From positions 1 through 64,000 of the forward strand of contig NZ_LNDC01000094.1 of assembly GCF_001870905.1 (NCBI RefSeq): a DNA stretch of 64,000 nucleotides. Direction: 5' to 3'. This DNA is from Geitlerinema sp. PCC 9228. GTDB lineage: Bacteria; Cyanobacteriota; Cyanobacteriia; Cyanobacteriales; PCC-9228. Shown in pieces: positions 1 through 64,000 of the stretch. A program made the position numbers and the translations under genes. How positions within the stretch are numbered: position 1 is the stretch's first letter; each line of letters starts with the position of its first letter. The notes below the pieces were generated by a model, which saw only the letters and a list, made by a program, of their open reading frames with translations, searched no databases and was not told the DNA's origin.

Positions 1-67
1 ATGGGGCTAAAGCCCCACGAGGCGCTTTTCCTCCCCGCGCTAAAGCGACGGGGATTCCAAGCTACCG
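1..67 (-). repeat. GC-rich hairpin resembling an IS200/IS605 (TnpB/omega-RNA) end
   Basis: Read on the minus strand, the segment gives GGAATCCCCGTCGCTTTAGC followed by GCGGGGAGG, a CCCCG/CGGGG hairpin with a GCTTTAG loop. This layout is common at the 3' end of TnpB elements and their guide RNAs in cyanobacteria (family knowledge). No tnpB gene lies on the side where it would be expected, which is occupied by the ycf23-like gene, so this is at most an orphan end. The window edge cuts off the other flank. Confidence 0.35.
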
Positions 68-163
68 AAAGTTTTACTTGATTTCTTGTAGGTTGAGCTA
101 CTACCAAGTTATGTGAAAATAGGTCTGTGAAGTATTGCGATCCACTTGTACCTCCAAAAAACT

Positions 164-922
164 ATGACCTGGCAACCTATCCAAGAAACCATCTTTGCCC
201 AAGGAAATGCTCTAAAAATCATTAGCGGCTTGACCAACTTCGACCGAGAACGAGTCGCCAGAACGGTCAAAGCTGCCGAAGCCGGCGGTGCCACTTTTGT
301 GGATATTGCCGCTGACCCAGAACTGGTCAAGCTAGCCAAAGAGCGAACCCACCTACCGGTATGCGTATCGGCTGTAGAAGCCGAAAAGTTTCCCCCAGCC
401 GTAGCTGCCGGTGCCGATCTCATTGAAATTGGGAATTTCGATCCTTTCTACGACCGCGGCATTCGGTTTGAAGCGGAAGATGTATTGCGTCTGACCCACG
501 AAACCCGCAAACTGCTGCCGGAAATTCCCCTTTCTGTAACTGTTCCCCACATTTTGGAACTCGACCGTCAAGTGGAACTGGCAGAAACTCTGGTAGCCGC
601 TGGTGCCAATGTTATTCAAACAGAAGGTGGTACCAGCAGCCAACCCACCCACTCCGGCGTTATGGGATTGGTAGAAAAAGCCACGCCTACCCTAGCAGCC
701 ACCCACGCCATTTCCCATGCGGTTTCGGTCCCCGTGCTGTGTGCTTCCGGCATTTCTAGCGTCACTGCTCCTATGGCTATTGCGGCTGGGGCAGCTGGGG
801 TTGGGGTCGGTTCTGCTGTCAATCGCCTCGATAACGAAGTTGCCGCGATCGCGCAAGTACGGAGTTTGGTAGATGCTTTGGCTACCGTGCGTCGCGTTGC
901 GCCTGCTGGTGTGAAGCAGTAG
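164..922 (+). CDS. DUF561 / Ycf23-like TIM-barrel protein
   Basis: The product is 252 residues and matches the Ycf23/DUF561 family found in cyanobacteria and in red-algal plastids. The family has a TIM-barrel look with alternating beta/alpha segments and Gly-rich phosphate-binding-type loops (QTEGGTSS near residue 155; AAGAAGVGVGSAVN near 210). The biochemical role is not established. An ATG at 146 would add six residues (MYLQKT); I prefer the ATG at 164 (MTWQPIQ) because family members begin close to this point. The gene stands alone between the window-edge hairpin and a lipoprotein gene and carries no signal peptide, so a cytoplasmic protein is expected. Confidence 0.85.
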   Translation: MTWQPIQETIFAQGNALKIISGLTNFDRERVARTVKAAEAGGATFVDIAADPELVKLAKERTHLPVCVSAVEAEKFPPAVAAGADLIEIGNFDPFYDRGIRFEAEDVLRLTHETRKLLPEIPLSVTVPHILELDRQVELAETLVAAGANVIQTEGGTSSQPTHSGVMGLVEKATPTLAATHAISHAVSVPVLCASGISSVTAPMAIAAGAAGVGVGSAVNRLDNEVAAIAQVRSLVDALATVRRVAPAGVKQ

Positions 923-1102
923 GTTTTTGGAGAAGGTATGGGAGCATATCGAGCATGGGGGGATTAGGGCATGGGAGACATAAATAAATTGATTTTCTAA
1001 TTCTCCCTATCTCCTAATTTCCTAATCTCCCACGCTCCACGCTCCCACGTTCCCCATTTCCCACACCACAATGCTTGTATACTTTTTATTGTTTTGCTAG
1101 CA
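923..1102. repeat. Low-complexity intergenic spacer (ctcccacgctcc type)
   Basis: Between the ycf23-like gene and the lipoprotein gene lies a pyrimidine-rich run built from short units such as CTAATCTCCCACGCTCC. The same wording recurs at about 24.1 kb and 50.83 kb, so it is a dispersed simple-sequence filler of this genome. No gene was seen in it. Confidence 0.6.
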
Positions 1103-1591
1103 ATGACTAGGTCGCCTTTTTCTCTGGTTGCGGTTTCCGTGCTGCTGTTGCTGGGAATGCCGGTGGGTTGTTCTTCCAATTCACCAACGGCGACGTTGCT
1201 TTTTGATGGTAATGGTTGGCGCGATCGCGCGATCGCAATTCGTCAAGTGAATACCGAGGTCGAACTCGGGAAAGTGGTGGTGGTGCAAGGGAAAACCATC
1301 CGCCGAGTACCTTTTTTGGAAGGGGGTGCCTATCTGCTCCAGGGGAAAACAGGCAAAATTTGGGTAAGCACTTCTTCGGCGTCGTTGCCACTTGAGGGAA
1401 CGCAAGTGGTGGTGCAAGGAAAGCTTGACTACCGCCAAATTACGATCGAAGGTCGGGAGATGGGGCAACGCTATTTGCGAGAAGAGAAACGGGAAGAAAC
1501 AAAACAACAGACCCATGAAGCCAGATCCACCTCAAGTCGCGATCGCAATTTTGCAACAGGAAGACCGATTTTTGCTGCAACTGCGAGATGA
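1103..1591 (+). CDS. small secreted lipoprotein, function unknown
   Basis: The product is 162 residues. It starts with a basic N-terminus (MTRSPF), a hydrophobic core and a PVGC site near residue 23, which looks like a lipoprotein signal peptide (lipobox weak at -3). The mature part is beta-rich with repeated V-V-V-Q-G-K segments, compatible with an OB-fold-like domain of about 80 residues; I do not recognise a named family. I chose the ATG at 1103 over an in-frame TTG at 1094. Its last 77 bases overlap the NUDIX gene in another frame, and the tail after about residue 130 is charged and low-complexity. This suggests the original stop codon was lost and translation now runs into the neighbour. 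Confidence 0.6.
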   Translation: MTRSPFSLVAVSVLLLLGMPVGCSSNSPTATLLFDGNGWRDRAIAIRQVNTEVELGKVVVVQGKTIRRVPFLEGGAYLLQGKTGKIWVSTSSASLPLEGTQVVVQGKLDYRQITIEGREMGQRYLREEKREETKQQTHEARSTSSRDRNFATGRPIFAATAR

Positions 1592-1943
1592 TATTCCGGA
1601 AATTGTCTATCCCGGCTACTGGGCTATGTTTGGAGGGCATTTGGAAGCCGCGGAAACCCCCGAACGTGCTTTAGTACGCGAAATTGCAGAAGAAATTGGC
1701 TATACGGTGCCTGCAAGCTATCGATTTCGCAGTTATTCCTCGGCGTCGGTCATTCGTCACGTGTTTGTCGTGCCGTTGCAGGTGGGTTTGGAAGCTTTAC
1801 AGTTGCAGGAAGGGTGGGATATGGCTTTGTGGTTGCCCACAGAAATTCGCCGCGCAGAGAAATATTCCCAAGCTGCTGGGGGGATTCGCTACTTGGCACC
1901 GCCCCATCAAAAAATTTTGCTGGATTTTCTGGATTATCAGTGA
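1515..1943 (+). CDS. NUDIX hydrolase
   Basis: The product is 142 residues with a full NUDIX box: G-x5-E-x7-R-E-I-x-E-E-x-G, starting at GGHLEAAETPERAL and ending in REIAEEIGY. The box binds the metal ions used to cleave nucleoside-diphosphate-linked substrates; the substrate cannot be told from sequence. The reading frame is open further upstream (to 1392), but homology-like sequence begins at MKPDPPQVAIAIL, so the ATG at 1515 is used. This start lies inside the upstream lipoprotein frame, and the two genes are probably co-transcribed. Confidence 0.88.
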   Translation: MKPDPPQVAIAILQQEDRFLLQLRDDIPEIVYPGYWAMFGGHLEAAETPERALVREIAEEIGYTVPASYRFRSYSSASVIRHVFVVPLQVGLEALQLQEGWDMALWLPTEIRRAEKYSQAAGGIRYLAPPHQKILLDFLDYQ

Positions 1944-2051
1944 ATTTAGCCTTATACCATAAAAATGGCACATTTTATATCATTTTTTACATTTCTATAC
2001 AAAAAACTCGCTAGGATGGATATCGAATGCAGTTAATAAACCGCAAGTTTC

Positions 2052-2261
2052 ATGTCTGAATCCAACGTACAAGTATGTCCCGCCTGTGGCGTCCAGATTA
2101 CAGGCAACGACCAAGTTTTGTTTTCCAGTGGTGCCCCAGGGAATCGGGGTCGTTTGTGGGCGCGCGTTTGCCAGTATGCCAAGAAAAGTGGTTGTATCAA
2201 TCAAGACGAACAAGCCATCGGTCACATTCCAGCACAGGATTTCTACGATCCGTTGACTTAA
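2052..2261 (+). CDS. small conserved cyanobacterial Cys-rich protein
   Basis: This 69-residue protein has a CPAC pair near the N-terminus and a second pair spaced C-x7-C (CQYAKKSGC). That layout could hold a zinc ion. The central SSGAPGNRGRLWARV stretch is one I recall from small hypothetical proteins across cyanobacteria; no function is known to me. It is monocistronic and followed by a strong intrinsic terminator at 2316-2347, which supports it being a real gene. Confidence 0.75.
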   Translation: MSESNVQVCPACGVQITGNDQVLFSSGAPGNRGRLWARVCQYAKKSGCINQDEQAIGHIPAQDFYDPLT

Positions 2262-2315
2262 AGGGAAAAGCGATCGCTATCGCGTGTGTCATAAGTTCCA
2301 TACCCCAACCCACTT

Positions 2316-2347
2316 GCAACCAGGGCACTGTCTGGTTGCTTTTTTTT
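2316..2347 (+). terminator. Rho-independent terminator
   Basis: GCAACCAG (2316-2323) pairs perfectly with CTGGTTGC (2332-2339) over an 8-base loop and is followed by eight T. It ends the transcript of the small Cys-rich gene upstream. Confidence 0.85.
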
Positions 2348-2382
2348 ATGGTTAGGTAGTTGATATGGCAACAGCGATCGCT

Positions 2383-3582
2383 TTATTGTTGGCCTTGTGT
2401 GACTTTTTCGCGTTCCCTAGAAAGATCGACAGCGGTGGCGACAGCTCGATCCAAATTTTCCCAAATTTCTATATTTCCTTGGGCTAAAATTTCCTGGGCT
2501 CGTTGGTAGTTTCTCCCTGCCAAACGCACCACCAACTTAGGAAATGTTGGAGCGTTCCCTACCTGGTTGACATAGTTCAAAATCCCCTGTGCCAGCACAT
2601 CGCAACCAACCACCGTTGCCAGCAAGTTAACAAATAATACCTCAATAGTGCGATCGCCCGCGAGCGCCTCTAAAGCCTTGGTAACCCGATAAGCAATCTC
2701 TTCCGCTGCCAAAGATTGAATGTACAAATCTTCCAAATCCAGAATGCTTGCCGGTTTCCCCTGAGCTTGGTAAAGTAAATCCAACGTACTCATACACAAC
2801 CCCGCACCGCAGCACAAAACCCCAATATTGCCAGCTTCGATTTGTTCCAAGCGAATAGACTGCAAAGCATTTGCCGTAGAATTGTTGGTAACCGCGCGGA
2901 TAATACCCGTGCGATCGGGGATGCTGGCCACCATATCCAATAAATCTGGATGTCGGGGCAACGCATGGTCGTTAACCGTTACCTTGCCATCAAGAGCCAT
3001 CACCTCGCCACCGTCGGCACTAATGCCCAAGGGATTAATTTCCACCAGATCCAAATCCTTCTGCTCGAACAGCACGTACATTTTTTCCACAATATTGCTG
3101 ACCGCCAGCATCATTTCCCCGGTCAATCCCATTTGCAGAGCCAATCGTCTGGCATAAAACGGGGAAAACGTATCTTCCACCAACACTTGCTGCATGCAAA
3201 CGCCGGATTCCTCCACATCCACGCCACCCTGTGCCGACCCCAACAGCAAAGGTCGGCAGGAACCGCGGTCTACCACTATGCATAGGTAAAATTCTGCCCT
3301 GGCATTGTATTTGGCTTCTGCCAACAACACGGAAGGATATTCCTGGCGGATGGGTAAGCGGAAAATGGTTTGGGCTGCCGCCGCTGCATCGATGGTATTG
3401 TTGGCGAATTTAATGCCACCCGCTTTGCCGCGACCTCCCGAACGCACCTGCGATTTCAGCACTATAGGATAGGGGATTTGCAACTGCTTGATATCGCCTG
3501 GGTGTTTGACAATCTGCGACGGTAGAACGGGGATATCCACTTGGCGGAACAGTTCTTTGGCTTGGTATTCTAAAAGTTCCAT
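2383..3582 (-). CDS. sucC: succinyl-CoA synthetase beta-subunit-like ATP-grasp protein
   Basis: The product is 399 residues, the usual length for SucC, which with SucD converts succinyl-CoA to succinate with formation of ATP/GTP. The N-terminal ATP-grasp part is clear: ELLEYQAKELF, the SGGRGKAGG nucleotide-binding loop near residue 48, LVEINPLGI near 180 and LDGKVTVND near 198. The C-terminal CoA-ligase domain is divergent. Where most SucC have NFLDVGGGA this protein has SILDLEDLY, and the usual VNIFGGIVRCD is VNLLATVVGCD. No sucD is adjacent on either side. Either sucD lies elsewhere or this is a specialised paralogue; the sucC call is by overall similarity. Confidence 0.8.
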   Translation of the reverse strand: MELLEYQAKELFRQVDIPVLPSQIVKHPGDIKQLQIPYPIVLKSQVRSGGRGKAGGIKFANNTIDAAAAAQTIFRLPIRQEYPSVLLAEAKYNARAEFYLCIVVDRGSCRPLLLGSAQGGVDVEESGVCMQQVLVEDTFSPFYARRLALQMGLTGEMMLAVSNIVEKMYVLFEQKDLDLVEINPLGISADGGEVMALDGKVTVNDHALPRHPDLLDMVASIPDRTGIIRAVTNNSTANALQSIRLEQIEAGNIGVLCCGAGLCMSTLDLLYQAQGKPASILDLEDLYIQSLAAEEIAYRVTKALEALAGDRTIEVLFVNLLATVVGCDVLAQGILNYVNQVGNAPTFPKLVVRLAGRNYQRAQEILAQGNIEIWENLDRAVATAVDLSREREKVTQGQQ

Positions 3583-3703
3583 AGTGTTTGCTTAAGTAGT
3601 GCTGCCCTAGACAACAAAATCGATCGACATAAAGGGAAAAATCTGGAGCGTTGGGAGATGGGGAGTTGCACTTGTTGTAGCACGAGACGGCGGCGTTTGG
3701 CTG

Positions 3704-5047
3704 TTAAGAAGTTATCAATTTGTATCCGATTGCTCCTAAAATCGCTAAAGGGGCGATCGCGCGGTTGCACCACAAAATAACTGCGGAGAAAGTTTTCTCG
3801 CTGCCGGTTTTCATAACCATTTCAATGGCACGCTTGCCCAAAACCCAGCCAAAGAATAGGGCAATCAAGGTGCCTCCCAAAGGTAACAAAGCTTGGGAAG
3901 TAATCGTGTCCAACAAATCGAAAATGGTCAACCCACCGACTTTGACATTTGACAGTACGTTGAATGAAAGGGCACTAAAAACTCCCAAAATCGCGATCGC
4001 CATGCCGCAAATAATGGCTGTATAGGTGCGGTTTTTGTTGTGGGTTTCTTCCCAATACGCCACCACCACTTCCAACAGCGAGACTGCCGAAGTTAATGCT
4101 GCAAAAGCTACCAGCAAAAAGAATGCGATCGCAATGAACGTTCCCCCCGGAATTTGGGCAAACAACACCGGCAGAGTTTTAAACATTAACTCCGGACCCG
4201 CTTGTGGATCCACACCATGGGAAAAGACAATGGAAAATATAACCAAGCCACTCACCAAGGCGATGACCGTATCCATCACCGCCACAGTCAAAGCCGTTCG
4301 CGGCAAACTTTCATTCTTATCGAGGTAGCTACCGTAGGTCAACATGGCACCCATTCCCAAACTGAGGGTAAAGAAAGCATGACCCATGGCTTCCAAAACG
4401 CCATCGACGGTTAGTTGGCTGGTATCCCAAGAAAATAAAAATCCCAACGCTTGGTTAAACCCGCTTAGAAAGAAGCTATAAATCAGCAATCCCAGCAAAA
4501 TCAGCGAGAGAATAGGCATTAAAATTTTGGTCCAGCGTTCGATGCCTTTTTTCACGCCATTGGCAACAATCCCCGTGGTCAGCACCATAAACGCAAAATG
4601 CCAAAAAAGCACTCGAAAAGGGCTGGCAAACAGCGTATCCAAATAGCTTTTAATTTCTTCGCCGGAACGGGTGGCAAATTGATTGAGTAGCGCCCGCACT
4701 TCAAAATCTAAAATCCATCCCCCCACGACGCTGTAAAAGGATAAAATTAAAAAGGCACTGACCAGCCCCATCCAGCCAGCAATGCGCCAGGGAGTGCGGT
4801 GGCGGTGTAGAACTTCAAAGGATTGCACGACATTTTTTTGGGATTGTTGACCCACAAACAGTTCCCCGATCAAAACTGGAAATCCAATGATGGCGATGCA
4901 TGCCAAATATACCAATACAAAAGCACCACCACCGTTGGTTCCCGCAATGTAGGGGAACTTCCATAAATTTCCCAATCCAATAGCAGAACCGCTCGCCGCC
5001 AACACAAAAGCCAGGCGGTTGGTCCAATGCGCTCTATTTTGCATCAT
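3704..5047 (-). CDS. sodium-dependent transporter, NSS/SNF family
   Basis: The product is 447 residues with about 11 hydrophobic membrane segments. It carries the family signature in TM1 (LAASGSAIGLGNLWKFPY), followed by GGGAFVLVYL and the conserved GELFVGQ. NSS (LeuT-fold) carriers couple Na+ entry to uptake of amino acids or related compounds; the substrate is not predictable here. It is monocistronic on the minus strand, 121 bases upstream of sucC in transcription order, with no obvious shared regulation. Confidence 0.9.
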   Translation of the reverse strand: MMQNRAHWTNRLAFVLAASGSAIGLGNLWKFPYIAGTNGGGAFVLVYLACIAIIGFPVLIGELFVGQQSQKNVVQSFEVLHRHRTPWRIAGWMGLVSAFLILSFYSVVGGWILDFEVRALLNQFATRSGEEIKSYLDTLFASPFRVLFWHFAFMVLTTGIVANGVKKGIERWTKILMPILSLILLGLLIYSFFLSGFNQALGFLFSWDTSQLTVDGVLEAMGHAFFTLSLGMGAMLTYGSYLDKNESLPRTALTVAVMDTVIALVSGLVIFSIVFSHGVDPQAGPELMFKTLPVLFAQIPGGTFIAIAFFLLVAFAALTSAVSLLEVVVAYWEETHNKNRTYTAIICGMAIAILGVFSALSFNVLSNVKVGGLTIFDLLDTITSQALLPLGGTLIALFFGWVLGKRAIEMVMKTGSEKTFSAVILWCNRAIAPLAILGAIGYKLITS

Positions 5048-5205
5048 ACGACGTAGTTTCTATAGGAAGATCGTTCTTTGTACCGCTAACAGCCAGCGAT
5101 GGCAATAATGATGATAAATATCAATATAACAAGAGGTCTCCAATTCTGTACATTCTGCTTGTCGCCAAGCGATCGCCTGGCAGGGAGGGTCGGGAGGCTT
5201 TGGTT

Positions 5206-5925
5206 TTATGTTACTTTTGACAGTCGCTCGATATCTTTATTGGCACCAATGACGACAATGTTCATGCCTTTTCGTAGCTGTTTTTCGGCAGGTGGATTGA
5301 TTTCAAATTTATTTTCTCCCTCCTCCTGATTGACCGCAACCACGTTCAAACCGTAGCGATTGCGCAGTTCCAACTCGGCAATGGTTTTGCCATCAAATTT
5401 TTTAGGTACGTGTACTTCCACAATACTGTGGTCGGGGTCGAGGTCAAACCGTTCCAGGATACGCGGTTTGCTGAGGGCTCTTGCCAGTTCGCATCCCATT
5501 TCCCGCTCTGGAAAGACTACCCGATCGGCACCTACTCTTTGCAGTAGCTTCACGTGAATATCGGAAGAAGCTTTCGCCACCACAAAGGGCACTTTGGCTT
5601 CTTTGAGGTTTAAAGTGGTGATAATGCTTTCTTCAATATATCTGCCAATGGCAACGATAGCGGTTTGAAATTCCAATACCCCTGCTTCTTTGAGGGCAGA
5701 GGTATCGGTAGCGTCTAACTGTACCACATGGGAGGCGATCGCGCTGGCTAAAGCCCGATCGACCTTTTTGCGATCGCTATCGGCGGCTAGCACTTCGTAT
5801 CCCAGGTTGTGTAGGGTAGAACACACCGCCCAGCCAAAACGCCCCAGTCCAATTAAAGCAAATTGCTGGCTCTGCGATCGAATATTGCGAAATAAGCTTA
5901 AAGAAGATAGGTTCACGGCAAACAT
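5206..5925 (-). CDS. ktrA: Ktr/Trk potassium uptake regulatory subunit (RCK)
   Basis: The product is 239 residues: an RCK-N Rossmann domain (FALIGLGRFGWAV with the GxGxxG nucleotide motif near residue 22, acidic D near the end of beta-2) and an RCK-C domain from about 150. KtrA forms a cytoplasmic ring that gates the KtrB membrane subunit in response to nucleotides. It lies 24 bases downstream of ktrB on the same strand, the typical operon arrangement. It is preferred over TrkA because it has a single RCK unit rather than two. Confidence 0.9.
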   Translation of the reverse strand: MFAVNLSSLSLFRNIRSQSQQFALIGLGRFGWAVCSTLHNLGYEVLAADSDRKKVDRALASAIASHVVQLDATDTSALKEAGVLEFQTAIVAIGRYIEESIITTLNLKEAKVPFVVAKASSDIHVKLLQRVGADRVVFPEREMGCELARALSKPRILERFDLDPDHSIVEVHVPKKFDGKTIAELELRNRYGLNVVAVNQEEGENKFEINPPAEKQLRKGMNIVVIGANKDIERLSKVT

Positions 5926-5949
5926 CCACCATGTAGGAAACCAACGGCT

Positions 5950-7311
5950 TTATCCTACCAATAAATTTTCCTCTGGATACTGTAGCAAACTACGCTTGGC
6001 GGGTTCGACAATCGCTGAAATCAAAAGCAAAACGCCCACCCGCCCGACAAACATCGTTGCAGTAATCACAAGTTTACCAAAAACGGATAAAGACGAGGTA
6101 ATCCCCAAGGAAAGTCCCACAGTGCCGAAAGCAGAAACCACTTCAAATAATATATTGGTCAGTTCTAACGTGCGATCGCTGATGCTGAGCAAAAAGGTAG
6201 CTGCGATCGCTACGACCAAAGAACAAACCAACACGCCCACACTCTTTAAAATAATCTCCTGGGGAATTTTCCGTTGGTGGCAAAGAACGTAGTTGCGCCC
6301 CCGCAAAACCGACCGCGTCGCACTAAACAAAACCCGTAGGGTCGTGGTTTTGATACCACCCCCCGTTCCCCCCGGGCTTGCCCCCAAAAACATAAACACA
6401 ATGGCTATCAAAATCGCCGTCTCGCTCAATTGAGAAATATCAATGGTATTAAAACCAGCGGTTCTGGTGGTTACCGATTGAAACCAAGCGCCCATCAGTT
6501 TTTCGGGAAACGACCAGCTCCCCAAAGTAGCGGGATTGTTCCATTCTGTAATTAAAAATAACACGCTTCCCGTCGCCAACAAATACAGCGTCATTCTGGT
6601 AACAATTTTAAAATGCAGAGAAAACAAAAATCGTTCCGTATTTTCCCCGACAATTCCTTGTTTCCAAAAGCGTTGGCACGTAGCCCACAACCATAAAAAA
6701 ATCTCCATTATCACTTGATACCCCAACCCACCAAACACAATCAAAATTGAGGTAATCGCATTCAAAGGCAGCGATCGCGCATACCCCATCAAACTATCGG
6801 CAAACGTACTAAACCCCGCATTGTTAAACGCACTAATACTGTGAAAAATCGCCAACCACCAGCTTTGCTGCGACGGAAAATCCTGACGAAAAACTGGCAG
6901 CAACACGGCCACCCCCATCGCTTCAAAAAACAGAGTCACGCCAATAATCGATAAAATCAGCTTCCGCAACCCCGCCAACCCCGGCGTATCCAACGTTTTC
7001 TGAATGGCAACCTTATCCCGCAGCCGAAACTGACGACCCAACAGCAACAACAAAAACGTGGTCGCCGTCATATATCCCAACCCCCCCACCTGAATTAAAA
7101 TCAAAATCACCAATTGCCCCCAAAACGAGAAATAATCTCCCGTATCCACCACCACCAATCCCGTTACGCAAGTTGCTGAAGTCGCCGTAAACAAAGCATC
7201 CACCGGATGGGTCCAATCCCCCGTTTGACTCGCAAAAGGCATCGCCAGCAAAATGGTACCGATGCCAATAACCGTAAGAAACCCCAAGCCAACTGTTCTC
7301 GATACGTTCAT
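5950..7311 (-). CDS. ktrB: Ktr/Trk-type K+ transporter membrane subunit
   Basis: The product is about 453 residues from MNVSRTVGLGF; an upstream ATG at 7371 would add 20 basic residues. It carries the four pore-loop repeats of the Trk/Ktr/HKT superfamily: ATCVTGLVVVDTGDYF, SAFNNAGFS, TTRTAGFNTI and SAFGTVGLSLG, each holding the filter glycine. It imports K+ driven by Na+ or membrane potential and partners the ktrA product encoded just downstream. This fits turgor control, as expected in a salt-exposed cyanobacterium. tenA precedes it closely, so the three genes may be one transcript. Confidence 0.9.
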   Translation of the reverse strand: MNVSRTVGLGFLTVIGIGTILLAMPFASQTGDWTHPVDALFTATSATCVTGLVVVDTGDYFSFWGQLVILILIQVGGLGYMTATTFLLLLLGRQFRLRDKVAIQKTLDTPGLAGLRKLILSIIGVTLFFEAMGVAVLLPVFRQDFPSQQSWWLAIFHSISAFNNAGFSTFADSLMGYARSLPLNAITSILIVFGGLGYQVIMEIFLWLWATCQRFWKQGIVGENTERFLFSLHFKIVTRMTLYLLATGSVLFLITEWNNPATLGSWSFPEKLMGAWFQSVTTRTAGFNTIDISQLSETAILIAIVFMFLGASPGGTGGGIKTTTLRVLFSATRSVLRGRNYVLCHQRKIPQEIILKSVGVLVCSLVVAIAATFLLSISDRTLELTNILFEVVSAFGTVGLSLGITSSLSVFGKLVITATMFVGRVGVLLLISAIVEPAKRSLLQYPEENLLVG

Positions 7312-7377
7312 TTTTCTAACTTTAATTGGTTCCAACCGTAGATATAAGCGCAACCGAGCGTGGGAAAACAAACAAAC

Positions 7378-8043
7378 TTATATCTTGCCCTCTTCCCCTT
7401 TTTCCGACGAAAATTGCACCTCCCACGCCGCCTGGAAAAAGTCACGTTCGCAGAGCATGGCATAGCGATACGCCGAACCTACCGCCTCCGTAGCATCCGC
7501 AGAACAACCGTAGCGATCGACCAACTGTTCCAATCGAGCGACCAAAGGCGTAAATTCCTCACAACTGTAGGTTTCGATCCAGTCGCGGTAGTCGTGTTGG
7601 GGAACACCATGGGCTGCCAATTGCTGCCCCAGGTAATTGTACAACTTCATACAGGGTGCCATCGCCGCTGCTGTGACGCCGGCACTGCTACTCCAAGCAG
7701 TGGCTTGCAAAAAATCTGTATAGCGTCGGGTGGCTGGGGCTGGAGTGACCGTTTGCAGGTCAATTTCCCACTGTTGGGCATAGTTTTGATGCAATTGCAA
7801 CTCTGCCAATACGCCGCCGGCTAGTTGGTGAAAGGTTTCAAAACCTTCCCAATCCGGAGAACGCACCCCTGCCAAACAGTAGGCTCTGGCAAAGGATTTG
7901 AGAAAAAAGGCATCTTGGGCGACATAAAAGGCAAAACAGGCTTTGGGTAAGTCTCCTTTGCCAATTCCTTGCACGAAAGGATGATTCAAACATGCTTGAA
8001 TAAGGTCGTTGTTGTCTTGCCAGAGTTGTTGGGATAAAGTCAT
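7378..8043 (-). CDS. tenA: TenA family thiaminase II / aminopyrimidine aminohydrolase
   Basis: The product is 221 residues counted from MTLSQQLWQD (an in-frame ATG at 8115 would add 24 unlikely residues). TenA enzymes hydrolyse aminopyrimidines for thiamin salvage. The catalytic set of the Cys-containing class is present: Asp44 (VAQDAFF), Cys131 (AMAPCMKLYNYLG) and a Glu near the C-terminus in LCERDFFQAAWE. It is divergent from the tocopherol pair at 8151 and upstream of ktrB; the functional link to K+ uptake is probably nil. Confidence 0.88.
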   Translation of the reverse strand: MTLSQQLWQDNNDLIQACLNHPFVQGIGKGDLPKACFAFYVAQDAFFLKSFARAYCLAGVRSPDWEGFETFHQLAGGVLAELQLHQNYAQQWEIDLQTVTPAPATRRYTDFLQATAWSSSAGVTAAAMAPCMKLYNYLGQQLAAHGVPQHDYRDWIETYSCEEFTPLVARLEQLVDRYGCSADATEAVGSAYRYAMLCERDFFQAAWEVQFSSEKGEEGKI

Positions 8044-8150
8044 GGTATTTCCGGCTGGTGGAATCGACGAAGATGGTTTATCTTGCATTGTTAGAGATAA
8101 TGAAAATTTTGGCAAATTGCCTCGCTGTAGATAGCTATCGATGAAAAAAT

Positions 8151-9002
8151 ATGACCGATACCACCCTCAACCAGCAAATTCAACAGTTTTACGATGCTTC
8201 TAGCCGTTTGTGGGAAAATGTGTGGGGAGAACATATGCACCACGGCTACTACGGAACCCGCGGCGAAATCCGCAAACCCCGGCGGCAGGCACAAATCGAT
8301 CTCATCGATGCCCTTTTGCAGTGGTCGCAGGTACAATCTCCCCAGAATATTTTAGATGTGGGATGTGGCATTGGGGGCAGTACCCTGGATTTGTCTGCTC
8401 GCTACAACGCCAAGGCAACGGGAATTACTCTGTCTCCAGTGCAGGCAAATCGTGCCATAGAGCGATCGCAAATGGCGGGATTGAGCGAGCAGTGCCAATT
8501 TCAAGTGGTGGATGCCATGTCAATGCCGTTTGCTGACGATACCTTCGATCTGGTTTGGTCGTTGGAAAGCGGCGAACACATGAGCGACAAAGCCCAGTTT
8601 TTGCGGGAATGCCACCGGGTTTGTTCTCCTGGAGGTACCATTTTACTGGCGACCTGGTGCCATCGACCCACAGATGCCTATAGCGGCGAACTCACCCCTT
8701 CAGAAAAACGGCATTTGGAAGCAATTTATCGGGTTTATCATCTGCCGGGGGTGATTTCCCTACCGGAATACAAAGCCATTGCCGAGGAAATTGGCTGCAA
8801 AAATATTCGCACGGCGGATTGGTCGGCGGCGGTGGCACCGTTTTGGGATGTGGTGGTGGCATCGGCGTTGGATCCGGCGGTTTTGTGGGCGTTGTTGTGG
8901 GCAGGCGAGGAAACTTGGCAGGCGGCTGGGGCACTGCCGTTGATGCAGAAGGGATACGATCGCGGTTTGATTCGTTTTGGTTTGCTTTATGCTGAAAAAT
9001 AA
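8151..9002 (+). CDS. gamma-tocopherol methyltransferase-like SAM enzyme
   Basis: The product is 283 residues with a SAM-binding motif ILDVGCGIGGS at 67-77, FDLVWSLESGEHM near 136 and the family marker VWGEHMHHGYYG at 24-35. This closely resembles Synechocystis tMT (slr0089), which methylates gamma- to alpha-tocopherol. A related role in quinone ring methylation cannot be excluded. Location 39 bases before homogentisate phytyltransferase strongly supports a tocopherol role. Unlike some homologues it has no N-terminal hydrophobic leader. Confidence 0.85.
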   Translation: MTDTTLNQQIQQFYDASSRLWENVWGEHMHHGYYGTRGEIRKPRRQAQIDLIDALLQWSQVQSPQNILDVGCGIGGSTLDLSARYNAKATGITLSPVQANRAIERSQMAGLSEQCQFQVVDAMSMPFADDTFDLVWSLESGEHMSDKAQFLRECHRVCSPGGTILLATWCHRPTDAYSGELTPSEKRHLEAIYRVYHLPGVISLPEYKAIAEEIGCKNIRTADWSAAVAPFWDVVVASALDPAVLWALLWAGEETWQAAGALPLMQKGYDRGLIRFGLLYAEK

Positions 9003-9041
9003 TGGGATACAATCAACGGATGCTGCTCGATTTGTAGATTT

Positions 9042-9977
9042 ATGAGCCTATCTTCTGTCAAAACAACTCCCTGGTGGTTGTCTTTTTGGAAGTTTTCCCG
9101 ACCGCACACGATTATTGGTACCAGTTTGAGTGTGGTGGCTTTGTATGTCATTTGTGCTGGTGCCAGCGGTGAAGGTGTCTTGGTATATGGCTGGCGGCAT
9201 TTCCCGGTTTTGTTGGGGGCGTGGCTAGCTTGTTTGTGCGGTAATATCTATATTGTGGGATTGAACCAACTGCAAGATGTGGAAATTGACCGGGTGAACA
9301 AACCCCATTTGCCTTTGGCGGCGGCGGAGTTTTCTCTTGCCCAGGGGCGATGGATTGTTGCGATCGCAGGAATTTTGGCGATCGCGACCGCGGCTTGGCA
9401 GGGCGTTTGGTTGCTGGCAACGGTGGGAATTAGTTTGATGGTTGGTACGGCTTATTCCCTACCGCCGGTGCGACTGAAGCGATTTCCATTTTGGGCGTCT
9501 GTTTGTATTTTTAGCGTGCGCGGCGTTATTGTCAATTTGGGGTTGTTTCTGCACTTTCACCAGGGATTTCCGGTGTTACCGCCGGTATGGTTGCTGACGT
9601 TTTTTATTTTGGTGTATACGTTTGCCATTGCTATTTTTAAAGATATTCCCGACACTGAAGGCGATCGCCAATACCATATTGCCACCTATAGTCTGCGTTT
9701 GGGGGCGGAAAGGGTCTTTGAACTGGCACGTTGGGCGATCGGTTTTTGCTATTTGAGCGTTATTGTGGCTGGCGGGTTCTTTTTGCCTGGTGTTAATCCC
9801 TGGGTGGCGGCGGTTTCCCACGCGGCGGTGTGGGCGTTTTTTTGGTGGCGTAGCAGCCAGGTGGATTTGGCTGACAAAGCGGCTGTGACTCGGTTTTACC
9901 AGTTTATTTGGAAGCTGTTTTATGTGGAATATATTTTATTTCCGGTGGTGAGTTTGCCGGTGTTTGCCGTTGCCTAA
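9042..9977 (+). CDS. homogentisate phytyltransferase (UbiA family)
   Basis: The product is 311 residues with about nine membrane segments and both Asp-rich prenyltransferase motifs: N75-x3-D79-x3-D83 (NQLQDVEIDRVNKP) and KDIPDTEGDRQ near 203. The enzyme joins homogentisate and phytyl diphosphate in the committed step of tocopherol synthesis at the membrane. It sits in an apparent operon with the upstream methyltransferase. Its stop codon overlaps by 4 bases the stop end of the convergent GGDEF gene. Confidence 0.88.
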   Translation: MSLSSVKTTPWWLSFWKFSRPHTIIGTSLSVVALYVICAGASGEGVLVYGWRHFPVLLGAWLACLCGNIYIVGLNQLQDVEIDRVNKPHLPLAAAEFSLAQGRWIVAIAGILAIATAAWQGVWLLATVGISLMVGTAYSLPPVRLKRFPFWASVCIFSVRGVIVNLGLFLHFHQGFPVLPPVWLLTFFILVYTFAIAIFKDIPDTEGDRQYHIATYSLRLGAERVFELARWAIGFCYLSVIVAGGFFLPGVNPWVAAVSHAAVWAFFWWRSSQVDLADKAAVTRFYQFIWKLFYVEYILFPVVSLPVFAVA

Positions 9978-12757
9978 TGGTTTTCCGGTGGGTTGTCTGT
10001 CGTGGCAACTGTGCGGTTGCGACCTTGTTCTTTGGCGGCATACAAACAGCGGTCAGCTTCGGCAATGAGGGTGTTGGATGCTTCCCCTGGCTGGGGAATG
10101 GTGGCGGCAACTCCCAAACTGAGGGTAATGCGATCGCTGATGGGAGAACTTTTGTGTACCACGTGCAACTGAAATAGATTTTGTTGCAGATTATTTGCAA
10201 TTACTTGCGCCCCCGATCGATGGGTGTTGGGAAGCAGAATAACAAATTCCTCACCGCCGTAGCGAGCAGCTAAATCGGCAGGGCGGCGTATGGTTTTTTC
10301 TAGAAGTTTGGCGACCTGTTTGAGGCAGTCGTCTCCTGCCAAATGACCGTAGGTGTCGTTGTACTGTTTGAAAAAGTCAATATCGCATAAAATGAGGGCA
10401 ATGGGAACCTGCTCCCGCTGCGATCGCTGCCATTCCCGTTGGAAATAGTATTGAAAGTATCTACGGTTGGCAATACCGGTCAAACCATCGGCGGCGGCTT
10501 GGCGTTTGAGCTTGCGATTGGAAGCTTTTAGTTCTTCGTATAAGTGAGATTGTTGGGTAGCAATCCCCACTTGTCTGGCAAGGCGCGTGAGAAAATGAAC
10601 ATCCAATGGATCCCATTGTCGGCTGCGATCGCATTCTTGGGCAGCCAGCAATCCCCAAAACTGCTGCCCTTGGAAAATGGGCAAAACTATGGTAGCTCGC
10701 ACGTTTATAGATTCCAGCAACGCTCGGTAACAAGGATGTATGTGACTGGCTTCTCGGTCTTCTACTATGGAAGCACGGTCGGCTTCCCGTACGCGACAGG
10801 AAGCATTGACCAAACACATATCTCGGATGGTGGTGCCCAAAATCGAAGGGCATGCCTCGGCAACGGATTCGCGAATGACAGTGCCTTCCCCTTCTATTTC
10901 CAGGCGGTAAACCACCACGCGATCGCAGCACAAAAACTGCCTGGCTTCTTCTACAGTGGTTTCCAGAATATCTTCCAAATTTAGGGATTGATGCAACTGT
11001 TGGGTAATGCGAGATAGAGATTGTTCTTGTTTAGCTTGCTGCAATAGTGCCAGTTCTGCTTGTTTGCGGCTGGTAATATCCAGCATTACCCCTTGCAAGA
11101 ACAAAGGATTTCCTTCGTTGTCGGTTACCACTCGCGCGCGATCGCGTACCCAAATCGTCTTCCCTGCCGAGGTCACCAGGCGATATTCGCTCACAAAGCC
11201 TTTTCCTAATTTTTGCATTTGATGGAGATTGACAAGCACCTCTTCTCGGTCATCGGGATGAAGCAAATCCACCCACAAATTCGGATTTTGCTGCCATTGT
11301 TCGGGGCTATACCCCAGCATTGCTTCTATTTCCGGGCTGATATAGGTGGTGGTAATGTTGCGGTCGAGATGGGCACGGTAAATCGCCGCTGGCATCTGTT
11401 CCACCAACAGCCGATACTTTTGCTCGGAAGCTTTCATGGCTTCTTCAGCTTCTTTGCGATCGGTGATATCGATGGCAACGTCAAACAGACGGGCAGGTTT
11501 GCCAAAATCATCAAACTCAATTTCGGCTCTAGTTTTTAAATAGCGGATATTTCCATTAGGCTGTATGAGGCGGAAAGCAATGGAAAGCGGGTCGCCAAAA
11601 CACAAAGTACGTTCCAAGGTAGCGCGATATCGGTCTCGGTCTTCGGGATGAATCATGCCTACAATGTCTTCGTAGCTGGGAACGCCTTGGTTGGGATCGA
11701 GACCAAAAATCTGAAAAATGGGTTCCGACCAAGTAACTTTTTGCGACCCCACTTCAAACTCCCAATCGCCAATATGGGCAATTTGTTGGGATTGCAGCAA
11801 TTTTTGCATGGTTTGGCGTAGGCTGGTTTCGATTTGTTTGCGATCGCTAATATCTTCAGCAATGTAGCAAAATCGCTGGTATTTTGTGCCTTCAGCAAGA
11901 ATGGGCGATACGGTAACCGACAGGTGGCGCATTTCACCGTTGCGGGGATGTTGGTATTCAAAACGAACGGGTTGCTGGCGACGTTGGCTTTCTCGATAGT
12001 GTTGCTGCCACAACGCTTGAATGTCAGTAGGCACTCGTAACTCGCTGGCATGGCGGTTTTTCAACTCGGCGGGGGAAATTCGAAAAAACTGGGCAGTGGC
12101 GGCGTTATCCCAGATATGGTGAATGTCGTCTTCGGTTACCTCCACAATGCCCATCATCATGGAGGTACTATTGTAAAAACTCCGCAATGCTGATTCCCGT
12201 TCTACCAGGGTGGCTTCCAATCTTTTGGCAGGGGTTAAATCCTCGACAATCGCGATCGCGGCTTCTATCGTACCATCGGCGTGGCGTACGGGGGTAGCCG
12301 TTACATGCACCCAAACGCTACGACCATCCTGATGGAGGAGGCGTTGTTCGCCGGTGGCTTGCTCGATTTCCCCTTGTAGCAGGGATGACAGCGTTGCTTG
12401 ACTGGATACCGCCTCATGGGGATGGGTCATGTCTGCAATGGTTTTGTTGGGCAATTGTTCCTGGGAATATCCGATTAACGCGCAAAATTTTTGGTTGGCA
12501 TATCGGCAATATCCATCCAACCCAATTTCGACAATGCCCACGACATCTTGTTGAAAAATGGCTTGCAACCGCGGTTGCTGCCACGATGACGATGACAGGC
12601 TGCTTTGGTAGGTGGCAAGTTCGGTTTCTATCGCTGCCAATTGCCGTTGCAGTTGGTGGTATTGCGCCTCTAAAGCGGCTTGGCGAGATGCTGGTGGGGG
12701 GATTTCATTGGCTGAAGGCAATTCGTGCGAATGTTGGTTATCCTTTTGATGTGACAT
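9974..12757 (-). CDS. diguanylate cyclase with four PAS and a CBCR-like GAF domain
   Basis: About 927 residues from MSHQKDNQHS (a further ATG at 12796 adds 13). Order: short coiled coil to residue 55, four PAS domains (about 60-175, 190-305, 322-435, 445-565), a GAF domain (590-735) and a GGDEF domain (750-915). The active loop is GGEEF (834-838), preceded five residues earlier by RPAD (825-828), an intact RxxD inhibitory site, so active and feedback-regulated c-di-GMP synthesis is expected. The GAF resembles bilin-binding cyanobacteriochrome GAFs (DRVVVYRL; ESINVRATIVLPI) and keeps a Cys at the chromophore position (C676), but the following His is Tyr. No transmembrane segment, hence a soluble sensor. 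Confidence 0.88.
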   Translation of the reverse strand: MSHQKDNQHSHELPSANEIPPPASRQAALEAQYHQLQRQLAAIETELATYQSSLSSSSWQQPRLQAIFQQDVVGIVEIGLDGYCRYANQKFCALIGYSQEQLPNKTIADMTHPHEAVSSQATLSSLLQGEIEQATGEQRLLHQDGRSVWVHVTATPVRHADGTIEAAIAIVEDLTPAKRLEATLVERESALRSFYNSTSMMMGIVEVTEDDIHHIWDNAATAQFFRISPAELKNRHASELRVPTDIQALWQQHYRESQRRQQPVRFEYQHPRNGEMRHLSVTVSPILAEGTKYQRFCYIAEDISDRKQIETSLRQTMQKLLQSQQIAHIGDWEFEVGSQKVTWSEPIFQIFGLDPNQGVPSYEDIVGMIHPEDRDRYRATLERTLCFGDPLSIAFRLIQPNGNIRYLKTRAEIEFDDFGKPARLFDVAIDITDRKEAEEAMKASEQKYRLLVEQMPAAIYRAHLDRNITTTYISPEIEAMLGYSPEQWQQNPNLWVDLLHPDDREEVLVNLHQMQKLGKGFVSEYRLVTSAGKTIWVRDRARVVTDNEGNPLFLQGVMLDITSRKQAELALLQQAKQEQSLSRITQQLHQSLNLEDILETTVEEARQFLCCDRVVVYRLEIEGEGTVIRESVAEACPSILGTTIRDMCLVNASCRVREADRASIVEDREASHIHPCYRALLESINVRATIVLPIFQGQQFWGLLAAQECDRSRQWDPLDVHFLTRLARQVGIATQQSHLYEELKASNRKLKRQAAADGLTGIANRRYFQYYFQREWQRSQREQVPIALILCDIDFFKQYNDTYGHLAGDDCLKQVAKLLEKTIRRPADLAARYGGEEFVILLPNTHRSGAQVIANNLQQNLFQLHVVHKSSPISDRITLSLGVAATIPQPGEASNTLIAEADRCLYAAKEQGRNRTVATTDNPPENH

Positions 12758-13189
12758 TATCCAATCAGACTCAATCGAGCAATTTCTGCGAGTCAATTTC
12801 CCTTTACATATTGTTTGGTTGTTTATAAGTTTTTATTGCTGCTTGTTGCTGCCGCTATGCAGGCGCTATTTTAAAATGACTTTTTATTTTGCTTGGTTTT
12901 TAGGTTGTTCTCAGGATGGAGAGGGGTTGGTGTTTGGATAGCACTTGATGTTTGCGAGTTGCTTTCGATTGAGGGCAAAAAAGGATGAACTTTTTGGCTA
13001 CCACCCATTCAAAACCAATATTTCTGATTGGTTTGCACCATCGATGTAGGGAAAGTGGGATTTTTTTCAAGTTCGCAGGTGGAAGTCTCCCAGACACTCT
13101 TATCTGTTTGCTTTTTCTAGCCTAGCTTATTTCTGCACAAGATGGCTACAAAGCTTTGCGTTTTGGGCGTTTTGCATCTGCTACTCAAC
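12758..13189. other. Intergenic region, no feature recognised
   Basis: This 432-base AT-rich gap separates the 5' end of the GGDEF gene from the 3' end of the next minus-strand gene, so it must hold the GGDEF promoter. I saw no convincing ORF, tRNA or clear hairpin terminator. Confidence 0.5.
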
Positions 13190-14929
13190 CTAGCGATCGC
13201 TTCTGCCTTCGGGATGGAAAATTTTATTTAAAAACTTTAAAGTAATGGCGTAGGTCGGCTTCACTCCTAGCTGCCCCAAACTTCCCGATGCCAGTGTGCT
13301 ACCGGAAACCAGGGGGTTGTCGGAAGCGTAGTAAGCGTAGCGTAGGGTCAGATTTTCATCAATACTGCGGCGAATTTTGGCGGCGGCTTGGATGGCTTTC
13401 TGCATGTGCGCCCCTTCCATTTCTAAACCAATGGCGTTCCAAGAAGATTCCTTGAAATACCTGAGAATATCCGCATTTTGCAAAGAAGTACCCAAAACGG
13501 TAATCAGGGCACCTTTGTAGACGGGCAATCCCGTGTCAGCAAAATCTTCTGGTTGCAGGTCGTTTTCAAAGGGATAGTTATCCGCAGTGCCCTCAAACAG
13601 GTGGGCGGTGGGAATCATTAAATCTCCTTTTTCCCCTACCAACGTGCCGGCTTTCCCCATCACTGAAATCGAGCCCAGATTCAAATTGTTTGCTTCCGTA
13701 CCGGTTTTGTAGGGTTTGAGTAGTTCGTCGAAGATTTCAAAAGCTTGCTCGCCAAAGGCATAGTCCATGACCAACAGCACAGGTTTTTCGTTCTCTACAT
13801 ACTCGCGGTCGATTTGAATTTCTGGACTGAGCCAATCGATGGGGAGAAAAGCTGTATCGAATAGCTGCACCTGAATATTTGTACCAGCGCGATCGGGGAG
13901 ATAGTGCATGCCGTGGCGGTGGGCAAACTCCCAAACTTCTTGGTTGAGGTCTTGGTTTTCTGGCAAGCTCAACTCCCGGGCTATTTCTTCAATGGTGCGC
14001 GGACCCATTTTGGGTTTTAACGCTGGGAAGGCAAACAGGGTATTGAGAATGCTGTGCAAGTTGGCACTGATAATGTGCAGGGGGCGTTCCCACAGGTGGT
14101 TGGCGAGTAAGAATTCTTTTACTTCACCAGCCCATTTTTCCCCGTGAATGTGATGCCCGATGCGTTCCCGTAAGGCTGGACTAAAGGAAATTTGGCGATC
14201 GCCTTGGTTTTGATTTTCTTCCATGGCCAAACGCCCCAGCCAGTAGATAATATGAAAGAATCCATTGTTGCTGGAACCTTCTTCTTGAAAGCGTTCGTAG
14301 GCTTGTACTGTTTCTGCGTAAGTACGCCCCAGTAGGGTACTGGCGTAGGAAAATGCTCGTTCGCGCACTTCTTGGGTTTCCACTTGGGAATATTGGGCGC
14401 GATCGCCGTTCATTTGCTTGGTGACAATTTCTGCCAATTTTACCCATTCTTGGGTGGGCTGGTCTTCCTCCAGGGCATGTTCGCAGATTTTATCCGCTTC
14501 CACGTACATAAACGTCAAATGCGTTAGGATATCGTAAATTTCGCTGCGACCCCTGGTTACTTCCACCAGCATGGTTTCGTCGTCGATGCGGTAGCAGTTG
14601 CGGCGGCGTTTGGCGGGAAGAATTTTCTCAAACCCAGAATCCCCGTAGCCTTCGGCAGCTACTAACTTTACAAAGCGACACATTTCAATGCCCCGGGGAA
14701 GGCGATCGATGACATACGCCAAACCGTTCAGTTCCACTTTTTCTGGGTCGGCAATAGAACCGTAAATTTCCGGTTGCAAAGCCAGCAAGGCTTGTTTGAG
14801 GGCGCTTCCCGAAACACCATCGGGTTTGTAGTAGCCGCGAATAAACAGATGGCGCATTATAACATAAATGCGTTCGATGGCGGCGCGGGATTCTTGGGCC
14901 CGGGTGCGGGGTTGAATAGAAATTGTCAT
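13190..14929 (-). CDS. large conserved cyanobacterial protein with nucleoside-phosphorylase-like C-terminus
   Basis: The product is 579 residues. The N-terminal 300 residues are mostly helical and unrecognised by me (I believe the family is listed as DUF6909). From about 385 the sequence resembles the PNP/UDP/MTAN nucleosidase fold: a hydrophobic strand PVLLVMDYAFGEQAFEIFDELL, then GKAGTLVGEKGDLMIPT, and IGLEMEGAHMQKA near 530. The last matches the GxEMEG ribose-binding signature of that family. The reaction is not known; a nucleoside- or nucleotide-handling role is an inference. There is no signal peptide. It is monocistronic, with the MFS gene 74 bases upstream. Confidence 0.75.
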   Translation of the reverse strand: MTISIQPRTRAQESRAAIERIYVIMRHLFIRGYYKPDGVSGSALKQALLALQPEIYGSIADPEKVELNGLAYVIDRLPRGIEMCRFVKLVAAEGYGDSGFEKILPAKRRRNCYRIDDETMLVEVTRGRSEIYDILTHLTFMYVEADKICEHALEEDQPTQEWVKLAEIVTKQMNGDRAQYSQVETQEVRERAFSYASTLLGRTYAETVQAYERFQEEGSSNNGFFHIIYWLGRLAMEENQNQGDRQISFSPALRERIGHHIHGEKWAGEVKEFLLANHLWERPLHIISANLHSILNTLFAFPALKPKMGPRTIEEIARELSLPENQDLNQEVWEFAHRHGMHYLPDRAGTNIQVQLFDTAFLPIDWLSPEIQIDREYVENEKPVLLVMDYAFGEQAFEIFDELLKPYKTGTEANNLNLGSISVMGKAGTLVGEKGDLMIPTAHLFEGTADNYPFENDLQPEDFADTGLPVYKGALITVLGTSLQNADILRYFKESSWNAIGLEMEGAHMQKAIQAAAKIRRSIDENLTLRYAYYASDNPLVSGSTLASGSLGQLGVKPTYAITLKFLNKIFHPEGRSDR

Positions 14930-15003
14930 AGCAGCTTGGCAGAGGTAGCGGCAGATGCTTGTATTTAAACAAATCTTGCCCCCCAGGACAAACGATCGTA
15001 CCG

Positions 15004-16224
15004 TTATTTGCTCGGGTTGGCTGCTGTCGCCACGGGTTTTTCCACCATCTGCGATCGAGTTGCCAAAGCGATCGCGCTAATCAACAGTAGGATACCACTT
15101 GCCAGGGCGTAGGTGCCACTACCGCCGACCCATTTAACTGCGGTTTGGCTAGCAAACGGCGATAGAAATTCACCGATATAAAAAGCCGTGGTCAAACCAC
15201 CCAAAGCACGACCGCGAATATCCGCAGGTACCGTTTCCGACAACCAAACTTTAGAGTTGGGAAATAGCATACCAAATCCCAAGCCACTAATGGACAAACC
15301 GCTAATAATCATCCAGTAGTTGGGGGCAAAAGCAACAATAGCGTGACCGACCGCACCAACGGCAAAAGCGACTGTCAGGATATTGGCAAATCCCAGGCGT
15401 ATTCTAATTTTGCCATACACCAGGGAAATGGCCGCTTGGGAAAGGGTCATGGTGGCAATGGCAATGCCGCTGCGCGAAGCTGGCAGATCGAACCCTTCCC
15501 GCAGGTAAAAAGGCATTTGCACCGGGGTGAGATAGTATAAAAACATATGCAGCATTTCCACCCCGTAAATAATTGCCAGGATGCGTATTGGCCAGGGCGA
15601 TGGTTGCTGGCTGGCGCGGCGAGCGTGGGGTTCGCCTTCTTTTGGCTGCTGGGTGGATGGTTCGTACAGCCACAAGATCATGAATGGTACCAGCAGCACG
15701 GGAACGAGATACAACAAGAAAGGCAGCCGCCAACCAATATCGGCGAGGAAACCGCTGATGGCAAGCAGGAAAACGCCGGTGGTACCGATGGTGGTTGACT
15801 GCCATCCCATGAGGTTGGAACGAGTGCGGTCTTGGTAGTAGTCGGCGATGAGGGTGGTGACGCTGGTAATGCTACAAGCAATGGCGAATCCCAAGACAAC
15901 GCGGCTAGCAAGTAATGTCCAAATATCGTCCAACACAAAACCAGCACCGCCTGCCAAACCGGCAATGATGGTGGTAGCAACGAGCAAGGGTTTGCGACCG
16001 ATACGATCGATGAGTTGCCCGGAAAGCAAACCACCGGCAATAATGGAAATGGCAGGCATGGTTAGCACCAGGCGCACCCAATATTCTACGTTTTTCACCT
16101 CGGCGAAGTAGTCTTGCATGGCTGGCAACGCCGGTGCGATGGCGGCACTGGGAAAGATAATGGTGGTGCTGGTTAGCAGTAGGGTGGCTTTGACTTTCCA
16201 AGAATTAATGAGGGGCTCAGACAT
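15004..16224 (-). CDS. MFS transporter
   Basis: About 406 residues from MSEPLINSWKVKATLLL at 16224. The open frame extends 71 residues further, but that stretch is low in hydrophobicity and contains HIP1-derived sequence. Twelve predicted membrane segments; the loop after TM2 holds GQLIDRIGRKPLLV, the classic MFS motif A. It looks like a drug/metabolite exporter of the DHA1 type, substrate unknown. The C-terminus lies 74 bases before the next minus-strand gene, so the two may be read together. Confidence 0.88.
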   Translation of the reverse strand: MSEPLINSWKVKATLLLTSTTIIFPSAAIAPALPAMQDYFAEVKNVEYWVRLVLTMPAISIIAGGLLSGQLIDRIGRKPLLVATTIIAGLAGGAGFVLDDIWTLLASRVVLGFAIACSITSVTTLIADYYQDRTRSNLMGWQSTTIGTTGVFLLAISGFLADIGWRLPFLLYLVPVLLVPFMILWLYEPSTQQPKEGEPHARRASQQPSPWPIRILAIIYGVEMLHMFLYYLTPVQMPFYLREGFDLPASRSGIAIATMTLSQAAISLVYGKIRIRLGFANILTVAFAVGAVGHAIVAFAPNYWMIISGLSISGLGFGMLFPNSKVWLSETVPADIRGRALGGLTTAFYIGEFLSPFASQTAVKWVGGSGTYALASGILLLISAIALATRSQMVEKPVATAANPSK

Positions 16225-16517
16225 GGGGGCTGTGGGAAGATGGTCTGCAAGCGGAGCAATTGCGATCCTTTTTTCCACGGTATTAAGATTTTTTAATAAC
16301 GACAACCTGCTTGGGTCGCGATCGCCGGTGGAAATAGCAGCGATCGCCTTTGCTAAGGGGGGTTTGGGGAGGATGGAAGAGAATTTTGACCGGTGGTTTG
16401 GGCGGTAACCTTTTGCAGTGGCCAAGAAATGGGGCATAATGAAAAGCTAGATACAACCCATTGGGTATATCTATACGCCATTGAAGGGACTCACCTACCG
16501 ATATCTGCTCGTCTGCC

Positions 16518-17717
16518 ATGGATAGTAACGCCACCCGCGATCGCATTTGGCGGTATTGGTTCACCGTACCGATTTATCCCTATGGTCGGCGACGTACCAT
16601 TCGCCAAGAAGTTATACCGGCAAAAATTTGGACCTTCGACCAGCTACAGGGGATTTTCTACGTCGTCGTTCCCGTACGCATGACGGTGGTGAGGCTGGAA
16701 GCGGGCGGATTGTTGGTTTACGCCCCCGTAGCCCCCACAAAAGAATGCTTGCGCCTAATGAATGAGTTGGTGGAAGCTTACGGTCCAGTGAAATATATTA
16801 TTTTACCAACGGTTTCCGGTATCGAACATAAGGCATTTGTGGGACCATTTGCCCGGAAATTTCCCCAAGCGCAAGTCTTTGTTGCCCCCGACCAATGGAG
16901 TTTTCCCATCGATTTGCCGTTAAGTTGGTTGGGATTGCCAGGCAGGCGCACGCAACAATTGCCGGAAAATAGCGCCGATACCCCCTTTGCCGATGAGTTT
17001 GATTATGCGAGATTGGGACCAATTCAGCTGGGATTGGGTCCATTTGAGGAAGTAGCTTTTTTCTGCAAGCAAACTCGTACGTTGTTGGTCACCGATGCCG
17101 TTCTCTCCATTCCCGAAAACCCACCAGAAATTCTGCAACAGGAACCCTATCCCCTGCTATTTCACGCCAGAGAAACCGCTTTAGAGCCTATTGAAGACAC
17201 GCCGGCCAATCGCCGCAAAGGATGGCAGCGGGTATCTTTATTTGCTTTTTATTTTAGCCCTCGCTGTTTGGATACTATTCCCTGGTCGCAAGCGTTCCAA
17301 GAAGCCAAAACGGCACCCGACCGTTCCAAGCAAGCCTATTTCGGCTTGTATCCGTTCCGCTGGCAATCGGACTGGCAGCGATCGTTTGCTGCTTTGCGTC
17401 AGGGAGGCCGGCTATTGGTTGCTCCCATTTTACAAACTTTAATCCTCAATCGCGACCCTAAAACGGTTTTGGATTGGGCGGATAAGGTCGCCAGTTGGGA
17501 TTTTCAAAGGTTAATTCCCTGTCATTTTGACGCGCCCGTTGCCACCACACCAAGAGCGTTTCGTGAGGCGTTTGTCTTTTTAGAAGGTCAGCTAGCGCCT
17601 GGGGAGGTTTTTGCGAACAAGGGACGTTCTTTACCGAAAGAAGATTTGGCGTTATTGGAAAATATCGATCGCAGTTTGACTCGCCGGGGAATTACGCCAC
17701 CTCGGAAGCATTCCTAG
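16518..17717 (+). CDS. DUF4336 domain protein (metallo-hydrolase-like)
   Basis: The product is 399 residues and matches the cyanobacterial and plastid DUF4336 family. Recognisable parts are VPVRMTVVRLEAGGLLVYAP near 52, LPTVSGIEHKAFVGPFA near 100 and LIPCHFDAPV near 340. The layout resembles a degenerate metallo-beta-lactamase fold, but the HxHxDH metal motif is not intact, so no activity is proposed. It is divergent from the MFS gene and monocistronic, and is followed by two mobile-type repeats. Confidence 0.8.
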   Translation: MDSNATRDRIWRYWFTVPIYPYGRRRTIRQEVIPAKIWTFDQLQGIFYVVVPVRMTVVRLEAGGLLVYAPVAPTKECLRLMNELVEAYGPVKYIILPTVSGIEHKAFVGPFARKFPQAQVFVAPDQWSFPIDLPLSWLGLPGRRTQQLPENSADTPFADEFDYARLGPIQLGLGPFEEVAFFCKQTRTLLVTDAVLSIPENPPEILQQEPYPLLFHARETALEPIEDTPANRRKGWQRVSLFAFYFSPRCLDTIPWSQAFQEAKTAPDRSKQAYFGLYPFRWQSDWQRSFAALRQGGRLLVAPILQTLILNRDPKTVLDWADKVASWDFQRLIPCHFDAPVATTPRAFREAFVFLEGQLAPGEVFANKGRSLPKEDLALLENIDRSLTRRGITPPRKHS

Positions 17718-17838
17718 ATAGAGATGATATATAAGGATAATGACAGTTAAAGTAAAAACTACCCAAGTTAAGGTTGCCATACCAATCTTATTATCCTAGA
17801 AAAAATAAGAAAATTCTACCATCTCCTTCGGAGGTCTG

Positions 17839-17980
17839 ATACCATTTCTGAAAAACAACGATTGTCTGGAATTTTTCAATTGCCCTGGTAGGGGCGCTCA
17901 CGCGTTGCGCCCCTACTCACGCGTTGCGCCCCTACAAAAATGCCTCTATTATCTCTTGCATATTATTAAGGAAATGGTAT
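17839..17980 (+). mobile_element. MITE-like element, family 1, copy A (142 bp)
   Basis: The element begins ATACCATTTCTGAAAAAC and ends TTAAGGAAATGGTAT, giving 10-bp inverted ends (ATACCATTTC / GAAATGGTAT). Inside, GTAGGGGCGC pairs with GCGCCCCTAC, and the 19-base TCACGCGTTGCGCCCCTAC is directly repeated. A second copy of identical length lies at 52884-53025 and a degraded one near 59988-60090. It has no coding capacity, so any mobility would depend on a transposase elsewhere. Confidence 0.8.
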
Positions 17981-17981
17981 G

Positions 17982-18110
17982 ATACGAAATCCGACGTACA
18001 TACACCCACGAAAATGTAGGGGTCGTGCCCCCGTGCTTACCCCGACAAGAAAGCAGTTACGGGGAGTTTCTCCTACAGCAAGATTGTGGTTTCCCTAGGT
18101 TGGATTTGGA
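17982..18110 (+). mobile_element. MITE-like element, family 2, copy A (degraded)
   Basis: It begins ATACGAAATCCGACGTACAT and ends near TTGGATTTGGAT, with the shared interior TACAG-AAG/CAAG-ATTGTGGTT. A better preserved copy lies at 41359-41503, where both ends read ATACCAAATCCGA. It starts one base after family 1 copy A, so two unrelated short elements abut here. Confidence 0.7.
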
Positions 18111-18134
18111 TGGATTTCAATCGCAATTCTTTGA

Positions 18135-18174
18135 TAAAAAAAGCGATCGCTCGGTAAGTAAAAAGCGATCGCTC
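18135..18174 (-). terminator. Rho-independent terminator made of two HIP1 copies
   Basis: Two copies of AGCGATCGCT (18142-18151 and 18164-18173) are each self-complementary and so pair with one another. On the minus strand they are followed by seven T. It lies just after the stop of the large phytase/nucleotidase gene. Confidence 0.7.
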
Positions 18175-18197
18175 TATTTCAAAAATGTTACGAACTT

Positions 18198-21100
18198 TTA
18201 GAGAAGGGCACCAGCCTCATTAAGATCGCTATCTAACAACGTAGCCGACGAACCATCTGCCGCCAACGGATCCAAATCCGAACCGCTAACGCTTGTAGCA
18301 GGAGCCCCAAAAATACTTTCAAAACGGGAAGCCATTACCTGCAACTCGGAATTCGACGACATGTCTACAATCGGATCGGAGAAATCTTCACTGCTGCCAA
18401 CAGCATTCAAATCCTCAGCCGTGGCATCGTCTCCCACCAAATCCGGTAGTGCCAAATCCACATCTTCGCCACTGCGTGCTACAAAACCAGCATCAAAAAT
18501 GGTGTCGCCACGAACCGAGAGATTTTGAATGCGGGTATCCTCCGCCGGTGCCGTTTCTGCATTGGTAAACGTACCGATCTCTTGCAGATATTGTGCTAGA
18601 GCTTCCTGTTCCGCTGTTTCCAAATCCACGCGATCGGTATTGGCAAAATCTGGGAACGGATAGCTGTCGCCACCATCGGCAAGGAAACCCAGGGTTACCA
18701 TGCGGAATGTACGTGATGGATCGCCTACCACTTCGCCGTTTTGCACCACAGCATCGCTCACCGTGCCGTCTGGGTTGAGAACCGCCAGCGACTGCACGCG
18801 AGAACCCGCCGGTTGGCTGGGGTCAAAGCTAAATACCATGCCGCTCACCTGCGGGAAACGACCCGGCGTCACTCCTGGGGCAGTTTCCGAAACACCGTTT
18901 TCGATAACTTGTTTGAGTTCCTCTGCTGTTACCGTCAGCAAGCTCAAATCGTTGTTAAATCGCAAGCTGTTTTCAATATCTAACTGGGAAATTTCCCCTT
19001 CTTCTTTCCCGGAAACCGGGTTCGCTTGCGGGGGAACCGTTTGCCCCGCATCGCCAATTACCTCACCAATGGGGGCACGGATACCGCCACCATTTTTTAA
19101 GGAAATTTGTACGGCAGGATCGGCTTGCTGGGCAACAAACAAGTTCGCATCTGCCGTGAGATTACCCAAGTTGGTTTCTTCGGTACGTACTTGCGAGCGA
19201 CGACCGTCGAGAAAAACCGTGGTTTCTCCAAAAACTTGTTGGTCTTTGGCGGTTACCACCCCTTCTACAGCATCCGTCAGCGTTCGTACTTGCGCGCCTT
19301 TGGTACCGGGGGCAAATGGGTCTTGCCCGGGTGCCACGCTATTCCAAACATCGGTAACGCCTTGGGTATCCGTAGCAAACGCACCGCTTTCTTCGGGGGT
19401 TATGCTTTCGGGAATCAGAACGCCGTTAGCATCGAAATCGGCAACCAAACGCCCCACGTAGGAGTATTCGCCGTCAGTACTGACAATGGCAACCGGTTCG
19501 CCATCCGCGTTTTGGGTAATAACCGGATAGGGCACATCTGCTTCGTCGCCGGAACGCAAGCGATCGCTTTCATCGGCAGAAATCGTATCCGACCCCCCCG
19601 CGATCGCGATATCAACCCCTTGCAACAAGGGCATCAATTGCTCTTCCAACTGGAATTGCTGCAAGTGGGTGACGGTAATAATCTTATTTACCCCTTGGTC
19701 TTCCAACTGGTTAATGGTAGGTTGCAGAACCGCTGCCAACGCAGCCATGTTATTGCTTTCTGCTCCTTTCACATCGACATCGCCTGGAGAAGAAATGCTT
19801 TCCACAAGGGGCGTTGTGGCACCCACTACCCCAAATTGGTGACCGCCGCGTTCGATAATGGTCGCTGGTGCAATTTTGGGAGCAGCCGCCGCCGCTTCTA
19901 AATTGGACAAAGGAGAATTAAATTCCGTACTGGGCAAAATGAGATCGCTAGTTACCCCCGATAGTCCATCGTTGGAGAAGTTCAAGTTAGCACTTAAATA
20001 CGGAAAGTCAGCCCCCAACCAAGCAGCTGTATCCAGCGTACCATCTTCATCGCTATCTTCCACATCGGCAGTAATGATATCTTCCACCGCACTGGTGCTG
20101 TTATCAAACTCGTGGTTGCCAAACGCTGATGCATCAAACCCAATAATATTCATGGCCGTAATATCAGCGCGTCCGGGGGCTGGTTCGGCGTTAGGATTGC
20201 CCAGCAAATTCTGGAACGTACTCTCCAGGGAATCATCCCCTGCTGCCGAGAAAAAGGGACCGGGAATGTAATTATCCCCAGCCGACACCGTAATCGAAGG
20301 AATGCCCTTGCTAGCCGCATCCGCTTCCAGACCTTCGACAACCGCCGCAAAATTGGGGGCATCCTCAATGGCATCCACACCACCTTCCAGGTCGGAAGCG
20401 TGGAGAATTTGTAGAGAAGCTGCTGGGGCAGGGTTAATTTCGTAAACCGTAGTGCTGCCGCTGACTTCGTTGCCAACTGCCAGCAATGGTTTGTCAATGG
20501 GACTTTCATCGGCGGCAATAAACTTCATGCCTTCCGGTCCCAAATCCCCTGCCGTTCCGGCTTCTGGGTCGCCGCTAAAATCGCGGGGATTAATGTACTG
20601 GATGGGTTCGGGTACCGCCGGATTGGTAATGTCGTATACCACAATGCCGCCGATGCGTTCCAATCCCACAAAAGCATAAGTGCGATCGCCAATGACGCCG
20701 GTGGTGAGAGCTTCCGGTTCCGCTCCTTTGTCATCCGAGCGGCTATCAAAAGTATTTTCGTCGTTATCGGAATTGAAGAAATCGGGAAAACTCGATGCCG
20801 TAATCCTGGCTAAATCATCGCTGCTATCGAAAATCAAATTGCCATATTCATCCCAAATGGCAAAGGAACGACCGCCAAAGGAGAAAATTTGGTCGTAATC
20901 CCCATCGCCATCGACATCGCCGTTGGCATTGGTGACCGTCAACGCCCCCAAATTCTCTGGCTGTTGCAGAGTTTCGGCATTGGGAAACGCTTCCGGATCC
21001 AGATTCAAATCGGCAACGCTGGTTTCCTCGCTGAAAGTATCGTAATCCCGAGCATCCCCCTCATTGGCACCGATAACGAAGGTTTCTCCGTTAACCTCAA

Positions 21101-23135
21101 ACGTATCGATGGCATCCGGTTGGTACATACCAAAGATGGGATGGTTTTGCAGGTTAATTTCCCCATCTTCATTGCTGGCATCCAACTGGTTGCCTTCCAA
21201 GAACTCGGAGTTCAAAATGCCCATGCGAATGGCAGCCGTATCCGGATTTTGGGCAAAATCGTTATCGTTGAGAATCGCTAGCGTTGAGGCATCGGCACCG
21301 TCGGGAACAATTGCAAGACCTTCGGGTTTATCGCTGGGGAGGTATCCCGCTGAAGGCAGGTTGAGAACTTCCGTTTTGCTGACGGGTTGAATACCAGCTT
21401 GCTGCAGTTGGTCGGGGGTGTGTTGTTCTAGGGTCAGCCCCGGAATTGGGCTAATGGGGTCGGTGAGGAGATTGGTAGCTCCTTCTGTGTCGATTTGATA
21501 GATAGGTTTGCGGCTGGTGAAATTGGTGCCCGAATCCCGTTCTACTACGAAGAACTTGCCATCCCCGGCATAAACCGCATCGCCAATTTTATCGACGTTG
21601 CCTTCGCTAAATTCAGGTTTTTCCAGTAAGTAGACATGCTCGGCTACGGGTTCGCCGGTGGCAGGGTCGATGCCCAGCATCCGAATGACCTGGGAATTGT
21701 CCGATGCCTCGCGGTTGGGATTTTCCAGAGGGGTTTGGATGAAGGCGTACAGAATGCCGTCGTCGCTGTCAAAGGAGACTGCTTCAAAACCCCGGTTGGC
21801 ACGGCGGCTGCCGTAGACCTCTGGCAAGGTTTCGCTGCCAAAGGTTCCCTGACCGTTGGGGTCTGTGCCTTCCGGAACGAAACGATTTTTCAAAACGCCG
21901 TCGGGACCAAACTGGTAAATGGAAGGACGGTATTCATCTACCATCCAAAAATCCCCGCCAGGTCCGCGAACGATGCCTTCCAAATCGGCACCAAGGGGAT
22001 CGAAGGGGAGTTCCTGGAAGCTATCGCCCACTTGTTGGAACGGCTGTTCGTCAACGCCAGGAAGGTTGGGCAAACCGGTGATGGGGGTGTTACCGTCGGA
22101 TTTGGTCAGAGGAATTTGACCGACAACGTTCACTTGACCACTGCTGGGGTTCAACTCTAGCTGTACTACGCGGGGCTGGTAGTCGGGTAGTAAAAACAGA
22201 CGTTCCTCTTCACCGTCGCCGTCTACGTCTTGGGTGCCGGCATCGGGACCGCGATCGGGAACGGTCCAAAACTGGAAGTTTCCGGTTTCGGGATTGACGC
22301 CGCTGAAGGAAAGTCCCGATAATCCCCCTAGCTGAAAGGTTTCTCCATCGGCAGTGGTTCCTAAGGGGGGCAAGTTGGTAACGTCAAATTGAGACAGTAG
22401 GGTGTCGCCCCGTAGGTGCTCTTTAACGCCGAAGGGTAGTACGTCTAAAACTGTTGCGGTATTTAGGTCTACCACAGCCATGGCGTTGTTTTCTTGCAGG
22501 GAAATGTAAGCACGGCTGCTGTCGGCGGTGGGAGCGATGTATTCTGGTTCCAAATCTTGGGCAACGCTGGCATTGGGACCAAAAATACGTACGCCCCGGT
22601 TGCGTAAGGCTTCGGCTTTCCCGTTGAAGGGGGCAAAAGAAGCGGTGGCGACGTTCCCCTGGGTCAGGTTATCCACACCATTGGAAACGTCGATGATGCT
22701 TACTGAACCTTCTGGGTCGTTGGTGTAGTCGTCGCTGGGTTCCCCTTCGTTGGCTACCAAGACTTTATTACCGTCGGGGGTGAAGGTGACCATGTCAGGT
22801 AAGGATCCAACGGTGACGCTGTTGAGGACGTTGCCGTCGGTATCGAAGAAAACTACGCTGCCTGGGGCTTGTGGGTCTTGGTTTTCTACGGCTGTGGCGA
22901 CGATACCTTCGTATACGTCTACGCTGTTGACACCGGCACCAAAAGCACTGACATCAATGGCAGCGGTTCTGGTGGGGTTGCTAGGATCGGCGATATCGAG
23001 GATATCAACGGTGGCACTGTTGGAATTGACAACAAAGAGGCGTTGGGAATTGGGGTCGTGGGCAACGATTTCGGCTGCCCCTTCGTCAAAGATTCCTGTG
23101 GTAAATCTACCAAGGGGATTGAGCTGTATGGCCAT
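18198..23135 (-). CDS. giant esterase-like phytase / 5'-nucleotidase fusion (choice-of-anchor I type)
   Basis: About 1645 residues from MAIQLNPLGRFTTG; GGTGAGGAG lies 10 bases upstream, and an upstream ATG at 23195 would add 20 unlikely residues. Regions: residues 1-250, a YVTN-like propeller (FDEGAAEIVAHDPNSQRLFV); about 255-640, an esterase-like phytase domain (RGFEAVSFD, KPEGLAIVPDG); about 640-960, propeller continued (GPEGMKFI); about 965-1300, a calcineurin-like phosphoesterase (LQILHASDLEGG, GNHEFDNS); about 1350-1560, a 5'-nucleotidase C-terminal domain (LGNLTADANLF, ISLKNGGGIRAPIG). Acidic and Asp/Gly-rich, as in extracellular Ca-binding proteins, yet without an N-terminal signal, so type I secretion is possible. 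Likely role: releasing phosphate from organic phosphates. Confidence 0.85.
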   Translation of the reverse strand: MAIQLNPLGRFTTGIFDEGAAEIVAHDPNSQRLFVVNSNSATVDILDIADPSNPTRTAAIDVSAFGAGVNSVDVYEGIVATAVENQDPQAPGSVVFFDTDGNVLNSVTVGSLPDMVTFTPDGNKVLVANEGEPSDDYTNDPEGSVSIIDVSNGVDNLTQGNVATASFAPFNGKAEALRNRGVRIFGPNASVAQDLEPEYIAPTADSSRAYISLQENNAMAVVDLNTATVLDVLPFGVKEHLRGDTLLSQFDVTNLPPLGTTADGETFQLGGLSGLSFSGVNPETGNFQFWTVPDRGPDAGTQDVDGDGEEERLFLLPDYQPRVVQLELNPSSGQVNVVGQIPLTKSDGNTPITGLPNLPGVDEQPFQQVGDSFQELPFDPLGADLEGIVRGPGGDFWMVDEYRPSIYQFGPDGVLKNRFVPEGTDPNGQGTFGSETLPEVYGSRRANRGFEAVSFDSDDGILYAFIQTPLENPNREASDNSQVIRMLGIDPATGEPVAEHVYLLEKPEFSEGNVDKIGDAVYAGDGKFFVVERDSGTNFTSRKPIYQIDTEGATNLLTDPISPIPGLTLEQHTPDQLQQAGIQPVSKTEVLNLPSAGYLPSDKPEGLAIVPDGADASTLAILNDNDFAQNPDTAAIRMGILNSEFLEGNQLDASNEDGEINLQNHPIFGMYQPDAIDTFEVNGETFVIGANEGDARDYDTFSEETSVADLNLDPEAFPNAETLQQPENLGALTVTNANGDVDGDGDYDQIFSFGGRSFAIWDEYGNLIFDSSDDLARITASSFPDFFNSDNDENTFDSRSDDKGAEPEALTTGVIGDRTYAFVGLERIGGIVVYDITNPAVPEPIQYINPRDFSGDPEAGTAGDLGPEGMKFIAADESPIDKPLLAVGNEVSGSTTVYEINPAPAASLQILHASDLEGGVDAIEDAPNFAAVVEGLEADAASKGIPSITVSAGDNYIPGPFFSAAGDDSLESTFQNLLGNPNAEPAPGRADITAMNIIGFDASAFGNHEFDNSTSAVEDIITADVEDSDEDGTLDTAAWLGADFPYLSANLNFSNDGLSGVTSDLILPSTEFNSPLSNLEAAAAAPKIAPATIIERGGHQFGVVGATTPLVESISSPGDVDVKGAESNNMAALAAVLQPTINQLEDQGVNKIITVTHLQQFQLEEQLMPLLQGVDIAIAGGSDTISADESDRLRSGDEADVPYPVITQNADGEPVAIVSTDGEYSYVGRLVADFDANGVLIPESITPEESGAFATDTQGVTDVWNSVAPGQDPFAPGTKGAQVRTLTDAVEGVVTAKDQQVFGETTVFLDGRRSQVRTEETNLGNLTADANLFVAQQADPAVQISLKNGGGIRAPIGEVIGDAGQTVPPQANPVSGKEEGEISQLDIENSLRFNNDLSLLTVTAEELKQVIENGVSETAPGVTPGRFPQVSGMVFSFDPSQPAGSRVQSLAVLNPDGTVSDAVVQNGEVVGDPSRTFRMVTLGFLADGGDSYPFPDFANTDRVDLETAEQEALAQYLQEIGTFTNAETAPAEDTRIQNLSVRGDTIFDAGFVARSGEDVDLALPDLVGDDATAEDLNAVGSSEDFSDPIVDMSSNSELQVMASRFESIFGAPATSVSGSDLDPLAADGSSATLLDSDLNEAGALL

Positions 23136-23421
23136 AGATGGGCACTCCTCACCAGAAGATATCGGTTTTTTGCATGAATTTTCCAATTGCTTCACACCTT
23201 ACTCGGTGAGGTTGTAGCGATACACTATCGGGTTGTTAAGAGCAGATTAATTTTCTGTTAAGACAGCCTGGAAAGAAAAAAGTATGGGCAAATTTCTATA
23301 TAATGATAAATTTACGTTTGATAAGGATAGCTTGAGATAACATAATTTTTCCAGCTACATACGATTTAGCTGGTGTGGATATACCCTAAAAACGAACAGC
23401 TGTCTTCAAGGAGCTAAACTG

Positions 23422-23940
23422 GTGAGTACGTCGCACACGATAAAACAAATTCCGGCAACTTGGGTAACGCGGGATAATTTTTTGCCTTTTGGTCAGGCAA
23501 TTTTTCCGATGGCTGATGACAAACCTTTCGATCGCGAAGATGCCCAGTTGTGTCTCGATCGCGGTACGCCTCGATTTTATATTATGCGTCTGTCAAAATG
23601 TGGGTGCCGTTTCCACACTATTACCCGCCACAGCCAATGCACCCAGTGTTTGGGGTCTTTGCAGGGGAAAGATTGGTATATTGCAGTAGCCCCGCCTAGC
23701 GATAAAGATTATCCGGAGATTGAAAAAATGGCGGCTTTTCGCGTTCCGGGGAATTGTTTTATTAAGTTGGGATTGGGCACTTGGCATGCGGGACCGCTCC
23801 TCGAGCATGAGGAAGTGAATTTTTATAACTTAGAATTGAGCGATACGAATCTTCGCGATCGCTTTACCTACGATTTCTACAACCAGGATAATTTGGCGTT
23901 TGAAATTGTTTCTCCGCCGGAGGTTGCCGTTCATACGTAG
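23422..23940 (+). CDS. ureidoglycolate lyase-like cupin
   Basis: The product is 172 residues with a GTG start at 23422 (an AAGGAG-like site lies about 12 bases upstream). The family marker GTWHAGPLL (near 116) and the preceding cupin strands match the ureidoglycolate lyase fold, which in other bacteria splits ureidoglycolate to glyoxylate and urea in allantoin breakdown. It carries an unusual C-G-C-x12-C-x2-C stretch (residues 55-72; SKCGCRFHT...SQCTQC) that could bind metal. No other purine-degradation gene is nearby, so the activity is uncertain. Confidence 0.75.
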   Translation: MSTSHTIKQIPATWVTRDNFLPFGQAIFPMADDKPFDREDAQLCLDRGTPRFYIMRLSKCGCRFHTITRHSQCTQCLGSLQGKDWYIAVAPPSDKDYPEIEKMAAFRVPGNCFIKLGLGTWHAGPLLEHEEVNFYNLELSDTNLRDRFTYDFYNQDNLAFEIVSPPEVAVHT

Positions 23941-24092
23941 CATCGGGGCGTCGGGGCATCGGGGCGTCGGGGCATCGGGGCGTCGGGGCATCGGGGCGTC
24001 GGGGCATCGGGGCGTCGGGGCGTCGGGGCATCGGGGCATCGGGGCGTCGGAGCATCGGGGCGTCGGAGCATCGGGGCGTCGGAGCATCGGAG
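23941..24092. repeat. octanucleotide tandem repeat, 19 units of CRTCGGGG
   Basis: Nineteen exact-length 8-base units, mostly CATCGGGG alternating with CGTCGGGG and ending in CGTCGGAG/CATCGGAG variants. The array starts immediately after the TAG of the upstream gene. Because 8 is not a multiple of 3, all frames stay open and give spurious octapeptide-repeat ORFs on both strands, which should not be annotated as genes. Confidence 0.95.
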
Positions 24093-24103
24093 AAAACAAC
24101 CAA

Positions 24104-24194
24104 TTATATCTCCCAAGCTCACGCTCGGTAAGCTCCCACGCTCCCACGCTCGGTAAGCTCCCACGCTCCCACGCTCGGTAAGCTCCCACGCTCC
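24104..24194. repeat. 25-bp direct repeat (CTCGGTAAGCTCCCACGCTC type), about three units
   Basis: The segment repeats CTCGGTAAGCTCCCACGCTC + CCACG about three times, directly after the octanucleotide array. It belongs to the same simple-sequence class seen at 1029-1060 and 50830-50862. Confidence 0.8.
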
Positions 24195-24280
24195 AGCTGT
24201 TGCACTTCTAGACCTAGTTTTGGGGTCGGTGCCCTTGCTACACTACAAAACATTAGCGATGTTTTGGAGGTACATACTCC

Positions 24281-24760
24281 TTGTTAGACGAACAGGCGAA
24301 GAAAACCATACTCCGGAAAATTCCCCACGGCTTGTATATCTGTGGGGTTCGAGATGGCGAGGAAATGAACGGTTTCACCGCTAGTTGGGTGATGCAGGCT
24401 TCTTTCCAGCCTCCTCTGGTGGTCAACTGTGTGAATACCAAATCCGGTTCCCACCAGAAAATTAAAAACAGTGGTGTCTTTTCCTTAACTTTTTTGGAAG
24501 CCGGACAAAAAGAAGTGGCTCAGAAGTTCTTTAAACCCCAACAGCGGGTGGGCAACAAGTTCGCCGATATGGAATTTTACGAAGGAGAAACGGGATGTCC
24601 GATTATTTCCGATTCTCTGGGATATGTGGAATGCCGCGTGGTCGGTAGCGTGGAACATGGCGACCATACGGTGTTTGTTGGCGAGGTGATTGCCGCTGGT
24701 TTGCATCGCGATGGCGAACCGCTACTGTTGGAAAGTACAGGATGGCAGTATGGCGGCTAA
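24281..24760 (+). CDS. flavin reductase-like FMN-binding protein
   Basis: The product is 159 residues. The start is TTG at 24281, set by a GGAGG ribosome site at 24266-24270; no ATG precedes conserved sequence. The flavin_reduct domain is clear: FTASWVMQASFQPPLVVNCV near 32, SGVFSLTFLEAGQ near 65, and a C-terminal HTVFVGEVIAAG. These proteins bind FMN and reduce flavin, or form a domain of diflavin proteins. It may be co-transcribed with the tautomerase 36 bases downstream. Confidence 0.85.
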   Translation: MLDEQAKKTILRKIPHGLYICGVRDGEEMNGFTASWVMQASFQPPLVVNCVNTKSGSHQKIKNSGVFSLTFLEAGQKEVAQKFFKPQQRVGNKFADMEFYEGETGCPIISDSLGYVECRVVGSVEHGDHTVFVGEVIAAGLHRDGEPLLLESTGWQYGG

Positions 24761-24796
24761 AATAACTCGTGGATTGGCTTGTTAAGGAGGAACGAG

Positions 24797-25150
24797 ATGC
24801 CTTTACTAAAAGTTCAAACCTCAGCTCAGGTTGGCGATCGCGCTAAGGTAGAAGCCATGCTGAAGGAACTATCGTCGAGCTTGGCTAGCCACATCGGCAA
24901 ACCGGAATCGTTTGTGATGACCTCTTTTGAAGATGAAGTTCCCATGACCTTTGCGGGAACCACAGACCCGGCTTGCTATCTGGAAGTTAAAAGTGTGGGT
25001 AGTATGAAACCCGACCAAACTCAAGCTATGAGCCAGGATTTTTGCGATCGCGTGGAAAACCAACTCGGCGTGGCCAAAAATCGCGTCTATATTGAATTTG
25101 CAGACGCTCAAGGCTACATGTGGGGCTGGAACGGTTCCACCCTAGGTTAG
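24797..25150 (+). CDS. MIF/phenylpyruvate tautomerase family protein
   Basis: The product is 117 residues. The start is fixed by AAGGAGG at 24784-24790 and by the need for Pro directly after Met: MPLLKVQTS exposes Pro as the catalytic base once Met is removed. Further markers are [12 protein letters not shown] (with a Lys near 34) and the C-terminal [23 protein letters not shown] typical of MIF. Cyanobacterial members have phenylpyruvate tautomerase activity; the cellular role is not known. An upstream in-frame ATG at 24779 would hide the Pro and is rejected. Confidence 0.88.
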
Positions 25151-26223
25151 GAGAAAATGGAGGAAAAATAATCCGCCGTTGACTCTACCATGGCGATCGC
25201 GTCTTCGTAACGCATGCGCGTAGGTCCGAGAAAACAAACGCTCCCTACGGGCAAATTCCCTTGGCGATAGGTACTGGAAATCAACGTACAGTTGCGGATC
25301 GGTTCTAAAGGATTTTCCGAACCGATCCGAATATTGACCCGTTTGTCTTGGCTGTCGGTTTCTGGTAGCTCGTAAATCAACGGCCACAGCAGGTCTTGCT
25401 CGTCTTCGAGCAAATGCAGCAAGGCTTGCAACTGCTGCAGTTCGGAAAATTCTGGATGCCGCAACACTTCCGACACCCCACCCACTAACATCCGCGTTAC
25501 CGGGGGGTTGTACAAACGATGGGAAAGTTCCGCCAGCAAATTTTTTAAAGAATTTCCATATCGTTGAAATTCCCGGTCGAGTTCGCTCCAATCCAACTCC
25601 GGTAAGTTATTCAACGGTTGCCCCCGCAGTTGGCTGTTCAAAAAGTTGGAGAGAATCTCCAGTTCCCTGTCTACAGTCTCGGCGTTGGGAATTTCTTCTT
25701 CCGGGGCAACGGGTAAATCCACCAGCGTAGATTGCGTATCGTAGGAGTCAGTGACCACGACCAACATGGCTCGCTGCGGTCCCACTTGTACCAACTGCAA
25801 GTGACGCAAGCAAGCGGTTTGTCCGTGGGGCATGGTGATGAGGGTAATGTAACCGCTGAGGGTGGAAAGAATTTGGGCAGCGCCCTGTAAAACTGCTTCA
25901 AAATCCCTTTCCGACCAGTTGAGTTTTTGCGAAAGCAGGGTTTCTACCTGACGTTTGGTCTGTTCGGCGGCTGGTTGCAGCAGTTGGTCTACGTACACGC
26001 GATATCCCCAGTCGGAGGGAACGCGCCCGGCGGAGGTGTGGGGTTGGTACAGCAAGCCGGCTTTCTCTAGCAAGGAAAAAGCATGGCGGATGGTTGCCGG
26101 ACTAACGCTTAAGTTGTATTCGTTGGCAATGGCTTTGGAACCTACCGGTTCTGCTGTGGCTACGTAATGCTGTACAGTAGCCCAGAGAACGTGTTGTTGT
26201 CGGTCGTTCAGTTGCACGGTCAT
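25147..26223 (-). CDS. hrcA: heat-inducible transcription repressor HrcA
   Basis: The product is 358 residues: a winged helix (residues 1-75, [28 protein letters not shown] and [19 protein letters not shown]), a GAF-like middle and the conserved end [25 protein letters not shown]. HrcA represses groESL-type operons by binding CIRCE (TTAGCACTC-N9-GAGTGCTAA) and is kept active by GroE. I found no CIRCE in this window, so its targets lie elsewhere. It overlaps the tautomerase end by four bases in convergent orientation. Confidence 0.92.
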
Positions 26224-26842
26224 AGATACTTTGAAGAAAGGTTTTACCTAAAAGAAGAAATTTAAAAGGTTTTATCAAATGTTTGGTTGACAAGTAGCTG
26301 CTGGTATGACGTTTGGGAATGACCAAAGGAGGGCCCTCCCCCACAACGCACAAGCGATCGCGAACTACCCAATGATGGGGACACTGGCACCTAAGCTAGT
26401 ATCTACTATATCGTGGCTGTATTTTTAGTTATACAATAACAAACTGGCGAGCTTCTGTGACTGGAGTGGCTAGCGCCTTTACTGCTGTTTGTGCCTCGCT
26501 AGCGGTATGCTAGCATAGAAGCATAGAAACGCTCTTATAGCTATATAAAGATAAAAAACGCACCCAAAAGCCAGCTTATTTCCCATTTCGCCTCGGGAAA
26601 TTGTAGAAAATGCGAATAACCAGAAATTTCGGCGTTTTTCAAGCTGGTAGCTTTCCCGCTTTCATTCCTGCTCGATTGTACAGATATTTTGGTTTTTCCC
26701 AGCAAGTTTTTGGGAGACTTGCTTTTATAACTATTTAGTTTTATAGTATAATAAAGGTATCAAACGAACGTTGCTTTGGTACCAGCAACCCTCAAAAAAA
26801 TACCGCTTGCCGAATCAAACATAGTAAAGAGGATATAGAATC
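26224..26842. other. divergent intergenic region between hrcA and sqr
   Basis: The 619-base gap must hold both divergent promoters. The part next to sqr is AT-rich and has a -10-like TATAAT at 26747-26752 with an overlapping inverted repeat (separate entry). No ORF or RNA gene was recognised in the rest. Confidence 0.5.
26730..26752 (+). promoter_or_regulatory. candidate sqr promoter -10 with overlapping inverted repeat
   Basis: TATAAT stands at 26747-26752, about 90 bases before the sqr ATG. ACTAT (26730-26734) and ATAGT (26743-26747) form an inverted repeat that covers the spacer and touches the -10. A repressor bound there would block transcription, which suits the ArsR-type regulator encoded downstream. 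The -35 (TTTATA, 26724-26729) is poor. The assignment is inference only. Confidence 0.35.
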
Positions 26843-28153
26843 ATGGCACACGTTGCAGTTATTGGCGCTGGATTGGCGGGATTGCCAACTGCCTACGAGC
26901 TAAGGCATATTCTACCTCGCCAACACCGCGTTACCCTGATCTCCGACAAACCCAACTTCACCTTTACCCCATCGCTGCCCTGGGTAGCCTTCGACCTGAC
27001 CCCATTAGAGCGGGTCCAGCTTGACGTAGGCAAATTGCTGAAAGGGCGCAACATCGACTGGATCCACGGCAAAGTCAACCACATCGATCCAGAAAACAAA
27101 ACCCTCGTCGCCGGAGAACAAACCCTGGAATATGACTACGTGGTCGTAGCCACCGGTCCGGAACTTGCCACCGATGCCATTGCCGGTTTGGGTCCCGAAA
27201 ACGGCTACACCCAGTCGGTGTGTAACCCCCACCATGCCTTAATGGCGAAGGAAGCTTGGCAGAAATTCTTACAAGACCCCGGTCCCTTGGTTGTGGGTGC
27301 CGTTCCGGGAGCGAGCTGTTTTGGACCGGCTTACGAATTTGCCTTGCTGGCAGACTACGTTTTGCGCCGTAAGGGTATGCGCGATCGCGTGCCCATCACC
27401 TTTGTTACCCCAGAACCCTACGTCGGACATTTGGGCATTGGCGGCATGGCCAACTCCGCCGAACTAGTCACCGACCTGTTAGAAAACAAAGGCATTCGCG
27501 TTCTGCCCAATACCGCCGTCAAAGAAATCCACCCCGAACACATGGACCTCGACAGTGGCGAGCAGTTGCCCTTTAAATATGCCATGCTGCTGCCGCCGTT
27601 CCGGGGACCAGCCTTTCTGCGGGAAGCTCCCGAACTCACCAACCCCAAAGGATTCGTACCGGTTACCAACACCTACCAGCATCCCAAATACGAATCCGTC
27701 TACAGTGCCGGCGTCATTGTGGAAATCAACCCACCCGAAAAAACCCCGCTGCCGGTGGGCGTTCCCAAAACCGGACAAATGACCGAAGCCATGGGCATGG
27801 CAGCCGCCCACAACATTGCCATCAAACTGGGCGTCAGCAAAGCCAAACCTGTGCAACCCACCCTAGAAGCCATTTGCATTGCCGACTTTGGTGATACCGG
27901 CATTGTGTTCGTCGCCGACCCAGTACTGCCCGATCCTAAAACGGGCACACGCCGGCGCGCCATTACCAAACGCGGCAAATGGGTCAGCTGGTCGAAAACC
28001 GCCTTTGAAACCTTCTTCCTCAGCAAGATGCGGTTCGGTTTGGCCGTACCCTGGTTCGAGCGTTGGGGCTTGCGGTTTATGGGCTTGTCGCTGGTAGAAC
28101 CTTTAGACACCACTCGGGAAACCGGCAACCAGGCATTCGCCTCAAAAAGCTAA
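26843..28153 (+). CDS. sqr: sulfide:quinone oxidoreductase, type I-like
   Basis: The product is 436 residues. It has an FAD dinucleotide motif at the N-terminus (VAVIGAGLAGLPTAYEL), the ATG motif near 103 (VVVATGPEL), and three cysteines at C127 (SVCNPHH), C159 (GASCFGPAYEF) and C345 (LEAICIADFGDTG). These match the catalytic trio of bacterial SQR (127/159/353 in Rhodobacter). A C-terminal amphipathic region (FFLSKMRFGLAVPWFERW) suits membrane attachment. The enzyme oxidises sulfide and feeds electrons into the plastoquinone pool. The sequence resembles the SQR known from cyanobacteria able to photosynthesise with sulfide. AGAGGATAT precedes the ATG. The arsR gene downstream points to sulfide-responsive control. 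Confidence 0.9.
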   Translation: MAHVAVIGAGLAGLPTAYELRHILPRQHRVTLISDKPNFTFTPSLPWVAFDLTPLERVQLDVGKLLKGRNIDWIHGKVNHIDPENKTLVAGEQTLEYDYVVVATGPELATDAIAGLGPENGYTQSVCNPHHALMAKEAWQKFLQDPGPLVVGAVPGASCFGPAYEFALLADYVLRRKGMRDRVPITFVTPEPYVGHLGIGGMANSAELVTDLLENKGIRVLPNTAVKEIHPEHMDLDSGEQLPFKYAMLLPPFRGPAFLREAPELTNPKGFVPVTNTYQHPKYESVYSAGVIVEINPPEKTPLPVGVPKTGQMTEAMGMAAAHNIAIKLGVSKAKPVQPTLEAICIADFGDTGIVFVADPVLPDPKTGTRRRAITKRGKWVSWSKTAFETFFLSKMRFGLAVPWFERWGLRFMGLSLVEPLDTTRETGNQAFASKS

Positions 28154-28305
28154 AATCAAGATTTTTTGAATTTGGGATAGAGGCTAGGGACTAGGGAATA
28201 GAGATGGAAATGGCAGATACCGAGTTGGCTCGGCTGTCCGTCTCTACTCTCTATTGCCTATTCTCTACTCCCAACCAATCAAGTTACCTCTACAGGTGAA
28301 TGCGT

Positions 28306-28602
28306 ATGGATCTTGCTCTTGAACCCCACGAACTGGAAAATTTGGCCAATCGGTTCAAAATCTTGAGCGAACCGAGTCGCCTCCAAATCCTGTCTGCTAT
28401 TTGCAACGGCGAATGTAAAGTACAAGAAATTTGCGATCGCACTGGCTTATCCCAAGCCAACGTATCCAAACACTTACATTTGCTCAAAAATGCCGGTGTG
28501 GTGGCTTGTCGCCGCGTGGGGGTATGCCGGTACTACCGAGTGATCGACCCGGATTTGCTCACTTTATGCATGAGAGCCCGCCAAAAGTCACAACCTTCCT
28601 AG
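28306..28602 (+). CDS. ArsR-family winged-helix repressor, SqrR/BigR-like
   Basis: About 98 residues from MDLALEPHELENL. The ATG at 28306 is preferred to that at 28300 because CAGGTG lies at a proper distance. The winged helix is clear: SEPSRLQILSAI, VQEICDRTGLSQANVSKHLHLL as the recognition helix, and a wing GVCRYYRV. It holds six cysteines (C33, C37, C43, C68, C74, C88). C33 and C88 fall near the two positions that form a per/polysulfide bridge in SqrR/BigR, so reactive-sulfur sensing is inferred from alignment by eye and from the neighbouring sqr. A metal role is not excluded given the extra Cys. Confidence 0.85.
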   Translation: MDLALEPHELENLANRFKILSEPSRLQILSAICNGECKVQEICDRTGLSQANVSKHLHLLKNAGVVACRRVGVCRYYRVIDPDLLTLCMRARQKSQPS

Positions 28603-28802
28603 CCTTCTTAAATTAAGCGGCTGCCAGCTCCCATTCGCGCTGGAAAACCAAACGAATGGAGAAGGGACAGGAGTTGGGGAATTCCCACATCCTGTGCCAC
28701 CAAAGGACAAATGACCAACAATCTTCACAAATTCTAAATATCCGAATCGCAGTTCGTAGCTACCACGTATCGTAGCGGCGCTGACATAAAGAGGAAGTAA
28801 TC

Positions 28803-30158
28803 ATGAGTAGTTCTTTACTACACCCATTTAACGGACAGAATATCTGGCGGCAAAGCCCCAAAATCGGGGCAGTCACGCTAATGACCTTGCTCGCTGTAGG
28901 CGGCGGTTGGTGGTGGTTTGCTAGCAGCCTACGTACGCCAGCCAACTCCAACCAAGTCGTTGCCCAAGAAGAACCAGAAACTATCTCCGTGGAAACCGGG
29001 GAAGTTACCGTCGATAAAACGGTGCAACAGCGCGTTCTCACCGGAAGCGTAGAAGCGGTGGATAGCGTGACACTCAGCAGTCGCGTTACCGGTAGGATCG
29101 AACAGCTCAATGTCGATGAGGGGGATTTGGTGAACGCCGGTGATTTGATTGCTAATGTTGATGTCGAGAGCATTCAAGCAAGGCAAAATCAGGCTCAGGC
29201 TGGTATCTCTCAAGCCCAATCAGCGGTTTCTATGGCACAGTTTACCAAACTAACCGCCCAATCCCAGAAAAACGAAGCCCAAGCGAAACTGGAAGAGTCT
29301 AGAGCCAAACTGCAAGAGGCACAAGCAGATTTGGAAGATGCCAAACTCGACCAGCGACGGATGCAAAATTTGGCCAGCCAGGGGGTGGTTAGTCAAGACC
29401 GCCTGGATAATGCCAATACCCGCGTCGAGATGACCCAAGCGCGGATCGAACAAATTAAGGCTAATATGGAGCAAGCGAAATCTGCCATTGACCAGGCAGA
29501 TGCTCAAATGCAACAAGCCCAAGCTCAGGTCGAACAAGCTCAAGCTCAGGTACAAGCAGCCCGAGCTGAGGTGGAACGAACCCAAGCCGATTTGGATTAC
29601 GGTCGCGTGGTGGCTCCTTTTGATGGTGTGATTACCAAAAAACACGCTGCTGTTGGTTCTATGGTGGGCGAGTTTTTAGCACAGCCCATTGTTACCATTG
29701 AAAGGAGCGATCGCTTGTGGTTTACCGTGCAAGTTCCCGAATCTCTCATCGATAGCATTCGGGTTGGTCAAAATATCGACGTACAAATTGATGCCATTAA
29801 CGATACGGTGGCTGGTACGGTAGACCAGATCGTTTCTTCCGCCGACCCCAACTCTCGCAGTTTCCAGGCGAAAATTACCATCGAACCCACACAAAATGTG
29901 ATTCCGGGTATGTTCGGTCGCATCCGGCTACAAAAATCGGGAGATATTGAGACTTTGGTGGTTCCCCAAGCGGCGGTTGTAGAACGTTTGGGCATTACTG
30001 GGGTATACCAGGTAGTGGATGGAAAAGCACAGTTCACTAAAATTACTCCTGGGGCTGAAGAAGAAGGAAAAGTGGAAGTATTCTCCGGTCTGGAAAAAGG
30101 CGATCGCGTGGTTCTCAATCCGCCAGAAAAAATCAAAGACGGTATGCTAGTCAGATAG
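28803..30158 (+). CDS. HlyD/RND periplasmic adaptor protein
   Basis: The product is 451 residues, preceded by AGAGGAAG. One membrane anchor at about 20-40 (IGAVTLMTLLAVGGGWWWF), a lipoyl half-motif (SRVTGRIEQLNVDEGDLV), a long Gln/Ala-rich coiled coil (about 115-260, with EQAQAQV repeats), the second lipoyl half (DYGRVVAPFDGVITKKHAAVG) and beta-barrel plus membrane-proximal domains. Such adaptors link an inner-membrane RND or ABC pump to an outer-membrane channel. No pump gene follows in this window, so the partner must be encoded elsewhere. Position after sqr and arsR suggests a sulfide-related export role, which is inference. Confidence 0.85.
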   Translation: MSSSLLHPFNGQNIWRQSPKIGAVTLMTLLAVGGGWWWFASSLRTPANSNQVVAQEEPETISVETGEVTVDKTVQQRVLTGSVEAVDSVTLSSRVTGRIEQLNVDEGDLVNAGDLIANVDVESIQARQNQAQAGISQAQSAVSMAQFTKLTAQSQKNEAQAKLEESRAKLQEAQADLEDAKLDQRRMQNLASQGVVSQDRLDNANTRVEMTQARIEQIKANMEQAKSAIDQADAQMQQAQAQVEQAQAQVQAARAEVERTQADLDYGRVVAPFDGVITKKHAAVGSMVGEFLAQPIVTIERSDRLWFTVQVPESLIDSIRVGQNIDVQIDAINDTVAGTVDQIVSSADPNSRSFQAKITIEPTQNVIPGMFGRIRLQKSGDIETLVVPQAAVVERLGITGVYQVVDGKAQFTKITPGAEEEGKVEVFSGLEKGDRVVLNPPEKIKDGMLVR

Positions 30159-30270
30159 ATGATGCAACCGAACCTGGTGGGTGGGTTTTCTACCTATACA
30201 AGTTTATGTTTATTGAGTAATGTAGTCTACGACCAACCCAGTGCCGCCTAGTACTACCAACGAGGTGACT

Positions 30271-30888
30271 ATGTTTGCATCTTTTATCCGCCTGCTGTTC
30301 GTACTATCCGCCGCCTTTTTCCTGTGGTTGGGTTCGCCTGCTGCGATACAAGCCCAAACCCAAACCCCTCCCAATCCCGAAGAAATTGGCAATATTGCCC
30401 GGGAAATAGAAGCTCTCGACCAAATGCGCTCTCAGTTGGCTTCTACTATTGAAGATATGGAAGGTAAGCCCACCATGCAGACCATGAAAGAAGTCTGCGC
30501 GCCGGTGGGCAAACGTGCCAAGCAACTGAGCCAAGAAAATATCTGGAATGTCAAGCAAGTTGCGGATAAATACCGCAATCCCAACCACGCTCCGGCTACC
30601 CCAGAAGCGCAAGAGGCGCTCGATGCTTTTCGCCAGAACCCGAACTTAATTTCTTACTGGCAAAAAGAAGAGCTGCATGGAGAACCCGGTTTGCGCTACT
30701 ATCGTCGCATTAATGTCGAACCGGCTTGTTTGGCTTGCCACGGCGATGCTGAATCTCGTCCCGATTTCGTGAAAAAAGGATATCCTGAAGATTTAGCCTT
30801 CAATTTTGAAGTAGGCGATTTGCGCGGTATGTATGCAGTGTTCTTGCCTGAAGACGTACAAGCAGGATTGCAAGAGGCTGTGAAGTAA
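30271..30888 (+). CDS. Tll0287-like (DUF3365) periplasmic haem protein
   Basis: The product is 205 residues from MFASFIRLLFVLS (an ATG-less extension to 30241 starts with GTG and is rejected). A signal peptide ends near AIQAQ (26-29). The Tll0287-like/DUF3365 domain follows, with C76 (KEVCAPVG) and a C-type haem site C153-L-A-C156-H157 (ACLACHGDA). The best known member binds haem with a Cys/His ligand pair and is thought to sense redox state or small molecules in the periplasm. It is followed by a terminator at 30940. Grouped with sqr/arsR, it could be a sulfide- or redox-sensing component (inference). Confidence 0.85.
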   Translation: MFASFIRLLFVLSAAFFLWLGSPAAIQAQTQTPPNPEEIGNIAREIEALDQMRSQLASTIEDMEGKPTMQTMKEVCAPVGKRAKQLSQENIWNVKQVADKYRNPNHAPATPEAQEALDAFRQNPNLISYWQKEELHGEPGLRYYRRINVEPACLACHGDAESRPDFVKKGYPEDLAFNFEVGDLRGMYAVFLPEDVQAGLQEAVK

Positions 30889-30939
30889 TATCTACAAGCA
30901 ACTAACTCTATCAATCAATAGAGAAATTTAGAGTTTGCT

Positions 30940-30969
30940 GGGTGGGCAGTCGAGGTGCCCGCCCCTTTT
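30940..30969 (+). terminator. Rho-independent terminator after the haem protein gene
   Basis: GGGTGGGCA (30940-30948) pairs with TGCCCGCCC (30956-30964), one wobble, 7-base loop, followed by CTTTT. It closes the transcript of the sulfide module. Confidence 0.65.
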
Positions 30970-31105
30970 GATCCCCTAGGGGGAAAAGGGAAAAACACGA
31001 GAAGTTTTCGCCTTAGCCTGGGGGCTTTATCGGGTTTTTGCAGTACGGATTTGGCATTAATTATTCAGTTGAATTATTCAGTACCAAAAAAAATTTACCG
31101 CCCTA

Positions 31106-31134
31106 TAGACAAAAAAGTTGGGATGAGGTATAAT
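31106..31134 (+). promoter_or_regulatory. sigma70-type promoter of unit 1
   Basis: TAGACA (31106-31111), a 17-base spacer and a perfect TATAAT (31129-31134). The predicted transcription start is near 31141. Unit 2 keeps both hexamers and the spacing although the spacer bases differ. Confidence 0.75.
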
Positions 31135-31140
31135 AGGTAA

Positions 31141-31305
31141 TACATAGGGCGAGGGGACTCGCTGTAAAGAAGGGGGAGTTGAATGGGACACTCTAACCCA
31201 AACATCTAACCTGCTCGAAAATATTTTTATTATTTTTGCCCTGCCTAGATGTTTGAGCAAAGGAACCTCAACCAGAACCTTCCCCTCCGCTAGGGGGTTT
31301 GAAAA
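31141..31305 (+). ncRNA. candidate small RNA / mini-ORF unit 1
   Basis: From the predicted start the transcript has a hairpin GCGAG-GGGA-CTCGC (31150-31163), a strong AGGGGGAG ribosome site, an 8-codon ORF (31183-31209), and a long-range stem CAAACATCTA / TAGATGTTTG (31197-31206 with 31246-31255) whose 5' arm covers the last ORF codons. Then comes CCCCT-ccgct-AGGGG with a T-rich tail (about 31282-31320) as possible terminator. About 118 bases of it recur in unit 2 with three substitutions. I do not match it to a known RNA family. Confidence 0.5.
31183..31209 (+). CDS. candidate 8-codon ORF (MGHSNPNI), unit 1
   Basis: ATG follows AGGGGGAG by four bases and is followed by seven sense codons and TAA. 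The peptide would be MGHSNPNI. In unit 2 the single base change inside the ORF (TCT to TCC, Ser) is silent. Such a short ORF could be a regulatory leader or a genuine micropeptide; it may also be chance. Evidence is limited to the ribosome site and the two-copy comparison. Confidence 0.4.
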   Translation: MGHSNPNI

Positions 31306-31553
31306 ATTTTCCTTTTTGATGAGAAAAAAAGAAATGAGGGAAAATTGGCTTCCTAGCTAAGCCAGAATTGTTATGTTTAAATCATACCAAGCTCGTCCCG
31401 TTTTGTCAAGTTTTTCCTGTCCCATCCGGCGAGGGGATAAGGAAGTAGCGCGTCGAAAACCTTCTCAACGGAAAAAGCCTCCTCCAGCCAGAACCAGATT
31501 CTTCTGGTAGGGATCTGCTTGTACGGAAAATAGCGATCGCTGCCACAGCCAAG

Positions 31554-31582
31554 TAGACAAATCAATTAGAATGCCCTATAAT
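31554..31582 (+). promoter_or_regulatory. sigma70-type promoter of unit 2
   Basis: TAGACA (31554-31559), 17-base spacer, TATAAT (31577-31582). The hexamers and spacing equal those of unit 1 while most spacer bases differ, which suggests selection on the promoter itself. Confidence 0.75.
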
Positions 31583-31588
31583 AGATGG

Positions 31589-31780
31589 TACATAGGGCGA
31601 GGGCACTCGCTGTAAAAAAGGGGGAGTTGAATGGGACACTCCAACCCAAACATCTAACCTGCTCGAAAATATTTTTATTATTTTTGCCCTGCCTAGATGT
31701 TTGAGCGAAACGTCTGCAAAAAACTGCTGTTTCCCCGAACGGGCAGGGAGGAAAAAATTTTCCTTTGCACCAAGGTTCTA
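31589..31780 (+). ncRNA. candidate small RNA / mini-ORF unit 2
   Basis: Second copy of the unit: hairpin GCGAG-GGCA-CTCGC in which only the loop differs from unit 1, the GGGGGAG site, the 8-codon ORF, the CAAACATCTA / TAGATGTTTG stem (31645-31654 with 31694-31703), then CCC-GAAC-GGG and GGAAAAAATTTTCC near 31733-31765. Downstream of the stem the two units differ until the GAAAAATTTTCCTTT tail. Confidence 0.5.
31631..31657 (+). CDS. candidate 8-codon ORF (MGHSNPNI), unit 2
   Basis: Same peptide as in unit 1, with a silent TCC codon. The ribosome site GGGGGAG lies four bases before ATG. Real translation is untested. Confidence 0.4.
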   Translation: MGHSNPNI

Positions 31781-32125
31781 TAAAATTGCCTATATACCAT
31801 TTACTATACCACAATAAACAACTTTTATCAAGAGTTCTAGCAACTGTCAGCCCCAGATTTGGTGCCAGATATGGAAACCAGACAACGATATTGCCGTAAA
31901 TATACGGATGCTAGGGGACAAAAGCAGCAACCATAATGAATAACAATTGAAGTGTCAGAATAGTTGGGAAAAGAATCAACTAGGAGGGGATGGTTATTGG
32001 CAATGGTGGGAAACGAACAAAAGCGGCGAAAAATTGTCGCACCCATTCTCCACCGCCAGACATTCTACCTTCTACCTGTCAGGCATATCCCCAACTCTGG
32101 TTGAGGAAACAATTCAAACGTAGCT

Positions 32126-34768
32126 ATGGTCGAACCATCATCCCAGCAAGAGCAAGCAAGATGGCGGCAGTTCCTAGCTGCCAGTCCTGCTGTTATTTAT
32201 AGCATGGATACCAATCCACCGCATGGGCTGAACTTTGTCAGCGAAAATATCGCTTCTAAATTAGGATATAACGTAGAAGAATGCCTGCAAGACCCCCATT
32301 TCTGGTATCAAAGTATCCACCCAGAAGATTTTCCCCAAGTGGTTGGTAGCTGGAATGGGGAAATACCACCGCAAACGCCTATCAAAGCCAAAAGCGGAAC
32401 GCAGGCATATCGCTTGCGCCGGCGCGACGGTTCTTATTGTTGGATTCGCGATGAATGGCAGACGATAGAAAACGAAACTGGCACTCCCTCGGAAATTATT
32501 GGTTCTTGGCTGCCACTGGAATGCTCTTGGGAAATGCCAGAAACCTGTCAGGATTGTTCCAAGTTTCCCACCGCAGGCAAATTTTTCCAACTTTCCTTGG
32601 ATTTATTTTGCGTTTTAAATTTCCAAGGGGTGTTTTTGCAAGTCAACCCAGCGGTAACGAGAATCCTGGGATATCAGCCGGAAGAATTTTGCCAGAAAGC
32701 ACTACCAGAGTTGGTTCATCCCGATGATTGGGAAGAAACCAACAACAAAGGTAAGGAACTGTTGGAAACGGAAAAGCTGACTACCTTTGAAAATCGCTAC
32801 CGGCATGTTGATGGCAGTTACCGGTGGCTGTCTTGGAGTGCGATCGCGGTACCGGAAGAACAAGTTATCTACGCCATTGCAAGAGATATTACCAAAGATA
32901 AGGAAGTGGAACAAGCCAAAGACCGACTGGAAGCGTTGGTAGAAGCCACCACGGACTTTGTAGGGATTTCCGATCCTGCCGGACATCCCTATTATATCAA
33001 TACAGCGGGACGGCGCATGTTGGGATTGTCACCAGAAGAAGATATCACCCAACAGCATATCAGCGACTACTACGCACCCCAAGTACGGCAAACAGCGTTT
33101 GAAAGTGCCATTCCCATTGCCGAACAGCAGCAAGTCTGGCATGGGGAAAGTGAATTTGTCGATCGCTACGGCAATATTATTCCGGTATCGCAAGTAATTA
33201 CCGCCCACAAAGACCGGCAAGGGAATATTGAATTTTATGCTACCATAGCGCGGGATATTCGCGATCGCAAAACCATTGAAAATTCCCTGCGGTGGCAAGA
33301 AGAACAGTTGCGTAAAAAAGCACAAAAAGAAGCACTTTTAAATCGCATCACCAATCAAATCCGCCAATCCCTTGACTTAGATACGGTTTTAGAAACTGCC
33401 GTTCGCTCCGTTCGCCATCTCTTGCAAGTCGATCGCTGCGGTTTTCTTTGGTACGAACCGGGAAATGGCGAGAATTTGCCAGTTTGGAACTGTGTCAAAG
33501 AAGCGAAATCTCCAGAAAAGGGCAGTAATCTGGGCATCTACCCGGCTAGTGGGGATAATTTTCTGACTCAAAAATGCCTTCATTTGGAAGTGGTGCAAGT
33601 AGACGATACCAACCAACTGGAAGCCGAACTGACGCTATCAGCGCAAAAAATGCTGAAACGCTGGCACATGCGAGCGTTTCTTGCCGTACCCACCATCACC
33701 CAGCAAGGGGAAATTGGTATTATTGGGTGCATTCAGGAAGACAAACCGCGAAGTTGGCAAGTTTGGGAAACAGAAATTTTGCTATCGGTGTGCGATTGTT
33801 TGAACATTGCGATTTCCCAAGCCACCCTTTACCAAAAAAGCCAAGAATCGGCCAAAGTTGCTTCCCAACACGCCTTGCAACTGGAACATACCCTCAACGA
33901 ACTGCAACGTACCCAAACCCAACTAATCCACAACGAAAAAATGGCTGGTTTGGGACAGCTTGTGGCGGGAATTGCTCACGAAATCAACAATCCCGTTAAT
34001 TTTATCTACGGCAACATTACGCATGCTCAGGAATATACCAGCGAACTGATTAATTGGTTGCAGCACTACCAAAAGCTTGACTGGGAAAATGCCCTACCCG
34101 AGGGAGACTTGGCTGGAAGCGATTTGAATTTTATTATCGATGATTTTCCCAAATTGATTCACTCTATGCAAGTGGGGGCAGAACGAATTCGGGATATTGT
34201 GCGATCGCTGCGTACTTTTTCGCGCCTCGACGAAGCCTACTGGAAAGAAGTAGACTTGCACGAAGGGTTGGAAAGTACCCTCACCATTTTACACCACCGC
34301 CTCACGGAAAAATGCGATCGCCCGGAAATTGAGATCGTACGCAACTATGGAGATTTGCCTGCCATCGGCTGCTATGCCAACCAACTCAACCAAGTATTTG
34401 TCAACCTACTCACCAACAGCATCGATGCTTTGGAAACTGCCTACCAGAAAAACCAAAAAGATAGCTTGCAAATCGATATTATTACCCGTTTAGCTGACGA
34501 TTGGGTGGAAATCGAACTGGCAGATAACGGCATGGGAATGACAGAAGCAGTACAAAAACACCTATTCGATCCCTTTTTCACCACCAAACCAGTGGGGAAA
34601 GGAACGGGATTGGGATTGTCGATTGCCTATCAAATTATCACCGAACTGCACCAAGGAGAATTACAATATTCTTCATCTGTAGGAGAGGGCACCACATTTA
34701 CCATTCGGATTCCCCTTCAGCAACAGCCCCACCATAACCCAAACAACAACGAATCTTCCCCATCATGA
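32126..34768 (+). CDS. multi-PAS/GAF sensor histidine kinase
   Basis: The product is 880 residues: three PAS domains (about 15-130, 150-260, 265-385), a GAF domain (400-565), a short coiled coil with QLIHNEKMAGLGQLVAGIAH, H-box His618 (AGIAHEINNPVNF) and an HATPase domain (about 725-865) with N-box NQVFVNLLTNSIDAL, DNGMGM and GKGTGLGLSI. It is soluble, with no membrane segment. The GAF lacks an obvious bilin Cys, so the signal is unknown. Its last four bases (ATGA) overlap the start of the photolyase gene, which implies translational coupling and a shared transcript. No response regulator is adjacent. Confidence 0.9.
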   Translation: MVEPSSQQEQARWRQFLAASPAVIYSMDTNPPHGLNFVSENIASKLGYNVEECLQDPHFWYQSIHPEDFPQVVGSWNGEIPPQTPIKAKSGTQAYRLRRRDGSYCWIRDEWQTIENETGTPSEIIGSWLPLECSWEMPETCQDCSKFPTAGKFFQLSLDLFCVLNFQGVFLQVNPAVTRILGYQPEEFCQKALPELVHPDDWEETNNKGKELLETEKLTTFENRYRHVDGSYRWLSWSAIAVPEEQVIYAIARDITKDKEVEQAKDRLEALVEATTDFVGISDPAGHPYYINTAGRRMLGLSPEEDITQQHISDYYAPQVRQTAFESAIPIAEQQQVWHGESEFVDRYGNIIPVSQVITAHKDRQGNIEFYATIARDIRDRKTIENSLRWQEEQLRKKAQKEALLNRITNQIRQSLDLDTVLETAVRSVRHLLQVDRCGFLWYEPGNGENLPVWNCVKEAKSPEKGSNLGIYPASGDNFLTQKCLHLEVVQVDDTNQLEAELTLSAQKMLKRWHMRAFLAVPTITQQGEIGIIGCIQEDKPRSWQVWETEILLSVCDCLNIAISQATLYQKSQESAKVASQHALQLEHTLNELQRTQTQLIHNEKMAGLGQLVAGIAHEINNPVNFIYGNITHAQEYTSELINWLQHYQKLDWENALPEGDLAGSDLNFIIDDFPKLIHSMQVGAERIRDIVRSLRTFSRLDEAYWKEVDLHEGLESTLTILHHRLTEKCDRPEIEIVRNYGDLPAIGCYANQLNQVFVNLLTNSIDALETAYQKNQKDSLQIDIITRLADDWVEIELADNGMGMTEAVQKHLFDPFFTTKPVGKGTGLGLSIAYQIITELHQGELQYSSSVGEGTTFTIRIPLQQQPHHNPNNNESSPS

Positions 34769-36273
34769 CTACTGGTATTTGGATATTGGGTGACCAACTG
34801 CATCCCCAACAAACCGCACTCGCTACTCACTGGCACAACCGCCATCGGGTATCAGTTATTTTTATCGAATCTTTAGAGTACGCACAACAGCGTCCCTATC
34901 ACCAGCAAAAGCTAATTTTCATTTGGTCGGCTATGCGGCATTTTGCTGCCGAACTCCGCCAGCAAGGTTGGTCGGTCAGTTATTTTCCAGCAGCTGCTTG
35001 TTTTTTCGACCCTCTATCTCATTGGATTGAGGAAAATCAAATTAGCGAAATCTGGATGATGGCCCCTAGCGATCGCTCTTTTGCAGAAGCAATTTACCAA
35101 TTTCCCCTTCCTTGTAAAATTATATTTACCGAAAATAATAACTTTTTATGGAGTCGCGAAGAATTTACCCAATGGCAAAAAGGGGGTAAACGTTGGCTCA
35201 TGGAAGATTTTTACCGTCAAGGTAGGCGTAAATTCCAGATTTTAATGGCAAGCGATCGCCCAGTTGGCGGAACTTGGAACTTAGACAAAGAAAACCGTCG
35301 CCCTCCCAAAAAAGGAGAATCTTTACAAACACCGACTCCTTTAAGATTTATCCCTGACGAAATCACCCAATCGGTTATCGAACAAGTGAAGCACTTGCCT
35401 TTTCCCACCTACGGTTGGGCGGAACCGTTTGGCTGGGGGGTAACCAGAGAACAGGCATTGCAGGTACGCGATCGCTTTGTACGGGAAATTTTACCAACAT
35501 TTGGTCCTTACCAGGATGCCATGGTAACGGGGGAACCGACAATGTGGCATTCTTTGCTTTCAGTTTATTTAAATATTGGCTTGCTGCAGCCGCTGGAAGT
35601 GATTCGTGCTGCCGAAGAAGCTTACTACGAGCGAGATTTGCCTTTAAACAGCGTTGAGGGATTTATCCGACAAATTTTGGGCTGGCGGGAATACATGCAA
35701 GGAATTTATCAAACGTGGAATAGAGATTTTGCGACCATGAATTGGTTTCAACATACGCATCCTTTGCCGGATTTTTTCTGGGACAGCCAAAAAACGGAAA
35801 TGAATTGTTTGCGAGAGGTTCTGCAACAGGTAGAGAAAACGGGATACGCCCATCACATCCAGCGATTGATGGTTTTGGCTAATTTTGCCCTGATTGCTGG
35901 ATGCTCTCCTCAGGAGGTCAAAAATTGGTTTCACGCTGCTTTTATCGATGCCTACGATTGGGTAATGCAGACCAACGTGATGGGGATGGGGTTGTTTGCT
36001 GATGGCGGCGCGATCGCATCCAAACCCTATGCCGCCTCGGCCAATTATATAAATAAAATGAGCGATTATTGTCGGGGGTGCCAGTACAATCCGAAAAAGC
36101 GCATCGGTGAAGATGCTTGCCCTTTCAACTACCTATATTGGAACTTTTTGGAACGCCACCAAGAAAAATTGCGATCGCTGCATCGCATGGGAATGGTTCT
36201 CAAAAATCTCCACCGCATGTCCGAGTCGGAACGGGTTGCCATCCGCCAGCAAGCAGCGGAATTTCTCTCATAG
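34765..36273 (+). CDS. FeS-type bacterial cryptochrome/(6-4) photolyase
   Basis: The product is 502 residues of the photolyase-related FeS-BCP (CryPro/PhrB) class. The N-terminus TTGIWILGDQLHP begins the antenna domain. The FAD domain follows from about 215, with FIRQILGWREYM near 300. Four cysteines (C348, C436, C439, C452 in CRGC and DACPF) match the [4Fe-4S] ligands of PhrB (350/438/441/454), and YAHHIQRLMV places two His at 363-364, as in PhrB. The family repairs (6-4) photoproducts and some members signal in light. Here it is translationally coupled to a sensor kinase, which hints at a light-signalling role (inference). Confidence 0.9.
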   Translation: MTTGIWILGDQLHPQQTALATHWHNRHRVSVIFIESLEYAQQRPYHQQKLIFIWSAMRHFAAELRQQGWSVSYFPAAACFFDPLSHWIEENQISEIWMMAPSDRSFAEAIYQFPLPCKIIFTENNNFLWSREEFTQWQKGGKRWLMEDFYRQGRRKFQILMASDRPVGGTWNLDKENRRPPKKGESLQTPTPLRFIPDEITQSVIEQVKHLPFPTYGWAEPFGWGVTREQALQVRDRFVREILPTFGPYQDAMVTGEPTMWHSLLSVYLNIGLLQPLEVIRAAEEAYYERDLPLNSVEGFIRQILGWREYMQGIYQTWNRDFATMNWFQHTHPLPDFFWDSQKTEMNCLREVLQQVEKTGYAHHIQRLMVLANFALIAGCSPQEVKNWFHAAFIDAYDWVMQTNVMGMGLFADGGAIASKPYAASANYINKMSDYCRGCQYNPKKRIGEDACPFNYLYWNFLERHQEKLRSLHRMGMVLKNLHRMSESERVAIRQQAAEFLS

Positions 36274-36969
36274 GGGGAGTTTTAGCTATATTAGCCAGGT
36301 CCCAACCGGAAATTTACAATTCTTTACAATTGTTCTTCTTTTCCCCAAAGATTCCACAGGTTTTCCACAGGTTCCGCCGTTGTTTTCCACAAGTTTGCCT
36401 CCGTTTTCCCCAAGGTAGACAGACGGGATCGGCATTTTTGGTCTGGTTGTGGATTTTGCCGACGGCCATAGGAAACACCCTATTTTTGTTAATTTATGTA
36501 ACGCTTTGAGGACTAAAATCCCCATAACTGCGTTGCTTCTCCCCAGGGAGATACCATCTTGACGGCATTTCTTTACAATTTGCAACATTGACAACCCCAC
36601 CCCCAGATAGCGCACAATAAATCGTCAACGCACGCAAATCCCCAAAGCTTCAAGGCGTCTCAAGCGCCCGTTGGAGCGGTATTCGCGCGGATGGGGAAAA
36701 TGTTGCTTTCGCCAAAGGAGCGACGGAAAAAACCGGAAAACGCTTCGCGAATAGCTATTCGCTATCCTTTTGTGGGAAGAAAGATGCCTGCAGGATCGTT
36801 TCCTACAGTTCCCAACAGACACCGGTTGCTCCTTCGTCGAATGTCTGGCAGCGATGGTCCAATAGGTCGGTACCTTGGCTGCCATCGCTAGGATTTGGCG
36901 GAGCGAACCATTGGCTTGCGATGAAGTTATCCCAACCCCAAGCGGGTCTTTGATATGTAAGGAGTGCTT
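36274..36969. other. 696-bp intergenic region with DnaA-box-like cluster and palindromes
   Basis: Gene-free region. Besides the box cluster (36350-36456, separate entry) it contains a perfect 16-base palindrome GCGAATAGCTATTCGC at 36747-36762 and an 8-bp inverted repeat AGCGATGG / CCATCGCT around 36851-36890. Repeated TTTACAATT words occur at about 36312, 36322 and 36571. No structural RNA was recognised. Confidence 0.5.
36350..36456 (+). promoter_or_regulatory. cluster of DnaA-box-like 9-mers
   Basis: TTTTCCACA occurs at 36361-36369 and 36383-36391, GATTCCACA at 36350-36358, and AAATCCACA on the minus strand at 36448-36456. The near matches TTTTCCCCA stand at about 36340 and 36404. The consensus is TTATCCACA, with TTTTCCACA used in cyanobacteria. 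Without dnaA or dnaN in the window, an origin is only a possibility; the region could also bind DnaA as a titration or regulatory site. Confidence 0.35.
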
Positions 36970-37188
36970 ATGAAAGTCAGCATCCTGGCCGAAATCCCTG
37001 AAGAGCTGCACGAATCTCTAACCGCCTATTTAGAAAACCATCCCGATTGGGACCAAGACCGCGTGTTTGCTGCGGCGCTCTCTCTGTTTTTACTTCAAAA
37101 TGGCGATAGCGATACTTCCGAAACTTCCCAAAACCAACGTCAGGCAGCGCGGGTGTATCTAGAAGCTCTGTTTCAACGTTCGGCGTAA
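36970..37188 (+). CDS. DUF2811 small protein
   Basis: The product is 72 residues, start ATG at 36970 with AAGGAG nine bases upstream (a GTG at 36964 is in frame but too close to the site). MKVSILAEIPEELHESLTAYL followed by DQDRVFAAALSLFLLQ matches the cyanobacterial DUF2811 family. It resembles a ribbon-helix-helix-like fold by pattern (short strand, two helices), but DNA binding has not been shown to my knowledge. Confidence 0.8.
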   Translation: MKVSILAEIPEELHESLTAYLENHPDWDQDRVFAAALSLFLLQNGDSDTSETSQNQRQAARVYLEALFQRSA

Positions 37189-37250
37189 CTGGTTTTCTGG
37201 TATTCTAGTAGGGGCAGGCCTGCTGGGCTGTCCCTGCCATCGCCAGCAGT

Positions 37251-37307
37251 TGGATGGTAGATAGAAACGGCATCAGTGAATACGTTCTGTTCGATTTCTA
37301 CCATCCA
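37251..37307. repeat. inverted repeat TGGATGGTAGA / TCTACCATCCA
   Basis: A perfect 11-bp inverted repeat spans 37251-37261 and 37297-37307 with a 35-base loop. There is no T-tail, so it is not a simple terminator. It may be a small palindromic element or a structured part of the DUF2811 3' UTR. Confidence 0.6.
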
Positions 37308-37344
37308 TTGTTTTTGGTTGATAAATAGCTGGGAAAGTGCCATG

Positions 37345-37420
37345 CAGTCAACACCCCCGGCTGAAGCGCGGGGGCTTTATGCCTCCAGCTTCAGGTAGCT
37401 GACCAGCCCTTCGCCCTGTG
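37345..37420 (-). repeat. hairpin resembling an IS200/IS605-type end
   Basis: On the minus strand the sequence reads AAGCCCCCGCGCTTCAGC, then CGGGGGTGTTGACTGCAT, with a CCCCCG/CGGGGG stem. This is the shape found at TnpB element ends. No transposase or TnpB gene is nearby, so it is at most an orphan end. The window start has a similar hairpin in the same orientation. Confidence 0.35.
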
Positions 37421-37478
37421 GGGCTACGTTTTGAGGGTGAGAAAAAGCAGTTCCAGGAAAAGGGAAGACAGAAAAATC

Positions 37479-38975
37479 ATGAATGCCATTGCGGAAAATG
37501 GAAACGAGGCAAACGAAGCATCGCCTGTATGGGTAGATACCTTAATTGTGGGTGGTGGTATAAGCGGATTGAGCGTGGCTCATGCTTTGGTCAACTGCGA
37601 TCGCTCGGTGGACAATATTTTACTGGCGGAAAGCCAACCTCGGGTGGGAGGCAGCGTAACCAGTGCTTCGAGTGAGGGATTTTTGTACGAAGAAGGTCCC
37701 AATAGTTTTTCGCCCACACCCGAACTGCTGCAACTTGCTGTGGATGTCGGTTTGAAAGATGAGTTGATTTTGGCTGACCGCCGCTTGCCGCGCTACGTTT
37801 ACTGGCAAGGAAGATTGATTGCACTGCCGAACAGTCCGCCCAGTGCCGTTACTTCCCCTATTTTAAGTCCTGTGGGCAAACTACGGGCGCTGTTGGGGGC
37901 ATTGGGATTTGTACCGCCCCACGTGACCAGCGAACCGGAAAGCGTTTCCGATTTTATCCGCCGCCACCTGGGACCTGAAGTCTTGCAAAAATTGGTGGAA
38001 CCGTTTACTTCTGGGGTATATGCTGGTAACCCCGACGAACTGGAAGCGGCTTCTGCTTTTGCCCGGATAGCACGTTTGGAAAAAGTTGGGGGCAGCTTGG
38101 TAGCGGGAGCTATTTTATCGCGGCGTCAGGCACCAACGCAGAAAAAAAACCGCGATCGCAATTTGCCAAAAACGCAACGCGGGCAGTTAGGTTCCTTTCA
38201 ACGGGGCTTGCAGTCTTTGCCGGAAGCCATTGCCGGAAAATTGGGTTCGCGAGTGCGGGTGAACTGGCAGGCAAAAAGCATCGGTAAAACGGAAGGTGGC
38301 AATTATTTGGTGGAATTTGCTACCCCGCAGGGGCACCAACAGGTAGAAGCGCGATCGCTGGTTTTGGCAACACCGGCTTACGTAACAGCCAACTTGCTCA
38401 AATCCTACCCCCATGTCAATTCCCAGCAGCAACAAGCCATCCAAGCCTTGGAAAGCATTCCCTACCCGCCCGTAGCTTGTGTGGTTTTAGGCTATCCCAG
38501 CAGTGCGTTTAAAAAACAACCCTTACATGGATTTGGCAATTTGATTCCTCGGGGTCAGGGCATTCGCACTTTGGGCACCATTTGGGGCTCTAGTCTGTTT
38601 CCGGGGAGGGCACCGGAAGGTTGGGAATTGCTGCTGAATTTTATTGGCGGCACCACCGATCCAGAAATTGCGAACTTGGATCAAGAACAAATTGCCCAAC
38701 TGGTACATCGGGATTTGTGCCAGACCCTGCTGCGGGAAGACAAACAACCAAAAGTACTACAGGTTCACTTGTGGAAACAGGCCATCCCTCAGTATACTAT
38801 CGGTCACGGGAGTCGGCTGGCAGCCATTGATGCGGGGGTGCGATCGCTACCGGGGTTGTTTTTGTGCAGCAACTACAGCGATGGAGTCGCCATGGGCGAT
38901 TGTGCCCGACGCGGCTACGAACTGGCACCACGGGTGGCTGAGTATTTGCAACCGGGATCCTATAAATTCGTTTGA
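37479..38975 (+). CDS. hemY: protoporphyrinogen oxidase (PPO, HemY type)
   Basis: About 498 residues from MNAIAENGNEANE at 37479; an earlier ATG/GTG at 37431 adds a basic stretch that looks spurious. FAD motif VDTLIVGGGISGLSVAHAL near residue 22, PRVGGSVTS near 50, EGPNSFSPTPEL near 68, and the C-terminal LFLCSNYSDGVAMGDCARRG. It oxidises protoporphyrinogen IX to protoporphyrin IX, the last shared step before haem and chlorophyll. The reading frame ends 16 bases inside the convergent modA gene. Confidence 0.9.
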   Translation: MNAIAENGNEANEASPVWVDTLIVGGGISGLSVAHALVNCDRSVDNILLAESQPRVGGSVTSASSEGFLYEEGPNSFSPTPELLQLAVDVGLKDELILADRRLPRYVYWQGRLIALPNSPPSAVTSPILSPVGKLRALLGALGFVPPHVTSEPESVSDFIRRHLGPEVLQKLVEPFTSGVYAGNPDELEAASAFARIARLEKVGGSLVAGAILSRRQAPTQKKNRDRNLPKTQRGQLGSFQRGLQSLPEAIAGKLGSRVRVNWQAKSIGKTEGGNYLVEFATPQGHQQVEARSLVLATPAYVTANLLKSYPHVNSQQQQAIQALESIPYPPVACVVLGYPSSAFKKQPLHGFGNLIPRGQGIRTLGTIWGSSLFPGRAPEGWELLLNFIGGTTDPEIANLDQEQIAQLVHRDLCQTLLREDKQPKVLQVHLWKQAIPQYTIGHGSRLAAIDAGVRSLPGLFLCSNYSDGVAMGDCARRGYELAPRVAEYLQPGSYKFV

Positions 38976-39772
38976 GTAAGAAAACCGTAATTCTGTAAAA
39001 TTTCTTGCCCCTGGGAACTGGTGACAAAATCAATAAAGGTTTGGGCAGCTTCCGGGTTTTGACTTTGCTCAATAATAGCAATGGGATATTCGATATCTCC
39101 AGATTGCTGCGGGGCAATCCTCACCGCTACTTCCAGATTGGGGGCGATAGCGGCATCGGTGGCGTAAACAATGCCCACCGGTGCGTTGCCCTGTTCCACA
39201 TAGGTAAGCACCTGGCGCACGTTTTCCCCAAAAACCAATTTTTGGGCATCGCTGAGGGGTTGGTAGAGATTCACCGATTCTAAAGCAGCTTTGCCATAAG
39301 TCCCAGCAGGCACGGTGGCAGGGTTGCCGATGGCGATTCGTTGGATACTGTCGTTCTCTAAATCGGTGAGTTCGTCGATGTTAAGGTCGCTGTTGGCAGT
39401 GGCAACGACAACCACTTGATTGCGGGCAAAGCGTTGCCGGCTACCGGCAAGCAACAGGTTTTGTGCTTCCAGTGCATCCATTTGTTGGTTGGCAGCACTG
39501 GCAAACACATCCGTGGGAGATCCTTGTTCGATTTGACGCTGTAGGGTACCAGAAGCAGCGAAATTAAAATCAACGGTAATGTGGGGATGGTTGGTTGCAA
39601 AGCTTTCACCAACTTCGGTAAAAGCATCGCTTAAGGAGGCCGCCGCCGCTACAATAATCTGGGTTTGACCGTTTTGGTTGGGGGAAGCACAAGCAACCAG
39701 CAACCAACCGCAGCTTCCCAAAAGTAAGCTCCTCGCCATGTTCTTGAGGAACACATTGTAGGGTTGATTCAT
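38960..39772 (-). CDS. modA: molybdate-type ABC transporter substrate-binding lipoprotein
   Basis: The product is 270 residues: lipoprotein signal with LLVAC and Cys28, then the ModA pattern (IIVAAAASLSDAFTEVG, FNFAASGTLQRQIEQGSPTDVFASA, VPAGTYGKAALE, GNAPVGIVYATDA). It captures molybdate or tungstate outside the membrane. Its ATG overlaps the stop of the response regulator (ATGA), which fixes the start and shows translational coupling. No modB/modC follows; the convergent hemY gene blocks that side. Confidence 0.88.
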   Translation of the reverse strand: MNQPYNVFLKNMARSLLLGSCGWLLVACASPNQNGQTQIIVAAAASLSDAFTEVGESFATNHPHITVDFNFAASGTLQRQIEQGSPTDVFASAANQQMDALEAQNLLLAGSRQRFARNQVVVVATANSDLNIDELTDLENDSIQRIAIGNPATVPAGTYGKAALESVNLYQPLSDAQKLVFGENVRQVLTYVEQGNAPVGIVYATDAAIAPNLEVAVRIAPQQSGDIEYPIAIIEQSQNPEAAQTFIDFVTSSQGQEILQNYGFLTQTNL

Positions 39773-40512
39773 GTTTTTTTGTCTGTCGTATCGGTATCGG
39801 TCTCAGTATTGGTATTGCTCGTATCTGGTGCTTCAAATTTATACCCTACCCCCCGTACGGTCTGTATAAAAGATGGCGATTTTTCATCGGGTTCGATTTT
39901 GCGTCGGATTTGACCGACATGTACGTCTACAACCCGCGGTTCCCCTACGTAGTCGTAGTTCCAAACTTCTTGAATTAACTCCGAACGCCGCCAGACGCGA
40001 CCTGGGGTTTTGGCAAGAAAATACAGCAGGTCGAATTCTAGGGCGGTTAAGTTAAGCAGTTTGCCGTCGAGGGTAACTTCGCGGCGGGCGGGGTCAATGG
40101 CAAGATTGCTATAAACAAGGGGCGTTTCTTCGGTAGGAGCAACGCTGCGTTGGCGTTTGAGAATGGCTCCCACTCTAGCTCCTAGCTCCATCAAGCTAAA
40201 AGGTTTGGTGATGTAGTCGTCTGCTCCCTGAGCAAATCCCCGAATTTTATCTGCTTCGTCGGTACGGCTGGTTAACATGAGCACGAAGACGCCGGTTTGA
40301 CGCTGCATTTCCTGGCAAAGTTCGTAGCCGCTAATGTCGGGTAGGTTTAAATCTAGGATGACCAAATCGGGGTTGATTTTATGAAAGATTTCCATGGCAG
40401 TTTTGCCATCTTCGGCAGACTCCATTTGATAGTTTTGTCTGCTCAAGAAGCGATGAATTAAATTCCGAACTGCCGGATCGTCGTCAACGACAAGGATCTT
40501 CTCAGGAGCCAT
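39769..40512 (-). CDS. OmpR/PhoB-family response regulator
   Basis: The product is 247 residues: a receiver domain with acidic pocket D10-D12, phospho-acceptor Asp54 (LVILDLNLP), Thr/Lys switch residues (MLTSRT near 80; DDYITKPF with Lys103) and a C-terminal winged helix (about 130-232) with LTALEFDLLYFLAKTPGRVW and VDVHVGQIRRKIE. The tail is Thr/Asp-rich. It is not RpaA or RpaB by sequence. The cognate kinase is not adjacent. Coupling with modA suggests it is co-expressed with molybdate uptake, which is unusual. Confidence 0.88.
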   Translation of the reverse strand: MAPEKILVVDDDPAVRNLIHRFLSRQNYQMESAEDGKTAMEIFHKINPDLVILDLNLPDISGYELCQEMQRQTGVFVLMLTSRTDEADKIRGFAQGADDYITKPFSLMELGARVGAILKRQRSVAPTEETPLVYSNLAIDPARREVTLDGKLLNLTALEFDLLYFLAKTPGRVWRRSELIQEVWNYDYVGEPRVVDVHVGQIRRKIEPDEKSPSFIQTVRGVGYKFEAPDTSNTNTETDTDTTDKKT

Positions 40513-41027
40513 GGCTAAAGTATAGCTAACGGAAGTGGTGGGTGGTTCGCATCAAGATCGAACAAGGCACAAGGGGAGGGTTGGATAAGTTTCCTAGGGG
40601 AGCCGGTCTGTAGGGAAACCAGTACCAGCTTTTACCATGCTAGGAAGCAACCACCAACTGTCAAGGGCGAAATGCTCTGAAAATAAGAGATTCCGCAATT
40701 TCCTACCCCAACGTCGGGCCAAGCCTGGCAACGCATGGATAGGACTCCAGCTTTAGTCATTATGCCATTCGACCTCTACCATACCAGAAATTGCTTTATC
40801 GAACTTTAATATAACGTTCTGCGACCCTCGTGATTTCTTCTACGTAGTTTAGGGAATGGTTCGGTGTTATCAGAAAAAATCCGGAGACTCTCGGCGATCG
40901 CTTCTGGTTTCTAGAAGTGCTTTTCTAACCAAAAAAGCGGGATAAAAATCTAAAGAAAATATAAAGAATCCAAAAAAAATGACTGGGGATCGATTATTAC
41001 GATATGCGATCGCCATCCCAAACCATC
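40513..41027. other. intergenic region upstream of the response regulator
   Basis: The gap holds the divergent upstream regions of the response regulator and the zinc-ribbon gene. A two-part hairpin is listed separately. The remainder has scattered T/A tracts and a HIP1 site; no gene was recognised. Confidence 0.5.
40580..40658 (-). ncRNA. possible structured 5' UTR hairpin
   Basis: TTCCTAG (40591-40597) pairs with CTAGGAA (40640-40646), extended outward by GTTGG (40580-40584) with CCAAC (40654-40658) across a small internal loop. It lies about 70-145 bases upstream of the response regulator start on the same strand. It could be a leader structure; no riboswitch family was recognised. Confidence 0.25.
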
Positions 41028-41056
41028 TTGAATCTAATTAGAGAAAAAACTATAAT
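41028..41056 (+). promoter_or_regulatory. sigma70-type promoter of the zinc-ribbon gene
   Basis: TTGAAT (41028-41033), 17-base spacer, TATAAT (41051-41056). It lies about 105 bases upstream of the ATG at 41161, in an AT-rich stretch. Confidence 0.65.
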
Positions 41057-41160
41057 TAATTAGAAAGCAGACAATTTTTGGTCTTGCTTTTCCAGAAAAC
41101 AAAATCCGTTCTTTGATAATTTTTTTTGAGTTGTCTGGCCAAATATGAAGAGGTTTTAAG

Positions 41161-41340
41161 ATGGATCGTCTCATTTACCTGCTGCCTTGCCCGAACTGCG
41201 GCAACCACGCTCACCGCCACCATATCCTTGACAGACAGCTAACCCGTACCCAGTGCCCGGTTTGCGATTACTTGCTGGTGACTTGTACGCGCACTGGTAA
41301 AGTTGTCGAGGCGTATGCACCTGGGATTGCGGCTCGTTAA
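41161..41340 (+). CDS. small zinc-ribbon protein (59 residues)
   Basis: MDRLIYLLPCPNCGNH begins a 59-residue product with two CxxC pairs (CPNC near 10-13 and CPVC near 32-35), the mark of a zinc ribbon, and ends KVVEAYAPGIAAR. I recall closely similar small proteins across cyanobacteria, sometimes mislabelled as PriA-related; the function is unknown. It has a good promoter at 41028 and GAGG-like site before the ATG. It is shorter than the usual ORF length cut-off and so easily missed. Confidence 0.8.
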   Translation: MDRLIYLLPCPNCGNHAHRHHILDRQLTRTQCPVCDYLLVTCTRTGKVVEAYAPGIAAR

Positions 41341-41358
41341 TTGGAGAAAGGAATTTTG

Positions 41359-41503
41359 ATACCAAATCCGATGTACATAAACCTACAAAAACGCTTGTGC
41401 TGAGCCTGCCGAAGCATAGGGGTAGTGCCCTTCTCCCCCTACGAAAGCCAGGGGGGGTTGCTTCTACAGAAGAATTGTGGTTCTCCCATGTCGGATTTGG
41501 TAT
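41359..41503 (+). mobile_element. MITE-like element, family 2, copy B (145 bp)
   Basis: Ends are inverted repeats: ATACCAAATCCGATGTACAT at the left and ATGTCGGATTTGGTAT at the right (13 matching bases). The interior is G/C-rich with CCCCCTACGAAAGCCAGGGGG, which can fold. Copy A (degraded) lies at 17982-18110. No coding capacity. Confidence 0.8.
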
Positions 41504-41613
41504 AAGAAACAGGATGCATCTGGTTTGCTCTCGAAAAAACAGGTGTTGGCCAACCAGAAAAGGAAGTTACGGTTAGCCAACACCGAATCTCTCCGCCAAT
41601 CTATAAAGTTTTC

Positions 41614-41937
41614 TCAATCAGGTTGTTTGAACTGACGTTCGTAGACCTCGTCTTCTTTTTCCGATTCTACTTTTAAGTCGGAACGGGGATAGGCTACGCA
41701 TAGCAAGACGTAGCCTTCTTCCTTCAAATCGCTTCCCAACCCCATAGCATCTTCTTGATCGACGCTACCAGAGCCGGTAATTTTGGCGGCGCAGGTGGTA
41801 CAAACACCAGAAGTACAAGAACTGGGCAGGTCAATACCCGCTTCGTAGGCGGCAGACAGGATATACTTATCCTCTGGAACTTGTAAGTGATAGCTTTGTC
41901 CCTGGTGAACGATTTCTACGTTGTAGGTTTCTGTCAT
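41614..41937 (-). CDS. plant-type [2Fe-2S] ferredoxin
   Basis: The product is 107 residues with C41-x4-C46-x2-C49-x30-C80 (SSCTSGVCTTCAAKI and VLLCVAYPRSD), the plant-type cluster motif. The acidic C-terminal tail (KVESEKEDEVYERQFKQPD) is about ten residues longer than in PetF. It differs from the main photosynthetic ferredoxin and probably serves a specific partner. Monocistronic, not linked to other redox genes. Confidence 0.9.
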   Translation of the reverse strand: MTETYNVEIVHQGQSYHLQVPEDKYILSAAYEAGIDLPSSCTSGVCTTCAAKITGSGSVDQEDAMGLGSDLKEEGYVLLCVAYPRSDLKVESEKEDEVYERQFKQPD

Positions 41938-42142
41938 AAAAATTCTGCGTAGTTCCCGTGCAGTGAGTTATTGTACCTTAGTGCTGTTGGAATGGGATGG
42001 GTAGATACCGAGTTTGCAGGTATGGAAGTACCCAACAAAGGCACTCAGGGCAAGGGGGAGGGTGGGTGGGAACACGATCTGCTCCCTCTTTCCCCTATTT
42101 CAACAGCAAATTAAGTTTTATCTTCAATTGTCGGAAAACGTT

Positions 42143-42640
42143 ATGAGAAAAACTGTCATCGGGGTTATGGGTCCTGGAAACGGGGCAACGACGGATAATT
42201 TAGAAAGTGCCTACGAACTGGGCAAATATATTGCTCAAGAAGGCTGGATCTTGCTAACCGGCGGTCGTAATGTCGGAGTAATGGATGCTGCCAGCCGCGG
42301 TGCGAAGGAAGCCAATGGGATCGCTATAGGCATTCTGCCGGATGAAAGCGAAGGTGGCGTTTCGGAAGCGGTGGATATTGCGATTTTTACCGGCATGGGG
42401 AATGCTCGCAACAATATTAACGTACTGTCTTCCCATGCAATTGTGGCTTGCGGGATTGGTACGGGTACCACTTCGGAAATTGCCCTGGCGCTCAAAGCTG
42501 ACAAACCTGTTATTTTACTCAATAAGGACGAAACCTGCCGCTTTTTTTTCCAGAAACTTTCTAAAGAACGAATGGCGATCGCGGAAACGCCAGAACATGC
42601 CATTGAGGTGACCAAACGGTTTTTAGCGGCTTCTAGATAA
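42143..42640 (+). CDS. SLOG/LOG-like TIGR00725-type protein
   Basis: The product is 165 residues from MRKTVIGVMGPG; the frame is open upstream to 42014, but that part is not family-like. A Rossmann-type nucleotide fold with GPGNGAT at the start, ILLTGGRNVGVMDAASRGAKEANG and GIGTGTTSEIALAL. The last is the variant of the PGGxGTxxE motif of cytokinin riboside monophosphate phosphoribohydrolases, here with GIGTGTTSE, so enzyme activity is uncertain. Monocistronic. Confidence 0.82.
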   Translation: MRKTVIGVMGPGNGATTDNLESAYELGKYIAQEGWILLTGGRNVGVMDAASRGAKEANGIAIGILPDESEGGVSEAVDIAIFTGMGNARNNINVLSSHAIVACGIGTGTTSEIALALKADKPVILLNKDETCRFFFQKLSKERMAIAETPEHAIEVTKRFLAASR

Positions 42641-42678
42641 CCATTTCTGTCAAAATCGGGGTCGTGTTGGATCGGGTA

Positions 42679-44541
42679 TCAATCCTGGGACCACTGGGGT
42701 TGCGTTAAGGTTGAGCGCAATTGCCATTGACCTAGTTGGGGATGTTCTACGGTTAGTTTTCCGCTGTTGAGGGGTTGGCGAACGTAGGGACTATCCAATA
42801 CAGCACGGGGAATCGGGTAGGGTTGACCGTTGACATGCCCCCGATCGCTTGTATAGGTCATTTCCAAACGATCGCCGTTCAATCCTGTATATTCTAGCTT
42901 GCCTTGACTTTGCCAATCGCGATCGCTGACTGTTGTACCATCCAGTGCCTGTTTTAATTGGGCGAATGTAGAATAATCCCGAACCGAGGCAATATCGGTA
43001 ATCCATGCCGTACGCTTTCCTTGCGCTACCAAGGCTTGATAGTCCTCGTGTTCGGAGGATACTGGATTGTTCAAACGAACAGTATCGCCCCAAGGTCGCG
43101 CGCACAGCCAGATATTTTCAATTTGCCATACGTACCAATCGCCGTATTGCTGCGGTTCGCCATAGCGGTTGGGAAGGACTAAATGCGATCGCGCCGGAAC
43201 CCCCGCTTCCAGGTCTTCTTGGTTTAGAATGGATTGGTACATGACAGCACTACGTCCTTGCAAATAGCGATCGCCGGGACTGCTGCCTTTTGCCATGGGA
43301 GAATGATAGGTTCCCCCCAAACTCACCACGGCGTTGTTCTGATTTTCGCGATCGCGCACCACCAATTTATAAGTCGCATACTGAGCATTAATCGTCCCTT
43401 TCACGCGATAGGACTTTTTCGGATTAACTAACGTTGCCAAACTATAATCTTCAGTTACGTAAAACCGTTCCCAAAACCGATTATCTTGGTGATAGCTGTA
43501 ATAACTTGGATGGCTAGCTTCCAGTAAAAACGGCAATTTTACTTGTTTGCGTGCCAATGCCTTTAAATGCGGCGGTGGTCGGTAAGAACTCAACGCTGCG
43601 GGCAAGGCTAGCCGTGCATATTGCGACTTCATTTGACGGGCGATCGCTTCTGCATCGGTACCATCTCCCCACCACATCCAGGCTACAGCTGCCGCGCCAC
43701 TATTCCAAGTTTCGCGATCGAACCCACGACTTTCCGCACCACCCACCGTTCCCCAACTGAAACGCAACGCCAAATTGGTAGCAAACCAATCCAAAGCAGC
43801 TTTGGCAAGTTCTTTCCGTTCGGGGGTTTCGGCAAAATCGTATAAGTTAAGCAAGGCACCGATACTGTAACCGTAATATACGGAAGAGTGAAATTCTCCC
43901 TGTCCGATGGTGAGTAACTTTTGCAACTCGGTGCGGACCCAGGCTTCCAGGGTTGCTGGTGTGGCAGGGTCTTCATTGGGGAAATTGCTGCCATCCATCA
44001 GCGCCAATCCCGATAGCCGCTGCATGTACATGTGGTTTTCCGTTCCCGTTTCCAGCCACTCAAACACGCGCGGACGTTGCATCATTTGGCGGTAGATGGC
44101 TTTTATATCCTCTGGCATGCGATCGCGAAATAGGAAAAACAGGCGAATATCGAGATAGCTGCGAAAGTGATACAAATCCGATTTATCTTCTTCTAGATTG
44201 CGGAGAATTTGCCAAATTTTAGACTCGTCTGTATCTTCCAAACTCAGCCGCGCCACCATAACCGGAAGCAAATATTTGTGCGGGTCGCCAATATCCACCC
44301 GCCGCCACCAGCGGTCCAATTCTTCTAAATCCAAATCTGCCAACTGTTTGCGAATGGCGAGGCTGCGGGCTTCAAACGCCTCCTCTGAGGCGCGATCGCG
44401 TTGCAGCGCTACATTGGGAAATAAAGAGACTGGCGATGGTATATCTGCCACGGTAGCACATGCGGCGGTTATCGCCACCAATATTGCCGTTGCGATCGCC
44501 AATCCTCTAGCAGTCCATCGTCCCATCAGATTTTTCCTCAC
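42679..44541 (-). CDS. exported protein with helical toroid look, function unknown
   Basis: The product is 620 residues. Its N-terminal hydrophobic stretch GLAIATAILVAITAACATV reads as a signal peptide, possibly with lipid attachment at Cys28 (weak lipobox). Residues 40-340 are helical with many Trp, Arg and Tyr (ESRGFDRETWNSGAAAVAWMWW); the C-terminal 280 residues are beta-rich. The two-part layout resembles alginate/heparin-lyase-like toroids, but I cannot name the family or catalytic residues. It is followed by no co-directional partner. Confidence 0.7.
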   Translation of the reverse strand: MRKNLMGRWTARGLAIATAILVAITAACATVADIPSPVSLFPNVALQRDRASEEAFEARSLAIRKQLADLDLEELDRWWRRVDIGDPHKYLLPVMVARLSLEDTDESKIWQILRNLEEDKSDLYHFRSYLDIRLFFLFRDRMPEDIKAIYRQMMQRPRVFEWLETGTENHMYMQRLSGLALMDGSNFPNEDPATPATLEAWVRTELQKLLTIGQGEFHSSVYYGYSIGALLNLYDFAETPERKELAKAALDWFATNLALRFSWGTVGGAESRGFDRETWNSGAAAVAWMWWGDGTDAEAIARQMKSQYARLALPAALSSYRPPPHLKALARKQVKLPFLLEASHPSYYSYHQDNRFWERFYVTEDYSLATLVNPKKSYRVKGTINAQYATYKLVVRDRENQNNAVVSLGGTYHSPMAKGSSPGDRYLQGRSAVMYQSILNQEDLEAGVPARSHLVLPNRYGEPQQYGDWYVWQIENIWLCARPWGDTVRLNNPVSSEHEDYQALVAQGKRTAWITDIASVRDYSTFAQLKQALDGTTVSDRDWQSQGKLEYTGLNGDRLEMTYTSDRGHVNGQPYPIPRAVLDSPYVRQPLNSGKLTVEHPQLGQWQLRSTLTQPQWSQD

Positions 44542-44586
44542 TCCGCAACCAATCTTATTTCAATCTATACGAACGGCAAATTGTTT

Positions 44587-44970
44587 CTACCACAACCATC
44601 GGTAAAATCCGTAGGGGGCAGTAGCAATAACCACCAATACCAACAACCACAACCGTCCTTTCAAAATATTGTAATCTGCCAAAAGTTTTTCCCAGGAATG
44701 TTTGGCGACATAACGACCAAATAGGAATTCAAATGCTACCGTCATCACCAGCCACATGCCGCCAATCGCGATCGCTTGTGGGATAGAAACAGGAGGAACA
44801 AAATAGACCAAAGTGCCTATATACAGAGAAAACAGCAAAATTCCCGAAATTGTAGAAATCTGATGGGCTGTTAATTCTTTCACATGCTTGCCGTACCAGG
44901 TTTCGCGAACTCCTGCGTTGGCAATTGCGATCGCTATCATGGGAAACCAGCCGAGAAAATAGATCCACAT
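44587..44970 (-). CDS. small integral membrane protein, unknown
   Basis: The product is 127 residues with four likely membrane helices (1-20, 40-60, 65-85, 105-122) and a conserved-looking ETWYGKHVKELTAHQIS loop. I do not recognise the family. Its ATG lies at the inner edge of the first of three tandem repeats (44968-45219) that separate it from chlD, so the transcript from chlD probably has to pass three hairpins. Confidence 0.65.
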   Translation of the reverse strand: MWIYFLGWFPMIAIAIANAGVRETWYGKHVKELTAHQISTISGILLFSLYIGTLVYFVPPVSIPQAIAIGGMWLVMTVAFEFLFGRYVAKHSWEKLLADYNILKGRLWLLVLVVIATAPYGFYRWLW

Positions 44971-45219
44971 GGTAGTTCTTCTCCCAAAAAAATATTGTTT
45001 GGGTCAGGGGTGGGCGGTGCCTACCCTACTTTGGTTAGGATTTTATGTCCGCATGGTAGTTGCTCTCTCAAAAAAAACCTGGTTTGGGTCAGGGGTGGGC
45101 GGTTCCCACCCTACTTTGGTTAGGATTTCATGTCCGCATGGTAGTTGCTCTCCCAAAAAATATTGTTTGGGTCAGGGGTGGGCGGTTCCCACCCTACTTT
45201 GGTTAGGATTTTATGTCCG
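44968..45219 (-). repeat. three tandem copies of an 83-85 bp intergenic segment
   Basis: Copies lie at 44968-45051, 45052-45136 and 45137-45219, nearly identical. Each holds the hairpin GGGTGGG-loop-CCCACCC (one wobble in the first). On the minus strand each unit includes the last codons and TAA of chlD (GACATAAAATCCTAA) and the ACTACCATG start region of the next gene. The triplication therefore spans the whole chlD/downstream-gene spacer. Confidence 0.9.
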
Positions 45220-47254
45220 CGATCGCACCTTGGGCGACCGAAGCAATGGTTTGATCGGTGGCTTTGGGCAGGTGATAGTAATTGCCACCGGCTTTGTGCG
45301 CTAACTCTTTGGCAAATCCGGTGGAAACAAACTTATTCTCCGTATCGATAACCAACAGTTGCATGTTCAAACCGCCAATTTTGGCAGCCAAATCCAACAA
45401 TTCCTCTTTGATATTGGGTTTTTCGTCTTCGGGCATGGGTTCGCCCAGCGATCGCGACAAAGGAATATTCCCCCGACCGTCGGTAATCGCCACAATCGCC
45501 ACTTGTCCCACATCGCCGGATTGACGGGCATTCATCCCCACGCGCACTGCTTGGGTTAAACCGTGGGCCAAAGGCGAACCACCGCCGCAGGGCAATTTTT
45601 CCAAACGCCGCCGCGCCGTCGTAATGGAACGAGTGGGGGGCAGCAACACTTCCGCTTGTTCGCCACGGAACGGAATCAGCGCCACTTGGTCGCGGTTTTG
45701 ATACGCCTCATTCAAAAGACGAATCACCGCCCCTTTGGCTGACTGCATGCGATTCAATGCCATGGAACCGGAAGCATCCACCAAGAAAACCACCAACGCA
45801 CTAGCGCGACGGGCCAAGCGTTTGGCGCGCAAATCTCCCGATTCCACAACCACGCGCCGGTGGGGATAGCGTTCGCGTCTGGCTTTTTGATAGGGCGCGG
45901 CTGCCCGCAACGTAGCATCCACAGCTACCCGCAACACTTCCCCTGTAGGCATCACCGGCTTCACGTAACGACCCCGGTCTTGGGAGAAAATCAAACTGCG
46001 CTTGCCAGAACTGCCCTGACGTTGCTGCGCCATTTGCGAGAAATACAGCGTATCCGGGTCTAGCATCACCCCTTCCGGATCGAACACAAACTCTTCCGGA
46101 ATTTCCGGTTGTTCCGGCTGTTCTTCGCTTTCCTCTCCCTCTTGTTCTTGTTCTTCGTTTTGCGGTTCCTGTTCGTCTTCGTTTTGTTGGTCGTCCTCGT
46201 TTTCCTGTTGGTCTTGGTCTTCGTCGTTGGATTCCGGTGGCGGCGGTGGGGGTTCTGGGGGTTGTTGCTGGATAACATTTGACCGGGGCACGATAACCAA
46301 TTCTACCGCCCGGCGCAAATCATCCGCATTCACTTGCGATCGCCCATCTAAAGCCGCCGAAGCTTTGGCCACCCGCACCGCAAACAACTCAGCGCGATGT
46401 CCTTGGACGGCCCCGCGTACCGCTTCTTCAACCAAATATTGCACCTGTTCGCCAGAAATGGTGACTTCTTTCAACCATTCCCGCGCCAGAATAATTTGGG
46501 TTTTTAAACTATCAATATCTTCTTCGTACTGCTGGAGGAAAGATTGCGGCGAATTGGAATAATTTATCGCTTGGTCAACCGCTTGCACCCGCTGGTCGAT
46601 TCCCAAAACCCCGTCGGCGGATAAAGTAATGGCAATGCGATCGAGCAAATGGTCTCGCAGCGGACCTTCGTCGGGGTTGTAAGTCGCAATAAACAGGGGT
46701 TGGCAGGGATGCTGGAAACTAATTCCTTCCCGTTCGATTTGGTTGCGACCTTCCGTAAGGACGTTTAGCAGCAAATTGGCAATTTGGTCGTCGAGAAGAT
46801 TAATTTCATCAATATACAAAACCCCGCGATGGGCCTTAGCCAGCAAACCGGGTTGAAAAATCGTATCTCCCTGCTGCACGGATTTTTCCACATCCACCGA
46901 CCCTAGCAGCCGGTCTTCGGTGGTTCCCAAAGGAATTTGCACGAACGGCGTAGGAATTACTTCGGTGGGAACTTCGCTAGCCTCGCCGTATTGCGCCAGG
47001 GTATCGTCATCCCAATCCCACATGTTGTGGGGGTCGCAGTTGCTAATGGAATTTTTAACGACTTCAATGGGGGGAATGAGAGAATGAATTGCCCTCGCCA
47101 TGACGGATTTTGCCGTTCCCCGCCTGCCGGAAATGGCAATACCTCCCAATCCCGGATCGACGGCGGCTAGCAACAAGGCAAATTTAATGGCATCTTGTCC
47201 GACAATAGCAGCTAGGGGAAATGTATTGGCTTGGGTACTGGTAGAAACTGTCAT
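45203..47254 (-). CDS. chlD: magnesium chelatase subunit ChlD
   Basis: About 683 residues from [14 protein letters not shown] (an ATG at 47317 adds a poor 21-residue leader). AAA+ domain with [18 protein letters not shown] Walker A near 45 (Arg/Thr variant typical of ChlD) and FATTYNP-type sensor, a long Pro/Glu/Gln linker (about 335-400), and a VWA domain with MIDAS motif [11 protein letters not shown] near 495. With ChlI and ChlH it inserts Mg2+ into protoporphyrin IX. The stop codon falls inside a triplicated repeat. No chlI/chlH is nearby. Confidence 0.93.
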
Positions 47255-47360
47255 AAATTTGGGTAGGCAATCGCTCGATAGAAATATGGTTTGGATGGGT
47301 TGGTCTTTTACGCTCACTGTAAAATGGAATTGCCAACAATTTTAACGAATTGGCGTTTTT

Positions 47361-48425
47361 TTAGGTATCTTCCGGACGGTTGAGATACAGCACTTGGGTG
47401 GGATAGGCAAATTCGATGCCGCGTTTTTCCAGTTCTTCTTTGAGTTCAAAATTAATGGCTTGCTGGATGTCCATATATTGTCTGTAGTCGTTGCTGGTAA
47501 CGTAATAGACAATTTCGTAATTTAAACTAAAATCGCCGTAGGATGCAAAATGCGCGCGATCGAAAATAGCCCCCTCCTGTTTTTCTATTATAGACTGAAT
47601 TAGGGTGGGCATTTCCTGCAACTGTTCGCTTCTAGTTTCGTAGGTGACGCCGATTTGAAAGCAAATACGACGTTGGTCCATACGTTTGTAGTTGCGGACT
47701 CGGGAACTGGTTAAATCCTGATTGGAAAATACCAGCTCTTCACCGCTCAAACTGCGAAGGCGGGTACTTTTGATACCGACTCTTTCAATGGTACCGGCGT
47801 AGTCGCCAATAATGATAAAATCGCCAATTTCAAAGGGGCGATCGAAAATAATGGAAAGGTAGCTAAACAGGTCTTCTAAAACCCCTCGCGATGCCAAGGC
47901 AATGGCAACACCGCCAACTCCCAAACCAGCAACGATCGCGCTAATATTTAATCCAATGTTATCCAACAGGAAAATGACCCCAATGGACCAAACCACCACG
48001 CGAATGGCGGGTAGCAGGGATTGAACGGTACGTTCTCTGGCTTCTTCGCTACGTCGCCGCAGTTGGTAGCGCAAAATTTGGGCAATGGCGAGGGTAATAA
48101 ACCCCATAACAAAAAATGTAGCCAAAGCAATACAAAGGATGGTAATGCCTTGGTTTAAAACGGGGTAGAGGGTTAACCCTTGAACGCTGAGATAGAGAAC
48201 CCCCACATACAGCAGTGGAATAATGGTTCTATCAAAAATTTGAATGATTAAATTATCCCAGTTGGTGTTGGTTTGGCTTGCCCAATTTTTCAGGCGCGTA
48301 GCAATAACATTTTTGAATATTAAAACCACAAGTAAGCCAACCACCCAGGTGGCTACCACCGAAAGGTAATCGGCTACCGTATTCTGCCAAAATGTTTGCT
48401 GAAGGAACTCCTGAAAAGTCTGCAT
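47361..48425 (-). CDS. MscS-family mechanosensitive channel
   Basis: The product is 354 residues: five hydrophobic helices, then the MscS pore and beta domain GLGVGGVAIALASRGVLEDLFSYLSI and FDRPFEIGDFIIIGDYAGTIERVGIKSTRLRSLSGEELVFSN, the standard MscS pattern. It releases solutes on osmotic down-shock. It precedes chlD on the same strand by about 105 bases but probably has its own promoter. Together with ktrAB it fits salt-stress physiology. Confidence 0.9.
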   Translation of the reverse strand: MQTFQEFLQQTFWQNTVADYLSVVATWVVGLLVVLIFKNVIATRLKNWASQTNTNWDNLIIQIFDRTIIPLLYVGVLYLSVQGLTLYPVLNQGITILCIALATFFVMGFITLAIAQILRYQLRRRSEEARERTVQSLLPAIRVVVWSIGVIFLLDNIGLNISAIVAGLGVGGVAIALASRGVLEDLFSYLSIIFDRPFEIGDFIIIGDYAGTIERVGIKSTRLRSLSGEELVFSNQDLTSSRVRNYKRMDQRRICFQIGVTYETRSEQLQEMPTLIQSIIEKQEGAIFDRAHFASYGDFSLNYEIVYYVTSNDYRQYMDIQQAINFELKEELEKRGIEFAYPTQVLYLNRPEDT

Positions 48426-48526
48426 AGTTGGTGGAAATATTTACCGGATTGTAACCAGGGTCATGATACCGAAGGATGGAGTTCCCGTCAGGTACTTGAC
48501 AAATGTTGCTTTATATGGTATGCATT

Positions 48527-49564
48527 CTATGCTGGCGAGGCAGCCATCATTTCCAGGGGATACTGCAAAGCGGCTTCCATCACTTGGGAATCGGCATCCG
48601 GTCGGCAGGCATGTTCGGTTAGATATCTTCTCCAGGCGCGACTTCCCGGCTGACCGGAGAACAATTGCAGCATGTGGCGGCTAATTTTGTGCAATTTTAC
48701 GCCTCTAGACACCCAATGGTCGATATAGTCGTACATGGAACGGACAATTTCGGCGCGGGTGGTGGGAACGGTTTCTTCGCCAAAGAAATCCCGGTCTACA
48801 GTAGCAAACAAATAGGGATTGTCGTAGGCAGCGCGACCAATCATTGCCGCATCCACCAGTTGCAAGTGTTCCCGAACTTGTTCTAAAGTTTTGATGCCGC
48901 CGTTGATTTCCACATACAAATGGGGAAATTCCTGTTTGAGGCGATAGATATCTTGGTATCGTAGCGGTGGTACGTTGCGATTTTCCGCCGGGTTCAGACC
49001 TTGCAACCAAGCGCATCTGGCATGAACGGTGAAATGCCGGCAACCAGCAGCAGCGACGATGCGTACAAAGTTGCGCATATCTTCGTAGCGATTTAGGTTA
49101 TCGATGCCAATGCGATGTTTGACCGTAACTGGAATGTCGGCTGCCTGGCGCATGGCTTCCACACAACGGGCCACAGTATCGGGTTCGGCCATCAAACAAG
49201 CGCCAAAGTTGCCGTTTTGCACGCGATCGCTGGGACAACCAATATTTAAATTAATTTCATCATAACCCCAATCGGCAGCAATTTTGGCACATTCGGCCAG
49301 TTCTTGGGGAGAATCGCCGCCAACTTGCAACGCCAGGGGTTTTTCTTCGGGGGAATATCCCAACAATTTTTGGCGATCGCCATTCAACACGGCTGCCGTT
49401 ACCACCATTTCCGTGTACAGTAGCGTATGGCGGGTAATTTGGCGCATAAAATACCGATAGTGGCGATCGGTACGGTCCATCATCGGCGCAATGCTAAGAA
49501 ATGGCCGGTGTTCGCTTGCAGGAATTTGATGGTTGGTTTCCCAAGTCGATATCGTACCTGTCAC
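48527..49564 (-). CDS. dusA: tRNA-dihydrouridine synthase DusA type
   Basis: The product is 345 residues: SIAPMMDRTDRHYRYF start of the FMN TIM-barrel, EMVVTAAVLNGD, INLNIGCPSDRVQNGNFGACLM with catalytic Cys of the NxGCP motif, TVKHRIGID and the tail helix domain. The MMDRTDR and GNFGACLM words separate DusA from DusB/DusC. It reduces U20 in tRNA. Monocistronic on the minus strand, divergent from the permease. Confidence 0.92.
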   Translation of the reverse strand: MTGTISTWETNHQIPASEHRPFLSIAPMMDRTDRHYRYFMRQITRHTLLYTEMVVTAAVLNGDRQKLLGYSPEEKPLALQVGGDSPQELAECAKIAADWGYDEINLNIGCPSDRVQNGNFGACLMAEPDTVARCVEAMRQAADIPVTVKHRIGIDNLNRYEDMRNFVRIVAAAGCRHFTVHARCAWLQGLNPAENRNVPPLRYQDIYRLKQEFPHLYVEINGGIKTLEQVREHLQLVDAAMIGRAAYDNPYLFATVDRDFFGEETVPTTRAEIVRSMYDYIDHWVSRGVKLHKISRHMLQLFSGQPGSRAWRRYLTEHACRPDADSQVMEAALQYPLEMMAASPA

Positions 49565-49618
49565 GATGGATTCCTATAACTCGAACAAACGACAACAAAT
49601 TGGCGAACGTAGCAAAAG

Positions 49619-50812
49619 ATGAAACTTACAGCAGCGATCGCACTTCATTTGGTGGTTTTGGTGGCCCTTTGGTGGCGTCCCAAGAGATTTGGCGTAGGCA
49701 CCATTGCCATTATAGGCGCTTTAGTACCTTTATTGCTGGGATTGGTAAGTTGGAACGACCCCATTTTATCCCAGTGGATGTTTCGAGACACCGTACTGGT
49801 GCTGGTTATTGTAATCCTGCTGGTGCATTTGTTGCAAACCATGGGATTGTTTGACTGGCTGGCGGTGAAAATTTTATCGCGGGTTCGCCAGTTGCGGGTT
49901 TTGTTTTTTACCAGCATTGTTGCTGTGAGTTTGGCGGCATTGCTATTTACCGACAATGGCGCGATTGTCTTGCTAACACCGCTGTTGGCTGCCCTATCGC
50001 GTATCGGCAAATGGCCTTCTACTACCACCCTAGCATTTGCCATCTCTTGGTTGATAATGGCTGCCATCGCCAGTGCGATCGCACCTTTTTCCCATCCCGT
50101 TAGCCGCTACACTCTCCAAACCTTCCGCATCGATACCGGGGAGTATATCTTGGTTATGTTTCCCATTGTCATGGTAGCTGCAATTGTGGCTACGTTTGTT
50201 TTGTGGTGGTCGTTTTACCAACAAATCCCCCCACGTCGCATTTCTCCCCTATCGCCACGGGAAATTCCCTCACAACCAACCTCGCCATTTTCTTTCTCAT
50301 CTTTGCGAAAAACCCCTTGGCAGGTGTTGCTGTTTGCCTGGGGTATGTATTTGGCAGGGATTGGTTTGGGAAATGCGGGATTGGAGATAGGATTGCAAAA
50401 AGCGATCGCTGGTTTGAGCAATTGGGGAGTAGCGATCGTGAGTTGGGGAACGGGATTTTTAGCAGCGATTGTTTCTTCTCTCAGCAATCACTTACCGGCG
50501 ATTGTGGTACAAACCAATGCGATTCGGGATATGGAAGCGATCGCACCTACGTCTGCAGGAATGACAGCTCTGCAAGCAACAGCCATTTATGCTACCATCC
50601 TCGGCTGTACCATTGGCGCGAAATTGGTTCCCATTGGCAGTTTATCAACGCTGTTCTGGCTGCATTACTTATCGCAAGCCGGCATTCGCATTACCTGGGC
50701 TCAGTATACCAGGCTTTGTTTGCCAATTGTCTTGCCTACCTTATTTGTAGCACTGCTAATTTTATTGTTGTGGGTTCCGTGGTTATTTGACATTCAAATG
50801 CCCACAGTTTAA
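49619..50812 (+). CDS. ArsB/NhaD-like (SLC13-type) permease
   Basis: The product is 397 residues with about eleven membrane helices and family motifs ALLFTDNGAIVLLTPLL and SSLSNHLPAIVVQTNAI. The SNHLPA helix break is typical of ArsB-type arsenite exporters and the wider ion-transporter superfamily. The substrate (arsenite, Na+, anion) is not certain, since no arsA/arsR/arsC lies adjacent. Start ATG at 49619; divergent from dusA by 54 bases. Confidence 0.8.
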   Translation: MKLTAAIALHLVVLVALWWRPKRFGVGTIAIIGALVPLLLGLVSWNDPILSQWMFRDTVLVLVIVILLVHLLQTMGLFDWLAVKILSRVRQLRVLFFTSIVAVSLAALLFTDNGAIVLLTPLLAALSRIGKWPSTTTLAFAISWLIMAAIASAIAPFSHPVSRYTLQTFRIDTGEYILVMFPIVMVAAIVATFVLWWSFYQQIPPRRISPLSPREIPSQPTSPFSFSSLRKTPWQVLLFAWGMYLAGIGLGNAGLEIGLQKAIAGLSNWGVAIVSWGTGFLAAIVSSLSNHLPAIVVQTNAIRDMEAIAPTSAGMTALQATAIYATILGCTIGAKLVPIGSLSTLFWLHYLSQAGIRITWAQYTRLCLPIVLPTLFVALLILLLWVPWLFDIQMPTV

Positions 50813-50858
50813 TGAACTTCCATTTCTCCCAATCTCCCACGCTCCCACGCTCCCACCC

Positions 50859-51641
50859 TCAACGTCCTTGCCAATACTTACGGGCAAAAGCTGGCAAACA
50901 AGACAGCAAAGCTAACAGAGATAAGGCAATCAGGAAAGGCAACCACTCCCCTTGTTGAAAAGCATCGATACCGGTAACACCAATCCAAGTATAAGCCACG
51001 ATGCCAGGAATAATGCCAAAGAAGGTGCCAATGGTATAATCAATGCTAGAAATGGGCGTTAAGCCAAATAGAAAATTTACGACATTGAACGGGGATATGG
51101 GGGCAAAGCGAACTGCCAAAATAAACCGCAAGGGCGATCGCTTGACGGCTTCTCGAAATACTGCTAATCTACGATGGCGCGCAAACCGACGTTCTGCCCA
51201 ATCGTGGAATAAATAACGCGCGATCCAAAAGGCACCCACTGCTCCCACGGTAGCACCAATCGCGGATAGCAAAGACCCCCAAAACAACCCAAAAACGGCA
51301 CCACCCGCTACGGTTAGAACTGTACCGGGAACGCCAAATACAGTTGCGATCGCATGAAGGATAATAAAAAAAGTAGCAGCACAGGGAAAACAGTTCAACT
51401 GGTGCAACCAACTGGCGAGGAAGTCGTAGTTAAATAAGTTTTTCAGAGGGGTTAGCCAAAATAATAGCAAACCGGCAAGAAAAGCGATCGCAATGAGCCA
51501 AACCAAACGCGATCGTGATAAGGAAAATTGTTTTCCCAGGGATTGGCGGCGACTTGGAGAAGCAGAGTTGGTCGCTGTTGGCTTGTTGCTATGGGAAGAA
51601 CATTCCCGATCCTTGCGGTGAGAGGCAAAACGGTGGTTCAT
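50859..51641 (-). CDS. TVP38/TMEM64 (DedA-like) membrane protein
   Basis: The product is 260 residues: a basic, Ser/Arg-rich N-terminus of about 45 residues, then six membrane-embedded segments with VFGVPGTVLTVAGGAVFGLFWG and the FILAVRFAPISPFNVVNFLFG signature. These proteins are thought to move lipids across membranes. Convergent with the permease gene. Confidence 0.85.
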   Translation of the reverse strand: MNHRFASHRKDRECSSHSNKPTATNSASPSRRQSLGKQFSLSRSRLVWLIAIAFLAGLLLFWLTPLKNLFNYDFLASWLHQLNCFPCAATFFIILHAIATVFGVPGTVLTVAGGAVFGLFWGSLLSAIGATVGAVGAFWIARYLFHDWAERRFARHRRLAVFREAVKRSPLRFILAVRFAPISPFNVVNFLFGLTPISSIDYTIGTFFGIIPGIVAYTWIGVTGIDAFQQGEWLPFLIALSLLALLSCLPAFARKYWQGR

Positions 51642-51777
51642 GCGACATCTGGTAAGGATTGGCTGCTATATGTCTGGTTCCTATTTTCCAGAAGTTCCAT
51701 GATGTCTGTCTAAATGCTAGATAAAATTTTGCTGAGAAAGGCGCGATCGCTTGTACTTATTTTAGAGTGAACATTTA
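51642..51777. other. short intergenic gap before the ATPase remnant
   Basis: The 136-base stretch separates the TVP38 gene 5' end from the pseudogene tail. It must hold the TVP38 promoter. A HIP1 site and an AT-rich patch are the only visible features. Confidence 0.4.
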
Positions 51778-51951
51778 CCCAAATAACTGCGCCAACCGCG
51801 TCACCAACAGGGAAGTTCCCACATCCGCTACTACCGCCGCAATCAACCCGGCAATGCCAACACTTGCCAACAGCAAAAACACCCCTTTGGTAACCAGCGA
51901 GAAAATAATATTCTGACGAATTCTACCGCCTGGCGAGAAAGCGCGATCGCC
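51778..51951 (-). pseudogene. remnant of heavy-metal P-type ATPase C-terminus
   Basis: This segment repeats, nearly base for base, the last 170 bases of the intact ATPase at 53298-53490. It reads AIALSRQAV, then a 4-base deletion shifts frame, and continues QNIIFSLVTKGVFLLL to ADVGTSLLVTRLAQLFG and a TAA stop. Because the final codons differ from the intact gene's (LNGMRLFGVRSR), it is probably the tail of a lost paralogue rather than a simple copy of the neighbour. No upstream ATPase sequence survives; the repeat-protein gene is joined directly. Confidence 0.85.
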
Positions 51952-51965
51952 TTGCTTAGTTTTTC

Positions 51966-52676
51966 CTACCGGCTTATCAATCTCCGTTGCCCATTAATAT
52001 AAACCTTTGCATTTGCTGGTTGGGTAATTTCGATCTGCGGAAGTTCCCCGTACACTCGAAAACCATCCACACCACCATCAACTTCCCCAATAGCTGTATT
52101 ATCGCGAACAGTATCGTTGGATTGCGCTGTAACTCTGAAATTTTCGAGCTGTCCTTCAACCTGTTCTAACCTGCCCCCATTCTTAAGAGTATAACTTGTC
52201 AGACCAGGAATATCATGGCTATCAATAATGATGGTATGGCTGTACCCTTCCTCCGTGTAACCCGGCTTAACATATACTCTAGCATTTGCTGGTTGGCTAA
52301 GCTCGATTTGGGGACGTTCGCCGTAAGCTCGAAAACCATCCACGCCACCACTAACTTCCCCAATAGCTGTATTACCGCGAACAGTATCGTTAGATTGAGC
52401 TGTAACCCGGTAATTATCCAGCTTTCCCTCAATCTGCTCCAACATGCCACCATTTTTGATAGTGTAGCTGGTTTTACCGGAAATGTTGTGACTATCGATA
52501 ATGATGGTGTATACGCTACTAGACTGCGCAATCTTAGATGCTACTTCCCTTGTAGTTATTGATTCTTCAACATGAGAACTTTCTGTTTTGAAAGTAGATA
52601 CTTCCGTGGAGAAAATGCCAAACGGCAAGATAGCAAGTAAAACTCCCATGGATAGGAAATGAGTTGTATAAATCAT
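51966..52676 (-). CDS. exported protein with two 77-residue repeats
   Basis: About 236 residues from MIYTTHFLSMGVLL (an ATG at 52718 adds 14). A signal peptide or anchor is followed by two tandem copies, each beginning TIIIDSHDI/NI and running through TSYT-KNGG-LEQ-EG-L-N, RVTAQSNDTVR-NTAIGEV and GVDGF-R-YGE-PQIE. The repeats are about 80 percent alike and beta-rich, so a small extracellular duplicated domain is likely. The family is unknown to me. It lies immediately upstream of the ATPase remnant. Confidence 0.65.
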   Translation of the reverse strand: MIYTTHFLSMGVLLAILPFGIFSTEVSTFKTESSHVEESITTREVASKIAQSSSVYTIIIDSHNISGKTSYTIKNGGMLEQIEGKLDNYRVTAQSNDTVRGNTAIGEVSGGVDGFRAYGERPQIELSQPANARVYVKPGYTEEGYSHTIIIDSHDIPGLTSYTLKNGGRLEQVEGQLENFRVTAQSNDTVRDNTAIGEVDGGVDGFRVYGELPQIEITQPANAKVYINGQRRLISR

Positions 52677-52883
52677 CTTTTTCTTCTTTAAAGAGACGAC
52701 AAATGGGCTGTATATCACGTATTTTTATAGACGTTGTAGGTGGTATTTGGTTTGTTTGCACCTTGGCTATTTTACGATAGAGCTAGTTTCCAAACCGAAC
52801 CAAGTCCTGCTTACGTCTCTACCAAGATTCTAACAGTATGCTACGGAAAAGCATTCTTGATAAGTACATTATATAACTTGCTT

Positions 52884-53025
52884 ATACCATTTCTGAAAAA
52901 CAACGATTGTCTGGAATTCCTCAATTGCCCTGGTAGGGGCGCTCACGCGTTGCGCCCCTACTCACGCGTTGCGCCCCTACAAAAATCCCCCAATTATTCC
53001 TTGCAGATTTTTAAGGAAATGGTAT
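52884..53025 (+). mobile_element. MITE-like element, family 1, copy B (142 bp)
   Basis: Identical in length to copy A (17839-17980), with the same ATACCATTTC ends and the same interior hairpin; only a few bases differ (for example ATTCCTCAAT for ATTTTTCAAT). It lies between the repeat-protein gene and a short plus-strand ORF that ends at 53301. Confidence 0.85.
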
Positions 53026-53301
53026 TATTGTGTTGGAAACAAAATTGCCAACATAATAGCTGAACTTCTGGTGAGTAGGGAATTGGGAGATTCTTGTACT
53101 GAAATTTCTCCAGAAAGCGAATTTTGGCTTTTTATTGACCTAAATGGCTTACTACACCAGGCGTTCATAGGTTTAATTTTGCAGAAGATTTCTCCTGATA
53201 TGATAGAATGGGGGCAAATTCTTGCAAGATACAATCAGTTACTGGAAGATCTGGAAAATTCAAGGCAATCGTTCTTTTTAGAAAATCGTATCACTCTTTA
53301 A
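53026..53301 (+). pseudogene. possible truncated hypothetical gene disrupted at the 5' end by the MITE
   Basis: An open frame ending at 53301 codes for a polar, helical stretch (LLVSRELGDSCTEISPESEF, then WLFIDLNGLLHQAFIGL). It has no good start: a GTG at about 53070 is possible but lacks a ribosome site, and the frame runs back into the MITE. It overlaps the last 4 bases of the ATPase gene. It could be a chance ORF. Confidence 0.3.
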
Positions 53302-55433
53302 CGAGAACGAACCCCAAACAAACGCATCCCATTCAACGTCACCAACAGCGAAGTACCCACATCTGCTACTACCGCTGCAATCAACCCGGCAATGCCAACA
53401 CTTGCCAACAGCAAAAACACCCCTTTGGTAACCAGCGAGAAAATAATATTCTGACGAATTGTCGCTACCGCCTGGCGAGAAAGCGCGATCGCGTAATCCA
53501 ACTGCCGCAAATCGTCACCCACCAACACAATATCCGCCGTCTCCAACGCCAAATCGTTGCGACCGATCGCAAAACTCACATCCGCAGCCGCCAGCGCCGG
53601 CGCATCGTTAATCCCATCGCCAACCATACCAATCGTATCTTGTTGCTGGCGCAATTCCTTAATTTCCGTTAGCTTATCCGGAGGCAGCAGTTCGGCGCGA
53701 TATTCCTTCATCCCCACATCAGCGGCAATTTGTTGGGCAACCGACCAGCGATCGCCCGTTAGCATCACCAAACGTTCGATTCCCGTTCGTTGCAACCGAT
53801 GGATGGCTTCTTTGGCTTCCACTCGCAAAGGATCGGCTAGCGCGATCGCCCCTAGCAACGTATCCGAAGTACCCACAAAAACCACCGTTTGCCCGGCATC
53901 CCGCCACGAAGCTTCCTCAGATGGTAAAGAAATGCCATACGCTGCCAGCAGGCGGTGGTTGCCTACCCAAACCTGACCCACATCGAGTTCGCCAGCAATC
54001 CCCAACCCTGGCCATACATTCACATTTTGGGGAGACTGCAAAACCAGGTTCTCTTCCTGACTGCGTTCCAAAATAGCACGGGCAAAGGGATGTTCGGAGG
54101 TTTGTTCCAAACTTGCTGCTAGAGATAGGATTTGTTCGGCGGTGGTATCTCCCAAAACATAAACTTGCTGTACCGAAGGACTGCCTTGCGTCAGGGTTCC
54201 GGTTTTATCAAAAGCCAAAGCTTGCATTTGCCCTGCCATTTCCAAGCCGTGACCGCCTTTAAACAAAACCCCCGCTTTGGTAGCAGCGCCAATAGCACTC
54301 ACAATGGAAACTGGTGTAGAAATCACCAAAGCACAAGGACAAGCAATTACTAACAATACCAAAGCTCGATACACCCATTCGGTGAGGGGTTGGGCGAACA
54401 GCAACGGGGGAACGATCGCGATCGCGATCGCGGTGCCAATGACGGCAGGCGTATAAATGGCGGCAAATTTATCTACCCACTGCTGGGCGGGCGCGCGGCT
54501 GGCTTGGGCGCTTTCCACCAAACGGACAATTTTGGCTAAGGTGGTATCTTCGCAAGTGCGCGTCACTTCTACTTCTAGATATCCCGCCTGGTTCAAAGTT
54601 CCGCCAAAGATTTCATCGCCAATCGACTTATCTGCTGGTACCGATTCGCCAGTAATCGCTGACTCGTCTATAGAACTGGTCCCGGAAACCACCGTACCAT
54701 CCAAAGCAATGCGCTGTCCCGGACGTACCAACAAGCGATCGCCTGCGACAATTTCTTCGATCTGCAGTTCGACTTCTTCCTCACCCCGACGAACGGTAGC
54801 GGTGGTGGGAGTGAGTGCCATCAAATCCTGAATGGCGCGGCGGGTTCTGCCCAGGGCAAAGCTTTGCAAGTTGGTTCCCAGAGAAAACAGAAAGACCACC
54901 ATCACGCCTTCCACCCACTCGCCTAAAATGACTGCCCCCACAGCAGATACGGTCATCAGCAAATTCATATCCGCTTTGCCGGATTTCAAAGCAATCCAAC
55001 CAGCGCGCGCCACACGCCAACCAGCGGTGACGATGCTGATGCTGTAAAATATCTGCCATATCCAAGCATCCAACCCAGCCAACTGCGCCCAACCGCCTAA
55101 CAAAAATCCCAAACCAGCCAGCAACAGTTCCTGACCGCGACGGGTGAACAGCCAAAATTGCCAGACAGAGGGCGATTTGGTAGAAGTTGCTGCCGGCGTA
55201 GTGGCGGCGGTTTTGAAGCGATAGCCCAAGGCTTCTACGCGCTGGCGAATTTCGGTTTCTGTGGTTTCTTCGCTGTTGTAAGCTACTTCCAGCTTGCTGT
55301 TGCTAAAAGAAACTGTAGCTTTGCGAATTCCGCTAGCCCCATCCAAATGAGATTGGATGGTTTGGGCGCAGTTGGGACAATCCATCCCTTCCACTTGGGC
55401 TTGTAATGTTTTGAGTGTAGGGTTCGATTGCAT
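53298..55433 (-). CDS. heavy-metal P1B-type ATPase (Zn/Cd/Co/Pb class)
   Basis: The product is 711 residues: N-terminal HMA domain with GMDCPNC (Cys19/Cys22), six to eight membrane helices, TGES (261-264), the CPC motif at 365-367 in VIACPCALVIS, phospho-acceptor Asp409 in DKTGTLT, and GDGINDAPAL. The CPC together with a C-terminal DVGTSLL suits Zn2+/Cd2+/Pb2+ export. It is divergent from an ArsR/CmtR-like gene, and an operator-like palindrome lies before its start. The 3' part is duplicated in a remnant at 51778-51951. Confidence 0.92.
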   Translation of the reverse strand: MQSNPTLKTLQAQVEGMDCPNCAQTIQSHLDGASGIRKATVSFSNSKLEVAYNSEETTETEIRQRVEALGYRFKTAATTPAATSTKSPSVWQFWLFTRRGQELLLAGLGFLLGGWAQLAGLDAWIWQIFYSISIVTAGWRVARAGWIALKSGKADMNLLMTVSAVGAVILGEWVEGVMVVFLFSLGTNLQSFALGRTRRAIQDLMALTPTTATVRRGEEEVELQIEEIVAGDRLLVRPGQRIALDGTVVSGTSSIDESAITGESVPADKSIGDEIFGGTLNQAGYLEVEVTRTCEDTTLAKIVRLVESAQASRAPAQQWVDKFAAIYTPAVIGTAIAIAIVPPLLFAQPLTEWVYRALVLLVIACPCALVISTPVSIVSAIGAATKAGVLFKGGHGLEMAGQMQALAFDKTGTLTQGSPSVQQVYVLGDTTAEQILSLAASLEQTSEHPFARAILERSQEENLVLQSPQNVNVWPGLGIAGELDVGQVWVGNHRLLAAYGISLPSEEASWRDAGQTVVFVGTSDTLLGAIALADPLRVEAKEAIHRLQRTGIERLVMLTGDRWSVAQQIAADVGMKEYRAELLPPDKLTEIKELRQQQDTIGMVGDGINDAPALAAADVSFAIGRNDLALETADIVLVGDDLRQLDYAIALSRQAVATIRQNIIFSLVTKGVFLLLASVGIAGLIAAVVADVGTSLLVTLNGMRLFGVRSR

Positions 55434-55488
55434 AGGGCAACCTCAATCGGTGGATGGCGCTGGATAACGTACCAGCTAATATTAGTAT

Positions 55489-55504
55489 ATACTGATATCA
55501 GTAT
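55489..55504. promoter_or_regulatory. perfect palindrome ATACTGATATCAGTAT, likely ArsR-type operator
   Basis: A 16-bp perfect inverted repeat lies 56 bases upstream of the ATPase start and about 104 bases before the ArsR-family start. A related half-site (TGCTGATAT) follows at about 55506. Position between the divergent genes makes it the best operator candidate. The binding protein is inferred. Confidence 0.55.
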
Positions 55505-55607
55505 TTGCTGATATGTTAACAAAACCTAACGCTACAGGCAAGGGATTTTTTCGAGAAATTGTTAATTTTTGAGGTAGAATAAAGAGGGAATGATTATCAT
55601 TATTTTT

Positions 55608-55946
55608 ATGCTAGCGGCAGACAAACATACATCCGATGACATGGTGGGGGTGAAGGCGAAGCTGTTTCGCGGCTTGGCGGATACGTCGCGACTGGCGATT
55701 TTGCTGGCTTTGCGCGATCGCCCCCTCAGCGTCAGCGAACTGGTTGCCACCACCGGTTTGACCCAATCCAACGTTTCCAATCACCTTGCCTGTTTGCGCG
55801 GTTGCAATTTGGTAATCACCGAACGGCAAGGACGATATGTGGTATACAGATTGAGCGACGAACGGGTGGCAGAATTTTTAGACATGGCCGATGACTTGCT
55901 GGCGAATGTGGCTTTGGGGGTCCAACAGTGCCCTCACACTAGCTAA
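55608..55946 (+). CDS. ArsR/SmtB-family metal sensor, CmtR-like
   Basis: The product is 112 residues from MLAADKHTSDDMV (ATG at 55608; an ATG at 55590 gives an Ile-rich extension and has its Shine-Dalgarno too close). Winged helix with LADTSRLAILLAL and TGLTQSNVSNHLACLRGCNLV. Cys62-x3-Cys66 in the recognition helix and Cys108 near the C-terminus match the three thiolate ligands of CmtR-type Cd/Pb sensors. It probably represses the divergent ATPase until metal binds. Upstream TGATTATCATTATT also looks Fur-box-like. Confidence 0.85.
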   Translation: MLAADKHTSDDMVGVKAKLFRGLADTSRLAILLALRDRPLSVSELVATTGLTQSNVSNHLACLRGCNLVITERQGRYVVYRLSDERVAEFLDMADDLLANVALGVQQCPHTS

Positions 55947-55960
55947 TCATGGTTGCAAAT

Positions 55961-58900
55961 TCAGACCACCGCGCCTAAGGTTTGCAACGTCGCAATCGTC
56001 GCTGGGGTGATGCCGCGAACCCCAGTTAGCTTCATGCCTTCGTAAAGGCGTTTGGCGATTAACACTTGGATGCATTCTCCGGTTTTCACGCGCCAAATAC
56101 GGACGGTTTGGTCTTGAGAACCAGATGCCAGAAAGTCTCCGTTGGGATGGAAGGCAACGGCAGAAACCAAGTGAGAATGTCCGACGCAAACGCGATCGCA
56201 CTCACCGATAACCGTATTCCAAATTCTCACCGTGCGATCGTGAGCTGCACTAGCCAACCACCGACCGTCTGGGGAAAAGGCAACCGCAAACACCCAGTTG
56301 GTATGTCCGATGTAGGTTTGCAAGCATTCTCCCGTAGTTATATCCCACAGTTTGATAGTTCGATCGGTACTGCAACTAGCAAGTCGTTTGCCATCGGGAT
56401 GAAAAGCAACCCCCCAAATCCGGCTGGTATGCCCTTGTAAAGTTTTCCAGCAACGACCGGAATCTACCTCCCACAATTGAATCTTTTGGTCAACGCCACA
56501 ACTCGCCAAAAGCTCTCCATGGGGATGAAAGGCAACGCCCAGAAGTTTTTTGCTGTGTCCGGTGAGGGTTTGCAAGCATTGTCCCGTACGCATATCCCAA
56601 AGTTTTACCGTACAATCGGCACTGACACTGGCTAAAATCTGTCCTTGGGGATGAAAAGCCACCGCATCGATCCAATCCGCGTGACCTTGCAAGACTTGAA
56701 AGCACGTCCCGGTTCTAACTTGCCACAGGCGAATCGAGGAATCCGTACTGCCGCTAGCGAGAATTTCCCCGTCGGGACTGAAAGCCAAGGAATAGATAAA
56801 ATCGGTATGTCCTTGCAAAGTTTGCCAGCATTCTCCTGCTGGCCAGTGCCACAGCCGGATACTTTTGTCGTTGCTGCCGCTGGCGAGAAGATCGCCAACT
56901 TGCATCTCGTCGTTCGAGGATTCTTGAGGACAAAACGCCACGGGAAGCGCCCAATCGGTGTGTCCGTACCAAGTTTTCAAACACTGTCCCTTTTGATAGT
57001 CCCACAAGCGTAAGGTTTGGTCCAAACTAACACAGGCAAGGGTGCGGTCGTCGGCGCAAATGGCAACGCAGCAGACTTCGTTGCTTTGTCCGCAGAGGGT
57101 TTTGAGGCAGGTAGAACTGTAGCGGTCCCAAAATTTAACCGTGCGATCGCCGCTGCCGCTGACAATGGTATCTCCTGCGGGATTGAACGCCACAGAATAA
57201 ATAATATCTTGATGTCCCGTATAGGTTTGCAAACAGGTTCCGCTTTGGCAGTCCCACAGTTTGATGGTAAAATCGTTACCGGCACTGGCTAATACATCCC
57301 CATCGGGACCAAACGCGATCGCGCGAACCCATCCCATTTCATCTGTCAAACTCCTGATACAAATGCCCCCGCTAGCATCCCAAAACTTAATTGTGCCATC
57401 GGCGCTGCTGCTAGCAATGAAACGACCCTCGGGAGAAAAAGCGACAGAACTCACCCAATTGCTGTGACCGCTGAGGGTTTGCAAGCAGCGACCATCGCGA
57501 ACGTGCCAAATTTTCACCGTGCGATCGCCGCTGGCACTGGCTAGCTTTTCCCCATCAGGGCTATAAGCCACCGCAAAAACCTCGTGTGCGTGTCCGACCA
57601 GCGTTTTAATACAAACACCATCCCCAACATTCCAAATTTTAATGGTTTCGTCGGCACCGCAACTGGCGAAAGTCAGCCCATCCGGGGCAAAGGTAACAAA
57701 ACGCACCCAGTTCTCATGTCCCCGACAGATGTACAATAGTTTTCCCGAGGGAACTTCCCACACGCGGACATTGCAATCGGTATCGCAAGTTGCCAACAAC
57801 TGACCATTGGGGGAAAATGCTGCCGATAAAATATTGCCCAAGGTTTCGGTAAACACGCAGCGAGACAAATCGGAGTTGGTAAAGTCCACATCGTGCAGTC
57901 GTATTCCCTGCAAATACGCTTGCCAGACCGTCAGCTGCGAACAATCCAATCCCGTCAGGTCTGCTTTGGCTTGAGCCAGTAAATTCAGCACATTGCCCGC
58001 CGCATAGCCAGTTTCCCGGGGGGATTTGCCGCGCAATCTCGGCAAAATATTTTGCAAATAATGGCGGAGATTGTTTGTCTCTCCCCAAGTGACAGCAAGC
58101 TGTTCTACAATGGGTTGTACGATGAGATTGGCTTGGGTTTCCCGAATGTAGTCTTTGGCGGTAGCTTGCAGCAAGGCATGGGTAACAAAAATGGGAGATG
58201 GCAGGTGGTTGGGTGGTTCTTGACTGGCATTGGCTAGGGTTTCCAGGGCCGTACAAACTTGTTCGACGAACCGTATGGTGGCATATTCCATTACCACTGG
58301 CTGTTGGGTGAACCCAGTACTACTTTTTTCAATCAGAGAACGACGTTGCAGGGAATGTAAAGATTCTACCAAATCCCGCGGGGGAACAGCGATCGCCAAA
58401 TCGGCTTGCAGCTGCCCTAGGGTGACCGATTCGCGCGCGATCGCCAGCCAGTACATCAAATGGTATTCTATAGGGGTCAATCGCCGAAACTGCTGTTCCA
58501 ACAACGTACGAATATCGTCGAACAAGAACGTACCTTGCTGGGTGGTATTTAAAAACTCGGGAATATTGCTGTCAAAGTAGTCGCGAACTGCAGAAGCTAC
58601 AATTTTCAGCGCCAGGGGATTGCCAGAGTAGCGAGAAATGAGGGTTTGCCAGTGGTTTTCAGTGGCGGTAAAGGTTCCTTTCAGATTAAACAACTGCCGA
58701 CCTTCGTTTTCTGCCAAACCGCTGACTTGAAACGATCGCACTGGCAGGCTTTCTCCCTCCCACATGGCTATCCCTTGGGGTTTTTCCCGGGAAGTAAGCA
58801 GCAAACAGCTTTGGTGGCTGGTTTCCGCCACACACTGCAAAAACTGTCCGTAACCTTCGTACCCTTGGCGATAGTCTCCCGTGCGATCGCCGGGTTGTAA

Positions 58901-59602
58901 AATGGATTCAACATTATCCAAAACCAACAAACAGCGATAGCGTCGCAAATAATCCAACAGTTTGCTCATTTGGCGTTCCCAACCATCTGGCAAACGAATT
59001 TCCTGTTGTTGCGAGAAAAACTGAATGCAGTCGGTAAGAATTTCTTCGATTCCGGGAGCATTGCGCAGCGATCGCCAAATGATATATTGAAAACAGCGAT
59101 CGTTAGAGACATGTTGCCCGCGCATTTCTGCAATTTCCCTGGCTACCTTCACCGCCAAAGCACTCTTGCCAATGCCTCCCATTCCCAATAGGGTGACCAA
59201 CCGGCAATTTTCTGCAAAAATCCATCGTTCGATCGTTTGTAACGCCGCCTCGCGACCGTAAAAAATAGAAACATCCGGCGCATCTCCCCAATCGGTATAG
59301 AACTGCCACTCCACCGATGCCTGCAATGGGTCGCTACCTTCGATAACTTCCTGCCAATCAATCTCAAGAACCTGGCAGTATGCCTTAAACGCTTCTTCGT
59401 TAATGGGTGTTTTTCCCGCCAAAAATCGCTTCCAGGTTCCCTCGGAAATGCCGGCAGCGAAAACGCCATCGTCTTCCCAAGATACCCCCAAAACCTTGCT
59501 AGCTTCTTCCAACCAACGGAAGCTGCTAGCCGACCAGCCTTTTTGACAGCGCGATCGCTTGATGCGTATGAGTCCTTGCGGTGAAGCTTTCAGCGTAGCC
59601 AT
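55961..59602 (-). CDS. NB-ARC STAND ATPase with fourteen WD40 repeats
   Basis: The product is 1213 residues. The N-terminal 90 residues (ISEGTWKRFLAGKTPINEEAF, then QVLEIDWQEV) form the short helical module found ahead of many cyanobacterial NB-ARC proteins. The NB-ARC ATPase spans about 110-400: P-loop GMGGIGKSAL (140-149), Walker B CLLVLDNVESIL. A helical region follows, then fourteen WD repeats (about 590-1180), enough for two seven-bladed propellers, and the tail RLYEGMKLTGVRGITPATIA. STAND proteins are signal-activated switches; the trigger and output are unknown. No effector domain is obvious. Confidence 0.88.
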   Translation of the reverse strand: MATLKASPQGLIRIKRSRCQKGWSASSFRWLEEASKVLGVSWEDDGVFAAGISEGTWKRFLAGKTPINEEAFKAYCQVLEIDWQEVIEGSDPLQASVEWQFYTDWGDAPDVSIFYGREAALQTIERWIFAENCRLVTLLGMGGIGKSALAVKVAREIAEMRGQHVSNDRCFQYIIWRSLRNAPGIEEILTDCIQFFSQQQEIRLPDGWERQMSKLLDYLRRYRCLLVLDNVESILQPGDRTGDYRQGYEGYGQFLQCVAETSHQSCLLLTSREKPQGIAMWEGESLPVRSFQVSGLAENEGRQLFNLKGTFTATENHWQTLISRYSGNPLALKIVASAVRDYFDSNIPEFLNTTQQGTFLFDDIRTLLEQQFRRLTPIEYHLMYWLAIARESVTLGQLQADLAIAVPPRDLVESLHSLQRRSLIEKSSTGFTQQPVVMEYATIRFVEQVCTALETLANASQEPPNHLPSPIFVTHALLQATAKDYIRETQANLIVQPIVEQLAVTWGETNNLRHYLQNILPRLRGKSPRETGYAAGNVLNLLAQAKADLTGLDCSQLTVWQAYLQGIRLHDVDFTNSDLSRCVFTETLGNILSAAFSPNGQLLATCDTDCNVRVWEVPSGKLLYICRGHENWVRFVTFAPDGLTFASCGADETIKIWNVGDGVCIKTLVGHAHEVFAVAYSPDGEKLASASGDRTVKIWHVRDGRCLQTLSGHSNWVSSVAFSPEGRFIASSSADGTIKFWDASGGICIRSLTDEMGWVRAIAFGPDGDVLASAGNDFTIKLWDCQSGTCLQTYTGHQDIIYSVAFNPAGDTIVSGSGDRTVKFWDRYSSTCLKTLCGQSNEVCCVAICADDRTLACVSLDQTLRLWDYQKGQCLKTWYGHTDWALPVAFCPQESSNDEMQVGDLLASGSNDKSIRLWHWPAGECWQTLQGHTDFIYSLAFSPDGEILASGSTDSSIRLWQVRTGTCFQVLQGHADWIDAVAFHPQGQILASVSADCTVKLWDMRTGQCLQTLTGHSKKLLGVAFHPHGELLASCGVDQKIQLWEVDSGRCWKTLQGHTSRIWGVAFHPDGKRLASCSTDRTIKLWDITTGECLQTYIGHTNWVFAVAFSPDGRWLASAAHDRTVRIWNTVIGECDRVCVGHSHLVSAVAFHPNGDFLASGSQDQTVRIWRVKTGECIQVLIAKRLYEGMKLTGVRGITPATIATLQTLGAVV

Positions 59603-60250
59603 GATATCAATAAGTTTTTGACTGGAAGTAGAAAAGGGTAGGCAAGGTACAAAGAAAATCGTACTCTGCCTAGATATCGATTGGTGAATCTACCGCTTGC
59701 GGCGTTTCGCAATATCTCATGGAACGATGCCGCCTTGCCGTTTTCTTAGAAACCTGTTCGTTGGTTGGGAATTCCCAAATAGAGGAAAACGAGGCGTCAA
59801 GCTTCTTGTTGGCTGCCAGCGCATATGTCCACCTAGCTTGTATGTCAAATTGTAATGAAATTTTCCCGCAAAGTGCCAAATTTGTTTACAAAAAAATACA
59901 ATCTTGCTGGCAAGATCGCATTGAATAAAATTGTTTTGATACAAGCAAGCTGCTGCAAGATGTTTTGGGGGCGCAATTTTTTTACAAAGCCATTTCCGAA
60001 ATTTGCCAATTTTTCTGGCAGAGGCGTTTTGCGAAGCATCCCTACCCAAACATCCCGATTATTTCTTACAGATTTTTAGAACAATGATATAGAACCATCC
60101 ACAGGAAATGGTCAAAATCAACAATCATTTATTTATAAATCACTTTATAAAGATAAAATAATAATTAAAGTTAACTATGACAAGCTGTCTTTTGACGCTT
60201 TGAGGATTTTTCTCTATACTACTTTATTGCTAGAAATCAAGAAAATTTTT
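59603..60250. other. 648-bp intergenic region
   Basis: Holds the promoter side of the NB-ARC gene and of the decapeptide-repeat gene. Contains a degraded family 1 MITE (59988-60090). ORFs of up to 110 residues here show no family likeness and were not annotated. Confidence 0.5.
59988..60090 (+). mobile_element. MITE-like element, family 1, degraded copy C
   Basis: Matches the family in order: CCATTTCCGAAA, then TTTTCTGGCAGAGGCG, CCCTAC, and TCCCGATTATTTCTTACAGATTTTTAG (compare CCCCAATTATTCCTTGCAGATTTTTAA) before ATGATAT. About 40 bases of the centre are missing. Confidence 0.65.
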
Positions 60251-60823
60251 ATGAATTCCTGCGAACAAGAAAAGAAAAAACGCCAACTCGTTTCGGTTGG
60301 TATTGGCGCTCACGGTATAATTGCCATTGGCATTGGTGCCCATGGTATTATTGCTATTGGTGTGTCTGCCCATGGTTTAATTGCGATCGCGATTATTCCC
60401 ATGGGGGTCATTTCTATTGGTGTAATTTCCATGGGAGTTTTTAGTGTGGGGGCAGTTTCCATGGGAATTGTTACCCTATCTTCGATGGGAATGGGTCTCT
60501 ATCAATTTCCCCAAAAACCCAAATCCCACGATATGGAAATGGGGCATTTCAATTTACAAAAATTTCCCCTTGCCAACACCACTCCTTCGTTTCTCCCAAT
60601 GGCAGAAACCTTGGAAAAAAATGATTTGGTTGTGGTAACAAAATACGCTACCAGGCCTGTTTTCCAAACCAAAGAATTTCAAAGCGGCAATACTTGTACG
60701 GTTGCCCAGTTGCAAACTTTGCCATCTCCAAATACAGCAATTTCCTTCTTGCCTTCTCCCGGTGTGGCTATTTTTTCCTTGGTTCTATATTTGCTGGGCA
60801 TGAAATTATGGCAACGCCGATAG
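60251..60823 (+). CDS. protein with seven glycine-rich decapeptide repeats
   Basis: The product is 190 residues from MNSCEQEKKKRQLVSV; an upstream ATG at 60200 adds 17 residues. From residue about 15 there are seven ten-residue units of the type IGIGAHGIIA / IGVISMGVFS, with His replaced by Met after the third. The period of ten with Gly at fixed positions suggests a beta-helical or sheet stack in the membrane or envelope. The C-terminus has a hydrophobic helix (PSPGVAIFSLVLYLLGM) plus a basic end, like a tail anchor. The function is unknown. Confidence 0.6.
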   Translation: MNSCEQEKKKRQLVSVGIGAHGIIAIGIGAHGIIAIGVSAHGLIAIAIIPMGVISIGVISMGVFSVGAVSMGIVTLSSMGMGLYQFPQKPKSHDMEMGHFNLQKFPLANTTPSFLPMAETLEKNDLVVVTKYATRPVFQTKEFQSGNTCTVAQLQTLPSPNTAISFLPSPGVAIFSLVLYLLGMKLWQRR

Positions 60824-60992
60824 AAAAGCGATCGCATTTTTGGGGATAATAGTATTTTTTTTTGGCGATACTCAATCTAGCAAGAGGGGCGTTTTGAGAA
60901 ACGCCCCACAAAGATGCACCTAACCATCAAAACAGTCAACCCTTCCCCAAAACAAATATTCGCAATATTTTTGATTGGAAGAGACAATGCAT

Positions 60993-62063
60993 TTATTCGC
61001 AGCTCACGCCATCCAGCATGTTATCAATTTGCGGTGTATTGGAACTGGTTTCCTGCAAAGGCCAGTTGCTGCTGCTATCTTCACCAATCCAATCCCAAGA
61101 ACCTTCCCGGAAAGAACCATTTTTAGAGAAAAATTCCCAATGGAACCATCCCGTGCGATCGCCATTTGTAAAACGACCAACAAAAGAATTTCCATCCCAC
61201 ATACCGGCTAAGATACCTTTATCGGCATAATCGCCAATGAGAAATAAATCTCGGGCCATAATTTCTACTTGACCATAGGGAGAATTGTAGGTACCGTCAA
61301 ATACCGTGCGTTCGTTATCTATGATGGATGTTGTAGACCCATTTCGAGTAAAATTCTGTAGCTGTTCTACTGTATTGGCAGTACGATTTCCTTGCCAATT
61401 TCGATCTAAATCATTGCCCTGCCAAGCCCATTTTCCTCGAAACTTGCCAGCATCGGACATATTAAAGCGAAAAATGCCATTGCGATCGCCATTGGTGAAA
61501 ACACCAGCCACGCAACTATCTTTGGTTTTGCCTAGCATAATACCTTGGTTGGCATAGTCGCCAATTACATAATTTTGTATTTGGTACAGGCGCAGTTCGC
61601 CAAAGTTGGTATCCCAAACACCCGTAAAATCGGTGTTATTATTGCTACTGCGATCGCTATTTTGACGTTGAATTTGCGTATTGCAAAACGTACCTGTTTC
61701 TTGGGAATTGTTGCGCGGATGTTGGTAAAAAATATAAACCATATTGCGACTGGCATTCAGTCCAATTTGGGTAATAGGCGTATTGGCATTGCTGCCACCA
61801 CCAGCACCAATGTAGCTGTCGTTTCCTGCAACCGGTCCGCGAACGGCCGTACCGTTATCAAATGTAATGGAACCTTGGGCTACTTGATAGGTACCGTTGT
61901 CGGTTTGAAAGTACACCAAAAATCGATCGTTGTCTCGTTGAAAGTTAAACTGTAAGTTATTGCATTTGGCAATCCAAGTCTCGGCAGAAGCTGGCGTTGC
62001 CGTCAGCCCTACAAACAGAGAAGCTAGCGGCGAGAAAACGAAAAAGAATTTGGTTAAGTTCAT
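60993..62063 (-). CDS. secreted protein with duplicated FTGVW-type domain
   Basis: About 356 residues from MNLTKFFFVFSPLA (GGAGA upstream; the ATG-less frame to 62195 adds 44 unlikely residues). A signal peptide ends near PASA. Two similar domains (about 145-230 and 255-340) share GDYA-GI, then FTNGDR-G-F, and a W-rich end (KWAWQGNDLDRNW; GSWDWIGEDSSSNW). The duplication is internal. Role unknown; an exported binding protein is plausible. Confidence 0.65.
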   Translation of the reverse strand: MNLTKFFFVFSPLASLFVGLTATPASAETWIAKCNNLQFNFQRDNDRFLVYFQTDNGTYQVAQGSITFDNGTAVRGPVAGNDSYIGAGGGSNANTPITQIGLNASRNMVYIFYQHPRNNSQETGTFCNTQIQRQNSDRSSNNNTDFTGVWDTNFGELRLYQIQNYVIGDYANQGIMLGKTKDSCVAGVFTNGDRNGIFRFNMSDAGKFRGKWAWQGNDLDRNWQGNRTANTVEQLQNFTRNGSTTSIIDNERTVFDGTYNSPYGQVEIMARDLFLIGDYADKGILAGMWDGNSFVGRFTNGDRTGWFHWEFFSKNGSFREGSWDWIGEDSSSNWPLQETSSNTPQIDNMLDGVSCE

Positions 62064-62422
62064 AAAACAAGTATCTCCGAAAAATAGAGCGCTGGAAATT
62101 AGGTAAAAATTCTTAAATTTATAGTCAATCGCTCCAATTTGGTTTGACTCAATTGACCAATAGGTATAACGTATTGATTCTTGATTTATCCACAAACAAT
62201 GAAGAATTGATAAGATTTTGATAAGCGCGAATATTTTTGCTGGAAAGCTGCATAAACGAACAATACTGACTCTAATATAATATTTTTAGAAAGTGAAACG
62301 ATATATAACTAGAAAACTGTCAAGGGAAGGCTGGACCGAACGAGCGATCGTTTGTCCTGTAGCACATGGTAAAGTACAATTGCCATAAAAATGCTAAGTT
62401 TTAGATAAATGGAAAAATATCT
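62064..62422. other. intergenic region, no feature recognised
   Basis: This AT-rich 359-base gap separates the secreted protein and DUF72 genes, which are divergent, and so contains both promoters. Nothing specific could be read. Confidence 0.45.
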
Positions 62423-63281
62423 ATGAATTTTTTTCTTGGTTGTGCTGTTTGGGCCTATAAAGATTGGGTAGGCCATTTTTATCCAGCCAAAACACCTCAA
62501 AGGGATTTTTTGCGCTTGTATGCAGAACGTTTGACGGCTGTGGAAGGAAATACCACTTTCTACGCCATCCCCGAGGAAAAAACAGTTGCTAAATGGGCAT
62601 CGCAAACCCCACCGACATTTCAATTTTGTCTGAAGTTCCCCCGGGAAATTACGCACAACGGTTGGTTGCAACCGGCCGTTCCCCAAGCGTTGTCCTTTTT
62701 GCAAATCATTAGCAATTTAGGCGATCGCTTGGGACCCACCTTTGCCCAATTCCCCCCCCAGTTACGGTCCAGAACAGATCGACGATTTGACGGAATTTCT
62801 AACTGCCTTACCCCGGCAAAGCTTCCCCCTAGCTGTGGAATTCCGCCATCCCGACTGGTTTGTTGACCCCTACTGGCATCAAGCAAATGTCATGCTGCAA
62901 CGCCTCGATGTGGCGAAAGTATTGCTCGATACCCGGCCGGTCTATAGCACTACCGACGACCCCCAGCGGAATGCCCCCACGCGCAAACCCAAGCTGCCAG
63001 CTATTCCAGAAACCACCAACCACTCTACCATCGTCCGCTTTATCGGCCATCCCCACCGCCGGGATATCAATCGCAGCTATTTGCAAGAATGGGCGGGATA
63101 TATTGAAACTTGGTTGCAAGAAGATCGGCAAATTTATTTTTTCGTCCACTGTCCGCAGGAAGTGCATTCGCCGGGAATGGCTTGGGAATTTCAGCAAATG
63201 TTAGAACAGCGGGGCCTTCCCGTTCCTTCCTTACCTTGGCAGCAATCCCCGCGATCGCCCCAGCAGCTTACCTTATTTTAA
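62423..63281 (+). pseudogene. DUF72 (YecE-like) gene with a frameshift in an 8-C run
   Basis: Residues 1-112 read in one frame (FLGCAVWAYKDWVGHFYPAK, FYAIPEEKTVAKW, FCLKFPREITH) and the rest in another (SYGPEQIDDLTEFLTALP, LAVEFRHPDWF, VRFIGH, YFFVHC). Together they make a full DUF72 protein of about 286 residues. The switch occurs at the eight-C tract at 62752-62759; with seven C the sequence would read QFPPSYGPEQ. It is a one-base insertion: sequencing error, mutation or phase variation. Start ATG 62423; the end overlaps the convergent WD40 gene by nine bases. Confidence 0.85.
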
Positions 63282-64000
63282 CCCAGCCTTCGAAGGGGAA
63301 AAAGAACTCACTGGAGAACCATCACCCCAAATGAAAAGTTCGCCATTGCTAGCGGCAGCTAGGGAACTTCCCCGGGTTCCGGTTATCAAAAAGCGACTAT
63401 TTTCGCTCAAAGCCAGACTGCGGATGGGTTGCTGGGTGGTTTGCAGGGTTTGCAACACTTCTCCGGTTGCCAAGCGCCACATTTTGACGGTGGCATCCCG
63501 GCTGGCGCTAATCAGAGCTTTACCATCTAATGTAATTGCCAAAGCATTTACCGTGCTTTCATGGCCGGTAAAAGTAGCAATTAAAGCTCCCGTGGGCAAG
63601 TTCCAGAGTTTAATGGTATCGTCGGCACTACCGCTGATCAAAGTTTTTTCCTGGGTCGATACCGCCAAACTGTAAACACCAGCCTCGTGGTCGGTGAGGG
63701 TTTGTTGGAGTTGTCCCGAAGACAAATCCCACAATTTAATGGTTTTGTCTTGCGAAGCACTTGCAAGAGTTCCCTCAGAAGCGATCGCCAAATCGTACAC
63801 CGCACTCTGGTGACCGGTGAGGGTTTGTTGCAGACCTCCCGTTGCGGCATCCCAAACTTTGATGGTGGTATCGCTGCCACCACCAATCACCCGGCGACCG
63901 TTGGAGGAAATAGCTACCGCCGTAACCCAACCAGCGTGACCGGTGAGGGTTTGCTGCAAGGAGAGTTGGTTATTTTGGGGGGTCCAGAGTTTCACCGTAC
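63273..64000 (-). CDS. WD40-repeat protein, C-terminal part (runs off the window)
   Basis: About 242 residues of the end of a larger gene; the frame stays open to base 64000 and starts within a WD repeat (TVKLW). Six WD-like repeats are visible (TIKVWD, TIKLWD, TIKLWN, TVKMWR and a last degenerate ELFIWGD). The upstream domain, probably a kinase or STAND module in such proteins, lies outside the window. Confidence 0.85.
   Translation of the reverse strand, partial: TVKLWTPQNNQLSLQQTLTGHAGWVTAVAISSNGRRVIGGGSDTTIKVWDAATGGLQQTLTGHQSAVYDLAIASEGTLASASQDKTIKLWDLSSGQLQQTLTDHEAGVYSLAVSTQEKTLISGSADDTIKLWNLPTGALIATFTGHESTVNALAITLDGKALISASRDATVKMWRLATGEVLQTLQTTQQPIRSLALSENSRFLITGTRGSSLAAASNGELFIWGDGSPVSSFSPSKAGLK

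Follow-up and report, generated by a model that had tools for sequence, protein, structure and literature searches.

The window, i.e., the whole stretch of 64,000 nucleotides that was analysed, contains two near-identical units on the plus strand, which start 448 bases apart, and each of them is opposed by a unit on the minus strand. The plus-strand units had been described in an earlier note on this DNA, while the minus-strand units and their promoters were absent from it. Each plus-strand unit (type A) is accompanied by one convergent unit (type B′), and thus the window contains four predicted RNA genes (Table 1).

Table 1. Positions of the predicted RNA genes, promoters and associated features in the window.
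Feature	Position	Strand	Remarks
Promoter of A1, TAGACA-N17-TATAAT	31106–31134	+	11/12 consensus; N17 in 20/22 A copies
RNA gene A1 (predicted, 3′ end provisional)	31142–31225	+	model R1, 96.3 bits
Parts of A1	5′ hairpin 31144–31166; hairpin 2 31172–31199; shared module 31200–31223	+	
ORF MGHSNPNI of A1	31183–31209	+	judged incidental; most A copies without ATG
Promoter of B′1, TTGACA-N17-TATGAT	31381–31409	-	
RNA gene B′1 (predicted, ends approximate), opposing A1	31229–31374	-	hairpin 31255–31285; shared module 31231–31254
Promoter of A2, TAGACA-N17-TATAAT	31554–31582	+	
RNA gene A2 (predicted, 3′ end provisional)	31590–31673	+	model R1, 98.7 bits
Parts of A2	5′ hairpin 31592–31614; hairpin 2 31620–31647; shared module 31648–31671	+	
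ORF MGHSNPNI of A2	31631–31657	+	judged incidental
Intrinsic-terminator-like sequence	31618–31647	-	hairpin 2 reversed + T-run; could end B′2 transcripts
Promoter of B′2, TTGATA-N17-TATAGT	31803–31831	-	
RNA gene B′2 (predicted, ends approximate), opposing A2	31677–31796	-	hairpin 31703–31736; shared module 31679–31702

It was verified that both plus-strand promoters have the letters claimed earlier, that the loop is the only changed part of the GCGAG/CTCGC hairpin, that GGGGGAG lies four bases 5′ of the ATG, that both copies encode MGHSNPNI with a single silent change in the Ser codon, and that CAAACATCTA (31199–31208) and TAGATGTTTG (31246–31255) form a 10-bp stem. The near-identity of the two units was also confirmed, but an alignment of 120 bases (31141–31260 versus 31589–31708) revealed four substitutions instead of the three that had been counted.

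A second double-unit locus is present at C95:84867–85462. It has AGCCAGAACCAGATTCTTCTGGTAGGGATCTGC, which lies between the units (31441–31560 in the window, contig C94), in common with the window, and thus both loci probably arose by paralogous duplication.

Copy number and architecture of the family

The genome to which the window belongs (4.8 Mb, 223 contigs) was searched for further copies. With blastn, a window unit retrieved its sister copy at E=8.6e-55 and seven further copies at E<1e-20, which is much more than chance would give; many partial matches with weaker scores followed. In total, the genome contains at least 47 units, namely 22 of type A, 23 of type B′, and two odd ones (on contig C104 and, at 51 bits, on contig C185). 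The repeat that had been noticed earlier is thus real, yet it is not restricted to two units, because more than 40 further copies exist.

In type A the promoter is followed by an ACATAGG-hairpin, a ATAAAAAAGGGGRRG-hairpin and the sequence AAACATCTAASCTGC...AAAAATA. Type B′, on the opposite strand, has a different leader, a GGGGAA-hairpin, usually (G/A)CTC, and then the module that it has in common with type A. Other cyanobacterial families also have this shared module, AAACATCTAASCTGCNNAAAAATA, together with a hairpin and a promoter. In full loci, to which both units of the window belong, an A unit faces a B′ unit and the module starts are exactly 54 nt apart, while at the remaining loci an A or a B′ unit stands alone. 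As is general for multicopy sRNA families, the copies are intergenic, have their own promoters, and have a conserved fold on the transcribed strand.

Promoters and conservation profile

All 22 A copies were aligned. Each of them has a -35 and a -10 box at a distance of 16–18 nt (exactly 17 nt in 20 of the 22), and the hexamers score 8–12 of 12; for comparison, a score of 10/12 is reached by 2.6% of shuffled 60-mers. The B′ promoters score 9–12 of 12 at the same range of spacings in 23 of 23 cases. We infer from the sequence that the RNAs are expressed.

The mean identity of the nine full A units is 82% in the transcribed region, 45% in the promoter spacer, and 29% in the 60 bases upstream of the -35 box. 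For the two window A copies the respective values are 96%, 53% and 20%, and thus the promoter spacers diverge, as had been stated before. Hexamers and transcript are kept while spacer and upstream region are lost, which is the pattern expected from selection on both and not from a recently copied block.

Conserved fold and folding strand

In the two hairpins of type A, 99.3% of the cells are standard pairs, compared to 95.2% after shuffling. Twenty cells are altered on both sides (7.2 after shuffling), and five pairs are altered on both sides. When the partners were slid by 1–3 columns, pairing fell to 40–50%. Between A sub-types, columns 42–60 of hairpin 2 change from AU to GC and columns 43–59 from GC to AU, i.e., the changes are compensatory. 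The B′ stem GAANN/NNTTC shows covariation as well; it was counted from fixed anchors, because GGGG was misplaced in the MAFFT alignment; 112 of 115 cells are paired versus 95.9 after shuffling (sd 2.6), and none of 5000 shuffles was as good. Folding of single sequences was unremarkable, with z values from -2.3 to +0.1.

The wobble pairs differ strongly between the strands. On the promoter strand there are 49 G·U and no A·C pairs in type A, and 27 G·U pairs and one A·C pair in type B′, i.e., 76 versus 1. This excess indicates that the strand that would be transcribed from the promoter is the one that folds. Covariation, strand asymmetry of the G·U pairs, promoters that are kept despite divergence of the spacers, and relatives in other families strongly support the earlier suggestion that selection acts on an RNA.

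The eight-codon reading frame

The earlier note had also suggested a micropeptide, MGHSNPNI, or a translation-dependent switch. In line with this, the GGGGGAG-N4-ATG arrangement and the frame are kept in eight of the nine full A units (C173 has ATA instead of ATG), and the one change between the window copies is silent. However, the frame is kept neither in B′ units nor in the more divergent A copies, in which the only ATG belongs to another frame. The GGGGGAG run, for which a Shine-Dalgarno role had been proposed, makes up the 5′ side of hairpin 2, and covariation of GGGGRRG with CYYY explains it as part of a conserved stem. The 10-bp stem is formed by the A module and the reversed B′ module; it exists only where the two face each other and is missing from solo units. 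Because the frame is not kept and the solo units lack this stem, the family as a whole does not fit the switch model. The stop codon (TAA or TAG) lies within the module, and the letters of the peptide, including the variants MRHSNPNI and MRHFNPNI found among full A units, are set by the sequences of hairpin 2 and of the module. The ORF was therefore judged to be an incidental by-product of the fold, and a micropeptide or a translation-dependent switch is highly improbable.

Placement at the 3′ ends of convergent genes

At 23 of 25 solo units the next downstream gene is on the opposite strand (binomial p=2e-5); the neighbour genes are longest-ORF calls, and 8 of 10 that were checked have Pfam domains in the respective frame. 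The end of the convergent neighbour is often 40–95 nt away from the module start. Read in reverse, hairpin 2 of type A together with a T-run resembles an intrinsic terminator, and in solo A units it faces the convergent neighbour gene; facing genes may thus end each other's transcripts.

This placement, and the terminator-like hairpin with its A-tract, would also fit a terminator that acts in both directions, or an insulator, encoded in the DNA between convergent genes, with an RNA that has no role itself. But a terminator would need neither a conserved promoter nor an invariant 24-nt module, the reverse strand of B′ units has no T-run, and the G·U pairs indicate that it is the promoter strand that folds. 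This explanation is thus regarded as quite unlikely.

Two solo A units flank a gene for a YhaV-type toxin (PF11663) with a small adjoining ORF (C149:10674 and 11925), and a link of A units to a toxin-antitoxin module at this locus is possible.

Relatives in other cyanobacteria

Among 391 genomes of the order, 30 contain the module with up to three mismatches. By comparison with a reversed-pattern control most of the three-mismatch matches look like noise; the repeated matches in one genus (f9/g9) and in genome G005 (f6) are convincing. The exact pattern is matched in Phormidium willei BDU 130791, Phormidium sp. OSCR and SL48-SHIP, Geitlerinema sp. P-1104, and Synechococcales S06. The loci of the relatives have a promoter-like pair of boxes and the module, with an AU hairpin as well as a hairpin that abuts AAACATC, and the Phormidium hairpin GGATTC/GAATCC is replaced by GGTTCT/AGAACC in another genome. 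Close sequence relatives are confined to few cyanobacterial lineages. Several matches to the model or the pattern in further genomes were judged by eye to be false, i.e., simple repeats (L056, L063), coding sequence (L057) or coding-like sequence (L127, L128). In two genomes of family f12 (L122, L130) GGTAC...GTACC and GGTTTC...GAAGCC hairpins precede AAACATCTA, and the -35 box is not clear; judged by sequence these loci are possibly more divergent members.

Within the genus of the relatives the loci are orthologous and adjoin FtsH-like, ABC-ATPase-like and phycobiliprotein-like genes (named by eye). Between the genome analysed here and the other families, the comparison of flanks yielded only superfamily-level ABC and kinase matches.

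Cyanobacterial MITE and REP repeats are short, dispersed, multicopy and intergenic, and the units described here have the same properties. It has to be considered that they are a mobile or REP/MITE-like repeat that inserts beside the 3′ ends of genes, and that promoters and folds serve the element and have no cellular function. The lineage-specific amplification to 47 or more copies, the tandem double units on two contigs, the fixed 54-nt geometry of full units, and the lack of locus orthology to other families would agree with such an element. However, flanks and promoter spacers are unrelated even between copies that are 90–96% identical, and thus the copies have neither a fixed boundary of insertion nor an end in common; their identity fades at the promoter and no common outer boundary was seen. 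Furthermore, the hexamers, the compensatory pairs and the strand-specific G·U pairs are retained, in contrast to what characterizes such repeats, and several genomes of one genus have the loci in synteny. The module had no match in viral contigs, and the window segment had none in plasmids. A mobile repeat is therefore an unlikely explanation.

A GC-rich palindromic dispersed repeat with the look of a REP element (GGCGCTTCGCGAAGCGCCCCT...ACGCGTTGCGCCCCTAC) lies near some units (L036 and L038, near B′ units on C45 and C46).

Comparison with known small RNAs

The window gave no match to Rfam at the gathering score, and permissive scans of the loci of this genome and of the relatives yielded only unrelated sub-threshold matches. 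Neither Yfr2/Cyano-1 nor any other Rfam family reached its curated covariance-model threshold, and the earlier statement that no known family matches holds for Rfam.

Yfr2 is related to the Rfam family Cyano-1. Like the present family, the Yfr2 RNAs are cyanobacterial and multicopy, with two to nine copies per genome, unconserved loci and a short common motif (PMC6778093). The present family has no Rfam match, differs in motif and in fold, and is narrowly distributed; its approximately 47 copies include two convergent subfamilies. The motif of Yfr1 and Yfr10 is ACUCCUCACAC. These cyanobacterial sRNAs also have a motif that is conserved and single-stranded and lies on hairpins or between them (PMC6778093), but this motif is a different one, their copies are few, and the present family has no Rfam match. 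The FopS sRNAs of Bacteroides, with 14–15 paralogues bound by RbpB, resemble the present family in having many paralogous genes with their own promoters and a common core motif, which in FopS is a protein or target site (PMC11697453). In contrast, organism and sequence are unrelated, and RbpB as binding partner is a feature of FopS.

Proposed role of the RNAs

The units are best read, from the sequence, as a new, undescribed family of regulatory RNAs that are structured and whose genes have been greatly amplified. It is quite probable that the window contains two convergent pairs of genes (A1 opposing B′1 and A2 opposing B′2) of a multicopy regulatory-RNA family that numbers 47 genes or more. 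Each of these predicted genes comprises a sigma-70-type promoter, hairpins of variable sequence, and a hairpin GGG-stem-C(C/U)C, followed by the invariant, mostly unpaired module AAACAUCUAASCUGCNNAAAAAUA and often by an AU-rich hairpin. Since the module is invariant among paralogues whose other parts differ, the simplest reading is that it is a common binding site, and one RNA-binding protein or one RNA target would be the candidate partner. With one common site in all paralogues the family would act in trans by dose, i.e., by titration or redundant regulation. Facing units, or a unit and its neighbour gene, would have a 3′ region in common, and each would end the transcripts of the other. Gene conversion or a recent duplication may account for part of the module's identity among paralogues, because the full units keep the spacing of exactly 54 nt between the modules.

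Neighbour mRNAs that end at a reversed A hairpin would carry the antisense module in their 3′-UTRs. It is doubtful that this amounts to a network of tagged 3′ ends; if it did, any of the approximately 47 RNAs could pair with any tagged mRNA in trans, and dozens of unrelated genes would be coupled via one module.

With about 47 genes in 4.8 Mb, the family would rank among the largest families of paralogous small RNAs in bacteria, compared with published counts of 14–15 for FopS and nine for Yfr2. The clear common module means that the partner could be fished out directly, and the consistent convergent placement at gene 3′ ends raises the question of RNA control at cyanobacterial 3′-UTRs.

Pairing of the module with 23S rRNA was also considered. 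The best duplex has -24.9 kcal/mol, compared to a mean of -17.7 kcal/mol for shuffled sequences (0/60 as good), and the 23S partner TTGCGCAGGATAGGTG (L151, about 3587–3600) pairs with modules of the CTGCGC type and not with many other variants. This pairing was set aside, because the variable half of the module contributes most of it and the invariant AAACATC does not carry it, and because it weakens in many variants.

Elsewhere in the window, positions 23830–24189 are a simple tandem repeat, probably non-coding, in which long ORFs of the two strands overlap (PDAPTPRC... and GASGRRGI...). An SQR-like gene (26843–28153) and an ArsR gene (28300–28602) were identified with Pfam, and the genome of Geitlerinema sp. 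PCC 9228 carries sqr-arsR operons (PMC5061849).
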